Assembly: GCA_020726505.1 (NCBI GenBank)
Contig: JAHLEZ010000022.1
Location: forward strand, 744,001-808,000
Source of the DNA: Leptodontidium sp. MPI-SDFR-AT-0119
Lineage: Eukaryota > Ascomycota > Leotiomycetes > Helotiales > Leptodontidiaceae
Length of the DNA stretch: 64,000 nucleotides
Reading direction: 5' to 3'
The position numbers and the translations under genes are program-made. The notes beneath the pieces are model-generated. The model had not been told where the DNA came from, ran no database searches, and worked only from the letters and a program-made list of their open reading frames with translations. Of the stretch, positions 1 to 64,000 are shown piece by piece (positions within the stretch are counted from its first letter, which is position 1; each line of letters starts with the position of its first letter).

Positions 1-90
1 ACTTGATGCGATGCTTTAAAGCCAACAACGTGTTTTTCATTTCTCGTTATTGTTATAATTTTCTTGTTCCTATGTATTAAATCGGTTGCA

Positions 91-537
91 ATGGGCACAG
101 CCACCACAACCTCGGATCTGTTACCGTCACAAACACCAGGTGATTTAGTTGGCTGGGTGGCGGAGAGTCGTGGTCGGGGGACGTTGACTTTGGTATCCAG
201 CTGCAGCTTTACCATCTTCCTATGCACTTGGGTCGTGATCCATCCACGGGTATCCAAACGGCCGCTGATTAGGCATTTGCACAAACTCGCTTTGTTCCTC
301 AAGACGATTGTGGCGCCGGAATTAATAGCTGTTGAGGGATTGCAGGAATGGAGCCAGGCGAAGAAGATGAAGGAAAGCTGTGCGGCGTACACAGGCGGAC
401 AGTTCAGACTTATCCCCTTGACTGCCATAAGCACCCTCCCCACAGTGCACGTGCCCTGTACCGGTTGCCATAGTAGCCTGTCACCTTACGAAGTTAGGGC
501 TCTTGGCGCTAAGGTGGGGCATCAACAAAGTCATTAA
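91..537 (+). pseudogene. 5' part of a fungal multi-pass membrane protein gene, split by transposon insertion
   Basis: The reading frame opens at ATG 91 and encodes the N-terminal half of a membrane protein family that I recognise from many Pezizomycotina genomes but that has no assigned function. The cues are GWVAESRGRGT, then a hydrophobic stretch with a Cys-Thr-Trp motif (FTIFLCTWVVIH), then a segment of the APELIAVEG type. The frame runs to TAA at 535-537, inside the TTAA target site of the inserted element, but true coding probably ends earlier at an unidentified splice donor; weak candidates in the right phase are near 380, 458 and 473. The 3' exon lies at 15,009-16,111, separated by 14.4 kb of mobile DNA. 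No stop or RIP-like damage is visible in this part, so the insertion may be recent or tolerated. An upstream exon beyond the window edge cannot be excluded. Confidence 0.6.
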
Positions 538-585
538 TAAAGCCACTTTTAATATTGTAAAACTCCACATTTTAATGTAATCACG

Positions 586-1901
586 ATGCCCGAACCTGTA
601 ATTGTAGATACCACCGATGCCGGGACTCTTCGACTGAAGGTAAAGCCTCTCCTAAAGGCTAGCACTTTATTTAAACCTATGAAGCTGAACGAATTCGACT
701 TTGAGGTGCATATGCTAGAGGACTGCTCTTTAGAGGACCCTATTACCCTCTTCATGTAATATTACAATGAAAACATGGTAGATCAAATCGTCTTAGCTAC
801 AAACTCTTACTAGAGAGGTTTACTAGCTGATGTATCAAAACCTGGCTCTCGTGCAGCGGCATAGTAACCCACTTCTCGAAAGGAAATCTGCTTGTATTTA
901 GCATTCTGTATCTATATAACGGTGTACCTTACAAATACTATCGAGGACTACTAGTTTACGAAGAAAATGACTCCTTTTTATCCTATTACTAAGCTCTTTT
1001 CCAGGAACCGGTTTCAAGAGTTGCGCCGGCGATTCAGAATATGTGAGGATAAGAATGCACACTTGTACGCAAAGGTTAGTTTCTTACTTAATTTTACTTG
1101 TATTAAGTTGACTTTACATAGACGGAGCCTTTGAATACACATATCCAAGAAACAAACTTGCGCTTTTAGAAACTAGGCTAGTAAGTAACTATCGACGAAG
1201 CTATTTAATAGTACACTGGCCGAAGCAAATTCATTACCACTATACTTAGTAAGCTAACACCTACTGAATTAAGATATGGGTAGTTGTATAGCAAGGCTTT
1301 TTTTTGAAGTGGGCGTACCACGTACTTAGAAAGAATAGTGGTGTATACGAAGTCAAGAAACCTAGGGATCTTAATAAGACTTAAGTAGTTGTGCCTCACT
1401 TCTTGAGCTCTTTACTAGAAGTTACGTATTATATGTATATTGATAACCTATTCACTTCGCTACAGCTGTTTGAGTACTTACGGAAGATGAATATCACATC
1501 TACGGGTATATGTCGAATCTTATCCGGAGTAATCTAACAGCTTGTGAACCTCAAAAAGTAGAGGGAAAAGGGGCCAAATGTTATGCCCTGGGGAGAGACT
1601 CACGCTTTCCCTACCAAATCGGGTCTAGTCAGCTAGTAAGGCTTTCAGGATAAAGCCTTTACCTTGCTTATGTCGACATATTGGGATGGTAAAAACAAGG
1701 TTTTACAGGTACGAAAACGGCCAAAAGAGACTGCCGGTAATGCAATTGTAAGTAGGGCTTCGTACGGCCCTAGTGAAGCTACTAAAGCTATGTGGATTCC
1801 GGAAAGCTTCGACGCATACAACCAGTTTATAAGGGCAATAAACCTAGGGGATCAGTACCACTCTTATAATAGTGGTCTCAGGCGCATTCAAAGAGGTCTA
1901 A
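586..1901 (+). pseudogene. piggyBac-like transposase, N-terminal and catalytic part (decayed)
   Basis: ATG 586 opens a frame with a piggyBac-like start (EDPITLF, then NMVDQIVLATNSY) that soon meets in-frame TAG and TAA stops. Further on, IEDY and NRFQELRRRFRI fit the conserved core. The best-preserved stretch, 1,664-1,901, reads STYWDGKNKVLQVRKRPK and then SFDAYNQFIRAINLGDQY, the family's late catalytic block in which Gly-Val-Asp is normally expected. Here it is Ala-Ile-Asn, so the catalytic Asp appears lost by a G-to-A change. The frame differs between the 586 and 1,664 parts, so there are also indels or a lost intron. Coding continues at 14,504 after the nested element. Dead gene. Confidence 0.75.
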
Positions 1902-1903
1902 TA

Positions 1904-1945
1904 ACGTCTATCCCTGCGTGCCGAAAAAACCTGTGTGCCGAAAAA
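1904..1945 (+). repeat. Left terminal inverted repeat of the TIR element
   Basis: Starts ACGTCTATCCCTGCGTGCCG. It contains two direct copies of GTGCCGAAAAAAC four bases apart, a usual arrangement for transposase binding sites. It matches the reverse complement of 14,460-14,501 with four mismatches, all at separate positions. Confidence 0.85.
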
Positions 1946-2118
1946 ACTTTATAGTTTAGGTGTCTTAAATCTCCACCACTTAAATATATAAAGTTACAAT
2001 CTATTTACTATTGTTCTTTAGCTATTTCTCTATAAGGACTTGACTTGCATTTAGAAAATACTGTAGTTTGGCTATTCTGTCGATCGTTTCGTTGAGAGCG
2101 TCAAAAGCTGCTGTAGCT
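1946..2118 (-). other. Fragment of an unidentified minus-strand reading frame, cut by the LTR element
   Basis: On the minus strand the sequence reads ATAAFDALNETIDRIAKL and then FLNASQVLIEK before a stop. If the LTR element and one ATTAC copy are removed, this frame continues upstream into 9,586 onward (ALKLRDRPIVMIE), with stop codons that look like decay. It may be the C-terminus of a protein encoded by the TIR element, but I do not recognise the family. Confidence 0.3.
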
Positions 2119-2123
2119 ATTAC
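2119..2123. repeat. Target-site duplication ATTAC (left copy)
   Basis: ATTAC directly precedes the left LTR and is repeated exactly at 9,581-9,585 directly after the right LTR. A five-base duplication is the normal footprint of Ty3/Gypsy integrases. Confidence 0.9.
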
Positions 2124-2370
2124 TGTGACGCTTGCCCTAGAAAGACGGCAATCACGTGTAACTGACGCCTCATATATTAACACAGGACATATGACGATAC
2201 CAAGTATCAACTTAGAATCTACAACTACAGAGGAAAGAAGGTAGGGAAAGAAGAGGTCTATATATAAGAGATTAGTATGTCTAGCACTATGGTAATCTCG
2301 GTACGTCCCGATCGGGCAGTACTAAGTGGAGCCGGTGGAAATGAGGCTCTAGACAGCGGCAGTCGTCATA
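2124..2370 (-). repeat. Left LTR (3' LTR of the element)
   Basis: 247 bp, ends TGTGACG and CGTCATA. It differs from the right LTR at eight positions, all transitions; six of the eight are CpA/TpG to TpA, the RIP-preferred context. The terminal inverted repeat would be perfect but for one such transition (CGTCACA to CGTCATA). Confidence 0.92.
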
Positions 2371-2384
2371 CTACTCCCCCCTCC
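2371..2384 (-). other. Polypurine tract of the LTR retrotransposon
   Basis: On the coding (minus) strand the bases just before the 3' LTR are GGAGGGGGGAGTAG, a pure-purine run but for one T. This is the expected primer site for plus-strand DNA synthesis and confirms the minus orientation. Confidence 0.75.
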
Positions 2385-2469
2385 GGAAAAAGCTCGTCCT
2401 CGAGCGTTAGTCTATCTCCTTGTTACTATCGAGGTCGTCGTAGTCGTCAACACTATCTTCTCATGCTTT

Positions 2470-2976
2470 GATCTATTTAGGTAGCTTAGTAGGGGGTCCT
2501 ACTTGCTCGGGGTGACTGAGGTGGAAATCCCTGACTTTATGCGGAGCGTACTTGAGGTCAGAGGCATTATATTAGTCTAAGTCAACGTCTTGATTAAGCC
2601 AAGTGACACAGTAGAACAAAGTCTTGCCCTTCTTACGGCAAGCAAGCACTTCTTTTAGTTCCCACTCGTCGTCGCCTGTAATATTGATCGGCGGGGGGGC
2701 ATCTTGCACTTGGCTTAGTAAGGGGTCGTTGGGGTCTCGGCGTAGCTTGCTAGTCGGAAAGACGTTGTGGACCTTTATACTCGCTGGCAATTCTAGGCAG
2801 TACGAGTGTCTTACCTTCTCGAGCACTCTGAATGGTCTATTAGTTGACATATCTAACTTCTTGGATAGACGGAGTGTCTTGAAGTAGCGCATGTCGAGCC
2901 AGACTAGGCTGTCTTTATTAAAGTCGACCTCGCGGCGAGAGGCGTTATAGGACCTAGTTATCTTGGCTTGGGCCAC
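2470..2976 (-). pseudogene. Integrase C-terminus and chromodomain of the LTR retrotransposon
   Basis: The open stretch 2,976-2,572 reads FRVLEKVRHSYCLELPASIK and KVHNVFPTSKLR, a typical Ty3 integrase C-terminal segment. It is followed by DDEWELKEVLACR and FYCVTWLNQD, a chromodomain. After a stop the domain continues through YNASDLKYAPHKVRDFH to about 2,470. Chromodomains of this kind direct integration towards heterochromatin in chromoviruses. Confidence 0.8.
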
Positions 2977-5900
2977 AGTGAGGTTCGATCGAGCTATGTC
3001 CTAAGCTTTCTTATGGCGTTGGGCATAGTTAATGGCTTGTTAAGTGTTTAACTTGTTAGCGGGGGTAGCTGAGTCTAGCAAGTCAATTTTCTAGTCCTAA
3101 TTTGTGTGTAGTGCGTATTTATGGACTACCTCAAATGGAGAGAGTCCCCCTAGGGAATCGTGTGGGAGGGATATCTAGGCGTAGTCTATAATAAGGAGGT
3201 ATTTTGATTAGTCGTCTTAGTAGTACGTAACAAAAGGTCGGAGTCGTTTCTACAGGTATTAGTTGTACACTTCGGTCTGGCCGTTTGTTTGTGGGTGGTC
3301 AATAGCGGACAGCTGTCTCTTAGTTCCGAGGATCTTATTAAGGGCGGTCTAAAACCTAGAGACAAACTAGGGGCCTCTGTTAAAAGTGATAGTTAAGGGA
3401 GTGCCAAAGTAACGATATACGTGGTATATGTATATAATAGCTAGCTTCCGAGTATTTGTCGTCTTCTGGCAAGGGATACTAATAGCTTGTTTATTGAATT
3501 TATTAATAAAGATGAGGACGTTGTCGAATCTATGCTTGTCTTTAGTAAAGGAGTAGTAGTCCACAGTGATATGTTCTTATAGTCTAAACGGAACGGGGAG
3601 AGGATAGAGGAGTCCGGGCTTTTTATCCCAGGGGACTTGAATTCGTCGGTAAGTATAATAGTTACGGTAGTATTACAGGACTGTCGACGTGATTTTGTGC
3701 CACTAGCACTGAGAAGAGAGTATTTGGATCGTCTTCTTAGTACTAAGGTACGCTGTGGTGACTTGATTATGGACTTCTTGTATAAGGAGGGTTCGGAGGT
3801 GATCGACATCGGGGACTAAGAGGCGGCCGTCGTGGAGTAAGAGGTCACTTACTAGGCTGAGTTTACTTAGAGAGCTTGATATAGCTTGTTTACGTAGAGC
3901 CTGTAGGGAAGGGGCAGTACGATTGGCCTCTAGGATTTATTGTACGACGGAGAATGTTAGTGTAAGGGCAGCGAGCTTAACGTCAGCCACTAGCGCGTTA
4001 GCGTCGTCAGGCGGCCGCAACTTTATAGACAATAGGCTAAGGTTAACTTAGTCTTGGCGTAAGAGTTGTTGAAGGCGTTAAGTCTTCTTTGTAGAGTTCT
4101 ATTGATTTAACTCGTCTAGCTTACGGGAAAGTGCGTCTACTAGGGGGTTATAGATTCTAGGGCGGTACGTGATTATGAAATTATAGTCTGTCAAGAGCTT
4201 TGCCTATCGTACTTGCCTAGCATTTAACTGCTTAGAGGTCATAAAGTATTCTAAGGCCTTATAGTCTGTCACAACACGGACTTGGTAGGGGGCTCCTACT
4301 AACTTAGTACGCTAGTGCCTAAAGGATTTGATAATAGCTAGTATCTCTTTGTTGTGTACTGCGTAGTTGAGCTCAGTAGGTAGTATAGTCTTTAAAAAGA
4401 AAGTAACGGGGAACTAGTCGTCGCCGTACTATTAGGAAAGGACTCTAGCTATAACATTATTACTAGCATCTGTCTCTAGGAGGCAGGGTAAATCCTGTCG
4501 GTAGTGTCTTAAGAGAGGTGCGGACGTAAGAGTGTGTTTTAGGAGGTCGAAGGCGTCTTCGCACTTTGTAGTAAAGTAGAAGGGAACGTTATTCTTAGTT
4601 AACTAAACAAGGGGTTTTACTATAATACTGTAGTCGCGGATAAATCTCTAATAGAAATTACAAAAACTAAGGAAAGATTGCACATCTTTAATAAAGCTAA
4701 GGTAAGTCTACTCACGAACGATAAAGACCTTCTTAGGATTAACTTTTAGGCTAGAAGTTAATATAATAAATCCTAAGTACTTAGTTTGTGTTACTTTAAA
4801 CTTACACTTCTTTAGGTCGGCTTATAGCCTAGTGTCGTTAAGGCGTTGAAGTACTTTTTTGACGTGGAGCTAGTGTTATAAGGGGTCCTTAAAGTATATG
4901 AGAATGTCGTTTAAGTACGTTATATAGAAATCATCAAGGTAATCGAAGAGAATATCGTTTATATAGCGCTAGTAAGTGGCAGGGCCATTAGTCAGGCTAA
5001 ATAGAAGAACTTTATACTTGTATACGTCGTATCTTATGCGGAAAGTAGTGTACTCCTTTAATACTAGGTCTATTCGGATTCGGTGAAAGGCTTAATAAAT
5101 GTCTAATTTAGTGAAGATGCGAGTATTAGCTATGCGAGCTAGGGTCTCATTAATCAGAGGTAGGGGGTATCGGTCCTTTCGAGTGAGGGAATTCAGTACC
5201 TGAAAATTAATATATAACTATAGGGAGCTATTCGGCTTCTTAACGAAGAGAATGGGGGCCGCGAATAGTACTTGAGACGGCTTAATAAATCCTTTGTCTA
5301 AGTTATCCGTGATATATTCTTTAATAGCCTCAAGTTCTTTAGTCGATATCTTATATAGTGGCGAATACTTAAGTGCTTTCTCGCCCTCTCCTTCTAGCTC
5401 AATTTTGTGATCGTACGAGCGGTAGGGGGGGAGAATATCACTTTCTGCCTTAGAAAATACGTGAGTCTAATTAGCGTATTCTAGGGGAATTATTGGCTTA
5501 GCGTCTAGTTCTTAAATAGAGAGTGTAAACTACATGGCTGACTGGCGACGGTAAGTGAGTTCGACAATTAGGGCTGATATAGTAGCGACTTTCTCTTACT
5601 CTTAGTTTCTTTAATTAATTAGAGTATTAATTTCTTATAGAGTTATTACGAATATCTTATCTTTAGACTTCTGTTTTATTAATATGTGGAACGTTACGGC
5701 GCTAATCGAGAAGATCTTAACGATTAGACGTTAACGAGCTTTTTTACGTCGCTTTGTAATTAGTAACTTATCTCGTGGTTAAGGAGAAGAAGTTAGGGAA
5801 AGAGGAGCTTTTATAGTCGAGTCGTGTATGAGAGAGAGCTGCGTTTATATCTTCTGAAGTAAATTGGCGTAGTCCTTAGTATATGTTCTACGCGTGGAAG

Positions 5901-8900
5901 GAGCGAATTAGGGGGAGTCAGTCTAGTCTCAAGGGTATAAGAGCTCGGCGGTTCCGCTCTCTAGCTTAGTAACTTCTATTCGGGCTAGTTTAGTTAGGAT
6001 ATATATATTATCTAGTCGTGAGAGCGGTTGTATATATTGACTAGGCTAGTTATTTAATATACTTCCTAGCTAAGGTAAGGAACCGTTAGTAGCGAAGTGC
6101 GCGCGCTCTTTAGGCTTTATTATATGTCGTACTTATTAATACGCGAGCTTTATAATATATAGAGGATTAGTAATAGAAGTAAGTTCGACAGTAGTGTTAG
6201 TATCAGGGATTGGCTAGGGGCGATACTATATACTTAAAAGGCGCGGATCTGAGTATTTCTGACTCTCAGAGATTAATATAGAATTCATTATTAGTGCAGC
6301 TTCTCTAATTAATATAGTGGCGCGGCTATTTCTAGAGGTTACTATATGTTTCGAAACGAAGTATTTATTAAAAGGTGTAATAGGAGAAGAAAGTAAGGAA
6401 TACGTAAGGGGTTTTATACTTAAAACAAGAAGGGAAGAAGAAGTAAACGAAGTGTTAAGTGTTAAAGAGACAGGGGGGTGAATTTCCTCTATTAGTACCG
6501 TGGGCTTAATTCCGGGGGGGTATAAATTCTCGACTCCACACTTTTAGTACGATTATAGCCAGTTTCCCTGATCTTTTTTTTTATGACTTACGGTAGTTCC
6601 GTGGTTAGAGATTAGTTATAGGTGTAAGCTCGACAACTATATATTCGTAGAATTAGCATCTTCGGCATCCGATATAATTCGACTATATTACGCGGGATGT
6701 CGGGTTTGATTTTCTATTAATATAATCGCTAGTTTTCTAGACTTAGTAATAGTCGAGGGATTAACAGTAATAGGTTCCGAGGTTATTAAGAAAGTAAGGG
6801 AGTAATTAGCGTGTATGTCGAAATTTGACTTAGCGCGCCGGCTAGAATTGGCCATGGAATCGTCTTGTAGTAGGCTATTATAGTTACTGTAACACGAAGT
6901 CGTAGACTCCGAGTAAATAGTAAGTCTAAATATTCTATAAGTCCTTGCTTCGGCGGTTACTGATTTTAATAGAGTTTCTAAGGTATTTATATCTGGCGCG
7001 GGAGGTAGGGGTGAGTTGGCTGTCGAAGTCGACTTAACAAATTAGGTATTATAGTGGCTCTAAAATTCACGTAACTTAACGTCTTTACACTCGGCGTCGC
7101 GCTAGTGGCGTTAGTGAATCTTGTGTACACGTAGGTCTCGAACCTTAATTAGTTTGTTGTAGCTTACTATTAGGGGGTAGTCTAATGGCTAGATGAGCCG
7201 TCGTTTGGTAGCATCTAAGAGTACTTCGTGATACTCTAGCTATAATCTTCTAATAATTACTCTATAGTTTCCTAAGTAAGTGATTAAGAAAGGAGTAAAT
7301 AACTGTAAACGCTTGTCGACTATTAAATTCAACGTGGTGTAGTGGCTAATAGTCTAGCCAATTCGACTATTAAATCCTTTAATAGGGACAAGTGAAGGCA
7401 GTAAGTGAATTAAAGGTTTTAAAAAGAAAGAAAGAGACTTTAAAAGAGAGTGATTAATGAAATAGTAACTATTAACTCCGGAATTAAGAAGTGCGGGCAG
7501 CTTGTACGTAAGTCTATTCTTAGAGAGAGCGATACGGGTAGTAAGCGCTAGTCCGCTAAGAAGCTTCGTAAGGTTAAGATGTCGTATATCTCGTATTATA
7601 CTTAAGAAGGAGCCTTTTCTTAGGCTAAGTCTTTTGCTCGTGGGGTAAGTTTCTTTACTAGTAAGTTGTTATCGTCTATAGCTTAGCTGTTAGACATAAG
7701 ACCGCTGTCGTCGGCGCTTACTTCTATCTCGTTGACATAAGAGGCATAACCACGACTAAGGGGCTATTAGGCGAAATGCCGTGGGGTATTCGTTAGTGTT
7801 TAGGCATAAGGTATATTAGCTCGTGTAGAGATTTATTGACTTAGGGGCTGACTAGTCTCTTGTCTCTAAGACGAAGAAGTAGTGGAAGCTTAAAGTGACT
7901 TTCCTATAGTCCCTAAGGAGATATTAACTTAAGACTAGGGATAAGAATTTATACCTGTCGTTAAGGGGCTAGAGCGACTAGCGTAGATAGTGCTCTTTAT
8001 AATCTGTCCTTAGTCTTCGGCTTGAACTACTCTTATATACTCTTCTAAAGTTCTAGCTCTCCGATACTTATAAAATAGTTACTTGTGTAGGCGGGATAAG
8101 AGCTTGTCTTGTAAGTCTATTTTGAGGATTAACTTGTTAGTTACGCCGCCTTAGCTAGTAAGAATTCTGAACTATTAGTAGAAGTCCTAAAAGGTTTATT
8201 TTACGGCTTTTATTTTTAACGTAGAGTAAAGGTTACGCGCTGTCTATTACTTATAGGGGTTAGTTAGGAATTTGACTACTTAGTTAACTAAGTCAAGCAC
8301 ATCTATGATGTTTCCGTTGTCGTTAAGCGTCAGGGACAAAAAGGAGGGTTCTAGGAACGTGCGAGCTATTCCTTTTATTTGTACTAGTAGCCAGTCCTTT
8401 TAGTAGTCGTCGTCGACGAAGTATTAGTCGTACCGGCGTAAGGCGTTTTAGACTTAGACTTCCTATAGACGTGGACTATAGTTAATACTGTCTGAAAGCT
8501 TATCGTTTAAGTTAGGGATCTTCTCGATTCGTGAGGCCGTAGACATCTGGGACATCCTAAAGAAGGATAGGGAACGATGACGTGGGATACGAGGAGGTTA
8601 GTAGCCGTCTTTACTATCGTCGTCTAGTAGTCCACTAAGATTAAGAGCACTTTATGCCTTACCTTTGCCTTTATTTAGCTCGGGGGCAAGAGTTTTCTCA
8701 ATTAAGGGATAAAGGAGTGTGTCCCCTTCTTGGAAAGTTATAGATCTTGGGGCGGATTTGCGTAGTAGAGGCTCGTCAGTCGTCTGTCGCTGTTATTAAA
8801 GAGACAGCTTTAACCGCTAGTTCTCTATACGACTCTCCGCGAGCTACTCTTCTAAGATGCGAAGTCGGCTTTCCTATAGTGTCTCTCTTATATGTGTCCT

Positions 8901-9321
8901 TGTAGGCTTTACATTGCTTCCTGGCGTATTAGTAGAAGTATTAACTGTAGGATTATTTATATTAGGAGAGTTAAGTAAGGGGACGGAAGAAGAGGTAGAC
9001 GATATATCGACGTCGTTTATAGCGGGTCGCTTTACTAGAGGAGGGACGACTTTTGGCTTGAGTTAGCGAGTTGGAGGGAGAGGTCTGGCGAAGAGAGGGT
9101 TTCGACTTTATCGTGTTAAGGCAGAAGTCGGGGAGGAGAATGAGGGTAATAGTGGCGAAGTGGATGTTGACTTCGCTGTTAGTAAGGGTTTTGATGCTGC
9201 CATTCGTCAAGTTATAAAGCTTGGTATAGGCCTTTCCTGTATTTGAGCTTCTGGGTCGTAACTACTCACAGGAGAATTAGGGGCGGGGGATATTTACTGT
9301 CTTCTTAGACGTAGAGAAAAG

Positions 9322-9331
9322 AGTTGTAGAT
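9322..9331 (-). other. Putative self-priming primer-binding site
   Basis: Just inside the 5' LTR the coding strand reads ATCTACAACT, the exact complement of AGTTGTAGAT in the LTR (9,427-9,436), which lies about 35 bases after the TATA box. There is no TGG start as in a tRNA-primed site. This is the arrangement of Tf1/sushi-type elements, whose mRNA 5' end folds back as primer. Confidence 0.55.
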
Positions 9332-9333
9332 AA

Positions 9334-9580
9334 TGTGACGCTTGCCTTAGAAAGACGGCAATCACGTGTAACTGACGCCTCACATATTAACATAGGACAT
9401 ATGACAATACTAAGTATCAACTTAGAATCTACAACTACAGAGGAAAGAAGGTAGGGAAAGAAGAGGTCTATATACAAGAGATTGGTATGTCTAGCACTAT
9501 GGTAATCTCGGTACGTCCCGATCGGGCAGTACTAAGTGGAGCCGGTGGAAATGAGGCTCTGGACAGCGGCAGTCGTCATA
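9334..9580 (-). repeat. Right LTR (5' LTR of the element)
   Basis: 247-bp copy of 2,124-2,370. On the minus strand it carries a TATA-like stretch (9,468-9,475) about 35 bases before AGTTGTAGAT (9,427-9,436), which is the likely transcript start, so it is the promoter LTR. Confidence 0.92.
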
Positions 9581-9585
9581 ATTAC
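9581..9585. repeat. Target-site duplication ATTAC (right copy)
   Basis: Exact match to 2,119-2,123, immediately outside the right LTR. Confidence 0.9.
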
Positions 9586-10449
9586 CCCCTACTCTATCAT
9601 GACTATCGGCCTGTCTCTGAGTTTCAGGGCCACGGCAAGAAGGCACTATCAAGAAAGAATATGACTCCAAGTTTTGAACACTTAGAGCACAAGGAAATCT
9701 GCGTGCCGAGTTTATCCGGACAGAAGGGAGACATAAAACGCCAAGCGAGTTACCACGCTTATATAATGTCATATTTACAGGCACGCTAGCCGTATTACTA
9801 CGTACATGCCCAAATATTCCCCCATCCGTAGTCTGTGCGTAATTCTAGAGGCTTCTCTTGTGCAAGGGCTTCGTACGGGGGTATACCTAATGATAAATCA
9901 GTGACGATTCGCCGCTTTTTACATTAGAATTCAAGCAATTCAACATGGAGTTAACATTCAGTGTACTTACACCCAAAACCTCACGAAAACCTTTAACTCG
10001 CGACGACCGACTACGGATTGAGACTTTATATTTCGATGCCTATTAGACTCAAGATTAAATCGCTCTTTAATTAAACCTAACTCGTGATTAAGTGAGGTAT
10101 TGTGGCGGGGACAGCCGCTGATTTCTTTTGTCACATGACTGCGCTGGTCCTTCGCACATAAAAGGAGCCAACACTTGATTACAGAACGTCAAGAACGCAA
10201 CACCAGATATATTCTATTTATTAGAACCTTTTCCCTCCCCTCCTTTGCCGATTCGTACTCTCCAGATATGTGATATCTTTGGATTTGATTGATCTGTTAT
10301 TTACAGAGCCTAGAATCTCCTCCGGTGGCTCGCTACATGCTACCCTCTTGTTGTGTGGATTGGGGTTCGTCCCTCCCACAGTATGCTCTTCGGCATCGAC
10401 TAACTTCGCAAAAGCACCTTTGTGGAAAGAAGTCGTATTTGAATACGCC
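9586..10449. other. Degenerate interior of the TIR element, no intact gene
   Basis: The first 120 bases continue the broken minus-strand frame seen at 1,946-2,118. The rest is AT-rich with short open stretches in all frames and no recognisable domain. It probably holds decayed transposon sequence upstream of the Tc1-type transposase. Confidence 0.5.
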
Positions 10450-11562
10450 TTAACGAAAACGCCTTATCGAATGGGTTACTGTCTCTAAAACGAATCGCCG
10501 TACTCATTAGAGTAATATACCTCCAATTCTCGGTTGGAATTGCGGTCTTCACGCTATTCGTACGGCTTTTAAGAAAGAAAGATACGCCCGTCGAATTGCA
10601 CGCCGAAAACCTGTTCTTACGTATACAAATAAGATTCAACGACTTTAATAAGTGTTGGTATCTAACCAAGGTTCGATACCTGATATCAGGGTGACAAAGA
10701 ATACAACAAGTGAAGTTTGATCAAGAATATTCCGTGTGTCCCTTTCGTACGAAAGGGAAAGCTACCTTAAATACATCAAGTACCCAACCCCGTAGCTCGT
10801 ATAAGCATTACTCGTACGAAACCAGGAGGCAAGGTATGAAACCAAGCTTCATTAGGCCAGGAGAGACGACTATCTTTGGAAGCTGTCAGAGTAAGAGAAT
10901 GCCCCTTAGCTAAGGCTATCCCAACAATAAGTTATCGAGCACGAGGATTGGGCCGAAGAGCAGTGGTTTTCAGTCGTATGGAGTAACGAGACTTGAGTTC
11001 AACCCGGGAAACATACAAAGGATTAGATTACTCGGAAAATAAGGGAGGAAGAGTTATATCACGACGATTGCGTTGCAGAGCGATACCAAAGAAAGATCGG
11101 GTGGATGTTTTGGGGGGCAGTATCAGGGAAATACGACCGGCACAAGGCCTCTTTTGGGAGAAGGACCGGGAGACGATTAATGAGGGCTCTTGCTCCGGAA
11201 TCATAGTGCCTTTGATTCAAGAGCTCTTATTAGAGCACCCGGAGCTTTAATTTTAACAAGATAACGTAAAGGGCCACGCTTTAAAGTTTATAATGTCTGT
11301 ATTTGAAGCAATTAGGATTACCCTTATTTTTTGGCCTTCAAATAGTCCTGATTTGAATCCAATTGAGATTATATGGGATGATATGAAGGATTATATTCAG
11401 GAAAAGTACCCGGAGGTCCACAGGTCATATAAGAGGCTACGGGAAGCTGTAATAGAGGCGTGGGAATCTATTATAATTGAAAGGATTAGAGAATTAGTGA
11501 GGGAAATGCCAGAAAGATGCAGAGCAGTGATTAAGGCAGAAGGAGGACATACAAAATACTAG
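10450..11562 (+). pseudogene. Tc1-type (DD34E) transposase, decayed
   Basis: The C-terminal part 11,254-11,562 is clear: QDN followed by GHA, then IFWPSNSPDLNPIE and WDDMKDYI, closing at a TAG. Counting from Asp of QDN to Glu of NPIE gives 34 residues between them, the DD34E spacing of Tc1. Upstream, EEQWFSVVWSNET replaces the expected Ser-Asp-Glu-Thr block, so the first catalytic Asp is Asn (codon at 10,985-10,987) and the next Trp codon is TGA. Before that, RNAIRTAFK and RYARRIARRKPVL fit the DNA-binding half near 10,540-10,620. Several stops and probable frame changes make it non-functional. No terminal repeats of its own were found, so it may be either the transposase of the surrounding TIR element or a separate insertion. 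Confidence 0.75.
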
Positions 11563-12077
11563 GAAATAATGTAAAAGCAGCATTGCCAAGCATCTGATTT
11601 ACATGGGTCTGCGCTCAGACAGCAAATGGGAGATTATTACCCTTGATACGAAGTATGCTGCATTACTTCGTATACCGGATTCATATAAAATGTGGCGTTC
11701 TTCTAGAATTTTCCATTAGTAGCCACCAGCTTACTGCCAGTTCCCAGACCATCGAACCAGGCAACTACGAGTTCTAACTGCGAGATGCGCCCTCAGTGAT
11801 GCATCGAAAACCATGTATGCTGCCTCGCTCGAATGGTCCGGACAGCCGCCATTAGGCTAGTCTCTGCAGTGGCTGGCCACGACTGGCTGGTCTGGCGCAC
11901 TCGTACGATAGCGCACAACGACACTATGCCGCGAGGCTACCGTCCAGCTGAGCTGTATGAACACAACGTCGACCCGAACAGTACTCCCCCTCTTAACAAA
12001 TGCATACAAATCGACCCTGCGACATCTATTCGCTAACATTTTGTCGTTTAGAGATCCTCTTAGATCCTGTCTGAATC

Positions 12078-13772
12078 ATGCGCCTACTACAATCTAACGA
12101 CGAAGGCGAGTTCAGCCTTACCAAGGACCTCTTTGGCGACGATATTCCTGACTATGCTATACTTTCACATACATGGGGGGCGGATACAGAAGAGGTCACA
12201 TACAGAGATATGACAGAGGGCACTGGGAAGAACAAGATTGGATACGAGAAGATTCGATTCTGCGGAGAACAGGCCAGACGCGATCGGTTGGGATACTTCT
12301 GGGTGGACACCTGTTGCATCGACAAAACCAACAGTGTCGAGCTTCAAGAGGCTATAAATTCTATGTTTCGATGGTACCAAGAGGCAGAAGTCTGTTATGT
12401 ATATCTATCGGACGTTCATCTGGAAGTCAACGATGATCTTGGGAAGCTCGTTATCCGGGAAAGCACATGGTTCAAACGAGGCTGGACGCTTCAAGAGCTT
12501 CTCGCGCCCCACAAGGTGATGTTCTACGACTCCAATTGGCGACTAATCGGGGACAAGGAATCGTGCTGTCCCATCATATCCTCCATCACGGGCATCGGAG
12601 TCAAGTGCATACTTAATTCTTCGGAGATCAGGCGCGAAATGTATTTCACTCGTATATCATGGGTCGAGGACAGACAGACAACTAAGGCGGAAGATATTGC
12701 ATACTGCTTGATGGGCATACTTGATGTCCATATGCCTCTGCAATATGGAGAAGGGGAGTTCAAGGCTTTTGGGCGACTGCAGCATGAGCTGGTCAAACGA
12801 ACATCATCGAGTTCCCTATTGGCATGGGGGCTAAGCTTTAAGAACTGCATTTCAACCGGGCCGGATTTGTGGAGCATTTTCCCACGGTCCATCAAACGAC
12901 AAGATATCCTGGCGGAATCTCCGAAGCGTTTTTCACATCAGCTTGTCTTGGAATCCATCGCCACTCAGAGGGACCGCAGCAAGGCCTGGGTTCACACAAA
13001 TCGCGGGATCAAAGTCGAGCTGATGCTTGTCGAGAAAGCAGACTGGTACATCATCGAGGATGAAGAAGGCACCCCACAAAGACATGATCTCGCAATTGCC
13101 GTTTTGCCCTTCACGCGTCCCGGGAACTCGTTTGAATGCGCTGGGGTGCTCTTATCAGGGAACTCGCTGGAGCGTGCCTACAACCGCATCTCTTGTCCGA
13201 AAGGATACCCATCAGTGATGGTACCTGCACGATTAGTGTCCCAAGCGAAGCCCTCGAAGGTTTACCTGACGGACCTACCATCATATCGCGAGGTGCTGCC
13301 CCCGGCCATAAGGGATAAGCTTGTCTTGGTTGATGCGATTGGTTTTCAGGTTCATGCTGTTAAATTACACAGATGCGATTGGAGACCAACTGACAATTCA
13401 CTTATGCTTCATCCAGACGTATCATATGACACCCAACAATCAGTCTTACGGTTTTTGGACACTGCAGATATGCGGTCTTACTTCGACTTGCGTATCTCAA
13501 ACTCTTTTATTGTATCAGAGAGCAGTGAAGGTAATATTGAGAAATCTGACCACTGGCGATCTCGGAGGCTGGTTCTGGAGGTTTGTGATGAGTACCAGGG
13601 ATCCCTCGTGCGGGGTTCATTATCTGAGTCACGAGGTCAAGCTATAGAACCTTCGAGTGCCACAATATCTGTGGGGGCTAAGATGGTCAAGATTAGTTTG
13701 GAAGTGAATGAGAGCCTGATGTGGCTATTATATACTGTAACAATTTCGACTACACGCGGTGCGGACTTTTAG
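12078..13772 (+). CDS. HET-domain protein (heterokaryon incompatibility family)
   Basis: A single uninterrupted 564-residue frame starts with MRLLQ, the usual opening of this family. The HET domain spans about residues 20-180, with AILSHTWG (about 27-34), WVDTCCIDK, INSMFRWYQEAEVCYVYLSD, a WFKRGWTLQELLAP block and later the AYCLMGILDV and LQYGEGE segments. HET domains are TIR-like effector modules that trigger regulated cell death on non-self fusion, or act in related immune-like signalling. The C-terminal 300 residues match no domain I know. The gene lies inside a TIR transposon, between a dead Tc1-type transposase and a MITE that starts 50 bases after its stop. It shows none of the RIP-like decay of its neighbours, so it is either recent cargo or under selection. 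Function is assigned from the family only. Confidence 0.88.
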   Translation: MRLLQSNDEGEFSLTKDLFGDDIPDYAILSHTWGADTEEVTYRDMTEGTGKNKIGYEKIRFCGEQARRDRLGYFWVDTCCIDKTNSVELQEAINSMFRWYQEAEVCYVYLSDVHLEVNDDLGKLVIRESTWFKRGWTLQELLAPHKVMFYDSNWRLIGDKESCCPIISSITGIGVKCILNSSEIRREMYFTRISWVEDRQTTKAEDIAYCLMGILDVHMPLQYGEGEFKAFGRLQHELVKRTSSSSLLAWGLSFKNCISTGPDLWSIFPRSIKRQDILAESPKRFSHQLVLESIATQRDRSKAWVHTNRGIKVELMLVEKADWYIIEDEEGTPQRHDLAIAVLPFTRPGNSFECAGVLLSGNSLERAYNRISCPKGYPSVMVPARLVSQAKPSKVYLTDLPSYREVLPPAIRDKLVLVDAIGFQVHAVKLHRCDWRPTDNSLMLHPDVSYDTQQSVLRFLDTADMRSYFDLRISNSFIVSESSEGNIEKSDHWRSRRLVLEVCDEYQGSLVRGSLSESRGQAIEPSSATISVGAKMVKISLEVNESLMWLLYTVTISTTRGADF

Positions 13773-13821
13773 TCGCTTGGACCAAATACGGCAGCTGGTG
13801 CAGGTATTGAAGCCATTACTA

Positions 13822-14029
13822 CGGAGGTACAGCGGTTAAGTGTGGTATGTGGGTCTGCAGAGAGCCCCTACTAGAGTCTTGCTAGAATCATGCTCTTTTC
13901 TTCTTGAGGCAACTTGTTTGTTGACATGGCCCGTGAGCTGTGTCCGTAACAACCCGATCAAGTCAAGAGCCGCCTCTGTGGAAAATCCCCCTGCAGACCC
14001 ACATACCACACTAAACCGCTGTACCTCCG
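13822..14029. mobile_element. MITE, 208 bp, 39-bp inverted repeats, TA duplication
   Basis: CGGAGGT at 13,822 and its inverse ending at 14,029 open a 39-bp terminal inverted repeat with one mismatch (13,822-13,860 against 13,991-14,029). TA flanks both sides (13,820-13,821 and 14,030-14,031). The 130-bp core has no coding potential. Size, ends and TA duplication fit a non-autonomous Tc1/mariner or Fot1-type element. It lies 50 bases behind the HET stop codon and may supply its 3' end. Confidence 0.88.
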
Positions 14030-14041
14030 TAAGGCTTCTTG

Positions 14042-14459
14042 GTTGATATTACCGCGTAAATATTAAAAGACGTGCGGGGCTGTTTTGCACTAAACCAAAA
14101 TTGTCAGCCGAGGTATTGATCCGCGTAACAACCTAACTTGAATTTGCCCGCCACAGTAGCCATAAGGCTAATAGCGATTTCCTGTATAGTGGTAATGTCT
14201 TAGATTCGAATAAGACTCCTTTAGAAGTATTATGGATAGTATAGGCTTGGTGGTGGAGCTATAGTGGAGGAACACGATTATGCTATAAAATGAGACCCTT
14301 TGCAAATCAAGCGTGAGGGCGACGATATAAATGCGATTTTCTAGTAGAAGGGGTTTAGGGTGTCTGGGAGTGGCTATGGAACATAACTTATAAAGATTTA
14401 TAGGAGATAATAAGGTGTGCACAGATTTTAAGATACTTCAAGTCAAAGTACCTATCATT
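14042..14459. other. AT-rich right arm of the TIR element
   Basis: No intact gene. A minus-strand frame (14,422-14,168) is open for 84 codons without a recognisable domain. Its position next to the right inverted repeat would suit the N-terminus of a minus-strand transposase whose C-terminus is the fragment at 1,946-2,118, but this is only suggested by placement. Confidence 0.3.
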
Positions 14460-14501
14460 TTTTTCGGCACACCGGTTTTTTCGGCACCCAGGGATGCACG
14501 T
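14460..14501 (-). repeat. Right terminal inverted repeat of the TIR element
   Basis: Inverse of 1,904-1,945 with four mismatches. It also carries the doubled GTGCCGAAAAAA motif and ends in ACGT before the TA duplication. Confidence 0.85.
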
Positions 14502-14503
14502 TA

Positions 14504-14938
14504 TAGTGTTTACACTAATATCTATTGTTGGTTGTACTAAGCAATTGTTTTTTAATCTACAAATACTCCGAATATAAGATGGAAATAGTTACTTTTCATA
14601 GTTAAGACGATTTCCGTATATAACTTGTGGAGTCACTAATAGAGAGTGGAAAGGATATACCGGGCTCTCGTAAGAGACGTGTTTTAGGGCTATCTGGAGA
14701 CGCTTTTGAAGTGCCTATTCATTAACACTCCTTAGTCAAAATGCATATAAGAGCAGACTACGTAGTATATAAAGGAGGACGATTCTTTGATCGCCCCCGT
14801 AAAAGAGTAACTCTAGCTAAAAGAGCCGCTAATATAGGCCAACTAAGCAAAAGGACGTCTTCTACTTTTGGGTATAAAGAGTGTGAGATCCACCTTTGTA
14901 AATTAACAAATTGCTTTATAGTCTTTCATAGAAAATAA
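14504..14938 (+). pseudogene. piggyBac-like transposase, C-terminal part (decayed)
   Basis: Starting in the phase left by the 5' part at 1,901, the frame reads DDFRI, LVESLIESGKDIPGSRKRR and then, from 14,741, YKGGRFFDRPRKRVTL and ECEIHLCKLTNCFIVFH. The last block is the Cys-rich zinc-binding tail (C, C, C, H spacing) typical of piggyBac-type transposases. Several TAA/TAG stops interrupt the first half. The matching phase across the inserted 12.6 kb shows both parts were once one gene. Confidence 0.75.
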
Positions 14939-15008
14939 TACGATTTGGCTGTAAATAGAGGCTTTTTTAATGACTGGCCCTAACTTTTGGTGTTCCTCGC
15001 TTAATTAG

Positions 15009-16111
15009 GGGCCCGCTTCAGCGCACCCTACAGGCTCTTCAGGAGGGTGTTTCTGGTGGCAGTCAAGGGGATACATGCGTTTTTCATTGGCATGTTGGCG
15101 CTGAAGTATCGCACGCCTGACGGGAATAGGGTGATTTGGCCGAATCAATTTACGTGGCTGCTTGAGCAGAGACTCATCAATTGGAACGATCATCCGTCTT
15201 GGGGATTATCTGTGGAGGTTATATCCGATAAGAGTAACGCGGATGGTACCGTGAAGCTAGCGGCGCTCATCCAAGTATCGTGGTTCCTCGCGCAGTGTAT
15301 CATGCGAACGGCGCACCACCTGCCACTTTCACAATTGGAATCTATGACGATCAGCTATGTACCGCTTTTCGCCGTCACGTATTTCCTGTGGTGGGTGAAG
15401 CCAAAGGATATCATGACTCCTTCGATTGTGGAACTTCCAGCTATGACGCCGGAGCAGAGAACGAAGTTTGAAGATATGGCTGTGAGCAGTGAATTTGACA
15501 ACGAGGGACTGAATGGACAAGACTCGCTTTGGAATGTCTGGCACCTCACGCCACGCATCTTTGAGAAGGAAGCCGAAGACAAGAGGAGGCAGGAAGCGCA
15601 GGAGAAGGCAGTGCAGGAAGCAGAACAAAGGGCGAAGGCACGGGCAGAGAAAACTTCGCAAGTCGGGGAGCGAGAGGTTTTTGCCACAAGTGACTACGAT
15701 GAAGAGGCCAGCATTGGTCTCGTGGACCTCGGACCCAAGGAGATTGTGGTTTCCTATTGGGATCCAGATCTTTATCGGTCCAGAATTTGGCCAGTCACTT
15801 GCCTCATGGGCTCCTCGTTTGGTGCTCTCCATCTCATCTCCTGGCATTCGACATTTCCATCACTTGTTGAAGAGTGGCTGTGGCGAGGAGTTGCGCTGAC
15901 CTCAATCGTTACCCTGCTCATCTTCATGCATTTCGAAAAAGTCGTTTTCAGATGGGATGGTCCAATTACGCTGGTCAGCCTCTCAACACCAGTCCTGTAT
16001 CTCGCCAGTCGTATTGTCATGACTGGTGGAGTTATTGCTGCATTTCGAGCTTCTGATCTCGAAATATATGACACATATGTAGTTTCCAATTATTGGATTC
16101 ATGCGTTTTGA
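15009..16111 (+). pseudogene. 3' exon of the split fungal membrane protein gene
   Basis: There is no ATG at the front: the frame opens after a stop at 15,002-15,004, and the sequence just before is a textbook splice acceptor (CTAAC branch site, then TTAG at 15,005-15,008). The exon then codes for over 360 residues. These include about six hydrophobic segments (for example VSWFLAQCIMRT, YVPLFAVTYFLWWVKP, and GALHLISWHSTFPS followed by EEWLWR), an acidic and basic linker rich in Glu, Ala and Lys, and a C-terminal tail ending in YWIHAF. Family members known to me carry the GWV..GRGT N-terminus found here at 91-490. The coding sequence is intact, so the gene may have been broken recently, or a 14-kb intron might still be spliced. 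Confidence 0.65.
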
Positions 16112-16437
16112 GAGGGAGAGCCGGTTTGGCACCCAGAAGTTAAAGTGTCGGCGGCTTGGGCGTTCGGGGAATACGGGCCGGAGTGAAGATACTCCTTTAC
16201 CAGCAGCAACGACGAAACCAGCAGAGGAACAACACAGCGTCTAAGTTTGGAACATGTTTTTATAATGTATATGTAAAATCGCGAGACTTATTGAAAGCAT
16301 TAGGTAACAGCAAAATGGGATAATTGCGTTACATTGATGGCAAATAAATTGGACACAGGAAATGTTCTTGGCAGCAGATTCCCTCATTGAAACTGGTGGT
16401 ATGATGACAGAGATAATCCATTTAGCGAAATACACGC
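16112..16437. other. Intergenic, convergent 3' ends
   Basis: Lies between the end of the membrane protein exon and the stop of the minus-strand hydrolase. No gene or repeat seen. Confidence 0.5.
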
Positions 16438-17640
16438 CTAAAGCCCCTCTTCTGAATCAAACATGCGCATGACAGCCATAGTGATCACTGGATACGCCAT
16501 GATGACGTCGTGCAGGCCAGTCTGCAATATTTCTTCTCTAATGACACCGACTTCGGTTCGCCATTCCATGACGGACCCAGCAGCCCCAAGGTCAACCTTG
16601 GTCTTACACTTCTTGTCTTCCAAGTCCTCATAGCTGATCCCTCCAGACACTGTTGCGTTGACCGCATGCCAAAATAGAATTTGAGAATGGTGGAACGGGA
16701 TGTCCCAGTCATCTTCGGCGTGGATCAAGGTGAGCCTGTACTGTTTCCCATTTCCCTCATTGGCTCTGATGTAGCCTGCGATGCGATCCTTGCTCAACCA
16801 CTTGTCGCGGATCAAAGTACGCATGTAGGCGAATGCAGTAGGGAATCTAGCAAGGGGAGACAAGAGAGGGATAGTACCTGCTATCTTGTAGGTGGAAACA
16901 AGGGTCGCAGAATCGACGAGAGGCGCAATAAGTACAGTGCCTGCAAAAACAATAGGCGGCAATTGGAGTGCAAAATGCTCTGATATGGCGAGGGTAACGG
17001 CAGTGCCCATAGACTGGCCAAAGACAATAATTCGATTGGGGGGAATGCCTGCGACATGGGTGGCCCACTCGACCACCGCGAGAGCATCAAGGAGCCCTTG
17101 CTCGGATGGGGTTCCCGTACTGCGACCAAATCCTCGATAATCAAATGTCAACACATGAATCTTGTCTGGATGTCCCTCCGAAAGTGCGCGATAGTTTGGA
17201 GTTCTGTAGCCTGATCCAACAGTACCTCCTGCACCATGGAAATGGATTACCAACCGGGCTTCAGGATCATCCCGCAAGAGTTTGAAAGAAAGGCGGCTTG
17301 TGATATCCAGGATGAACCCGGAAAGCTCTGCAATCAGGGCCTCTTCGTGCTTTCGATATAGTCCTACAGGAATGATATGCCACGCATAGAGCGCTTCTCC
17401 GTCTGATGTTGGGATGTTGAAGGGCGACACCTGATTACGCAAGAATCCAAAGAGTTCGGGGACATTCAGATCCTTGAACCAGGTCATCTGAATCCCATGC
17501 AGGTAGACCGCATGGCTCTGGCAGAATGGGGTCGATAGAAGTCCCAGCAGTGTGGCATAGAGACCGATAACTACTGCAGCAGAGATCGAGACATATTTCA
17601 AAATTGTGGTGACCATATTTCTTGCATTTCCTTGTGGCAA
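16438..17640 (-). CDS. Alpha/beta hydrolase, membrane-anchored (ABHD12-like)
   Basis: A 400-residue intronless gene. One transmembrane segment (about residues 12-35) precedes an alpha/beta-hydrolase fold. The parts visible are HFHGAGG (oxyanion region, about 133-139), the nucleophile elbow GQSMG with Ser-210, an acid in the AEDDWD segment (about 308-313) and His-377 in GLHDVI. The layout and the N-terminal anchor resemble the ABHD12/BEM46 group of lipid or lysophospholipid hydrolases, so a membrane lipid ester is the likely substrate, but this is inference. ATG 17,640 starts the frame; a second Met at residue 9 is possible. It is transcribed in the same direction as the lactonase behind it, with 548 bp between. 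Confidence 0.85.
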   Translation of the reverse strand: MPQGNARNMVTTILKYVSISAAVVIGLYATLLGLLSTPFCQSHAVYLHGIQMTWFKDLNVPELFGFLRNQVSPFNIPTSDGEALYAWHIIPVGLYRKHEEALIAELSGFILDITSRLSFKLLRDDPEARLVIHFHGAGGTVGSGYRTPNYRALSEGHPDKIHVLTFDYRGFGRSTGTPSEQGLLDALAVVEWATHVAGIPPNRIIVFGQSMGTAVTLAISEHFALQLPPIVFAGTVLIAPLVDSATLVSTYKIAGTIPLLSPLARFPTAFAYMRTLIRDKWLSKDRIAGYIRANEGNGKQYRLTLIHAEDDWDIPFHHSQILFWHAVNATVSGGISYEDLEDKKCKTKVDLGAAGSVMEWRTEVGVIREEILQTGLHDVIMAYPVITMAVMRMFDSEEGL

Positions 17641-18188
17641 TGTCTCTCGCGCACTTAGTGTTGAAGTATGTTGTTGAATTGTCGGGGAAGTTGTCAGGCA
17701 TGTTAAGGAGGGAAGAGGATGATCGATCTACAGACCTGTCAGTAAATGGCACATTCCATAATAGAAGGGGCAAACAGCAGAACATACGTATGGTTTAAAG
17801 GCTCAAATAAATCTGCAGGACTTGTTAGCATTTTGCGGTTGAATGTTGAGAGTTTGAGAAGACGATGGAGGTTCGATATTAGCGCCGGCTGAACCGCGCT
17901 AGTCCACTATTGGCTATCGCCAAATGCAAGGCTGATTCCCTCAAACATCCCACTGCAAATATTTCACGTTCCTCTGTGAACTCCGCTGCAATGGACAAGC
18001 ACAACACCTCCTCACAGCGGATCATCAACTGGGCGAGATACTTGACTGATGATTGTCAAAAAACAATGCTCATTTGCGACACACGACGCACGGAGCACGA
18101 AGCTTTTGGTTCTGGTCTTGAGACTGCGTCAAAATTACAAAGTATTGATGAGTCCACAATGGCCAGGTATAAAGTACTTCCAGCATTA
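17641..18188. other. Intergenic promoter region of the hydrolase
   Basis: Short open stretches only (for example 17,910-18,203 +) with no known domain. It holds the 5' region of the hydrolase and the 3' end of the lactonase gene. Confidence 0.5.
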
Positions 18189-19395
18189 CTATTCATCCCA
18201 TAACACGCTGCTCAAGCCATCATCATTCTCTGCGTTGCCTGTTACACCAACCCTCAAACTGGCCACCTGCGGTCCAAGTTTCCCTGTCACAGGATCTCTC
18301 TTCACCACGACCACATTCGCTGTTGTCTGGTCTCCAATCACCATCAAATCTCCCGCATTGTTGATCGAAAACGTTCGTGGATAGGTACCTCCAGATGAGA
18401 TGATGTCCACGAAAGTCATCACCCCAGTAGCGCTCAACGAAAACGTAGCAATTGAGTCGTTTAGCAAGAAAGATAAGTCCCTTCGATTCGATACGTACAG
18501 GAAATTATCCTTCACGTGGACTTCTCCGATCTTGGTTCCTGATGGTGCGGTTTTATTGCCAGGCAGACTTGTCAAGGACTGTGTCCTAGTCAAAGTGAGG
18601 CATCCAGATGCAGGATATGAGACGGCGAATGCATGCACGGTGTTTGCAAGCTCGTTTCCCACATACAAGACATCTTTGCCCCAGAAGACGCCATGTCGAG
18701 GACCAGTTCCTCCAGGTTCGATGTAACTCGGGCAGTCGGTCAGCTTTCCTGAGGGGCTGTCGATTTTGTAGATGCGGATTTGGTCTGCGCCGAGATCTGG
18801 AGCCAGAAGGAAAGCGCCCGTCGGATCTGGGAAGACATGATGTGGGTGCGGTGCGTCTTGCCTTGATGGAATTGGCCCTTTTCCATTCATGGTGTACTTG
18901 AGCGTTTGAAGCGTCTTCGAGGATGAAGATAGCGGCAGTTTCAATGTTGAAATTGTGGAAGTTTGACTATCGGTCAATCCCGTCAGTAAGTACAATTGAT
19001 TAAGAAATAATTACCTACTAATGTGCCGTTGCTATGTACCCAGATCCATACACGACATTCGCAACTCCTCCAAGCGGCAATCCAGTTGCCTTTCCTAGCA
19101 GAGTGAATCGCCCATTGGTTGCAGCAGAGACTGCAAAACTGGAAGCACTTCCAAAGCCAGTCTCGTCAGGCATATAAATCGTTCTGCTTGACGGGTCCCA
19201 TGTCATCCAGCTTGGCTGTCCACCAATAGATAACGAACTGTTCAATGCCAGAGAGTATGCGCCATTGCTCGTTGAAGTCAACGTCAAGCTGTTTATCGTG
19301 CCACTGTAATGTGCAGCAAAAATGTTGGCACCAGCAGCAACATCCAGCAAGGCTGGTAGAATCCCAAACAGGGAATGAAATGGGGCCATATTCAC
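18189..19395 (-). CDS. Secreted lactonase, seven-bladed beta-propeller (6-phosphogluconolactonase-like)
   Basis: Two exons, 19,395-19,019 and 18,966-18,189, give 384 residues. The 52-nt intron (18,967-19,018) starts GTAGGT, has a CTGAC branch site and ends TAG; it restores the family motif AHY before STISTLKLPL. A hydrophobic N-terminus (LFGILPALLDVAAG) looks like a signal peptide. Family hallmarks are QDAPHPHHVFPDPTG, DLGADQIRIY, GPRHGVFW and an NEL segment, as in the bacterial Pgl and fungal cycloisomerase-like propellers. Such enzymes open sugar lactones, or cyclise muconates in some branches. It is transcribed away from the FAD carbohydrate oxidase at 20,407, whose product would be a lactone, which favours a secreted sugar lactonase here. 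Confidence 0.85.
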
Positions 19396-20406
19396 GAGAG
19401 GATGAGTTGTCCTAGAAGTTCTGGCCGCACCTGTCGTGATTTTGCATTCAAGGGAGCGCGGTCATATACCACGCAGGAATTTCTGCAGTTGAGAACTACA
19501 CTCTCCCACATGATTCAAATCTGTCCGCTTGGGGTAAACAACCCCAGAAACGGGGATAAATTACTCCAAGATCCGTCTACGGAGGTGTGATTGCAGGCTC
19601 AAAAGGAATCTCCTAGTGCGCTGTTTCCGTTTCGAGTTTATCACTTCCCCCAAGCTTCCGTTTCACGATTCCGAGAACTATGCACGCGGACAAGAGAACA
19701 CACATGATCTTAAGAATGTATCCTCGCAAATGCTTGGGTATCATTCGGAATGAGTTTGCCGTTTTAGCCACAGGCATTAGGCGATACGGAAGTACTTCAC
19801 CAACAGGCATGCTGGGGTAAATTCTGGGTAAATAGTGCCCAACGCCTATGTGCATGGATCTTGATTTCAGTGTACCTTTCGAAAGCTTATTTTAGATAAG
19901 CCCTTTTGCGCGGGTCAATCAGAAGCTTTGTCTGTGGTACAGTGATCTAATCATATCGCTTGGTATCACTTGATATTGCTTCATGTTGGCAGGCTGTATT
20001 CGCCGCTGTTCATTAGCCATCTTCTGCCTCGGACCGTAACGTGCCTGATATTGTTCACGGGGCCATGAGAAGGATTGGGGATAGTTTAGGCAGAGCTCTC
20101 CGCTCGGAATTGTGGCTTTGGGTATGTCGCCGGCAATGTAAGACAGTAGCTGCCATCGTCAGTTCTACAATTTCCATTCCGTGTGTTCTGTTGTCAGACG
20201 GAGCGAGCATTTCTATTTCTCGTCAGTTTTTCTGCGCGTGCTATATTGTTCGTCTTGCCTAATACGTGAGCAACATCGAGCACAATACCGTGTGGTAGGT
20301 GAGTCCGTGTTTCTGCCCTGGTATTCAAGGACGATATTTCCTCCAGGAATATCCCAAGAAAGTCTAGGTTTCAAGCGTCTACTTGGCTTACATCCAACTC
20401 ACCAAA
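19396..20406. promoter_or_regulatory. Shared divergent promoter of lactonase and carbohydrate oxidase
   Basis: About 1.0 kb between two divergent starts. A minus-strand frame at 19,855-19,613 could encode 80 residues with one hydrophobic segment (MCVLLSACIVLGIV), but nothing else supports it. No repeat or RNA gene seen. Confidence 0.4.
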
Positions 20407-22257
20407 ATGATTGTATCTTTGTGTCTGCTGTCACTGCTAACAGTTACAGGAGTTCAAGCACATGTGCAAAGACGAGCAACAGTGGTTGACTGTTTGAACA
20501 CTGCAAACGTACCAAGATCTTTACCTGGATCAGCAAACTTCACCCAGGCCATCAAGCCTTTTAATCTAAGACTTCCATTCACACCTGTCGCTGTTGCGGT
20601 TCCATCGACTGTACCTCAAGTACAAGCTGCGGTTGCTTGTGGAGTCCAGTATAACCTAGCTGTGACAGCGAAGGGTGGTGGCCACAGCTATGCATCTCAT
20701 GGCATCGGCGGAGAGAACGGTCATTTGGTCGTAGACATGAAACTGTTCACCAACGTGACCGTGGACAGTACCACGCAAATCGCTTCCATCGGCACCGGGT
20801 CTCGACTTGGAAATGTAGCCATTGCACTGTTCAATCAAGGACAGAGAATGTTCAGTCATGGAACATGTCCAGGGTACTCACACCTTGAATCTTCCTTGAA
20901 GTCCAAACTGACAAGTCCTAGTGTCGGTATAGGAGGACATGTAGGTGGCGGAGGCTACGGCTACTCATCCCATACCTATGGTCTCGCCCTGGACAACCTC
21001 GTCGAAGCAACTGTCGTCCTCGCCAACTCCAGCATCGTGACCGCCTCCACAACACAGAACCCCGACCTCTTCTGGGGTCTCCGCGGCGCCGGTGCCTCAT
21101 TCGGGATAATAACACAATACAAATTTCAGACCTTCCCCGCACCGTCCAGCAATACGATATTCTCCTACAGCTACAACTTCAACCAAGCGCAAGCGGCTGC
21201 CATGCATAAAGTACTGCAAGATTACGCTAACACGACTATGCCTCTTGAGATGAACATGCGCATGTTCATCAATGCGTACAGTTTCGGGTTGCAGGGGGTG
21301 TATTATGGCAGTCAAGATAATTTCAAGAAGGCTATCGCACCCCTATTAGCGAAAGCGCCGTTTACGGGTGGCAATGGACAGATTTCGACAAAGGGGTGGA
21401 TTGATACGTTGAACAATTATGCATACGGGAGTTTGAGTACGGACTTGAACTATGATATTGTGAGTTCACATTCTGGTATGAGAAGTTTTAGGGCGTATAC
21501 TGATATGGCGGGAGGTAGCATGAAACTTTCGTGAGTAGATGTTCCTAGACAACAGATGCAAATACAGTTCTGACAAGATATTCAAGTTCTCCAAGAGTCT
21601 CATGACAGTCAATCTTACAGACGCAGCAATGTCGGCATTCTGGGCATACTGGAACACCAACGCCCGCTCAAACACAAGAGTACGTCTTCAGTGCTAATTT
21701 CCCTCCCACCACCACCATAGCCTTTCCTGGATTCGTCCTTTTCGTTTCTCTTTGTTCGTACGAACAGACTGACGCCACCAGGACTGGTATCTCATCATAG
21801 ATCTGCATGGAGGTCCTACATCCGCTATCTCGAAAGTGGCAGACAATGCAACATCCTACGCTCATCGCAACGCACTGCTTAAATACGAATTCTATGACCG
21901 GGTCAGCAGCGGTTCGTACCCTGCTAATGGCTTTTCATTTTTAAATGGTTGGGTGGCTTCGATTACCAGTGCCAGTAAGTACCTCATTTCTCCCTGGGTC
22001 GTGATTGTCTTGTGATGCACATTGTCGGGAACCAGACTGCGTACTTCGGGGATGATGAACATGCTCTACTGACGCAAATGACTTCAGTGAACACAACGAC
22101 ATTTGGCATGTACATGAACTATGCTGATCCATCGCTGAGCACGACCGATGCGCATAATTTGTACTGGTTGAAGCATTATGATACGTTGACGAAGGTGAAA
22201 AAGGCGTATGATCCGGGGATGGTATTCTCGAATCCACAGGCTGTAATGTTGACATGA
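20407..22257 (+). CDS. Secreted bicovalent FAD carbohydrate oxidase (glucooligosaccharide oxidase / BBE-like)
   Basis: Six exons: 20,407-20,873; 20,922-21,459; 21,519-21,530; 21,587-21,679; 21,782-21,974; 22,088-22,257. They sum to 1,473 nt, 490 residues, the usual family length. All introns are GT-AG, and each splice restores a conserved motif (CPGVGIGGH; NYDI-HETF-FSKSLM; NTRDWYLIIDLHGG). A signal peptide (about residues 1-19) is followed by the PCMH FAD-binding domain with GGGHS (His-93) and GTCPG (Cys-154), the two residues that bind FAD covalently in glucooligosaccharide oxidases, and by the BBE tail (NYADPSL, NLYWLKHY, YDPGMVFSNPQ). The enzyme should oxidise the reducing end of oligosaccharides to a lactone, making H2O2. 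The 12-nt third exon is notable. ATG 20,407 follows AAA and opens the signal peptide. Confidence 0.9.
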
Positions 22258-22526
22258 TGGGGGTATTTGGGGGTTGGAAACCGGGGACAGACCTAGAAGA
22301 AGATGGGTAAAAGCCAGTGTGGGTCAGAGAGGACTGCAAAGGAAAAATGACAAATCTAAATTAAATTCTCTTCTGCTATCTAACCGAAAGCCCGTCTGTC
22401 TAGAATCGCAAAAGATGTCTATCTTAAAAACACATCTATCTATGGTCTACGAAAGAAAGCAAAAGTCTGTCTATCTCTCTCCTGTATTTTCCAACGAACT
22501 CGCAAACATTCCAGAAGAAAGGAAAT

Positions 22527-23860
22527 CTAAAGCCCCTCTAATTCCTCTAAAACATCCGCAAAACAAGGTCTCTCCGTGACAACAGGAGCAGTGCATTTCC
22601 AATGCAGCAAATTTAGGCCCTCAATAACAAACGCATCTTTCTCGCCCAATCCACCCTCCTCATCGACCCGTCTCTCCACCAACCCAAGCAAATCCTCAAT
22701 CAAGTGACCAAATGCAAAGACCTCCATGCGTTCCAGCATCTCAGCCTGCGCATTCTCCTTGCTGTAGATAGTGGCAGCACCAAAATCTCCTAGAAGAGCA
22801 TGCCCACTCTTATCGATGAGGATATTGTGCGCGTACAAATCGCCATGAGCGATCCCTCGCTCGTGGAGATGCGTCGCTGCAGCTGCGATACCTAGGAGGA
22901 TACTCTTGCACTTCTCGACCGAGAAGACCGTTTCGGGATGATACGAGTCGCGGGTGCAAGTATCCAGCGTGGGCGGGAGGCCCAAGTTCGTATAATGGGG
23001 GGGAATGAGTTCGAGCACTAATCCACGCTTCTCGGGATGCCCTTGGATCTTGCCGATGGGGTCGATGAGGTTTGGATGCTGACCAGCTACGATACAGGCA
23101 TTCATCTCATCGGCTGGCGAGCCATCGCTAGTCACTTCCCCTTTGAAGAGCTTGATAGCTACGGATTTCGCTTCGGCGGGTGTTTTCCAGACACCTTTTG
23201 AGATGACGCCTGATGCACCTTCGCCGAGGAGGTCTGATACTGAGAGGTCCGACCAGGTTATATCGTCTAAGATTGGATTGTCCTCGGAAGTTGGAGCGCA
23301 AGGATTTCCCGCAAAAGAGAGGAACGAGAGTTCCGGCATCTCGAACAGCCACTGTGGAAGCTCCGTCAACCTGTTCGCTGAGAGACGAAGAAGCCCGAGT
23401 TTGCGACATGTAGCCATCTCAGCGGGCAGAGAAGTGAGTTGATTGCCCGCTAACATGCATTTCTGGAGACGATGACATTGTCCGATACTTCTCGGTAGTT
23501 CCGCAATCTTGTTGTTCGTGAGGATCAGCCAGCGGAGCTTGCGAGGGAATGCATCTTCAGGGACTGTGATCATGTGATTTCCTTTGAAAGCTATCATCTC
23601 AAGCGAGCGGCATTGTGCAAGTTCTTTCGGGAAGACGGTGAACTTGCAGTCAGAGAAGAAGGCGATCTTGAGTTTGTGGAGACGGGAGATGTCTTTCGGG
23701 AGGCTGGAGAGTGGGTTGTTGGAGAGGTCGAGGATCTCAAGGGTGTCGAAGAGGGAGAGGATTTCTCGGGGGAAAGTGTTGAGATTGCAGGATAGTTTGA
23801 GGCGTTAGTGCCTTTGTACTGCCCGGCTTTGAGGCCTTCGAGGGTTTGGGTGATGGCCAT
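22527..23860 (-). CDS. Leucine-rich-repeat protein kinase with an apparent one-base frameshift
   Basis: ATG 23,860 opens MAITQTLEGLKAGQYKGTN; the leucine-rich repeats that should follow (LKLSCNLNTFPREI and so on) are in another frame, as if one base were missing near 23,801-23,805. From there the frame is open to 22,527: about seven LRRs (LEILDLSNNPLSSLP, LRWLILTNNKIAELP and others), then a kinase domain with GEGASG, VAIKLF (ATP Lys), HGDLYAHNIL (catalytic loop, Gly in place of Arg of HRD) and GDFGAA. This N-LRR-kinase layout is common in Pezizomycotina; its substrates are unknown. Either the gene is newly broken, or there is a base missing in the sequence. A start at the internal ATG 23,597 would lose half the LRRs. 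Confidence 0.75.
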
Positions 23861-24759
23861 TTTGGTATGAGATCTGATGCACAGGCGATTGCTTCAATTG
23901 GTAATTCTAGAAATATTCAGCTTTATTCGGAAGATAGGTCAGGATGACGGTAAGGGGCAAGGTAGCTCGCTCACCGCTTCTGATATCAATTATTCGTCCG
24001 CAGTCACAGCGCTCAGATGTCGTGAGGCTGGATTGTTATTCAAGGCAATTCCATCTTGTTAATAAAGAGAGAGATACCAATGGAGATATATGTTTCTGAG
24101 GACAGACGGAAACCGAGAAGGATTAAAATAGATTCGCAATCTCCACTCCTCTTATCTTAGCACGTGTCCGCCTGATAATTAATCCGCTCCGATTGAAGCT
24201 TACTGTATGTGAACGGTTCTCGAAATGGGAGGGCAACATTTCTGAGAAACCTTTCATCAAAAGGGCTTCGTAGTCCTGAGATGTTGGTCTTGGTCCTCTC
24301 GGAATTATTTTGGCAAGCGGCAGTTCTTTGAGATTATGGCACTAGTTTACCCTCCAACACGGCTTGACTTGCAGTGGGATTTGGACCATCATTTTGGCTC
24401 ACTGAAATATCAAAGTGTTGAATCCAAAGCATCACATACGGAAAGCTCGGAGAGAATGCCAACAAATTTTATTAAGGAGGTCCGTTTTTCCTGTGGTAAG
24501 GGGAGAGTGACATGGGATGACCAATTCTACTGTACAAACTGCACAGGACGTCACTAACGTTTCACCCCGCAACCGACAGTTTTGCGCCAGCACCACCTCA
24601 GATGGATCACGAATACAATTAGCTTAGGTTTTGCCCTTAAACCAAATCCATAAAATATCAGTCAGACGGTCCCCAGATTCCCCCCCCCCCCCCCCCCCCC
24701 CCCCCCCCAGACTGCCTTACGACTATCATCTAAGAAAGATCTCCGCAATTAGACTCAGA
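23861..24759. other. Intergenic region with a 29-C homopolymer
   Basis: Divergent promoters of the LRR kinase and the secreted protein. A 74-codon + frame at 24,336-24,557 matches nothing known. The striking feature is the C run at 24,680-24,708. Confidence 0.5.
24680..24708 (+). repeat. Poly-C tract, 29 bases
   Basis: An unbroken run of 29 C on the + strand, 52 bases before the start codon of the secreted protein gene. Such long C runs are rare and unstable, and the exact length may be wrong in the assembly. Confidence 0.9.
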
Positions 24760-26126
24760 ATGTTGGACTGGACAGTTGCAATTGCAATCACTTCTACGTA
24801 TCTCGAGGTAACAGTATATTCCTACAGCCTGTTTACTTATCTGATCTTAGCTTGGTCTTACTGTTCTAGGGATTTCTCGGATTATTCACATCAGCAGCAC
24901 TTCCATTAGCCCTCTCTTCAATATCAGTTACCTCCAAGTTGATCGGGAATGTCACCAGCACCAACACCAAAAACATTCGCGATCTTGGCTTCTCAGGAAC
25001 AATAGGAAACATCACCATCAACACTTATGGAGATACATTGATCTGTGGCGATGGTTCCGCTCATGACCGCTACTTCCAAACACCTCCCTGTGTGCTGCTT
25101 CACGCAAATTCTGCAGCTTACGCTGAATCAGATCCTCAAAAAATCACCGATTTCAATTTGGATGCTCGTGGAAATGCTCAGATCTTCTGTGGCTACTTCG
25201 ACGATGAGACGCCAGAGTCACATTACGGAATGGGCCTCACGAATGTGATTGCGCAGCCGGGATCCTCTACACAAGGCATTTTGTACTTCCTGAAGAATTA
25301 TCGACCCAAAGGAGTTGATGGGATTGTTGGAGCTGGCGTCGCTGTCGTTGACATTTTAGGCAAGTATCCCACTTGCAGGCGTACTTCCAAGTAAGTCCAG
25401 GAAATGTTTCGGTGGTATTTGCTCGTCAATATGACAATATATGAATTGATGCTACTTTCAGACATATGTGGAATGCAAGTGAGCCTCAGTATGGTGACCA
25501 CGGGCAGCTCTTGGCGCTTGATGGATGGGTGTATGTATACGGCGGCACCAATACGAGGAAGTACTACGATGGGGTCTATGTGATGCGAGTCCGACATGCA
25601 TCGCAGAAGGATCTAAGCGCATACGAGTATTGGAATGGAGCCCAGTTCACCAAAGAGCATGTTTACGATCCCTCAGAAAGGCAAGCCATTCTCGGCCCAG
25701 GATCAACTCAAGGAACAGTAAGCGATGAAGACTCACCCAATCTGGCAGGAGGCAGAGAATCTAACACTGTCGAGTAGGTGACATGGAACCCTCATCTCAA
25801 CGCCTACGTCTACGTCTATACTTGTGGGTTGCATCGGAAGAATTTGTGGGACTTTGTTGACTCTTGGCGTAGATCGAGCCGAGCTTAGAGGTAAAACAGC
25901 AACTCGACCCGAAGGACCATTCAGTGACTATTTCACTATTTTCACTTCGACGGAGTTCGCGTTTGTCTACAGTCCATCACAGCAAACACATTATGATCCG
26001 TCGGGGAAAACGTTGGTTCTTTCGTACACCGGTTACCCGAACATCATACAAGCGGTTAAGGCGGTAAGTACAATTGTTATTTCAATTGACGGAAGTGGAG
26101 CTGATATTTTCTAGACTTTTGGTTGA
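24760..26126 (+). CDS. Secreted DUF4185-like beta-propeller protein
   Basis: Six exons: 24,760-24,807; 24,870-25,390; 25,462-25,717; 25,778-25,823; 25,873-26,063; 26,115-26,126 (1,074 nt, 357 residues). Every intron (49-71 nt) is GT-AG with a CTAAC/CTGAC-like branch site, and phases agree throughout. The N-terminus is hydrophobic (GFLGLFTSAALPLALS), suggesting export. Conserved stretches include TLICGDGSAHDRYFQTPPC, NAQIFCGYF, YFLKNYRPKGVDGIVGAGVA, YGDHGQLL, WVYVYGGTN and a C-terminal NIIQAVKATFG. I associate this pattern with fungal secreted DUF4185-type propellers related in fold to glycoside hydrolases; no substrate is known. The first exon and the fourth intron are the least certain parts of the model. 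Confidence 0.7.
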
Positions 26127-26859
26127 TAGAGGTGGCCATTCCAGGCTCTGGAGAATTTGAATCAAAGTACTCTTAATAATCAAACGATTGTAGAGAAGTT
26201 CCAATCACAAAGCTTTTCAAAACGTCCAATGCCATTTTGCTGTAACCTGGACAAAGTCTGTTTGCGATGTCCGAGGATGCCATTGGGCTGTATGGAAACG
26301 TCACCGCATATTGATCTTTCGCGTGGTAGTAGTAAGCTTCCGATCATGTTGTCCAAAGTAATGCGGAATTCGCAGACATACGGGTTCGACACAAATTCAT
26401 TCTGAAATGATGCATATCATATACCTTGGTTCTTCATAGCAGATTTGCTGAACGTAGACATCGGAATTGACCAAGGTCTGATGTCAAAAAGCCATTCAAC
26501 CTGAGAAGTGATGTTGACTGATCGGGTTGAGAAAGCCCAGTGATCTTGCCCCGCCTTCCAAAGGTGGGATGAGTTCGCGTGCAACGGCAACTAAATCAAT
26601 AAGAGTGACATTTAAGCACGCAAGAAATGCATGTGTGATGAAATCCAAGGTAATGAGATATGGTAGGTCGAATTTCGGCGATCAGCAGCTTATCTGACTC
26701 CATGCCTTGGGATGTTTTCTTGTAACATAGGTTCCTTGCGAAATCCCATCTTCCTCTTCTCAAGTCACCGAAACACTTGGGCACTTTGAAAAAATCGAAA
26801 AAATCGAAAAAGGACAACGTATCTTGAGTTAAATTATTCGATTCTTTAGTTATTAAACG
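26127..26859. other. Intergenic
   Basis: Only short open stretches without domains. Contains the promoter of the oxygenase gene. Confidence 0.5.
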
Positions 26860-28092
26860 ATGGCACCTTCCGCAACGGAACATTATGTATCCCAATCACA
26901 AGACCGACCTCTTGTGAAGCCATGGAGTCGACCAGCACCAACATCCGAAAACCTCGAATGGGCACCACTCATCAAAATCGACTTGTCTCGATTCGACGAA
27001 CCCGGTGGAAAGCAGGAACTTGCCAAAAATCTGTATGATGCGGTCACCAAATTAGGATTCTGGGTAGTGGTTAACACGGGGCTTGACGATGCTCGTGTTC
27101 TCAGGCAGTTCAGCATCGGAAATACCTTCTTCAAGGAACCGCTGGAAGAGAAACGCACGGTCCCCTGTAATTTTGCTGAGGGTGAGTATTTTGGGTATCG
27201 TGAGAATTCGAGATGGGTTGGTGATACGGGGGTGAAGGAGAATATTGAGATGGTTCGTTGGCCCAGCTCTGTCGAGAAGCTAAGCTCACCTTGAAAAGTT
27301 GAATATCCCGAAAGCAATACCACAGCTTGCAAAAGAACCAAAGCATAAGATAATTCTGGAGAACTATGAGGAAATTTCCAGCTTCCACCGCGATGTCTGG
27401 GAGAAGGTTGTCCGCAAGTTGTTTGTGTTAATTTCGATCATTCTGGAATTACCCGAGAATTATCTCGTCGATGCTCACGCGTACGATCAGTTGTCAGACG
27501 ACCATCTTCGCTACATGATATACAATGTCCGGAGTCAGCAGGAGTGGGATCTGGCTCAAGCTTACTCCAAAGGTGGCCATACGGACTTTGGAAGTTTGAC
27601 TTTGCTCTTCTCGCAGCATGTTGCGGGTTTGCAAATCCGGACCCCGGAAGGAGAATGGAAGTATGTGAAACACGTCGACGGTGGCATAACTTGCAATGCA
27701 GCGGATACTCTATCGTTTCTGACCAAAGGTGTGTCTAATCTTTTACTAAAGAGGATGAAATGACAGCCGACTAACTTCAGCCAGGCTTCGTAAAGTCTAC
27801 AATTCATCGTGTTGTTACCCCACCCTCGGATCAAATCAACATCCCACGACTAGGTTTGCTGTATTTCAGCCGCCCTGGAGCGGATACTCCCATGAGGGCA
27901 GTTCCATCCCCCCTACTGGATCGCCTTGGCCTCCTTACCGCAGAAGACAAAGACCCAAATCAACCAGTGGTTACTGGCACTGAGTACGTACGAGCAAGAG
28001 TGAAGGATGTGCACCACAAGACCGTGATAGACAAGCGCGAGGGGACGTCCTTCGAGTTCAAAGGACTGAAAGTGGAAAATCATTATGAATAG
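26860..28092 (+). CDS. 2-oxoglutarate/Fe(II)-dependent oxygenase (isopenicillin N synthase-like)
   Basis: Three exons, 26,860-27,252, 27,299-27,728 and 27,785-28,092, give 376 residues. The second intron ends at the second of two nearby AGs (27,784), which alone keeps the motif FLTKGFVKSTIHRVV in frame. The N-terminal DIOX_N-type half (LYDAVTKLGFWVVVNTG, FFKEPLEEKR, YFGYRE) is followed by the catalytic double-stranded beta-helix with the iron triad His-225, Asp-227 (GGHTDFGSLTLL) and His-282. Fungal members act on diverse small molecules, often in secondary metabolism. No cluster partners of an obvious pathway are seen here, so the substrate stays open. The first intron has an unusual donor (GTTCGT). 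Confidence 0.88.
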
Positions 28093-28725
28093 GGATTGCA
28101 GCTGATTCATGTCCTTTTTGAAAATCTCCTAAAGGAAGGGAAGTCCGAGTGGTTTCAGTACTTGGCATTTTGTATAATTTCCTCGAGAGCTGTGACTCGG
28201 ATATTGTGTGGATGTAACAAATCAAAAATATTTGCCTACATTTCCGATCAGAAGGTGTAGACCTTCATCAAGCCACTTTCCGATGCCGCAATAAATGCAA
28301 CGATTCCGGACCGAAAGCTGGGAGAGATCTACATCTTCCAACGCAAGCATCTCGCTTAACACCGCTTTGCCCCTTTTTCATGACGAGGAGGTGCGGGGTT
28401 GGCAAAGCTTGACGCGGGCACCAATTGACGTTGACTTGATGTGAAGACTAGTGACGGGGAGTACGAAGTATTCCGAGTAGTGTTCGGATGGACTTGACAC
28501 ACGAAACAAGCGAAAAGCCATGACAACGATGACCACTCTCCAAAGCAGCAGCTCGCAGGCTACCTACGTAGACGGACGGGACAGCAATCAGGAATTGATC
28601 AGCCGCTTATTCACCTCACCTGCCCAGCAAATATATAAATAATGCTCCAAGAATCCCTCCAGGTCCAAAATTCTGGACACATCCAGACCTTGGTAAAATC
28701 TCTCATGATGTCTCCAATACACAAC
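28093..28725. promoter_or_regulatory. Intergenic, promoter of the GH130-like gene
   Basis: A TATA-like ATATATAAAT at 28,631-28,640 lies 86 bases before ATG 28,726. It is immediately followed by an earlier in-frame ATG (28,642), which is too close to be the usual start. Confidence 0.5.
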
Positions 28726-29847
28726 ATGAAATTTCTCTCTGCTCTGCTGCTGGGCAGCAGCGAGATGATCGCAGCTCAGATCACGAACTTCAATGCCACA
28801 GCAAATGGCACGTTACCCGTCTATTCGTCCAACTCAGTTCCACGGGTGACGACAAACTCAACAGAGAATGAGTCGAACTACACGGCTCCGTACTTCCCTC
28901 TCCTGGGGTTCACGGAATACGAGAAGAATCCTATCCTTGCGCCAAATCCGGCAAATAACTGGGAGTCGGCGTATCTGTACAATCCCTCTGCGATAGTGAT
29001 AGATGACAAAGTCTGGCTTCTGTACCGCGCGCAGAACTCGTCGAAGACGTCTACCATTGGCTTGGCTTGGTCAGATGATGGGTATAACTTCACTCGGTAC
29101 AACCAGCCTGTCCTCACGCCAACTGAATCGTATGAGATTCCTGGCGGTTGCGAGGACCCAAGGGTTATTAGAGTCAATGGAACGTTCTATATGACGTATA
29201 CTGGCTACGACGGGACGACTGCACGGCTTTGTCTGGCTACTTCGACTGATCTCGTTGAGTGGACAAAATACGGTCCAATGCTACCTAATGTCACAGATGT
29301 GTTGTGGAATTGGCAGGATCCGCTGAACTCATGGGTGCCGCGACAGGGATGGAGCAAGAGCGGAGCGATCTTGAACGAGAGACAGCCGGATGGAACGTAC
29401 CACATGCATTTCGGGGACTCGTTTTTGTATTTTGCGAATTCGACGGATCTGATTCATTGGAATGTGTCGTATAACCAGCCTGTTTACGCACCGAAGTTGA
29501 ATGTGTGGGAGCAAGCTCTGATGGAGTCGGCTTCGCCGCCTGTCAAGACTAGGGATGGGAAGTGGTTGAAGATATATAATGGTGTTGCGACTGGGCAGGG
29601 AGGCTTCAAGGCGACTCAGTATAGTACTGGGCAGATGTTGATTGATCCCGTGAATCAGCCGTATGGACCGCCATTGGCGAGACTGGAGAGTCCCTTGTTG
29701 CAGCCAACGAATGTGAGGGAGATTAATGGGCAGGTTGATAACGTGGTGTTTAGCGAGGGGTTGGTGCAGTTTCGAGGGAACTGGTTCTTGTATTTTGGAG
29801 AAGGAGATGCGTTCTTGGGCGTAGCTACCACTCCAGTTCAACCGTAG
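28726..29847 (+). CDS. Secreted GH130-like five-bladed beta-propeller glycosidase/phosphorylase
   Basis: Intronless. Starting at ATG 28,726 gives 373 residues with a signal peptide (MKFLSALLLGSSEMIAA); the frame is open upstream to ATG 28,642, but that codon sits against the TATA box and would bury the signal peptide. Family cues are NPILAPNP near the start of the fold, YNPSAIV, LLYRAQ, a GGCEDPRV block carrying the expected catalytic Asp, FYMTYTGYDG and a C-terminal LYFGEGDAFLGVA. GH130 enzymes cleave or phosphorolyse beta-mannosides; secreted fungal members are poorly studied. Many Asn-X-Ser/Thr sites suit a secreted glycoprotein. Confidence 0.8.
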   Translation: MKFLSALLLGSSEMIAAQITNFNATANGTLPVYSSNSVPRVTTNSTENESNYTAPYFPLLGFTEYEKNPILAPNPANNWESAYLYNPSAIVIDDKVWLLYRAQNSSKTSTIGLAWSDDGYNFTRYNQPVLTPTESYEIPGGCEDPRVIRVNGTFYMTYTGYDGTTARLCLATSTDLVEWTKYGPMLPNVTDVLWNWQDPLNSWVPRQGWSKSGAILNERQPDGTYHMHFGDSFLYFANSTDLIHWNVSYNQPVYAPKLNVWEQALMESASPPVKTRDGKWLKIYNGVATGQGGFKATQYSTGQMLIDPVNQPYGPPLARLESPLLQPTNVREINGQVDNVVFSEGLVQFRGNWFLYFGEGDAFLGVATTPVQP

Positions 29848-29981
29848 GCCGAAGTATTTCGACTTCGCGGCCTTATGAGGGGTGATTATCAAACTGTAGA
29901 TCAAATCTTGCGATGGTTTTATCCGACCTGTCAAGTATCCCCAACGGCGACTTAGTTTGCGAAGTCTCCCTTTAAACTGCT

Positions 29982-32441
29982 TCATCTCCAAAGCCATCTC
30001 TGGCCGACGAGTTTCGATTGACGAATCTCCATTATTTTCTGTTTGGGGACTTGCATCCTACAAGCATCTGCCAGATGTTGAGTGGAAGAAAAGGGACTAT
30101 GACGATTCCCATCGTCGAGTTTGCTACCGACTTTGAAAAATTCAGCAAAAATATCTCCGAGCTTTGCGTACTTTGCATCATCGCCACGGCGCAAATAGGT
30201 ACGTGCTTGCGCAAGCACGGCAGCCTTGTCCGTGAATCCTAAGCCTAGGTGGCGGCCAACTCTTGAGACCTTCAATTGTAAGATCGCTCCTTTCAAAAGG
30301 GCAATATTGGGATTGTAATCCGCGCTGTGCTCTTTGATGATAGCTTGAATTTCCTTTGTCTCCAGGAAGTCGCGCACTGTACGGTGGAGGTAGGAGACCT
30401 TCATCCATGGTGTCGGATTCGCAGCCCCCGAGCCTGCAAATTGCGTTTCGATGAGTCCGCCGCAGCGAGTTCGGAGCATGGTGTCCATGCTTTTGCATTG
30501 TTGAAGAATGTCAGTCTCAGTCAGGAAGCCAAAGTCGGCTGTGAAGACAAGATCGGGATCGTCCGCCATCGCGAATGAAAGTAGGAGGATAGTCGGGGGC
30601 TTCGCTGGAACGATGTCTCCTGGCTGCTCAGCGGCCGCGTAGATGATTTGGTAGATCTGAGAGGCTTCTTCTTGGTATACCTCGTCTATCATTAAGACCA
30701 TATGTTTGTAGAGTGCGGTCAAGTCTTTTGGAAGGGTTTTCAACCTCTTTTGAAGATGCGAGATTCGGTCACCGTTGGCAAGCCCATTCAGCAATGAAGT
30801 CACTACAAGGGTGACCCAAAGGAACACCCCGTCTGCATTTCCCACTATCTCGGATACCAGCTCAGTACATCGCGCGGGCTCTTTGCAAGCCATTTGTTCC
30901 ATCATTGGATCTCCGACTAAGCGATCCAAAACATACCGGCGGATATCGTTGCTGGTCAGGTCCTGCAGGCGCAGCTGAGGCCTCTTAGAGAAAGCATCTT
31001 CGAAAACAACATGTGGCCGGCTGCTGGTACAGACTTTAACATGTGTTGAGACAACAACATCTCCAAAGAGTTTTGCAATGTCAAGATCGCTCCCGTCGTA
31101 TTCGTCTAGCCCGTCAATGAAGAGACAGAGTTTCATGGGGATCTCAGTTTGCGAAACAAGGACTTGAAAAGCTATTGAAAGTGTCTTCAATGACCACGAA
31201 TCGACCTACAATTACTTGTTAGTAACAATATCATTTTCCACGTTTCGAGTCTAACATACTGAACTAACGACGGCCATATCTGTCTTAGAAGCATACTGAG
31301 AAGCCCATTGAGAGGGCAGAACAACTGGGATCAGGTTTGGAGCCTGTTGCAGAACGTCATGCAACAGCGATCTCAAGAGTCCTGCTTGCGTCCTTTGTTC
31401 TTTGGTACCACTGTTCCAGAAAAAGAATCCTGCTCTGCGCAACACAGTACCCGATGCCCATTCCGTAAGATACTTGCGTGTCTTGGGACTTTGGTATATG
31501 TATTTCATCAGAGTGGACTTCCCAGAGGCTGCTTTGCCGTTAATCCAATATATTCCATCGCCATGCTCGAGCCAATGAACGAAGTCGTCCCAAGGAACCT
31601 TGTCGTCAACTGACCGGTGCTCGAAGATCCAATCAAATGTTTGTTCGTGAGCTTCAGCGACTTCCTCGAATCTTTCAGTGATTGTGGGATATCGGAGGCT
31701 GGATAGGATTGCTTCTGCGACTTGCTTTCGGATATTTGCTTCTTTTGCCTGAACAGTCTGATATAGCATACGATGTTCTTCACTCAGCTTCTTGAGCAAT
31801 TCCTTCGTTTCATCTTCGAGATCTCGTTGCAAGGTACCGTGAACATGGAGAAGGGCGGCAGCTATAAGGGCGCGGGTTTCATGGCTCATGTCGATGGCCT
31901 TCTGGGAGTCTTCAGCCTGTCGCTTGAGGATTAGATCAACTCGCTCCCTTTCGTTGTTCAAGAAGCATTAGCGATTTTGACTACTACGGGAGGGGGGAAA
32001 AACTTACCGCAGAGACCCCATCAGCCTTGTATTCAAAGCATTTCTATATTCTGCAAGCCTCTTTTCAATTTCCTCTAGTTCCTTCTTCGACCAGACGCTC
32101 TTCAGGAATGTTCCCACGCTCTTCCACAACTTTCCTTTCTCCTTGACCTTCAGACTGTCTAGCTTGCTTGCCAGTTCTCCAGCCAGTTCAACACACTCGC
32201 GACATAAACTTTCCAATGCGACCTCGCTCTCCACGAGCGGCTTTCCTTTCCCATGAACACGTATCGAGGTAGCCAATTTGGCACCGAAATCGGCGAGATC
32301 CTTCGATGCGGCTGCAGCCTGATCATGCAATGTCAATTGTCCGTTTTCGTACAGCTGTCGAGTCTCGGAGAGGATCTTGAATGCGAATTCGACGAAGGTT
32401 ACGGCGGTCCCGGCGACAGAAAGACAGGTAAGGGGATCCAT
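29982..32441 (-). CDS. NACHT-type STAND NTPase without C-terminal repeats
   Basis: Three exons, 32,441-32,008, 31,947-31,260 and 31,205-29,982 (781 residues). Introns of 60 and 54 nt are GT-AG with CTAAT and TACTAAC branch sites. The N-terminus (MDPLTCLSVAGTAVTFVEFA) is the helical domain common to fungal NACHT proteins and is followed by coiled-coil-like stretches. The nucleotide-binding core has the Walker A GKAASGKST (about residues 282-290) and Walker B CLFIDGLDEYDG (about 401-412). The rest is alpha-helical and contains the DUF7791-like region (YLHRTVRDFL). No ankyrin, WD40 or TPR repeats follow, so the recognition part is either absent or of another kind. Such NLR-like proteins act in non-self recognition or regulated death in fungi; the specific role is unknown. 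Confidence 0.85.
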
Positions 32442-32729
32442 GACGGAACATTGTAGATGTTGGAGATTAACGGCCAGATATGTTCATTTTGTCGGTTTCG
32501 GTGAGGTTCGTCGACGAGGCTGAGCTGCAGCCACCGACAACTCAGCAGGCGTTTTACTCAACCGCAATGCCACATCATTGGCTGATGAGTGCATTTTGGC
32601 GCCGAGTGTGGTGAAGATGTGCAAACATAATTTGGACTGCTACCGACTCCGATACCACCAGCCGCCTTTCCCGCAGCCTTCGAGCAGAGCGAAAAGCAAC
32701 AACATATCTGCGGCAGACTGCACAGTGCA
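32442..32729. other. Intergenic, promoter of the NACHT gene
   Basis: Between the start of the NACHT gene and the stop of the wax-synthase gene, both on the minus strand. No further gene seen. Confidence 0.5.
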
Positions 32730-34061
32730 TCAATTCTTGACCTTTGAGGCAAGAAAATCGATGAGACTATTCTTGAATGGCTCGTGAACACTGAGTGCCC
32801 CATGTTCAAACTGATACCTCGCAGCATATCTCATCGAGAAGGAAATCCACGAGATGGTCCATAAGTACCCGAAACACTTCAGCAAAGCTAGGCACCCAAT
32901 CAGTAAGTCGCACTTCAAGAATGGTAAATCGATTGTAACTTACTGCTGCCTCTGATGCCCTTCCGCCTCCCCCATTCCACAATGAGATCCTCCAATCTGA
33001 CAACAGGAGCTTGCATGATAAAATATGTAAACATCCCATGTGAGCTGGGGGTCCAAGGACAATTCAAAGCGCCAGACCAATGAACGAGTCCTGACGTCAT
33101 GAATGAGCAAACCAGACTTACAGTCCTCTTCGTGCTTCTAGACGTGGTACCAAGCCAATGTTGCGCATGCGGTGTCAACATTCCCAGTGGCCTACGAAGG
33201 AGTTGATGCCAAACTCGACCCCAGGCTCGACTGACCAGATAACCATCCGAGAGACTTCCGAAAAGCGGAGGCCAGTCTGATGGGTTTTGGAGGCCGGCAG
33301 CTACGGTAAGGAGTGCGCCGATTTGGTATGGAAGGTTTATGAAACAGAACGCTTCGAGTTGATGAAGCCAGGTAAGGATTATTTGGTTGATGAGAGGCTC
33401 ATTGAAGAAAGATCCGCGGTTCGTGGACTGGACGCAGGAAAATGATCCCATCGCATATTTGCAGATGTCCCATGCGAAATATGAGCCGAAGATCCGTAGT
33501 AGGGTGCGGAATAAGAAATAGCTGATGCAGTTAGCTCTAGGTATCCTTTGTGTGGGCTGGAACATACCCGGCTGATTGTGGCTCCCGATGAGGAATTCCT
33601 CCAACTTCCCAATTCCACCCAATGCCTCTCATGGTGAAGAGCCATAGCTCAGCACTGTCCTTAAACCTCTTCCAGATGCTTCTCTTATCCTCAAATGGTG
33701 CTTCGCCTGTAGATCTGGACTCTCCTACAACTTCTCCTTCTCCGTGCTTTGCTATCTTCCGGCTCTTGATCTTATAGACCTCTCCATCTCTTGTCAAAAT
33801 TCCGAAGTCAATGAGTTTGAGTACAAACCCAAATACAAATGATGACCGGCCAAAGTCTTTGACATTATCTCCTGTTGAGGCTGCTCGTGTCTGACTGACA
33901 AGGAGAAGGAGGGCTGGAACTGCAATGGCAATACGTGATTTTCGAGGCAGCATGGTTAAGCCAATGAAGGCAAGCTGTGTAAGGGGCAGAAACCATGGTC
34001 TGGGTGATACAACGCGATCTGGTGATGGATACCATTGCTTCAAGTTGAGGACGGTTTCCAT
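32730..34061 (-). CDS. Wax-synthase-domain membrane O-acyltransferase
   Basis: Three exons, 34,061-33,568, 33,521-32,944 and 32,887-32,730 (409 residues). Introns of 46 and 56 nt have clear branch sites. The start METVLNLKQWYP was preferred over the longer frame to 34,199 because it opens the family's first segment. Conserved elements are MRGIGWNWEVGGIP, FLFRTLLRIFGSYFAWDI, the active-site region WGRVWHQLLRRPLG, SGLVHW (second conserved His) and FGYLWTISWISFS near the end, with many hydrophobic helices. Related fungal proteins acetylate secondary metabolites such as meroterpenoids, or make wax esters. No terpene or polyketide core enzyme is in the window, so the acceptor is unknown. Confidence 0.85.
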
Positions 34062-34777
34062 AATTTCGCAAGATGAGAATGAGAATGGCAATGGCAATGT
34101 TCTGCCGTTGGCAAGGGTGGTCTGACAAGACTGTAAATCGCTGAAAAGAAAAGAGGGAAATGGAAGACAGGATGGGAAGTATGAGAAGATCAAGGGCAAT
34201 GTTCACGCCAACTCCGAAAATCAGGTCCGAAAAAGTACAAGCCGCACATTAAGTTGTGATCTACACAAGCCAAAACATTTCCAAATTGCTTTTGCACTTG
34301 CACCAAGAAACCAAGAATTTAAGGGAGAATTACCAATAGTACTCGCTGTTTTAACAGGCTTCGCACATTTGAATGCATTGCCAGACTGGCTGGACTTTGA
34401 CAGAAGTGTCCCATTTGGCAGCCAAATTGATTTTGAGCCAAGAAAAGCAAACAGAGACGTGTATGGAAAGACGGGGACTCTAGTTTAATAATATGGACAA
34501 GTATGTTTCAGAATCAAGTTTCAAAGCTATATAGATAATTTGAATGCCAATTGTTGGGTTTGCTGGTGTTTACTGTGGAACAGAAAGCACTTACTTGTGC
34601 GGTGAACATCTTCTTCACAGCAGAGAAGCGAACTGCGTCTTTGGGACAAACCGTCAACCGTGGTGGGTGAACAGTCGCAAAGCCTCGCTCGCGTTGGAGC
34701 TTCAAAGACGCGACAATCAACATCCTTTGAACCACAACATTGGAACTTGACTTCCTGTGTCATTGCCAGCTGCAACC
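34062..34777. other. Intergenic, divergent promoters
   Basis: Separates the minus-strand wax-synthase gene and the plus-strand arp4. Short frames in this stretch show no domain. Confidence 0.5.
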
Positions 34778-36231
34778 ATGGCGTCCCAACCCTTGAACTC
34801 GTCGATGCAACCCACAGATATCTATGGAGGAGGTAATCGCGCTTCAACCAGCCCTCAAAGCAGCTCTAACACACACCCACAGATGAAGTATCAGCAATTA
34901 TTCTCGATCCAGGCTTTTCCAGCGTACGCGCCGGTTTCGCAGGAGAAGACTCCCCAAAATCCTTCGTCAACTCACATTACGGCGTCTCAGACGGTGGAAA
35001 ATTCGTCTTCGGCGACGATGCGATCCATAACCCCCTCCGGGGCCTGGAGATTCGGAACCCGATGTCGAAGGAGGGCATAGTGGAGGACTGGGACACGGCT
35101 ACACAGTTATGGGAGTATGCGATTACGTCGCGGCTAACGAGCTTCAAGCAGGCGGATCCGCGGACGAATGGGCTGAATGATGATATTAAGGATATTGATG
35201 TTGAGATGGAGGGGATTGAGGAGGGGGAGAAACCACTGGAGGAGCACCCATTACTGATGACTGAGACGGCGTGGAATACGGTTAAGAATCGCGAGAAGTC
35301 AATTGAGATTGCGATGGAGAGCTGGGGATGTCCTGCGTTCTGGCTGGCGAGGAACAGTGTCATGGCTGCGTTTGGTGGAGGAAAGGCAACAGCTCTGGTT
35401 ATTGACATTGGAGCTTCAACTGCGTCTGTCCTCGGCATACACGATGGGCTCATTCTGAAGAAATCCGTTCAGCGCTCACATCTCGGTGGAAATTGGCTCT
35501 CCTCACAACTTCGCGCCATGTTCAACAGCCAGGAAACGAAGGTCGAGCTGGTACCGCATTTCATGATCTCTTCCAAGACGGCCGTTGATGCTGGTGCGCC
35601 CGCCCAAGCCATTTTTCGCAAATACGACAAGATGCCCACGGAGAGTTTCCGAGCGCTGGAGGAAGAGCGCGTGCTTACAGAGTTCAAGGAGTCTGTCGTG
35701 CAGACCTGGTCTGGTCCCGGCCGGTTGAATATGACGGGTCAGCCTGGAGGAAGCAATCTTGACTACGTACGATCGCTACCAGGCCGCGTTTTCGAGATGC
35801 CAGATGGGTATAATCAGATGTGGGGTGCGGAGCGCTTCCAAGTCGCAGAGGGATTGTGGGATGCCAAAGCCGCCTTGCCTGTCCCTGGTGAACCGGCAGT
35901 TACTCAGTCGCAGACCATCATCGATATGATCAAGGCGAGCATTGGTGCTGTGGATGTTGACCTCAGAGGACATCTTCTTCAGAATATCATCGTCACGGGT
36001 GGCACGACACTCATCAATGGATTCGGAGACCGTCTGAACAACGAGCTGGTCAATGCGTACCCCGGCACGAGAATCAAAATCCAAGCCGCCGGTTTGACCT
36101 CCGAGAGACGCTTTGGTAGCTGGATTGGAGGCAGTATTCTAGGTAGTTTGGGGACGTTCCATCAGATGTGGATTTCCAAGGCGGAGTATGCTGAGTTTGG
36201 AAATTCCGTGGTAGAGAAGAGATGTAAATGA
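34778..36231 (+). CDS. arp4: Actin-related protein 4 (NuA4 / INO80 / SWR1 subunit)
   Basis: Two exons, 34,778-34,832 and 34,883-36,231, code for 467 residues. The 50-nt intron splices YGG to DEVSAIILDPGFSSVRAGFA, the actin phosphate-1 loop as altered in Arp4. Other cues are NPMSKEGIVEDWD, LVIDIGASTASVLGIHDG (phosphate 2), the SHLGGNWLS segment, NIIVTGGTTLINGFGDRL (adenosine motif) and the C-terminal SWIGGSILGSLGTFHQMWIS with SKAEYAEFG. Length and the acidic insert (EGIEEGEKPLEE) match fungal Arp4. This nuclear protein pairs with actin in histone acetylation and chromatin-remodelling complexes and is essential in yeasts. Confidence 0.93.
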
Positions 36232-36510
36232 GTATGAGGGGAGGTGGGATGTGAAGAGATTGCTTCTCAAAACAAAATGCTGCAAAGTTGCGAGCTTTTT
36301 TGCTGGCTTGCTGGCTGGATGAATGGATCGGGGTGGGCGGGATGGGGATATGTGGCGTAGGGCGTTGAACTTTGCATGCTGGATCGATATACCATCCGAC
36401 TTTCTAGACAAGAAAAGCAAAGGCAAAAGCAAAATCAGAATCCATTTAAACGTTGCTCCTAACCTTTTCCACTCCCTTTACCTTGGTATTCTCCTGCGGT
36501 TCAGGCCCCC

Positions 36511-38604
36511 TCACCACCCTCTCCACCTAGGCCAAACATCCACAATCTCATCTCCCCCATCGACAACAAGATACCAGTCAAAGCCCGCTCCTGTAATGCA
36601 TGCGTGATTAGGCCAGATCCTGACTTTCTGCCCGACTTTTAACATCTCTGCTTCTGGTACCTCTCCTGTTGCGCCGCCCCAAACGAGGATGCCGTGTTCC
36701 TGGCTGATCCGGCCGACTGTCCAGCCGGTGTGGGTTTCCGGTCCTGTTCTTGGGTTGTTCCTAGATGAGAATTAGCGAATCAATACGGTAATATAAAATG
36801 CAAATTCGTAACATGACATGCTACTCTTAGCTCTGGACACAAAGAAACAAGGACGGGCGCTCTTTACAGAAAATATCGTAGGCTCTAGAACTGAGGTGTC
36901 GAAACACGGGTTGCAATGGTATGGGAATACTTACACGCCCTCCCTATTCCAAGGCCCAACAATGCCGAATCCAGGATACGCTTTACACGGCTCGCGAGCC
37001 AGAGCGATAATCCCAGCATTGATGAGTACTTCCAGCGTGTTGTTCTTGCCGCGGCCGGGGTAGATAGAAGCTACCTCCGCGACGACGGTGAGTGCTAGGT
37101 CGTCCCATGTTAGCATTGCGTGCGGGCCGGTGGTGGGAAGGGCGTGGGTGGAGAGTTGTTGCACGTCGAGGGTTGGGTAGACGCCGGCGTGGATCTCGAT
37201 GGTACATCCGTTCGAGCGGATTAGGGAGATGGTGGCGCGTAAGGCGGAGATGGCTTCTTGTTCTGCGGAGGGGGAGGTGCTGGTGTCGAGGAGGAGGTTG
37301 CGGACTGAGGTTGTGGTTGGGGTTGCGCCGACGGCTGGAGGGTGTGTTAGTTTTTTTATTTAAAAAAATTAAGTCGTTGGATGTTTTTTCGAGCTGGTAG
37401 GTTGTTGTATTTGGAAGTCTCTCGAGAGGTGTTTGGAGGGAGTTGAGAATGGAGCTTGACTTACAGAGGACAAGTGGATGAGAGGGAGAAGCGGCTTTCA
37501 ACTCGATGGCAGTTACGAGTAAAGCTTCGAATTCCTGGCGGAGGAAGTCGAGAGCGTCTGAGGCGGCGGAGGAGGAGTAGGACTGTCCCGCGTGGGAATA
37601 GAGACCTAGGAGGTGGAGTGTTCCGGCTTCTTCGAGGTCTAGGAGGGAGGATATCAAGATACTACAGGCTGTTGTTTGAGGAGCAACACCAGCGCGGTGA
37701 CCACCCATGCTGGGAGGTGTGTTAGATACTGTTAATGGAATGCTCGAGGGGAGAAATATGGGGTAGTGTGACAAAGTAGAGGGCATATTCAATGCTACAG
37801 GTGGAACGCGGGTGAAGAAAGTACAATATGGTGGAGGAAGAGAAATTTAAGTATTAAGTGCGGAACAGAGTAGAAATCATGAATTTTAGAAGATTACGGA
37901 AAATAAAGGCATACTCAATCTTAAGAAAAACAGACGGAGCATTCCCACTTAGCTCTCGAAGTGTAGTGACATTCGGCAACTGATCTAGGTGATCTACCAT
38001 CAAAGACAGTGACTTCGGTCCCAGAGCTTTGGAAATAAGAGCCAGTCGCTCTACTGCTGATGGAGTGATAGGGAATGAGTACAGGAGCTATGAAGGATCG
38101 GTTAGTCTGCTGGAAGCAAAAGTGGGGGAGAAAACTTACATCCACGGCTCGTCTTGCGGATTTATATTCTAAGAGAAGAGGAAGAATATGCTCGGCTTCT
38201 ATGAGAGTAGATACTATGATATTGACTGGACCGGACCCTTCTCCGACTTGGAGTCTTGTAAGCTCGGTGGTCTAAGAGAGTCAGCTTAGATCTAACACAG
38301 TAACTCTTTCAGACTTCTCTTCTTTGGCTAATAAATACAAGTATAAATTAGAAAATTGAAAAATTAATTTATAAACTGCAGAAATGAAAAGTGATAGGAG
38401 TTGTCACACCTTGTGAGTCTTGATATGAGCTCTCCAGCCGAAGTCCAAGGACTCAACAGCCTCCAACATGCGATTACAGTTATTCTTCACCTTCCCCAAA
38501 TCAAGCACAGCAGCAGGTACAGCCACATCCTTGATAGACTTCCCCACAAACTGTTTCTTCAAATTCTCTTTGGCGGAAAGAGGATATAAGGATGTTGTGG
38601 CCAT
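36511..38604 (-). CDS. D-serine dehydratase-like PLP enzyme (alanine racemase N-domain fold)
   Basis: Six exons: 38,604-38,410; 38,271-38,140; 38,087-37,915; 37,709-37,465; 37,334-36,935; 36,760-36,511 (464 residues). ATG 38,604 lies in ACCATGG and opens the family start; an in-frame ATG at 38,682 would add 26 unrelated residues. The PLP lysine is in the HIKTHK segment, the barrel has DMGGHRAG, and the C-terminal beta-domain ends with WPNHACITGAGFDWYLVVDG, in which His and Cys match the zinc ligands of eukaryotic D-serine dehydratase. The reaction would be D-serine (or D-threonine) to the 2-oxo acid and ammonia. Introns of 205, 130 and 174 nt are longer than usual for this window, but phases and motifs agree. 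Confidence 0.88.
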
Positions 38605-39403
38605 GGTCTGAGAACCTCCGGGTGAATCAGGAGGGTGATGATGATAATGGAAGGACTTGAGAGATGGGAGCTTCGGGTGCATTTATGATATGTATGAGTG
38701 AGAAACGTGAGATGGATGGTAGTGATACGCTATACTCGTTTCTCTAGAGGAGTTTCGAGTTGTGATACTGTCACGTAAAGATTGGGGACTGGTGTTGTGG
38801 GTATTCTCCCCCGCAGGCCAGGTTCAACAGAAGCTAAATTGCTGTACAGTACGAGATGCTGGTGATGACACAGCATAAGCTCACATTCGATGTGATTGGT
38901 AGATTTGAATAATTAGTTACTGAATTTCAGCATGTACGACTTGAGCATAGAAATCAAACTCTACAGTTAAGGAGGAGAGATACTTCAATGATAGGTAAAC
39001 AGCACTGAGCTTCCAGGCCGAAGGTGATGTTGAAAGTTAAAGTGGGGCCGAAAGTGTCTCTGGTCACGTTGAGACGAAGCCAGCCCGAAGGGTTCAAGCT
39101 CTGCCAAGACTTCAGCCTTGCAGGTGCAGCTGTTCCCGCGACTTCAACCATCTCTCCCCGCCTACAATAATCTCTAAGCAGGTCTCTATCAGAGCACCCT
39201 CCTTTCCTTCCACCTTACAACTTCTCACGACAACCTCGACGACAAACCCCAACGGCAAACCTCCCTCTCGATTTCGAGCAACTCCATATCCCTCCAACCC
39301 GCCACCCATCACAACCACAGTCTCTGCCACAATCGGATACATTACAAGCATACAACGTCAACCTGCGAACTCTCTGCTACAGGTTAGCAAGAGCGCGCGC
39401 GCG
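38605..39403. other. Intergenic, divergent promoters
   Basis: Between the D-serine dehydratase-like gene and TAF1. A pyrimidine-rich stretch precedes the TAF1 start. No other gene seen. Confidence 0.5.
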
Positions 39404-42400
39404 ATGGCGGAACCAGACTTCTCGTCCTTCACGGACATGGACTGGAAGAAGCAAGAGGAGGAGGACGCGCGCAACTTCAACGCTCTCCTTGACAGCGCCC
39501 AACAGGGCACCACCCAAGAGGATGAAGGCGCCCTCTTCGACATGAACCGTCCCCTCGACCTTGGTGTCAAGGCCGCCGACGCAGAAGACTTCGAGGACAT
39601 CAGCGATGACGACCTTCCGGAGGAGGAGGAGGCCAGTGGAGACAAGATGGAGGACGCGCCTGGACTTACAGATGACGCCACGGGCAATGATGAGTACGAT
39701 GATGATGATCTGTTCGGCGATAGTGGACGCGCTTCTTCGCCATTCGACTTCGAAGACCTAGAGGCACAAACTGCAGCTGCTACGGAGCCACGAACCAATG
39801 GCGGACTCACCCTACCTTCTATCGCACCCGAACCTGAAGTCATTGACCTTCTCGCTCTCAACTTCCCCGATCAATTTGCGGCAGACGAAGCTGAAGGCAT
39901 GCCCAAGGGCGAAGCTGAAGTCAATGCCTATCTTGCTGAGAATTGGCCAAGCTATGAAAAAGATGCAGTACTCGACTTCAACCAGCTATTTCCTACTCAT
40001 CCATCCTATTTTGTAGGCCGAACCTCCGACAAATTACCCAAGCCACTGCACCCTACCAAGGTCAGCTTGACCATCGCTCCTGATCAAGAGAAGGCTTTCA
40101 GAAGTGCAGGTCCGGCTCACAGTGATAAATATACCCGGATCGCGGAGGACGAAGCAAAGGGACTTATCTCAATAGTCGAAGATTCGGAAGACGAACAGGA
40201 TAGTGATGATGAGTTTGATTACTCTCCGATCACCGACAAAGTGGGAGGCAAGAGCATACTTGACCTTGATATCATTTGTGCCGACTTTGATGTGATTGAT
40301 ATTCCTGCACTCCTCCCTGCTCTGGTTGAAGAGGAGCCTCAGGATGAGTGGGAGAGAGAATTCTTGGGTCCTACAAAGAAGCGCAAGGCTGAATATGAAT
40401 TCGTCTACAAGCCTCGCTTCCCCATGCCAAACTTCGACAACTTCGAGCGCATGACTGCCCAGACAGCCAAGCGTGTTGTTTTGGACCTCAATGACCCCCA
40501 TCTTCTCGTTGAGATAACCGAGGTTGACCGTTCCGCAAAGCGACGTTGCATTGGTTTGGGCAAGAGACCTTCTAAGGATATCAAGGCTGCACTCGCACAG
40601 CGCTTCAACATCTCCAACGATGACGATTACTCTCACTTGAAGAATAACCAGGGCAAGATCAGGGCCACGGTTGGCAACATCAGCATCGAGCATTCTCTCC
40701 CCGCCCAGAAGCTTGCTTGGCCCTATTATCATGTCAAGCTCAACGACCACCAGGCTCGTACATATCACCGACCGCAACTGCAGCTTGGGAAGTTCCTTCA
40801 CCAGAACATTGTTTTCGCTAAGCCTGGCATGAGAAAAAAGAGAGAAATGAGACAACTCTCGACCGAGCAAGCTTTCAAGGACACGAAGGATCTCTCCTTG
40901 TCCGACCACTACTCAACTGCTACTCTGATTGAATATTCAGAAGAATACCCTACCGTTCTCTCCAACTTTGGCATGGGAAATCGCATCATCAATTACTATC
41001 GACGCAAGGATGCTGACGATCAGAAGGAGCCAGCTAAGTTTGAGGATCGCGTCGGTGACACTACCATCCTCCTCCCAGAGGATAAATCTCCTTTCTCTAT
41101 CTTCGGAACTGTCGATCCAGGTGAGACTGTGCGCACTATCCACAACGCCATGTATCGAGCCCCTATCTTTAAGCACAACCCCAAAGGCACCGATTTCTTG
41201 GTTATTCGATCAAGCAACGGCGTCAATGGCTCTTCTTGGCATATCCGCAACATTGACAACCTTTTCGTGGCTGGTCAGCAACTTCCTTCGATGGAGATCC
41301 CTGGCCCTCATGCAAGACGAGTCACAAACGCCTCGAAGAATAGAATGAAAATGGTTGCCTTTCGCAAGATGCGCCATAACCCACGCCAAGAAGTGTCTCT
41401 TAGAGAGATCACGGAGCATATTGCAGATTCCACAGAATCGCAGAACCGACAGAAGGTCAAGGACTTCTTGATATACAACAAGGTCGGTAAGGTCTACAAC
41501 ATCAAGCCTGGCGAGGGCCCAATCGATGAAGCCTTTGTTCGAGCATTGGTCAAACCCGAGGAAGTTTGTGCCCTTGATGCGATGCAAGTCGGAGCATGCC
41601 ATCTTCTCGATGCCGGCTATACTCTTAACAAGGAAGAAATGGAAGATGGTGACCCCACAAACCAGAGTATTGAACAGAAGCTCACCCCTTGGAACACCAC
41701 TAAGGCTTTTTGCGAGGCAGCAGGTGAGAAGGCTATGCTGGAACTTCATGGTGCCGGTGATCCTACTGGCTGTGGCCTTGGAATCAGCATGATCAAGACT
41801 TCCATGAAGGGTGGTTATCTTGAGGGTATCAAGGAAACCGAATTGTCAACCACTAACCACAAAATTGCACTTGATCCCAAGGCTAATGGTGGTCACCAAT
41901 ACAACGTTAAAGTCCAACAGGACCTCTACAGTAATGGCATCGAGCGTATTTGGACCGGTCAGAAGGAGACCTTGTCAGATCAAGTCGAGAAAGATGAGAT
42001 GGACGTGGAAGTTCCTGAGGATGAAGTATCGACTGCAGCCAAGACGCCCCGATCGATGGCCACTCCCGCCTTCGATGATAATGAGAGTTCTTACAGCGAA
42101 GACCCTCAACAAAGAGTTTTGAGGATCTCACGATGGACCAAGAATCAGTACGGACAGGACGAAGAAGTTACTGAGGTCATTCATGACCAGAAGGTCATCA
42201 ACATGTATCTGAAGCGTCGCCTTGAGATCGATACTGCAGGTGTCGAGTAAGTTTTCCCCCACTGCAGTGATTAACACCTTGACTCTAATATTTCAATCAG
42301 CGTTTTGAAATGGGAGCCTTCTGGGGATCCCGAGGCTGACCGAATCATGGCTGCGAGGCAAGCTCCCCTTTTCACTTCCCCCCTCACACCTTTCCTGTCA

Positions 42401-42852
42401 AGATCAAGTGCTAATATATCACAGATGTCGAGCAGAATTGAAGCGTCTCAATTTGAATCGGGACCGCAGACACCATCGATGGGGAACTAAAGCCGCCAGT
42501 AACGGAGTCAAGGGCGGCATCTCGAAGGGTTCAAAGTCCAAGAGCAAGGGTCCAAAATCAGCCGCTGCTGGCATCCTTTCGCCTTCTTCTACACCAGCTC
42601 CTTCGATTGAGAAACCCGCTGGAACAACCCGGAAGTGTGCTAATTGTGGACAAGCTGGACACATTAAAACCAATAAGAAGTAGGTTCGAACGTCGTCTGC
42701 AACGTGCACCAGTGCTAACACTCTCAAGGCTGTGTCCAATGCTCAATGGTACGATGAAGCCAGATGAGCACCCAGCCAATGACGGCGGCTTTGGCAATAG
42801 TGGTTTTGGTGATGGTGGCTTTGGTGCTCCACAAGCTTCATCGTTTGCCTGA
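39404..42852 (+). CDS. taf1: TFIID subunit TAF1
   Basis: Four exons: 39,404-42,246; 42,301-42,357; 42,425-42,679; 42,729-42,852 (1,092 residues). The acidic N-terminus (DFSSFTDMDWKKQEEEDARN) suits the TBP-binding TAND region. The centre is the DUF3591/TAF7-binding core (PWYHVKLN-like LAWPYYHVKLNDHQARTYHR, IRNIDNLFVAGQQLP), and the C-terminus has a CRAELKRLNLNRDRR segment, a zinc knuckle (CANCGQAGHIKTNKK, then LCPMLNGTM) and a Gly-Phe-rich tail. There is no bromodomain, as in other fungi. The second intron is GC-AG (donor GCAAGC at 42,358) with a GCTAAT branch site; no GT donor keeps the frame. TAF1 is the scaffold of TFIID for RNA polymerase II initiation. Confidence 0.93.
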
Positions 42853-44597
42853 ACGCCAAGACCATGGTCACAGTCCCCTTCGTGCATCTCCCACACCTCG
42901 ATCTACATTCCACACAACAAACTCAAACTCACCAGAGCTCCGGCCAAGCGCAAACTTTCCCTTCTTGTAAACCACCATTACATCACACTTTCGAGCGAGC
43001 AAACATACCAGGCGTTGGGGATTCGCTTTTCACACATTTTGTTTTCCCAATTGCATCTGTCGGCGTTGGGGTAGCTGTCCGCCAACAGACGTCTTGGGTC
43101 AGTTGGCACAGCACATGTAAATTCTGTACTATATGAGTTGGCGTTCCGACACCACGTTTTCTTTCTGTATCTGTGTCGTTTTCTTTTTTTATTGCAACAG
43201 GGTTGGGTTTTTTGGACGAAAATGATGATGCCATGCGAGCATTCTGCATTTATTTTTTGTCGTCCTCCGTTGTGGACGAGGCTGAGAGAGAGGCTTTCCC
43301 CCCTACGGGGCATTGATGCATGGAGGAGTTGTTATATCGTCGAAGGACCAGTCGACAGGACACATACGGAGTACGGTTGATAGCTTGATCTGCCCTTACA
43401 CGGCTGGAGCGCTATCCCTTCTGCTGATACGGAAACGACGTCTAAGGCCAGCTTGATCCGTCCTTCAGGACTGGAGCACTGTCACTTACTTTCCTGCGCC
43501 AAATCACCAAATTGGGCTCAGTTTGATCCGTCCTCACACGACCAGAACGCTGTCCCTTCTGTTCATACGCCACTTCAACAACCACGCTCGGCTTGATCCG
43601 TCCTTACACGACTGTAGCGCTGTGCCCACGTTTGGAGCGACGTGGCTGGCGAATCGATATCTCCCTTTTCTCATCGTGTTCCCCCTCTGAAGACGCAGAG
43701 GTTCTTGCATGTCCCGTAGAAGGACAAGAACTGGGCTGGAAAGCGGAGAAATCGTCCAAGGTGGAGTGGCACGATCAGTGGACTAATCATCCTTCTTTTT
43801 TTTTCTCGGTCTCTTTCTCGGATTGCTAGCAGGGATTCTGACTGGTGGTAATGCAAGGTTGGTACAGTGGAGACAACGAATAAAAATCATGAGATTTGCC
43901 TGTGTTTGTTTGCTTCAAATGTGAAATGAGGTATTGCTAATATATTTAACAATAAGCTTTTGTAAGGTAAGATCTTTCAAGCGTCACTTATGGTAAGATT
44001 AGCCTTCCAGTTGGTTCTGTCTCCCAAACCTTTAAACTTGAGGATGAGAATCGGTCATGATCCCTACATCTCCCCTAGCTTCTTGCCATAAATGAAATAT
44101 CCGAAAACGTAGAGATTGTTTCGCCGACATCAGACAATGAAAGCATTTCTGCTATTGGAGGCAGACTTTCAATTCGAGGATTACTTCACCTTGTGCCATG
44201 GAAGAAATTCAGCCTCAAGGCTTAGGTGCCAGTCATCAGAGCTGTGGAAGTTGTCTTTTTTTTTTCCACCTGGATGGATGCTTGTATCTTGAAAGTTGAA
44301 GAGTGGCGGCGCTTGGCGAATAGGGGCTTAAGCGAGTAAACATGGCCAGAGAAGGCAAGGAAATCATCGTCTCTAAATTTGGGGAGAGTATTTGCAAAGA
44401 AAAGAACAGTTGGAAAGGTTTTTTGAAAAGTCATTGCTATGAAAAACTTTCGCTATTTAAGTGACAAAGGGAAAGGTAGATGTGACGAATGATGCTGCGC
44501 CTGCCCAGCATTGACTTGCCCGATTGATTTAGGCGTCAAGGCCCATCTACAAATTAGTTTCCTCATCTCGCCATGTACCCAAAACAACTCAGCTGCC
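42853..44597. other. Intergenic with a 70-bp tandem repeat
   Basis: The TAF1 3' region, then a four-copy repeat (43,383-43,630), then about 950 bases with short frames only. The downstream gene is on the other strand, so this is a tail-to-tail interval. Confidence 0.5.
43383..43630. repeat. Four imperfect tandem copies of a ~70-bp unit
   Basis: Units begin GCTTGATC (or GTTTGATC) at 43,383, 43,451, 43,521 and 43,591, at spacings of 68, 70 and 70 bases. Each reads close to TTGATCCGTCCTTACACGAC and then GGAGCGCTGTCCCTTCTG, followed by a more variable half. No coding capacity. Confidence 0.85.
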
Positions 44598-46123
44598 TTA
44601 CTCCCGCTCAGCAAACATCTCCTTGATACCATCATACCAATGCATCAACTCGCCATCCGCATAACACTTGGCCGAAGTTCCCAAAAACTCCAACTCAAAA
44701 GTCGTACGTCTGTACGCCGGTCTCATGGTGTAGAAAGTGACATCTTCATAAGGCAATTTAATTTTTGGGACGATGAAGGTTTTCTCGAAATGTTTCTTGC
44801 GATCTCGTGGGAGGCGGTCTAGGACGCGGGTTTGGCGGGAGAGGATGGAGAAGTTGAAGTCGATGTTGGCCCATCCTTCACTTGCTGGAGCTTGCGCAAT
44901 TTGAGTGATGTAGTGTTGCTTGAATGTATTCAGCTTCGCCGTCATGTGGGATAGGGAGTATGGGAGGACGCTGGCAGGGCGGGCGAATTGTAGGAAGTAT
45001 GGGATTCGGGCGAAGATCAGATCTTCCAAGTGATCGCCGAAGTCGGTGAGACGTAAGATGGAGTCGGGAGTAGCGGTGCCGACGCAGCCGACAACAAAGC
45101 GAAGTTCCTTGAGGTGTGGGCAGTTGGCTTTTATGTAGCGAGTCCAGATCATGATGTCGATTGTGTTCTGGGGATCGTTGTTGAAGAAGCGGTCGCCGGT
45201 CGAGATGGCGATGTTACGAATGCTCGTTGTATCGAGGCCCATGCTAGCGTCAAATGGCTGGTATCTATGATGATCTAGGTTCTCGAGGGTGAAGATGTCC
45301 ATCAGTATAGTGTCTCGCATCGCATCAATTGCTGTTGGGTCAGAGTAGACTCCATTACGTGCCAGGTGCGATGCGGTGAGTCCTGTCGGGACATTATCAA
45401 CAACATCAAGAGCCTTGTAGTTCTTGAGGGCAACTTCTTTAGATACATTATTGAGATAAAATAGTGCAGTGTTGAGGGGTGTGCTGGTGAAGTTGACTTC
45501 GGCATTGTGGTCAATGCTGACTTCGACGAGGCGAGGTTTGGGAAGGGCAGCCTCATAGATCTGAATCTGAAGCTCCAGTGGAAGACCAGAGAATTGAGGA
45601 AACTGTCTCGGAGGGGTTGGCAGGTAGTGGTCGAATAGTTTTGGCCAAGATATCAAGATAGCTCGAGCTTTCATTCTGGAGTTGTCGACTTTACCGGAGG
45701 GAAAGGTTGGAAGTGGAACGATGCACCAACGTGCTGTTAATTCATCAGTATACTGTCAACCGGAGGTACCATCACCACATCAAAAGGGAATGACATACCA
45801 GGAGAGTATGTGTAGAAAGAGTCATCATGGGAATTGATGGCGCGGAATTCTTGCCACGACTTGGGGGTTCGCACAATGCCAGGCTTCATGTTATCGTTCT
45901 CGTTCTGAGCGAGCATGGCACCGAAGGCAGCAAGCGCCGCAGACCTGAATTTGGGGCGACTTTGGGTGGAATTTCCAACAGCTGTGGTTGATGGCTCGAT
46001 GATTGTTTGGTTTTGGCTCAAACCTAACCGTGTATTGTGTGTGACATGGTCGTTGTTATGGGAAACAGACATATAAGAGACCGGCTTCAACTCGATCCGC
46101 GATCGGTCAGGAATTCCATCCAT
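44598..46123 (-). CDS. 2EXR-domain protein
   Basis: Two exons, 46,123-45,799 and 45,733-44,598 (486 residues), joined across a 65-nt GT-AG intron in phase. The N-terminal 110 residues are unremarkable and polar. The second exon carries the 2EXR motif FSGLPLELQIQIYEAALPKP with RLVEV, an F-box-like helix-turn element found in very large fungal families, then an alpha/beta region (LKELRFVVGCVG, DHLEDLIFARIPYFLQF). 2EXR proteins are uncharacterised; expansion and sequence diversity suggest recognition roles. No transmembrane segment or signal peptide. Confidence 0.8.
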
Positions 46124-46809
46124 CCTCGATGTTTAATAGTCTCTGAAGACCAAATTTGCTTTGAGGAATATCTAAGTCAATGCAAGTGTTAATCAAAACG
46201 GCTCAAGCGAAAACAATTTGAAGAAGTACTCAGATCGAGGAAAATGCAGGATATTCGAGGACTACAATTCGAGATCAAGTTCGAAGAATAGCAGGACAGT
46301 ATAACAAAGCCATAGCCTCATTATGTCGCAGCACTAGCATAGCCGAGAAAAGATACCAAGAACAGCTGACCAGGCTGAGAGAAGAGGATGAGAGTGAAGT
46401 GCCAGGGAGATGGGCGTGAGTCAACCAGCAAGCGAGGGGGAGGTGGCAATTCCCCCAAAGAGAAACTACTTCTGGTTTAGCTAGCTGGAGGGCATGTTGA
46501 TGCTTATTTTGGGCAGATTGGGTTGATTTAACTTTTAATTTAAAGTTACATTCCTTTGTTTGCCACCCCTTTCTTCCTCCTTCTCGTTGAATAACGTGGC
46601 ACCGCAAGAGACAATGTCTTTGAGATATCTCTTTGTTCAGCCGCAGAGCCTCAGAGCCTCAAGCTGACTTCCAACGATACTCCAGGGACCAGTTCGATGT
46701 ATAAAGAGGAAAGATACTTCACAGAAATCCTAAGGTGTACGAAAGTTCCAGCGTTTTCCCGGAACATGGTAATCCATGACTTGAAGAACCACTTCGAACC
46801 AGCAGAGAC
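46124..46809. other. Intergenic, promoter of the 2EXR gene
   Basis: No gene or repeat recognised; an AT-rich run near 46,530-46,545. It also holds the 3' end of the zinc transporter gene. Confidence 0.5.
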
Positions 46810-48754
46810 TTAAGCCCATTTTCCAAGGACAGACATGAGTACCAACCCAGAAACCAAACTGAATCCTCCTACAAACACCTTCATCAATCCCGCCCTCGCC
46901 ATATCACCCCACATCCAGTCGTGAGCCAACATCTCCACCAGCCCAACCCACAGCAAAATCCCGGCACTCAAGGCATCGAGCGTCCCAATCGACACGATAG
47001 TCGCGGGATCATTACCGTTGAAATGCTGCAAGACACCCACACCGATCGCCATACCAATGGGAGTGATTAGCGTGAAGATACCTGCCATGAGGATCTTGGT
47101 GAAGAAGGAGGTTGAGCTCTTGAGAGCGGCGATTCGGGTGCCGAGCGCCAGACCCTCGAACATTTGGTGAAAGAGGATCACGATGAAGAGAGTCGTGAAA
47201 TAGGAGTTTGGAGTTACATTGAGAGTTATGCCAATTACTGGATTGTGTTAGAGTGGAGTGGGTTGGGAATGGAAAAGGAGGAGGGGAAGGAGGGACTTAC
47301 GGATCGAGTGGAATACAATTCCGGATTCCATGACTGCCACACTGAAATGGCTTTCTGGATGCATGGCGTTGGAATGGGCATGTCCTAGTGCGGCGATGGA
47401 TGTATCTGGAGGGGAGGGAGCGGAATGGGTACTTCCTTTCGGGGAGGTTTCCGAGAACTGCTCTGAGTCAACGGCAGGCACTGCACATGCGTTACGTCTT
47501 GCCACGAGTCGGTTTCCAATGTACTCGACGAAGAAGGAGAGCAGTACTCCGGCCATGGCGATTGCTGTTGTCGTTCCTTCGTAAACGAGTGGACCCAGGC
47601 ATTCATTCGCGAATTGCATTTCCGCATGAGTGAGAAGCTATTCCTGTTAGCTTTCACTTCGACACAAAGAGCAACAATGTATCTACATGAACGAACGCAG
47701 TGGAGATGATGATGCCGGTTCCAAACTGCTTGAGAATTGTAAAAACAATGCTATTGAGCGTCATCTTGCTGAATCGTTCAATCAACATAGGCGCAAAGAC
47801 AGCTGGAAATGGTCAGTATCATCGACACATAAGATTTGGAGGAGGCAGACACACCAAAGCCACTGGTTACTAGAATGACGAAGATGAGCCCGATACGAAG
47901 CCCGATATTGTAGTCCCGGTCTACTCGCTCGCAAGTGGTGGTAGAGGAGGAACCTCCAGTACAATGTCTAGAGATTGTCAGATTTCGACTCCCACAAGTC
48001 AGGGACGCACGAAGCTTACTCAACGGTACCATGGAAGTGACAGTGCTGACCAGATATCCCTGCTTCAGCTTCTGCGTCGTGGTCATGGTCTTCGTGGTCT
48101 TCGTGGTCTTCGTGGTCTTCGTGGTCTTCGTGGTCTTCGTGGCCAGCTTCATCGGTATGATCTGTACCTTCCAGGGCGATCGGAACTTCGGTGCCATCTG
48201 ATGCCATGCAGTAACTGAGAAGTATTAACTCCCATCCCAAAGTCTTCGAATTGTTTGCAAGAGTTTAGCTCACATTTCACCACCTCCGTGGTCATGGCAG
48301 TCATTGTACGATTCTGGAAGAGGTGTGATAGCGGGGGTCTCGAGGACTTCATATTCGGTTCCACTTGCTTGACAGAATCTGGACTTGGTCAGGGCTTCAT
48401 GGGGCTTGCGGTAGATTTAAAGAATACTTGCTGTGAGCCGCTATCATGAATATGGCACGCTGTCACCGACGCTGGAACTGCGATAGATGTTGCACTGGCA
48501 TCTAGGCTTGCTGGAGCGGTAGTTTCTGGGGTAGCCGTTGCTACGGCTGTTGTTCCTGTCCGAGTGAACGGTACTTCGGATCCATTTGGGAGATAACAGT
48601 ATCTACATCACCATTAGAATGACCCAGCAACCCAAACAAAAACTTACTCTTGCCCATCGTGGGTGTGACAGCCAGATAAAGTATAAGTACTCTGTGCAAG
48701 CACACAAGAGACGATTCCAGCAAACACAAAGATGTTTCGTAAAGTCATGATCAT
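46810..48754 (-). CDS. zrfC: ZIP zinc transporter of the ZrfC/Zrt type with Cys-His-rich exoplasmic domain
   Basis: Eight exons: 48,754-48,648; 48,602-48,432; 48,378-48,274; 48,214-48,020; 47,967-47,855; 47,802-47,687; 47,637-47,301; 47,237-46,810 (523 residues). A signal peptide (FVFAGIVSCVLAQ) leads into four copies of a zinc motif: CHTHDGQEYC, CHIHDSGSQFC, CHDHGGGEIYC and CHFHGTVEHC. Between the third and fourth is a His-Glu-Asp run. Then come the ZIP helices (IGLRIGLIFVILVTSGF, FGTGIIISTAFVHLLTHA, TTTAIAMAGVLLSFFVEYIG), a His-rich loop, ITLNVTPNSYFTTLF, FHQMFEGLALG (ZIP signature) and two more helices. The second intron is GC-AG. It imports zinc across the plasma membrane. The gene diverges from an AspF2-type zincophore gene, as in Aspergillus zrfC-aspf2 and Candida ZRT1-PRA1. 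Confidence 0.92.
48085..48143 (-). repeat. 9-bp coding minisatellite (His-Glu-Asp repeat)
   Basis: The unit CACGAAGAC on the minus strand is repeated about six times with near-perfect identity, giving His-Glu-Asp triplets in the fourth exon of the zinc transporter. It ends in HDHDAEAEA. Confidence 0.85.
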
Positions 48755-49727
48755 GAAGTTCGTTCGCGGTTGATGGTCGTGTACAGAAGGAGGGCGGATG
48801 ATCGCCTGCGCGGCAGCAACATCGGAACCCTTATATTCCTGGAAGTTAAACCCACTTCCTGCACGAAAGATACCATAACCAAGACACAGTGATCTCATCC
48901 CATCATTGGCCGAATGCTTCGAAATCTTACTCCTTCATTTCTTGGGCATATGCTCGCCAAGTGAGCGGGATTATTGACCGCTGAGCTTTCCATCTCACCC
49001 CCACAACCTCGACGGAAGAACCGTCCACCAAAACACCACGACAACCGTTTCAATTGGCTGCCAAACGCCAAATACGGTCATTCTCTAGGTTAGTGCTGTT
49101 GAAGAAGAGGCAATTATCCGCCAAGCGCCAAGCGCCGAGACATATCGAATGCTTGAGTAGCCAACAAGGTGTCGGCATTCCCTCATCGTATCATCCTCTA
49201 CAAGCAATGGCAGAAACATTTCCTCGGATCACAACATGTCAGAGGCGCGTAAAGCGATCTTTGGGAAGACTGGTAGCTGTTGAGGGAGCCCCATCCCACC
49301 TTCGAGGGCTTCTAGCTTGTTCTTGGCTGCGGACTTGTTGACCAATTTCTTGAAGACTTTTCAGTATTGCATCGTTCCAAGACTTTGAAATACGTGAAAA
49401 GGAAACTATTTCGTACCGATACCTTGATTCTGGGATGGGAAAAATGCCATCAAGGTTGCTAATGGTGTTGAATGATCGGGTGAATTCTTCTGTCGCTGCT
49501 CGGCAGTGCAGTGTTCTAGGTCGATAGTTGAGATTCTGACACGGAGCATCCGAAGTTGAAGGTTGGGAATTGATAATCGCTCAGGTACTGAACCAAAGAA
49601 TTTCTTCTCGGGGTATTTCATGACGAGATATATAAAGCTCATCCGTTCCCATGGTTCGGTTCTTGCCATCGTCAGCAGCTAATTCATCTTCCGCCGATCT
49701 CGAATCCAAAGCAACGAATCTCTCACC
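48755..49727. promoter_or_regulatory. Bidirectional promoter of the zinc transporter and zincophore genes
   Basis: Contains three copies of CAAGGT, the ZafA zinc-response core (49,165-49,170 +, 49,421-49,426 -, 49,451-49,456 +), and three of GCCAAG, the PacC core (48,956-48,961, 49,120-49,125, 49,127-49,132, the last two almost touching). A TATATAAA lies at 49,628-49,635, about 95 bases before the zincophore ATG. In Aspergillus this gene pair is induced by zinc starvation at neutral or alkaline pH through these factors; the sites here suggest the same control. Confidence 0.65.
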
Positions 49728-50748
49728 ATGTTGTTCACATCAGCCCTCCTTCTTAGTGCTCTTTCGCTGACCTCTGCTCTTCCTACGTTCTCTTCGGACC
49801 AGAGCGTCGAGCAGCGAGACTCGGCTTGGGCTTGGGACGAAGGTGCCTCGTCCGACTCCACCATTCACATCTCTTGCAATGCCACCGAGCGAGCACAGCT
49901 TCTACGCGCCTTGAACGAGAGTATAACTTTGGCACAACATGCAAAGGACCACATTCTGCGCTTCGGAAACTCTTCCGAGACTTACGTCAAGTACTTCGGA
50001 AATGCCAGCACCACTGCTGAGCCAGCTGGGTGGTTCGATAAGCTTGTTAACGGCGACAAGACGGGCATCTTATTCCGTTGCGACGATGTTGATAACAAGT
50101 GCTATCAGGATGGTGGGTAGCCATTCATGTTACTGCGGGGCATCAAAGCTAACTTGTGCACAGGATGGGCTGGGCACTGGCGAGGAGAGATTTCACCGGA
50201 CCAAACTGTCATCTGCCCATTGTCGTTCGAGGCAAGATGGTCGCTGGAGGCAATGTGCGCTCATGGATACACTGTCGCAGAGCAGAAGGATTCCCTGTAC
50301 TTTGGGGCCGACTTGTTGCATCGCCTTTACCATACTGAGAAGATTGCCGAAGGTGTCGTAGACCACTACGCTGACAGTAAGTAATTCTTAAACTTTCTCA
50401 CAAGGAATGTCACTGACCAGATTCTCAGCCCAAGAAGAGATCCTTCAACTTGCGATTGAGCACCCCGAGGAGGCAGTACGAAACAGTGCCACACTTCGTC
50501 ACTTCGCCGTGGAGGTTTATGCCTATGACATCGCAGTGCCAGGTCAAGGATGTGCTGGAACCGTTCCTGTGGCATCGGAATTAGCTGCTAGTAGCTCAAC
50601 AGTCGCTTCAGCAACTCCGATAAGTGTGTCGTCTTCAGTGTCAGAGACCCCAGCTGCAAGCATGACTGAGGTGGCCTCGGCTAGCACAGTGAGCAGTGCC
50701 GCCAGCGAGTGCCATACTCACGCTGATGGAGAAGTGCACTGCGCGTAA
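49728..50748 (+). CDS. aspf2: Secreted zincophore, AspF2/PRA1 family
   Basis: Three exons, 49,728-50,112, 50,164-50,376 and 50,429-50,748 (305 residues; family about 300). A signal peptide (MLFTSALLLSALSLTSALP) is followed by the AspF2-like domain: ISCNATERAQLLRALNESI, HAKDHILRFGNSSETYVKYF, VICPLSFEARW and the metal site LLHRLYHTEKI with HYAD, an HRxxH-type motif like that of deuterolysin-type metalloproteases. A Ser/Thr/Ala-rich linker ends in CHTHADGEVHCA. This last motif matches the repeats at the N-terminus of the divergent ZIP transporter, which fits the model in which the secreted protein binds zinc and returns it to the transporter. Orthologues are surface antigens or allergens in pathogenic fungi. 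Confidence 0.9.
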
Positions 50749-50946
50749 TGGAATGTGATGAGTGCCAAATGATGATGGACATGGAATAGGATGATGGACG
50801 ATTTATGACCAAGTAAATAGACAACTCTAATTCTCAAGAGAGCGAAACTTCGCAAATAATATCAAACAATTTTGTCCGAGATCCTCTGCACAATGGTACT
50901 GTATCCTTGAATGACTAACGCTCATTCAAACCGTCGATGTACTTTG

Positions 50947-51523
50947 TCAACCGGTATATCTTGCCCTCCATGGATGTTCGCTGAGCCTGACATCTACATG
51001 TCCACAGACACTTCCGACGGCGACATCCGCATACCCGAACTTATATCCAATGATGAATTGGTCCCAACCCACTCGGCTAGAGCTTTGAAGCCCCCACCCA
51101 CTTTCCTCATCTGACGTGCCTTCCATTCCTCATCTGACGTGCCTTCCATTCCTCACTCTGCCCACCTTGAGCACGCCGCTTCTCGAAAAACAGGAAGACG
51201 AGTGCATCACACAGTCCATCGACCACAACCTCGACATTCTTGGCAAAGAGCTTCTCATCAATATCCTGTGAGAGCATTGGGGTTGTGCCTGGAAACTTGG
51301 CCTCGATGTATTCCAGGATGCAATAAGATTCATAGACAGATGTACCATCTTCTAGAATGAGAAATGGGAGTTTGAGTTTCTCGAGTGGGTTGTGGAGTGG
51401 TGTCTTGGTTGTGCTGTCCCACGGTACCTCGGTTACCAGTTTGAAGGGTATGCTTTTCTCGGCGAGGACAATACGGACTTTCCTCGCATAGGGGGATGGC
51501 GTAGCGCTGATGAGCTGAAGCAT
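50947..51523 (-). pseudogene. Glutathione S-transferase gene, broken
   Basis: ATG 51,523 opens a good thioredoxin-fold half (QLISATPSPYARKVRIVLAE, LPFLILEDGTSVYESYCILE, KFPGTTPML) and the start of the helical half (LVFLFFEKRRAQGGQSEEWK). Then a 23-bp tandem duplication (51,106-51,151) shifts the frame and gives a stop. The remaining homology continues beyond it in other frames: GGGFKALAEWVG, then after a second frameshift FIIGYKFGYADVAVGS and LSEHPWRARYTG, ending at TGA 50,947-50,949. The intact family protein has about 220-230 residues, so at least two lesions are present. Confidence 0.8.
51106..51151. repeat. Perfect 23-bp tandem duplication
   Basis: The unit CTCATCTGACGTGCCTTCCA plus TTC occurs at 51,106-51,128 and again at 51,129-51,151 without a mismatch, inside the GST reading frame. 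Confidence 0.95.
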
Positions 51524-52382
51524 CTTGTAGTAGTTATGATATTCAGGGCAATTTGCGTATGATAGAAGAGTTGAAAATGCCTCGGGTAAGAAGTGTCAAT
51601 GACGACAGAAGACCAAGAATAAGAAAGAGAAAAGATCGTCCTCATGAGCATGCATATCAAAAAGACACATGGAGAAATCCAAAGAGCAGAATGCCATTTT
51701 TCTAAGTTCAGCATCTGGCTATATACCACATCGTAGTTCGGGTGAAAGGTGGGCATGATGGTTGGCTGCAAAACTAATATACTAGAAAACAGAAATCAAT
51801 GGGAGAGCAAAGTTGTGACAAGAATAGAGGCAGTGACTGACTGACCTATCTCAAGTTTCGAACCATGTAACAATCAAGTGGGTCAAGCTTGAGCATCAAT
51901 TTTTTAGGCAAATGAACGCCCGCGGAGTCCCTGGACTCAAAGGCATCATCAGGGAAGCAGGAGTTGTTGGGTGATTTTCACACTCATGAAAACCTTATCG
52001 GGGGCCAGAGTCAGTCACCATACCTGCAACCTCATATACATAGCTGACTTGTTGTTGTGTCTCTGAACCCAAAATGGAGAATGAGGAAAATATCCGGCCA
52101 AGAAACATCGTCCAAATAAGCCTCGGTTGATTGGCTCGGGAACGCCAAGCTATTTATAGGAATCTCCACATCCACCCTAAATAACTGTCAGGGGAACATC
52201 TGCGATTTTGGACCTCGTACTCGAACACGAAGCATCACGACAAACCTCATTCAAAGGAGAATCGGCCTGCCAGTTCTCCTCCACGTTCCTTACCTCACCT
52301 TTAGGCACTCGCCCATCTGCGAATAGTCCAGCTTTCTCCTGCGTTCTTCTTTTCCAGCTTCAACAGACTAGATGTCCCCGCG
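51524..52382. other. Intergenic
   Basis: Between the GST pseudogene and gup1. Only short frames; the last 200 bases are the probable gup1 promoter and leader. Confidence 0.5.
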
Positions 52383-54570
52383 ATGAGCGTCTTCTCCTAT
52401 ATCAGGAGCATTTATGCTCTGGATACGATTGATACTCGATTCACGAGCTCTTCCGCCGCTCCCTACAAAACCGTTGTTGATGCCCGTTCGGATCCGTCCT
52501 CGAAAATCAAACGTGATGATTCTGTTCCAGGTGTCGGAGTGAAGACAGATCACAGCGGTAGACCCATTGCCCAACCGTCGAAATGGAACACCCCGGAATT
52601 CTACTTCTACTATTTTGTATTTTTAACAGTTGTACCATATATGTTCTGGGTGGCATTCGATGTGTCTCGGCGTACGTACAATCAAGCCTCTTCCAAGAAG
52701 CGAAGTCTGACTTGGAACAGCGTCTCACCCCAACTACCGCAAGTTCGCACCGTATCTGAGTGAAGGCTGGATTCCTGGGCGGAAGATTGTACGTGGGAGC
52801 TCTGCAGCAGGTAGTTGTACTGTGCTGATTCAATACAGGATATCTCGGACGCCCAATATTATTCCTTCCGTAAAAATGTACCATACCTCGCCATCCTCCT
52901 GGCTTGCCACCCAGTTCTTCGAAAGATATACAATGCTGTTCGACCAGTACCCGTCCGAAGCGGCTCCCCTAAACCAAATGGGGCTTCATCATACATGTCA
53001 GTGGCAGACGGAGAGGCTCGCAAGGAACAAAGGGCCTCCTTTGATTTCGGGTTCGCAATTATATTCCTGGCGGCAATACACGGGTTCTCGGGGTTAAAAG
53101 TTATGGCTATTCTGTACGCCAATTACTCTCTTGCTACAGGGCTCCCTCGTCAATATGTCCCAGTTGCTACTTGGATTTTCAACATTGGCATTCTCTTTGC
53201 GAATGAGTTGTCAGATGGGTACAAATTCGCAGGGATGGCAGCATATCTCTCGCCTCTGGATGCAACTGGACAGGGAAATTCTCTCAATAACTGGGGAGTC
53301 TGGCTCGATTATCACAGTGGAATCATACCAAGATGGGAGATTCTGTTCAATCTGACAGTCTTGCGACTGATCAGTTTCAACCTGGATTACTACTGGAGTC
53401 TGGACAGAAGAGGCGGAAGTCCAATTGAGGTTGGTGTCCAAAACTCCCCAGCACCTTAAACATAGCTAATGCTCATAAGAAGAAGCAACTCGACCCCGCC
53501 AACCTCCCTGAGAGAGACCGTATAAGAACCCCAGCAAATGCCAAGGACTTCTCCTTCCGCAACTATGTTGCATACGCCATCTACGCTCCTCTATACCTCA
53601 CAGGTCCAATCATAACATTCAACGACTTCATCTCACAACTCAAATACCCTCCAGCGAGCATCGAGACCGCTCGTACAATCAAATATGGTATTCGTTTCCT
53701 CCTCTGTCTGCTTGCCATGGAAGTCCTGCTCCACTACGACTACTGCGTCGCCATTTCGAAAGGCAACCCAGTTTGGTCAGACTACACACCCGCCCAACTC
53801 TCTCTCCTCTCTTACTTCAACCTCCACGTCCTCTGGCTCAAGCTCCTCCTCCCATGGCGTTTCTTCCGCCTCTGGTCTTTGATGGACGGCATCGACCCTC
53901 CAGAAAACATGCTCCGATGCCTCTCCGACAACCCCTCCACCGTCGCTTTCTGGCGCGGCTGGCACAGGAGTTACAACCGCTGGATCGTGCGCTATATTTA
54001 TGTGCCCATGGGCGGCGTTTCATCCCGAAACTGGAAATCAACAGTGATGTCCGTGGTAAACTACGTCTTAGTCTTCACGTTCGTAGCGCTGTGGCACGAT
54101 ATCAGTCTGAATCTACTTGTGTGGGGCTGGCTGGTCGTGTTCTTCATGCTGCCGGAAGTCATTGCGGGCATGTTGTTCCCGAGAAAGAGATGGGAGAACA
54201 ATCTCACAGCTTACAGAGTGCTGTGTGGTGTGGGTGTGGTGGGGAACTTGCTTATGATGATGATGGCTAATCTTGTGGGATTCGCGGTCGGTGTTGAGGG
54301 GCTGAAGAGTATCATTTCTGGCATCTTTAAGGATGCTTCTGGTATGTTTCCACGGTCCTTTCCCAAATTCCACTCTATTCCACTCACTTAACAGTGCATC
54401 TTTACATCCTCTCAATATTCCTGTCGTACTCCAGGAAAAAAGCATTGCTGACGAAAACCACAGGCCTCGCCTTCCTACTCTTCGCCTCATCAGTCCTCTT
54501 CGTAGGCATCCAAGTCATGTTTGAAGTTCGAGAGAGCGAGATGCGGAAGGGCATTTTCTTGAAGTGCTGA
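52383..54570 (+). CDS. gup1: GUP1-type membrane-bound O-acyltransferase
   Basis: Five exons: 52,383-52,671; 52,721-52,788; 52,839-53,429; 53,480-54,341; 54,464-54,570 (638 residues). Splices restore VSRPSHPNY, GRKIDISDAQYYSFRKNVPY and SPIEKKQLDP. Cues for the MBOAT family and GUP1 in particular are ILFANELSDGYKF, RWEILFNLTVLRLISFNLDYYW, PLYLTGPIITFNDF, the block FWRGWHRSYNRWIVRYIYVP and FVALWHDISLNLLVWGWL with the catalytic His. About ten hydrophobic helices. Yeast Gup1 remodels GPI anchors by adding a C26 acyl chain in the ER and affects glycerol handling and cell wall. The last intron (122 nt) is the least certain splice. Confidence 0.93.
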
Positions 54571-55312
54571 AATAGAGAATGTACAAGTACAAGTAGAAAT
54601 ATAATGACGATAAGCTGCTGCTGCTGATGATGATTAGATATCAGCTGAATTATTCCATGGTTTCCTCCTGTAGTCTCTTAGGTCTTGGTGTGTGGAGTGT
54701 TGTAGATCACTTTGAAAGCTCTGCTGCCGCCTGGTCGCTGAACTTCTTCGTGCAACTGCTAATGTAGCGTTGCAATGCTGAGGGCAGAGTCCAAAGTCTC
54801 GTCCCTGGGAAAGCACATCCATTCACCTCCAAAGAAGATGTCCAGATATCCACATTGCCACAATACCAAAACCGATAGATACTAGAGTAGGTTACCAGGT
54901 CAGGTTTTGATGAGTTCACTCCGCAAGGAAAGGTGGAACTTTGGTTGAGCTGTGAGAGCAAGTACTCCCACAGGTTTTTTATTGTTTTCTATCGCTATTG
55001 CCAACCCAATCAATCAATCAAATCATTTTATCATCACTACTCCACCCACGCACAAGGAAACCATTTGAAGCAAACTCCTCGCAGACCCCTAAAGAAAACC
55101 GGCCGTTAAAGAAGAAGAATTCGCAATCATGATGAAAAGAGAGAGGAACCATGGCCATCACTTCAGCTATTCAAGCGTCCTAGCCCTGAACGAAGCCCTT
55201 TTAAGGAAAGTCGGGCGTAAAAAGACAGGAAATCAAGATCACGATGAGAGAACAGAGAGAAAATGGCCGACACTCCAAGTTTCTAAAATCTCAGCTCCGA
55301 ACAAATGCTCTT
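54571..55312. other. Intergenic, convergent 3' ends
   Basis: Tail-to-tail interval between gup1 and the C2H2 gene. No gene or repeat recognised apart from short low-complexity AT runs. Confidence 0.5.
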
Positions 55313-56662
55313 TCATCCCATCGTCTTTGGAATCACACCAGCTTCTTGAAGCTCTGCTTCGATCATTATACCAAAATTCGGACGATCCCACGGGCGCTGC
55401 TGGGAAATAAATGGTCTGAATATCTCAGCTAGCTCGAAAGGATGAACGGCCCGTTCTTCCTTCGAGTGGTCCCCTAAATGATTGGCAAATCGGCTTATGT
55501 AGTCGTCTGGATCACAGACTTGTTCGCGGCATATAGGGCATGTTGCAGTACCCCAGGGAAAACAGTAATCATCCACTACTGCTCTAATTGCCTCAAATCC
55601 CTTTGAGCGGTCGATAAGCTCATGAGATTCCAAGTGCTCACGAATACGCTTATCGCCAACTTTAAACTCGCACCCAAGGAAGGCAAGGGGACAGTTGTCT
55701 TTGCTTTCAAAGAGAAATAACCCATCTCTGAGTGGTGTTTGTCTCCATTGAAAGAAACCAAGGACAATGGCCTCTGATTCTGCGCAGCATCGTTCCTGGC
55801 TGTGTTGACTATTGAGGTGGCACAAAAGTTCTTCCTGCGACCAAGGACCAGATCGACAGCTTTCGAAGATGCAGACGAATTGTTGCTCATTCCGATGCTT
55901 CCTCATGTGCTCCCAAGCTTTGTCTTTTCGAGGATACGGCTTTACGGCTCTGTCGCATTCATAAAAAGGGCAGAAAACAGCAACCTTGGAGTTGTGAACA
56001 CCATCCTGGTGGCGTTGAAGCTCGTACTTTCGCGGGAATGTAAGCTTGCATCCTGGATGTGAGCACCGTATCCTGGACTTGGGTACTTTCGGTCTTTTAT
56101 TTGTCAAAGAAACGCTAGCAATACTTGAGTGAATGGTTGGGTTATCCGCTTGAGAGAAATTGCACATGGATGCGAGCTGTCTGTCGTTGGACATTGAAGG
56201 TGGCCCATTGCCGTCGATACTCATTGGGCTTGCTACCAAGGTTGAGGGGCTCAGATCTGACCCCAATTGCTGTCTGAACTCATCTGCCCCATCACCGTGT
56301 TGATTCCAGAGCGATAATGGTTGAAAGGTTATGTTTTGTTGATAGCTCAAGGTTTGCTGGGGTTGGTCCGCGGAGTGTCCCGCGTTGATTTGACCAAGCT
56401 GGGAGGTGATTTGAGGTGGGGGGATGATGTTACTATCGCCCTCGAATCAGCATTCGTTTTTTTTTTTAACTCACCTCTCAGCTCCCCAATCATCCATCAT
56501 TCCCAGCCCATGGCCCGGCTCCATGGCGTTCATAGCGTCCATATCCATCCACAAGGACCAATCGACATCGAAATCGATAGGCAGCAGCATCTGCGTGCCA
56601 TCCGAGAAGTCGCCCTGAAAGCCTTGGGAGGCCTGGAAGTCGCCCTGGAAGTTCGGATCCAT
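55313..56662 (-). CDS. C2H2 zinc-finger protein
   Basis: Two exons, 56,662-56,475 and 56,432-55,313 (435 residues). The 42-nt intron runs GTGAGT to ATAG with a GCTGAT branch site; a later CAG acceptor would break the frame. The first exon is short and acidic, rich in Asp, Met and Trp (DFDVDWSLWMDMDAM), like an activation domain. The second has at least three zinc fingers: CSHPGCKLTFPRKYELQRHQ with a following His, CPFYECDRAVKPYPRKDKAW with HMRKH, and CIFESCRSGPWSQEELLCHL with NSQH, plus a CPICREQVC pair further on. A nuclear transcription regulator is likely; targets are unknown. Confidence 0.8.
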
Positions 56663-57199
56663 GATGTTGTTGATTGGAGGGCGACGACTTTCGGAGAAGT
56701 GAGGCGGACAAGCGAGGTTGTGGCTTTTGGAGCGGTGGGTTTTCGTGCGAGGAGGTTTGGTGGGTGTGCTGAGGATTTGGGTGTGAAGAGTGCGTGTTTG
56801 AGTGTGCGAAGGGTGCGAGAAGGTGGAAATCGGGCTGGGGAGGTGAGAGGTTCTTATCTTTGGCGTGAAAAGTTGTGTTGGGCGGGGAGGGTGACGGGAG
56901 TAGGATGGATGGGCGACGATGCGGGATGAGGCTCGCACAGGAGCCGATCACACTTTCTCAAGCTAGCAAACAGGAATTCAAGGCAGGTGCTCGCGAGTTG
57001 CATCAGTAATCTCAATCAGTGAGGAAAGAGCTTTGCATCATGGCTTGGAAGAATGGCATTAGGAGAAGCAGGTGCAAGGCTTGAAGTTCTGATCAGGGCA
57101 TTCGAGCTGCAATTGCTGCTGTAGTGTTTCCTACACGTTGTTGCGAGCACTCGGCCTTTTATAGCACTTCAATTCTTCTTTGTAGCCCCATCGACCCCA
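56663..57199. other. Intergenic, promoter of the C2H2 gene
   Basis: Pyrimidine/purine-biased leader region upstream of ATG 56,662, which yields long but meaningless open frames on both strands, and the 3' end of the peptidase gene. Confidence 0.5.
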
Positions 57200-59546
57200 T
57201 TATACGCCGATAGCTTTCGCAAAAGCATCCCCATTCGGCATTCTGCCGAGGTACTCCTCCAGGAACTCCATCTCAGGTCGACTTCCTCCTCTGCCAAGCA
57301 CCAACTTCCTGTATCTTCGTCCTTCTTCTCTATTCATTGGATCCTTCGCGAATCGGGTCTGGAACAAGTCGCTAGAATAAACGGACGCGCTTTAGAGAAT
57401 TAGCTATCACGATTCTGCACAAAGTAAACAGGCAAGGCTCACATAACGTATGTGTAATACCCAGCATCGTAACCTCCAAACATGTGCGAGAATCTGCTGT
57501 GTCCAAATCCCCATTCATACCCTGCACCTTCAATTTCTGGGCCGAAAAGACCAGTGCTCTCATGGCGGATGCGGTTGTAAGTCCCCCCTAGGCTCATAGC
57601 TTTGGCTTCTTCGCTTGACACGGAATGTACGGCCATGTCGAACTTCACGAATGCGATTTGTCTTTGTGTCAAAGGAGCTAATGTTATTTTATGACTTGCA
57701 CTTAGCTTCTGCAAGAGCTCTAATGGTGCTTTGATAGGCGGCTCCAGCACCGAAGGGTTCTCTGCCCTCCAAGACGCCATGTATTCTGACGACAAGTGTG
57801 AGTAATGCTTCGACAAGTTTTGGAGGATGACAGGGTCCCAGCAGAAATTCTCGAGCATCCGACTTGGGATTTCGACGAAGTCTCGGGATGTCTTGGTGCC
57901 GTATGTTTCGGCATATCTGGTCCTGCCAACTAAACAGTGAATACCATGTCCTAGTTCGTGGAACATTGTTACAACACTTCGGTGTCTGACAAGTGTTGGT
58001 TTGGAAGCTGTTGGTCTTTGGATGGACATAACAAGAAGTGCACTGGGGTATTGTCTCCCTCCGTCAGTGGTGTCGAAACCCTGCCACTTATCAGTTGGTT
58101 CGGAACTCCAGAAGAACTGATACTTACAGGTTGGAAAGTAATACAACATGCATGATCTCTCTTTCCTTGTCTCTTCAATATGTCAAGATACAAGTACCCC
58201 AAGAAGCCACCTCCAAGGGCTTCTTCGTCCCAGACAGCATAGACCACCACATCTTCGTGCCAGGTCATGCCAGCTGCATCATGACCTTGTTTCTCCATAA
58301 AAATCCTTCTCGAATCTTCAGAAAGCTCAACAAACACCACTCCAAACAGAGTCTCAAAATTCTCTAGCAGACCTCGAACAGTCTCATCCAGAGTGAAGAA
58401 CTCGGCGATTTTGTTCTGATCAAGATCATTCTCTTGCTCCTCAACCAGCTTCATGTAGAATAACTGGTCCCAGAGAAACAATCTGTCGTCGATATCGACT
58501 TCTGCCACTCCTTGTGAAAGTAGATGCGCTCTCTTGAGTGTTCTCAATTTGCCCCTGCTCGATTCCGAAGCTGGTGCCGTCTTTTCCTGGATATCATCAA
58601 TCAAAGCTGTCACCCCGTCCATCGTCATCAACCGATTTTGGATGATTAAATCAGCATGAGATTTGTAGCCTAATAGTTCAGCATGTTCCGCTCTCAATTC
58701 AACCATCTCCTGAAATAATGGTACATTATCAGGACACTTGTTCTCGTTGCCAAGGAACATTCGCTTTCGAGTCTCGGGGTTGACACAATTCTTGAAAACC
58801 AGATCTAAATCCACCGTTCCAAAAGTGACCTTGTACTTTCCTTCGTTATCCCCTTCTCCCTTCTTCAAAGCCTCAAGAGCATCGCGAGGAAACCCATCCA
58901 GCTCTTCAGCAGTGAACCAAATCCCGCCATTTTCTTGGCGGATCCGTTTGCTACCCTCGGCCTCAATATCATCGAGCCTCTTCGTGACGATCTGGAATCT
59001 GTCTTTCACTGGTCCATCTGGAAGCGCTGCACCGCTCCTGACCAACTGGGATAGTTTCCTATCCAGATAATACTGGTCATCCTGATCCAACACCTCCCCC
59101 CTATCCTTCACCGCCTGGAACAGCGCGTAAATCTCTGGCCTCGCCACGATCTCCTGTCCGAACTCAGACAACATCTTCCCGCACTCGATGGAGGCATCTC
59201 TCATTTCTTCGGATGGAGATACGGATCTGAAGAGTGCTGTCAGTGAACTGGTCTTCATGCGGGTGTTGCGGTCGTGGATCCATGGCAGAACGAAGTTTGC
59301 AAATGTGGCCTCTGAAGGTGGGATCTTGACGAGGGTATCCAGTGTTGCTCGAGAGGTTTCAATTGCGGCTCTCATGAGATCAAGTAAATCGGACGGTGTC
59401 TGGTTAAAGGCTACTGGTAGTTGCGGTGGCTCACGAAACTTAGAGGAAGGCATCTTGAGCTGAGGTAGTGCGGGGTATATTCGTTGCTGAGTATTTTGGA
59501 AAAGTCTCAGGGATGGAGAAGAGAGGCGGCGGATACTGGTCCTCAT
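57200..59546 (-). CDS. M3 family metallopeptidase (thimet oligopeptidase / saccharolysin type)
   Basis: Three exons, 59,546-58,128, 58,080-57,443 and 57,389-57,200 (748 residues). The zinc site HELGH is at about residues 514-518 in TMFHELGHGIH, followed by ENFCWDP with the expected helix. AHLLSQGVAEVDIDDRLFLW, GGGFLGYLYLDIL, ITFQPGFDTTDG and the tail RMPNGDAFAKAIGV complete the family pattern. The start at 59,546 gives a basic, Ser/Arg-rich leader (MRTSIRRLSSPSLRLF) that looks like a mitochondrial presequence; a second in-frame ATG at 59,453 (MPSSKFREPPQLP) would give the cytosolic form. The enzyme degrades short peptides, including presequence fragments. The last intron uses an AAAG acceptor chosen by phase and motif. 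Confidence 0.9.
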
Positions 59547-60536
59547 CAATATATGTCCTCTTTGATGACAGGATAATGGAGAACGTAGAATTTGCTCTTT
59601 TGGGTGGATACGTAAGTACAAGGGTGCAGGAACGATGCACGCCCTGCTCGCGAGGCTAGCCAAATTCGTATCCTGTAAAGCGATAACTCCTCAGGTAGCC
59701 TTCGCTCCATGAATGAGAGCCTATTCAATCTTGCTAAATAATTTCAAAACATTGCCTTTAAAGAAAAATCGAGCTTAGTTCAAGTAAGCCCAGGTTTTGA
59801 TCTTTAAAGTGAATTGTATAAGTAGGAAAGCACGAATTTGGCTCGCCTCGTCTTTTGTTATGCAGGTCTCCCCGCCCATACCCCTCCACTCACTGCCAAC
59901 CAATGATATCCTCAAAGCTACTGCTTGTGTTTGTAAATATTTGACTCCAAGTTCCAGCTTAGAAGAAAGGAACATTTAAGAACCAGTGCCTCAGCGAATG
60001 AAATACAAAGACAGATGCGCTTGCCCTCGTATGTTGCTTTTGTCGTTTCCTGCATATCCATATTTTTTTACGTGTAAGCCCTAAGACACTTTCCTTTGAC
60101 ATACTCCAAGTACATAAAACCCCATGCCCGTGATGGTGAGAAGGACGTTTTAGCTTATCGAGGCCCGGATTTTCCTCATGTTTGCAACTTTTGGGACCGA
60201 TTTTAAAGGCGTTGGCACTACTTGCAGAAGCGACACGGGGCGTGGCCCAACGTGAAATCACATTAAAGGGCTTTCTGTACTAAAATGTCTTAGTCGCGTG
60301 TGGAAAAATTCCGGACGACTTTTACACATCTTCCTCCATTATCATCATCATCAAAAGGCTCGCATACACCGACTAAGCAGCACCTGGGAAGATATTCTAA
60401 AGTCTATTTCAAAAAACAGCCTGGACGATCTTTCTTAATATTTCATTGATCAGCGACATCAAGGCTTACCACTCGTCTGTCTAATTCTTTTCACTCAGCT
60501 CGTCCATAGATCGATAATCAAAGACAGCGAACTACC
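59547..60536. other. Intergenic, divergent promoters
   Basis: Short frames only. No RNA gene or repeat seen. Confidence 0.5.
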
Positions 60537-61610
60537 ATGCCTTCGATCGACGTTATGGACGCTCCTAAGTTGCCTGAGCCTCCCTCGCCTTGCACACCAT
60601 GTTGGGAGATCTTAGAGCTCGATCATCCCGATCATCTCGAATGTTACCGGTGCAAAAAACTACATAACATGAACGACGTACTTGCTCATCCCAAGGCATG
60701 GATCAAATGCAGGAAAGGTGATCAGAAGTTACGGATGGCCACATTCATCCATCCGGATTTTGACCTCACAATTTTTCGCATGATAATGAAACGACATCGT
60801 CAAGGGAGAGACCAGCAAAATTTCATGGAACTGCTTGCTTATCGAGGAACTTCGGTCTTGGAAGACTCGCATGTTTCGCGATTTATTGCCGAGCCGAGAA
60901 TCATCGACGGTAGACTTTTGATGCGTTCGGAAAAGGCATATGTAGTAGCACCTGCTGATGAGACAGCGCAGTGCTATTTGTTGAAGAGAAATCTCATCAA
61001 GTGCCCCCATACGAGTAGGTGGACACCGGAGAACACAACTGTCACCCAACGTTTGCATCAGAGGTTCGCAACGATCGATAGCATGGTGGCAGGCCAACGA
61101 GAGCATATCATGAGCTACCAATGTGATTTCTGTCTGACTGAATTCGATGTCAGTCTGCAAAGATTCGAAGGCCAAGGGATTGTGCTATTTGTGGTCAAAT
61201 GGCAAGATATTGGTACTGGACTGTCTCCTTTAGACGACGACCTCCCGCCTGTCATCGCCCGTCATGAAGTCACCAGAACTGCTCGAAAAGGGCCGAAGCC
61301 GGATTACACATCACCAAGACCCAGGTTTGAGGGGTTCAGCTCTGGGGATGAAGCACTTTGTGCACTTTCTGTTGCTCCGGCTTGCGAGCAAAGACGGGAG
61401 CTATTCGCACTACATAGTTCATGGCGAGCAGAGCTCTTCAGACGCAAGGACAGACTCTTTTGGCCTCTGAGTAGGTCTAGCCAACTATTTCCGCACAGGT
61501 ACCCGACCGGAAGTGGCATTGTTTACGATAGATATGGGCGTGCGCATGGGCGTGAGTCGAACAACGAGCAGGAAAGAGCTGGCCAGGCACCCACTCGCGC
61601 ACTCCTTTAA
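60537..61610 (+). CDS. Uncharacterised cysteine-containing protein, 357 residues
   Basis: One intronless frame beginning MPSIDVMDAPKLPEPPSPC. Near the N-terminus are CTPCWEIL and CYRCKKLHNMNDV; in the middle, YQCDFCLTEFDVS. The paired cysteines could bind zinc. The order of elements (a Cys-x-x-Cys/His-rich start, LTIFRMIMKRHRQG, IIDGRLLMRSEKAYVV) recalls fungal proteins that usually carry an F-box before this region, but no F-box is visible here. No signal peptide or transmembrane helix. The function is unknown. Confidence 0.7.
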   Translation: MPSIDVMDAPKLPEPPSPCTPCWEILELDHPDHLECYRCKKLHNMNDVLAHPKAWIKCRKGDQKLRMATFIHPDFDLTIFRMIMKRHRQGRDQQNFMELLAYRGTSVLEDSHVSRFIAEPRIIDGRLLMRSEKAYVVAPADETAQCYLLKRNLIKCPHTSRWTPENTTVTQRLHQRFATIDSMVAGQREHIMSYQCDFCLTEFDVSLQRFEGQGIVLFVVKWQDIGTGLSPLDDDLPPVIARHEVTRTARKGPKPDYTSPRPRFEGFSSGDEALCALSVAPACEQRRELFALHSSWRAELFRRKDRLFWPLSRSSQLFPHRYPTGSGIVYDRYGRAHGRESNNEQERAGQAPTRALL

Positions 61611-62441
61611 CACTAACATATTAGTGGGCGTCTTGTCTTGTCGGGAAGGAAGACGAATGTAGCGTAGGGGAGGCACAGCTCCAGATTTGAGGCCGTAACT
61701 ATCTATCCTTAACCTAGAATTCCTTCCTCACCACTTCCTTGATATCGATAGTATACTACTACTTTACTCATAGCTTGCTTTGTACTGTTGCGGTGGGCTG
61801 ACTGGTGTGTTACTGGCGTGCTTTCTTCACTGCTAGTGAAGTGAAGTGAACCTCGATCGAATTGTTCGCCATGAGCACAGTTGCCAGTGAGGCAGGGCTA
61901 CCAGAGCTGGAGAGAGCGCACCCCCAGAAATCTCGGACGAGGAGGAGGATCAAATGGAGCGGACGTTGGCAGAAATTCGTTTGGCTTCTGATGAGGGAAG
62001 AAATGCTGACACAAGTCGATTCTAAAACTAGGGATTTTCAGAGCGTCAGTGTTGCTGTTATCATTATGTTTCACCATTATTGTTTAGAACGCGAATTCCT
62101 GTCTGCCATCTGCATGTCATTACAAAGTTGGGAGGCGATGCTCACGTGATACTCGAATGAACTTGACTTCTTCTTGAATCGAGCTGTTATACTTGTTTTC
62201 CAAGACACGATGAGGTACTATACTATCGCAGACTATTAGATCGTACTAACGGTCAGCATATTATCCATATGTATGCGAATCCTCAAACCCTATCCCACCC
62301 CGGCTTCACCTCGGACTCATCCCCACATCTCAACCCCACCCCAACCCACAAACTTCGACTTTTTGCAAATTCCTCTGCCCTATACAAAACCAAATAAGCA
62401 GAACCAATCATATCAGCAGACATATCAGCAGATAGACAACA
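61611..62441. other. Intergenic
   Basis: Contains an unsupported 96-codon frame (61,862-62,149 +) and AT-rich sequence. Nothing else seen. Confidence 0.45.
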
Positions 62442-62600
62442 TCTTCTGTGGCGCAATTGGCTAGCGCGTTCGACTGTTAAAGATCTGGATTCATTCAGTG
62501 ATTGCAAATCGAGAGGTTGGAGGGTATGTTATCTACAACTTCATTCAAAGCAGTTGAGTTGTTACTAATGACATTAACAGTTCGAGCCCTCCCAGAAGAG
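62442..62600 (+). tRNA. tRNA-Asn (GTT) with two introns, one of them in the T arm
   Basis: Removing two insertions leaves a 74-nt cloverleaf with no mispair: acceptor TCTTCTG (62,442-62,448) with CAGAAGA (62,593-62,599) and discriminator G; D stem GCGC/GCGC around AATTGGCTA; anticodon stem TTCGA with TCGAG (one G-T pair) and loop CTGTTAA (anticodon GTT at 62,476-62,478); variable AGGTT; T stem GGAGG/CCTCC with loop TTCGAGC. The order and sequence match eukaryotic tRNA-Asn closely. The first insertion, 62,480-62,507 (28 nt), is at the canonical 37/38 site. The second, 62,524-62,580 (57 nt), lies between T-stem base 53 and T-loop base 54; it starts GTATGT and ends TACTAATGACATTAACAG, like a spliceosomal intron. 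The A box is intact, and the insertion's last base G keeps a near-consensus B box (AGTTCGAGCCC). Confidence 0.85.
62524..62580 (+). other. 57-nt T-arm intron with spliceosome-like signals
   Basis: Donor GTATGT, branch-like TACTAAT (62,563-62,569 region) and acceptor AACAG have the form and spacing of the protein-gene introns in this window. An internal hairpin (ACAACT with AGTTGT) is possible. No clear bulge-helix-bulge for tRNA endonuclease is seen at its ends; only a four-base UGUU/AACA pairing. Which machinery removes it is unknown. Confidence 0.6.
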
Positions 62601-62615
62601 TTATTCTTCGTTTCC

Positions 62616-62628
62616 TTTTTGTTTTTTT
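62616..62628 (+). terminator. RNA polymerase III terminator of the tRNA gene
   Basis: T runs of five (62,616-62,620) and seven (62,622-62,628) begin 16 bases after the mature 3' end, which suits termination of an active tRNA gene. Confidence 0.7.
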
Positions 62629-62630
62629 GT

Positions 62631-64000
62631 CAGTTCTTGCATATTGAGCAGGTTCGGTGGAGAAGCCGGAGAAAGCTCCACTTGAAAGATTTGTTTTCTC
62701 CCTTTTTATTATTAATGAGATAGAGTTATTGTTAACTTCAGTTCCTCTGCTGTTTTTTTATTAGAGGTCATATTTCACGTGTCTTAGTCTCTTCGAGTAA
62801 CACTGAGTGGGACTCCAAATCTTAGAAGCGAATTGACAAGAGGATCCCAGACCAGACCAGACCTCCAGACCTGTATTCTTTTAGAATCACGTAACATATT
62901 CCCGGTTTCTCTTATTGTGGGTATCCGTACAAAATTCAAGATTTCGAACATCCCGCGCGACGAATCGATTTGTCGAAAATTAAAGTATACTCGTCTCCTG
63001 GGTTGGACCAAGCCACTTCTCCCTCCATCGAGTATTCCCCTCGGTAAGATTCTGTATCAAATGATTCTTCTCTACAAGTAGCATCTAGCCCTCTAATTCC
63101 TGGACGGGCAACTCCTCGATATGTTTCAAGAACCACTGCCTGCATTCCTCTCATCCCTCAAACCACTTCTCCTGATTCTAGACCGACGTCTCGATCAGTT
63201 TCAAAACATATCGGCGTTGCCCGAATTTTCGCATTGTCTCGCCATCGGTTAGGGGGATTCGCTCCTGCGTTTTGTAGATGTCGTATTGATGGATGAGGTA
63301 TATGACGATGATGGCATCGACGACGAAGCGTGCGAGGAAGATGCAGCTGGAGCAGAACAAATCGGATATGATTGACATTGACCCCGAATTGGCTAGAATG
63401 ATCAAGTGAAGAAATGCGTTTGAGATTTAGCTGAATTGGTACGTTCTGGCTTTTTGAACGTAAAAAGATCTCCAAGTGAGCGAAAATTCCAAACTCATTT
63501 GGGGGATGTTGCATTTATTGACCGCAGATTTTTAGGCGACTTTCGTTTAAGCGTCCGGCCTTGGAAATCTGGGTCCTTTACACCTATTTCATGCTAGGTT
63601 CTTATTAAGTACGAACTATAGTTTTAAGCGCCCTTCGCAGTATTTTTACATAACCCACAACAGAGTATTCATATAAGCACCAGAACCTGTCCACCCCATC
63701 TCCTCTATAAGTCCACCACTCCTTGTGTGCCCCTGGTACCGCAGCCATATTTTGGAGAACCTAGATCCTCTTCCACACTAAAGAATTAGATTCTGAAGCT
63801 TCTCCTAGTTGTGTAGAGACTATTCTGGCATCTACCAGAATGGCAAACACCCGCCCCGGAGATCGGAATATTGCCAGCGAGGTTTTCCCCAGGTTAAGAA
63901 ATCACACATGACCGATGCATTTCTTTGAATGCAAAGGCCGCCCAATTTAGTTTTCGTAGGATTACAACCTGGAAGTGGAGACGGGGGGTTTCCTTAGAAA
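62631..64000. other. Right end of the window, no gene recognised
   Basis: AT-rich. A minus-strand frame at 63,405-63,178 (75 codons with one hydrophobic stretch, FLARFVVDAIIVIYLI) could be a gene fragment but matches nothing I know. Confidence 0.45.

Follow-up and report, generated by a model that had tools for sequence, protein, structure and literature searches.

We find that the 57-nt insertion in the T arm of a tRNA-Asn(GUU) gene is very probably a U2-type spliceosomal intron within a working tRNA gene; counting it, the genome has at least 30 insertions of this kind, spread over 23 or more tRNA genes. Intron anatomy, the identical exons of split and intact paralogs, intron bodies that have diverged while keeping their signals, and searches in which no intact tRNA-Asn gene was found together argue for U2-type introns in functional genes. 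In the textbook picture, eukaryotic tRNA introns occupy one site and are removed by a dedicated endonuclease, and we found no report of spliceosomal introns in tRNA genes in the open-access literature, as judged by titles and the opening of abstracts.

The window (the whole stretch of DNA analysed, 64,000 nt) has a single Rfam tRNA match at the gathering threshold, the tRNA-Asn gene. Its parts are listed below; the A-box and B-box regions were read from the sequence by the consensus of these boxes and presumably mark the internal promoter.

62442..62600, + strand: tRNA-Asn(GUU) gene, three exons, including the discriminator G (Rfam RF00005, 31.5 bits; the spliced form is tRNA-Asn(gtt) by ARAGORN, the unspliced form is not)
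62442..62479, + strand: exon 1, tRNA positions 1–37
62480..62507, + strand: canonical anticodon-loop intron at 37/38, 28 nt, not GT-AG
62508..62523, + strand: exon 2, tRNA positions 38–53
62524..62580, + strand: spliceosome-like intron, 57 nt, between T-arm positions 53 and 54
62524..62529, + strand: 5′ splice site GTATGT
62563..62569, + strand: branch-point sequence TACTAAT
62578..62580, + strand: 3′ splice site CAG
62581..62600, + strand: exon 3, comprising the T loop, 3′ T stem, 3′ acceptor and G73
62449..62460, + strand: internal Pol III promoter, A-box region (not split)
62579..62589, + strand: B-box region in the unspliced gene, made up of the AG of the intron end and TTCGAGCCC
62392..62398, + strand: upstream element AAATAAG, 50 nt before the gene, which precedes many tRNA genes of the genome
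62616..62628, + strand: T runs (5 and 7 T), the first 15 nt past the gene, Pol III terminator-like

The T-arm insertion is confirmed as real. Removing it along with the anticodon intron restores the cloverleaf of a 74-nt tRNA-Asn(GUU), as the sequence-only reading had proposed, and the coordinates which that reading gave for the gene (62442–62600), the intron (62524–62580) and the join (62523/62581) proved exact. With the anticodon intron removed beforehand and the excision length fixed at 57 nt, two of the 75 possible excisions left the 7-bp acceptor stem and the 5-bp T stem perfect and the T loop normal; these two are offset by one base and give an identical product, and one of them is GTATGT...ACAG. 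The signals that the sequence-only reading had picked out are present, with GTATGT...ACAG as the ends and TACTAAT at 62563–62569, and they support a spliceosomal anatomy for the insertion. Its expectation that a tRNA scanner would miss the gene was borne out by ARAGORN, which reported no tRNA in the window.

We also used a blind scan, in which GT-AG stretches bearing a branch point are removed and ARAGORN must then call a tRNA. Across the 64-kb window (578 scan windows, both strands) the Asn gene alone was positive, and 20 shuffles (27,421 spliced variants) gave no positives. A chance match for the Asn intron was rejected on the 57-nt excision test and the shuffles. In a blind scan of 2140 windows in 3-kb loci, the spliced positives were Asn, Ile, Lys and Glu genes only; blind scanning found Ala-UGC unaided, and missed Cys, which was found by eye, and Gln before the filter was loosened.

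The sequence-only reading had named the number of other tRNA-Asn(GTT) genes as a check, and had allowed that the window gene might be a dead copy alongside intact tRNA-Asn genes. That alternative found no support, as three genes were found in total, all three carry the insertion and an uninterrupted copy was not found. A 33-nt 5′ Asn pattern (up to 3 mismatches) matched three places in the genome, all with the insertion at 53/54. The 3′ pattern (up to 2 mismatches) matched the same three genes and one non-tRNA place, and a pattern for an uninterrupted T arm (up to 3 mismatches) matched one place, also non-tRNA. No uninterrupted gene for the same job was thus seen within 3, 2 and 3 mismatches, respectively, and a copy diverged beyond these limits could have escaped the searches. 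Intron sequence has diverged among the three genes, whose signals are GTATGT..TACTAAT..ACAG, GTACGT..CCTAAC..ATAG and GTAAGC..ACTAAC..CCAG. The Asn patterns had no matches in viral contigs or in prokaryote genomes; a DNA probe built from yeast and Neurospora tRNAs gave no match and is uninformative.

The window gene had been taken as a single affected gene. The gene is real, and the extent was underestimated, since 30 introns of the same type were seen in 23 of 74 tRNA genes. They are 50–62 nt long, GT/GC-AG and mostly equipped with CTRAY, and the split genes represent 16 isoacceptors plus one odd Leu-like gene, with 16 intron positions and up to three introns per gene. Cloverleaf positions below follow the numbering of this analysis.

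tRNA-Asn, three genes: 53/54
Arg-UCG, two genes: 47/48
Lys-UUU: 27/28
Ser-GCU on C4: 7/8 and 43/44
Ser-GCU on C12: 50/51
Leu-CAA on C14: 9/10 and 57/58
Leu-like copy on C3: 9/10 and 57/58
Ile-AAU, two genes: 6/7
Elongator Met: 7/8
Ala-AGC: 53/54
Thr-UGU, two genes: D loop
Thr-AGU: 10/11 (GC-AG) and 53/54
Ser-AGA on C6: 10/11 and 69/70
Arg-CCG: 59/60
Glu-UUC: 6/7
Gln-CUG: 10/11, about 25/26 and 67/68
Cys-GCA: 10/11 (GC-AG)
Ala-UGC: 56/57

The tRNA set of this 77-Mb genome (69 contigs) comes from scoring the best 63 of 2877 first-look candidates, and 23 of 74 is no census. Split genes were drawn from Rfam matches and from places found by A-box patterns (the short-pattern matches being read in part), a search partly steered towards odd genes. 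The 51 unsplit genes seen are made up of 48 plus L125, L137 and L138; contig C46 carries three of these 48, which are counted although they are perhaps organellar, while L013 and L021, which have no ARAGORN call, are in neither tally. Rfam returned 46 matches at E ≤ 0.001, four of them split (both Arg-UCG and two Ile), and 11 between E 0.001 and 10, comprising eight split genes, one locus without a solution (L154) and two left unread (C45:1757129 and C1:1832266). An Rfam scan of 20 loci at E ≤ 0.1 gave no match at five split-gene loci (L010, L113, L127, L128 and L130). No Asp, Phe or Tyr tRNA gene was recognised in any form among the tRNA candidates scored or read.

Several other loci were noted along the way. 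The Leu-like gene (L127/L142; C3, 816890–817300, − strand) shares both intron sites with Leu-CAA on C14 and has the anticodon CGG, a proline anticodon, together with one broken acceptor pair; it is either a decayed copy or a miscoding tRNA. A tRNA-Pro(UGG)-like gene (L167; C1:5539620–5539870, − strand) has an interrupted T arm without a clear GT-AG solution. Anticodon-loop introns are frequent in the genome, and gene copies of the same isoacceptor differ in how long these introns are and in their sequence; a Gly-CCC-like tRNA gene (L013; C2:157628–157795, − strand) carries an insertion of about 98 nt at the anticodon loop. Three similar short sequences (L132, L133 and L134, at C23:2956936, C34:1978531 and C45:651249) have an A-box-like start, T runs after them and no Rfam match at E ≤ 0.1, and are perhaps an unknown Pol III RNA.

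In some genes, paralogs fix the intron boundaries. Once spliced, the two split Ile genes are identical to a 74-nt intact paralog; the Ser-GCU genes on C4 and C12 have identical exons and different intron sites; and a single base separates the exons of Ser-AGA on C6 from an intact paralog. Because the paralogs fix them, the cut points of the Ile, Ser-GCU and Ser-AGA genes are not set by splice signals. Otherwise identical tRNA paralogs thus differ in the presence or absence of an intron. It is conceivable that the split genes are dead tRNA copies with caught introns or other insertions and that intact genes elsewhere supply the tRNAs: both kinds occur in some isoacceptors (two split and two intact for Ile, one split and three intact for Ser-AGA), the Leu-like gene on C3 has its CGG anticodon and broken acceptor pair, and since only the best candidates were scored, there may be intact genes for isoacceptors besides Asn. 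We nevertheless judge this improbable. Exons equal those of paralogs wherever paralogs exist, the Asn gene on C12 has compensatory changes in its acceptor stem (pairs 3-70 and 6-67 are changed on both sides), splice signals are kept while the intron bodies have diverged (similarity among 24 introns being confined to the Arg pair and one Leu pair), and no intact Asn gene was found.

The anatomy of the insertions is that expected for U2-type introns. A first set of 24 introns comprised 23 GT-AG and one GC-AG, each with 1–4 equivalent placements once the exons are given; the chance of 23 GT-AG at such placements is about 10^-49 if bases are independent, although splice signals were taken into account in choosing the exons, save those whose bounds a paralog fixes (Ile ×2, Ser-GCU ×2 and Ser-AGA), and the split genes were partly noticed through splice-like signals. 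Over all 30 introns the count is 28 GT-AG and two GC-AG. The branch-point motif CTRAY, expected some 10–15 nt before the 3′ end of a U2-type intron, was present in 22 of the first 24 and, in the extended set of 21 genes, near the 3′ end in 25 of 28, while the Cys-GCA and Ala-UGC introns both have TTAAC in its place. Mean length in the first 24 was 53.8 nt. After splicing, ARAGORN called a tRNA for 19 of 19 genes, although in three of them the anticodon intron led it to misplace the anticodon, and the Glu, Gln, Cys and Ala-UGC genes likewise gave a cloverleaf; in unspliced form, 13 of the 19 were missed and the other six were called with the wrong isotype or the wrong span. The likeness to U2-type introns of fungal protein genes extends from the GT(GC)-AG ends and CTRAY to the length of 50–62 nt, and the difference is that those described here sit in tRNA genes, at 16 cloverleaf positions. 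Two protein-gene introns of the window, the only two compared, are 50 and 47 nt long with similar signals. They belong to ARP4 (92% identity to a Cadophora gregata protein) and to a MepB peptidase gene (96% identity with Leptodontidium sp. 2; with a Cadophora, 88% across 81% of the query). These identities place the fungus in the Helotiales, near Leptodontidium and Cadophora.

A tRNA endonuclease could also in principle cut the insertions as true introns, in the manner of the ectopic introns of red algae and archaea. This genome in any case needs the enzyme for its anticodon introns, and ectopic and multiple tRNA introns are known from Cyanidioschyzon, nucleomorphs and archaea (PMC3978253, PMC4090602). 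The resemblance lies in introns outside the anticodon loop and several per gene, in archaea also at 53/54; those introns, however, fit a bulge-helix-bulge, to which the disrupted tRNA genes of Cyanidioschyzon are tied (PMC3978253), or, in Guillardia, are 3–24 nt long with unknown splicing, whereas those here are 50–62 nt with spliceosomal signals (PMC3978253, PMC4090602). An A-I-like pair with a bridging helix was seen in 0 of 24 introns versus eight of 14 anticodon introns and 7% of random cuts, and a bridging helix alone in five of 24 versus 17% at random cuts, which indicates no enrichment rather than exclusion. This pairing test is weak, because random cuts, at 7%, score almost as low as the 24 introns and because the anticodon cut was placed at 37/38, so that the anticodon helix is partly built in. 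All 30 introns fit GT/GC-AG, which the enzyme does not need, while the 14 anticodon introns of the same genes include none with GT-AG and one with CTRAY. Cleavage by the endonuclease therefore seems to us highly improbable.

Two other kinds of intron were rejected. Comparison of the 24 introns with one another by blastn (E ≤ 0.01) gave similarity only within the Arg pair and within the Leu pair at 57/58, which speaks against an introner-like mobile family; no shared element was seen among the 24, as similarity is limited to same-site copies. Group I and group II self-splicing introns need more length for their catalytic core than 50–62 nt affords, and no Rfam intron family matched in the window at the gathering threshold.

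Many of the introns lie near the edges of the internal promoter, with 11 of 30 between 6/7 and 10/11 and five of 30 at 53/54; the AG that ends an intron at these sites imitates bases of the exon. The sequence-only reading saw the nearly intact B box of the window gene as a possible reason why the insertion was tolerated. The observation stands for site 53/54, where it is a by-product, because any AG-ending intron there preserves G53. As a condition of tolerance it fails: four other split genes have an intron within the B box (at 56/57, at 57/58 twice and at 59/60), and an intact B box is therefore no general requirement.

Signals flanking the genes point to transcription by Pol III. Of the 21 split tRNA genes, 14 have AAATAA at −70 to −15, as do 24 of the 48 unsplit ones; among 4000 random positions of the window the share is 1.7%. 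A stretch of four or more T began within 38 nt after the gene in 21 of 21 split genes versus 13% of random positions, and a run of at least five T followed 17 of 21 versus 3%. The common AAATAA and the T runs together make Pol III transcription of the split genes likely. Avoidance of T runs within the introns, a possible Pol III footprint, was not significant (0 of 24 with at least five T, 1.7 expected, P 0.17); one Gln intron contains TTTTT, a possible stop for Pol III. Pol II transcripts are the usual substrate of the spliceosome, and some internal boxes are split, which would suit tRNA parts being read from Pol II transcripts and spliced as mRNA introns, with the tRNA not the product. The upstream AAATAA, shared by split and unsplit genes, and the T run behind each of the 21 split genes leave that reading very unlikely.

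Introns of messenger type in structural RNAs have some precedent. Rogers et al. (1993; cited in PMC11782384) reportedly described, to judge by the title, an mRNA intron in fungal nuclear 18S rRNA genes; there too a structural RNA gene would hold an intron of the messenger type, and the difference is that rRNA is a Pol I product. In the present genome a U6 snRNA gene (L158; C13:138532–138689, + strand) is interrupted by two GT-AG introns, one of 50 nt and one of 49 nt, the latter adjoining the catalytic region. Another U6-like gene (L157), at a distance of 21 kb, lacks an intron at that site and has a different 5′ part. An mRNA-type intron is described for U6 of fission yeast, S. pombe, which makes this U6 a Pol III transcript with a spliceosomal intron (PMC10484740), and the GT-AG introns of the U6 gene here are comparable. 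U6 is, however, a component of the spliceosome itself, where reverse splicing is the presumed source of its intron, whereas tRNAs are not spliceosome parts. The tRNAscan-SE 2.0 paper gives one intron as the limit for eukaryotic tRNA genes (PMC8450103).

Taking U2-type introns in working tRNA genes as the preferred reading, the following pathway can be proposed. RNA polymerase III would make the tRNA precursor, as suggested by the internal boxes, the upstream AAATAA and the T runs. The spliceosome would then excise the GT-AG introns, just as fission yeast U6 RNA is spliced by it, while tRNA endonuclease and ligase would take out the separate anticodon intron, and the tRNA ends and CCA would be made as usual afterwards. 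The order of steps, and use of the tRNAs by the cell, we infer. On the sequence evidence, it is quite likely that spliceosomal introns invaded nuclear tRNA genes in this helotialean lineage, and that essential tRNAs such as Asn(GUU) can be made only via the spliceosome.

Split genes of this kind would be hidden from current tRNA finders, as the 13 of 19 missed and six misread by ARAGORN illustrate. If the interpretation is correct, the spliceosome would process short, highly folded transcripts, probably made by Pol III, with exon pieces as small as 4–10 nt, and would handle introns within stems and promoter boxes. Identical tRNA paralogs with and without an intron offer a clean record of intron gain at base precision, by which the origin of spliceosomal introns becomes directly testable. 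The assumed division between the spliceosome and tRNA splicing would be broken, tRNA supply would be tied to the spliceosome and translation would depend directly on the mRNA splicing machine.
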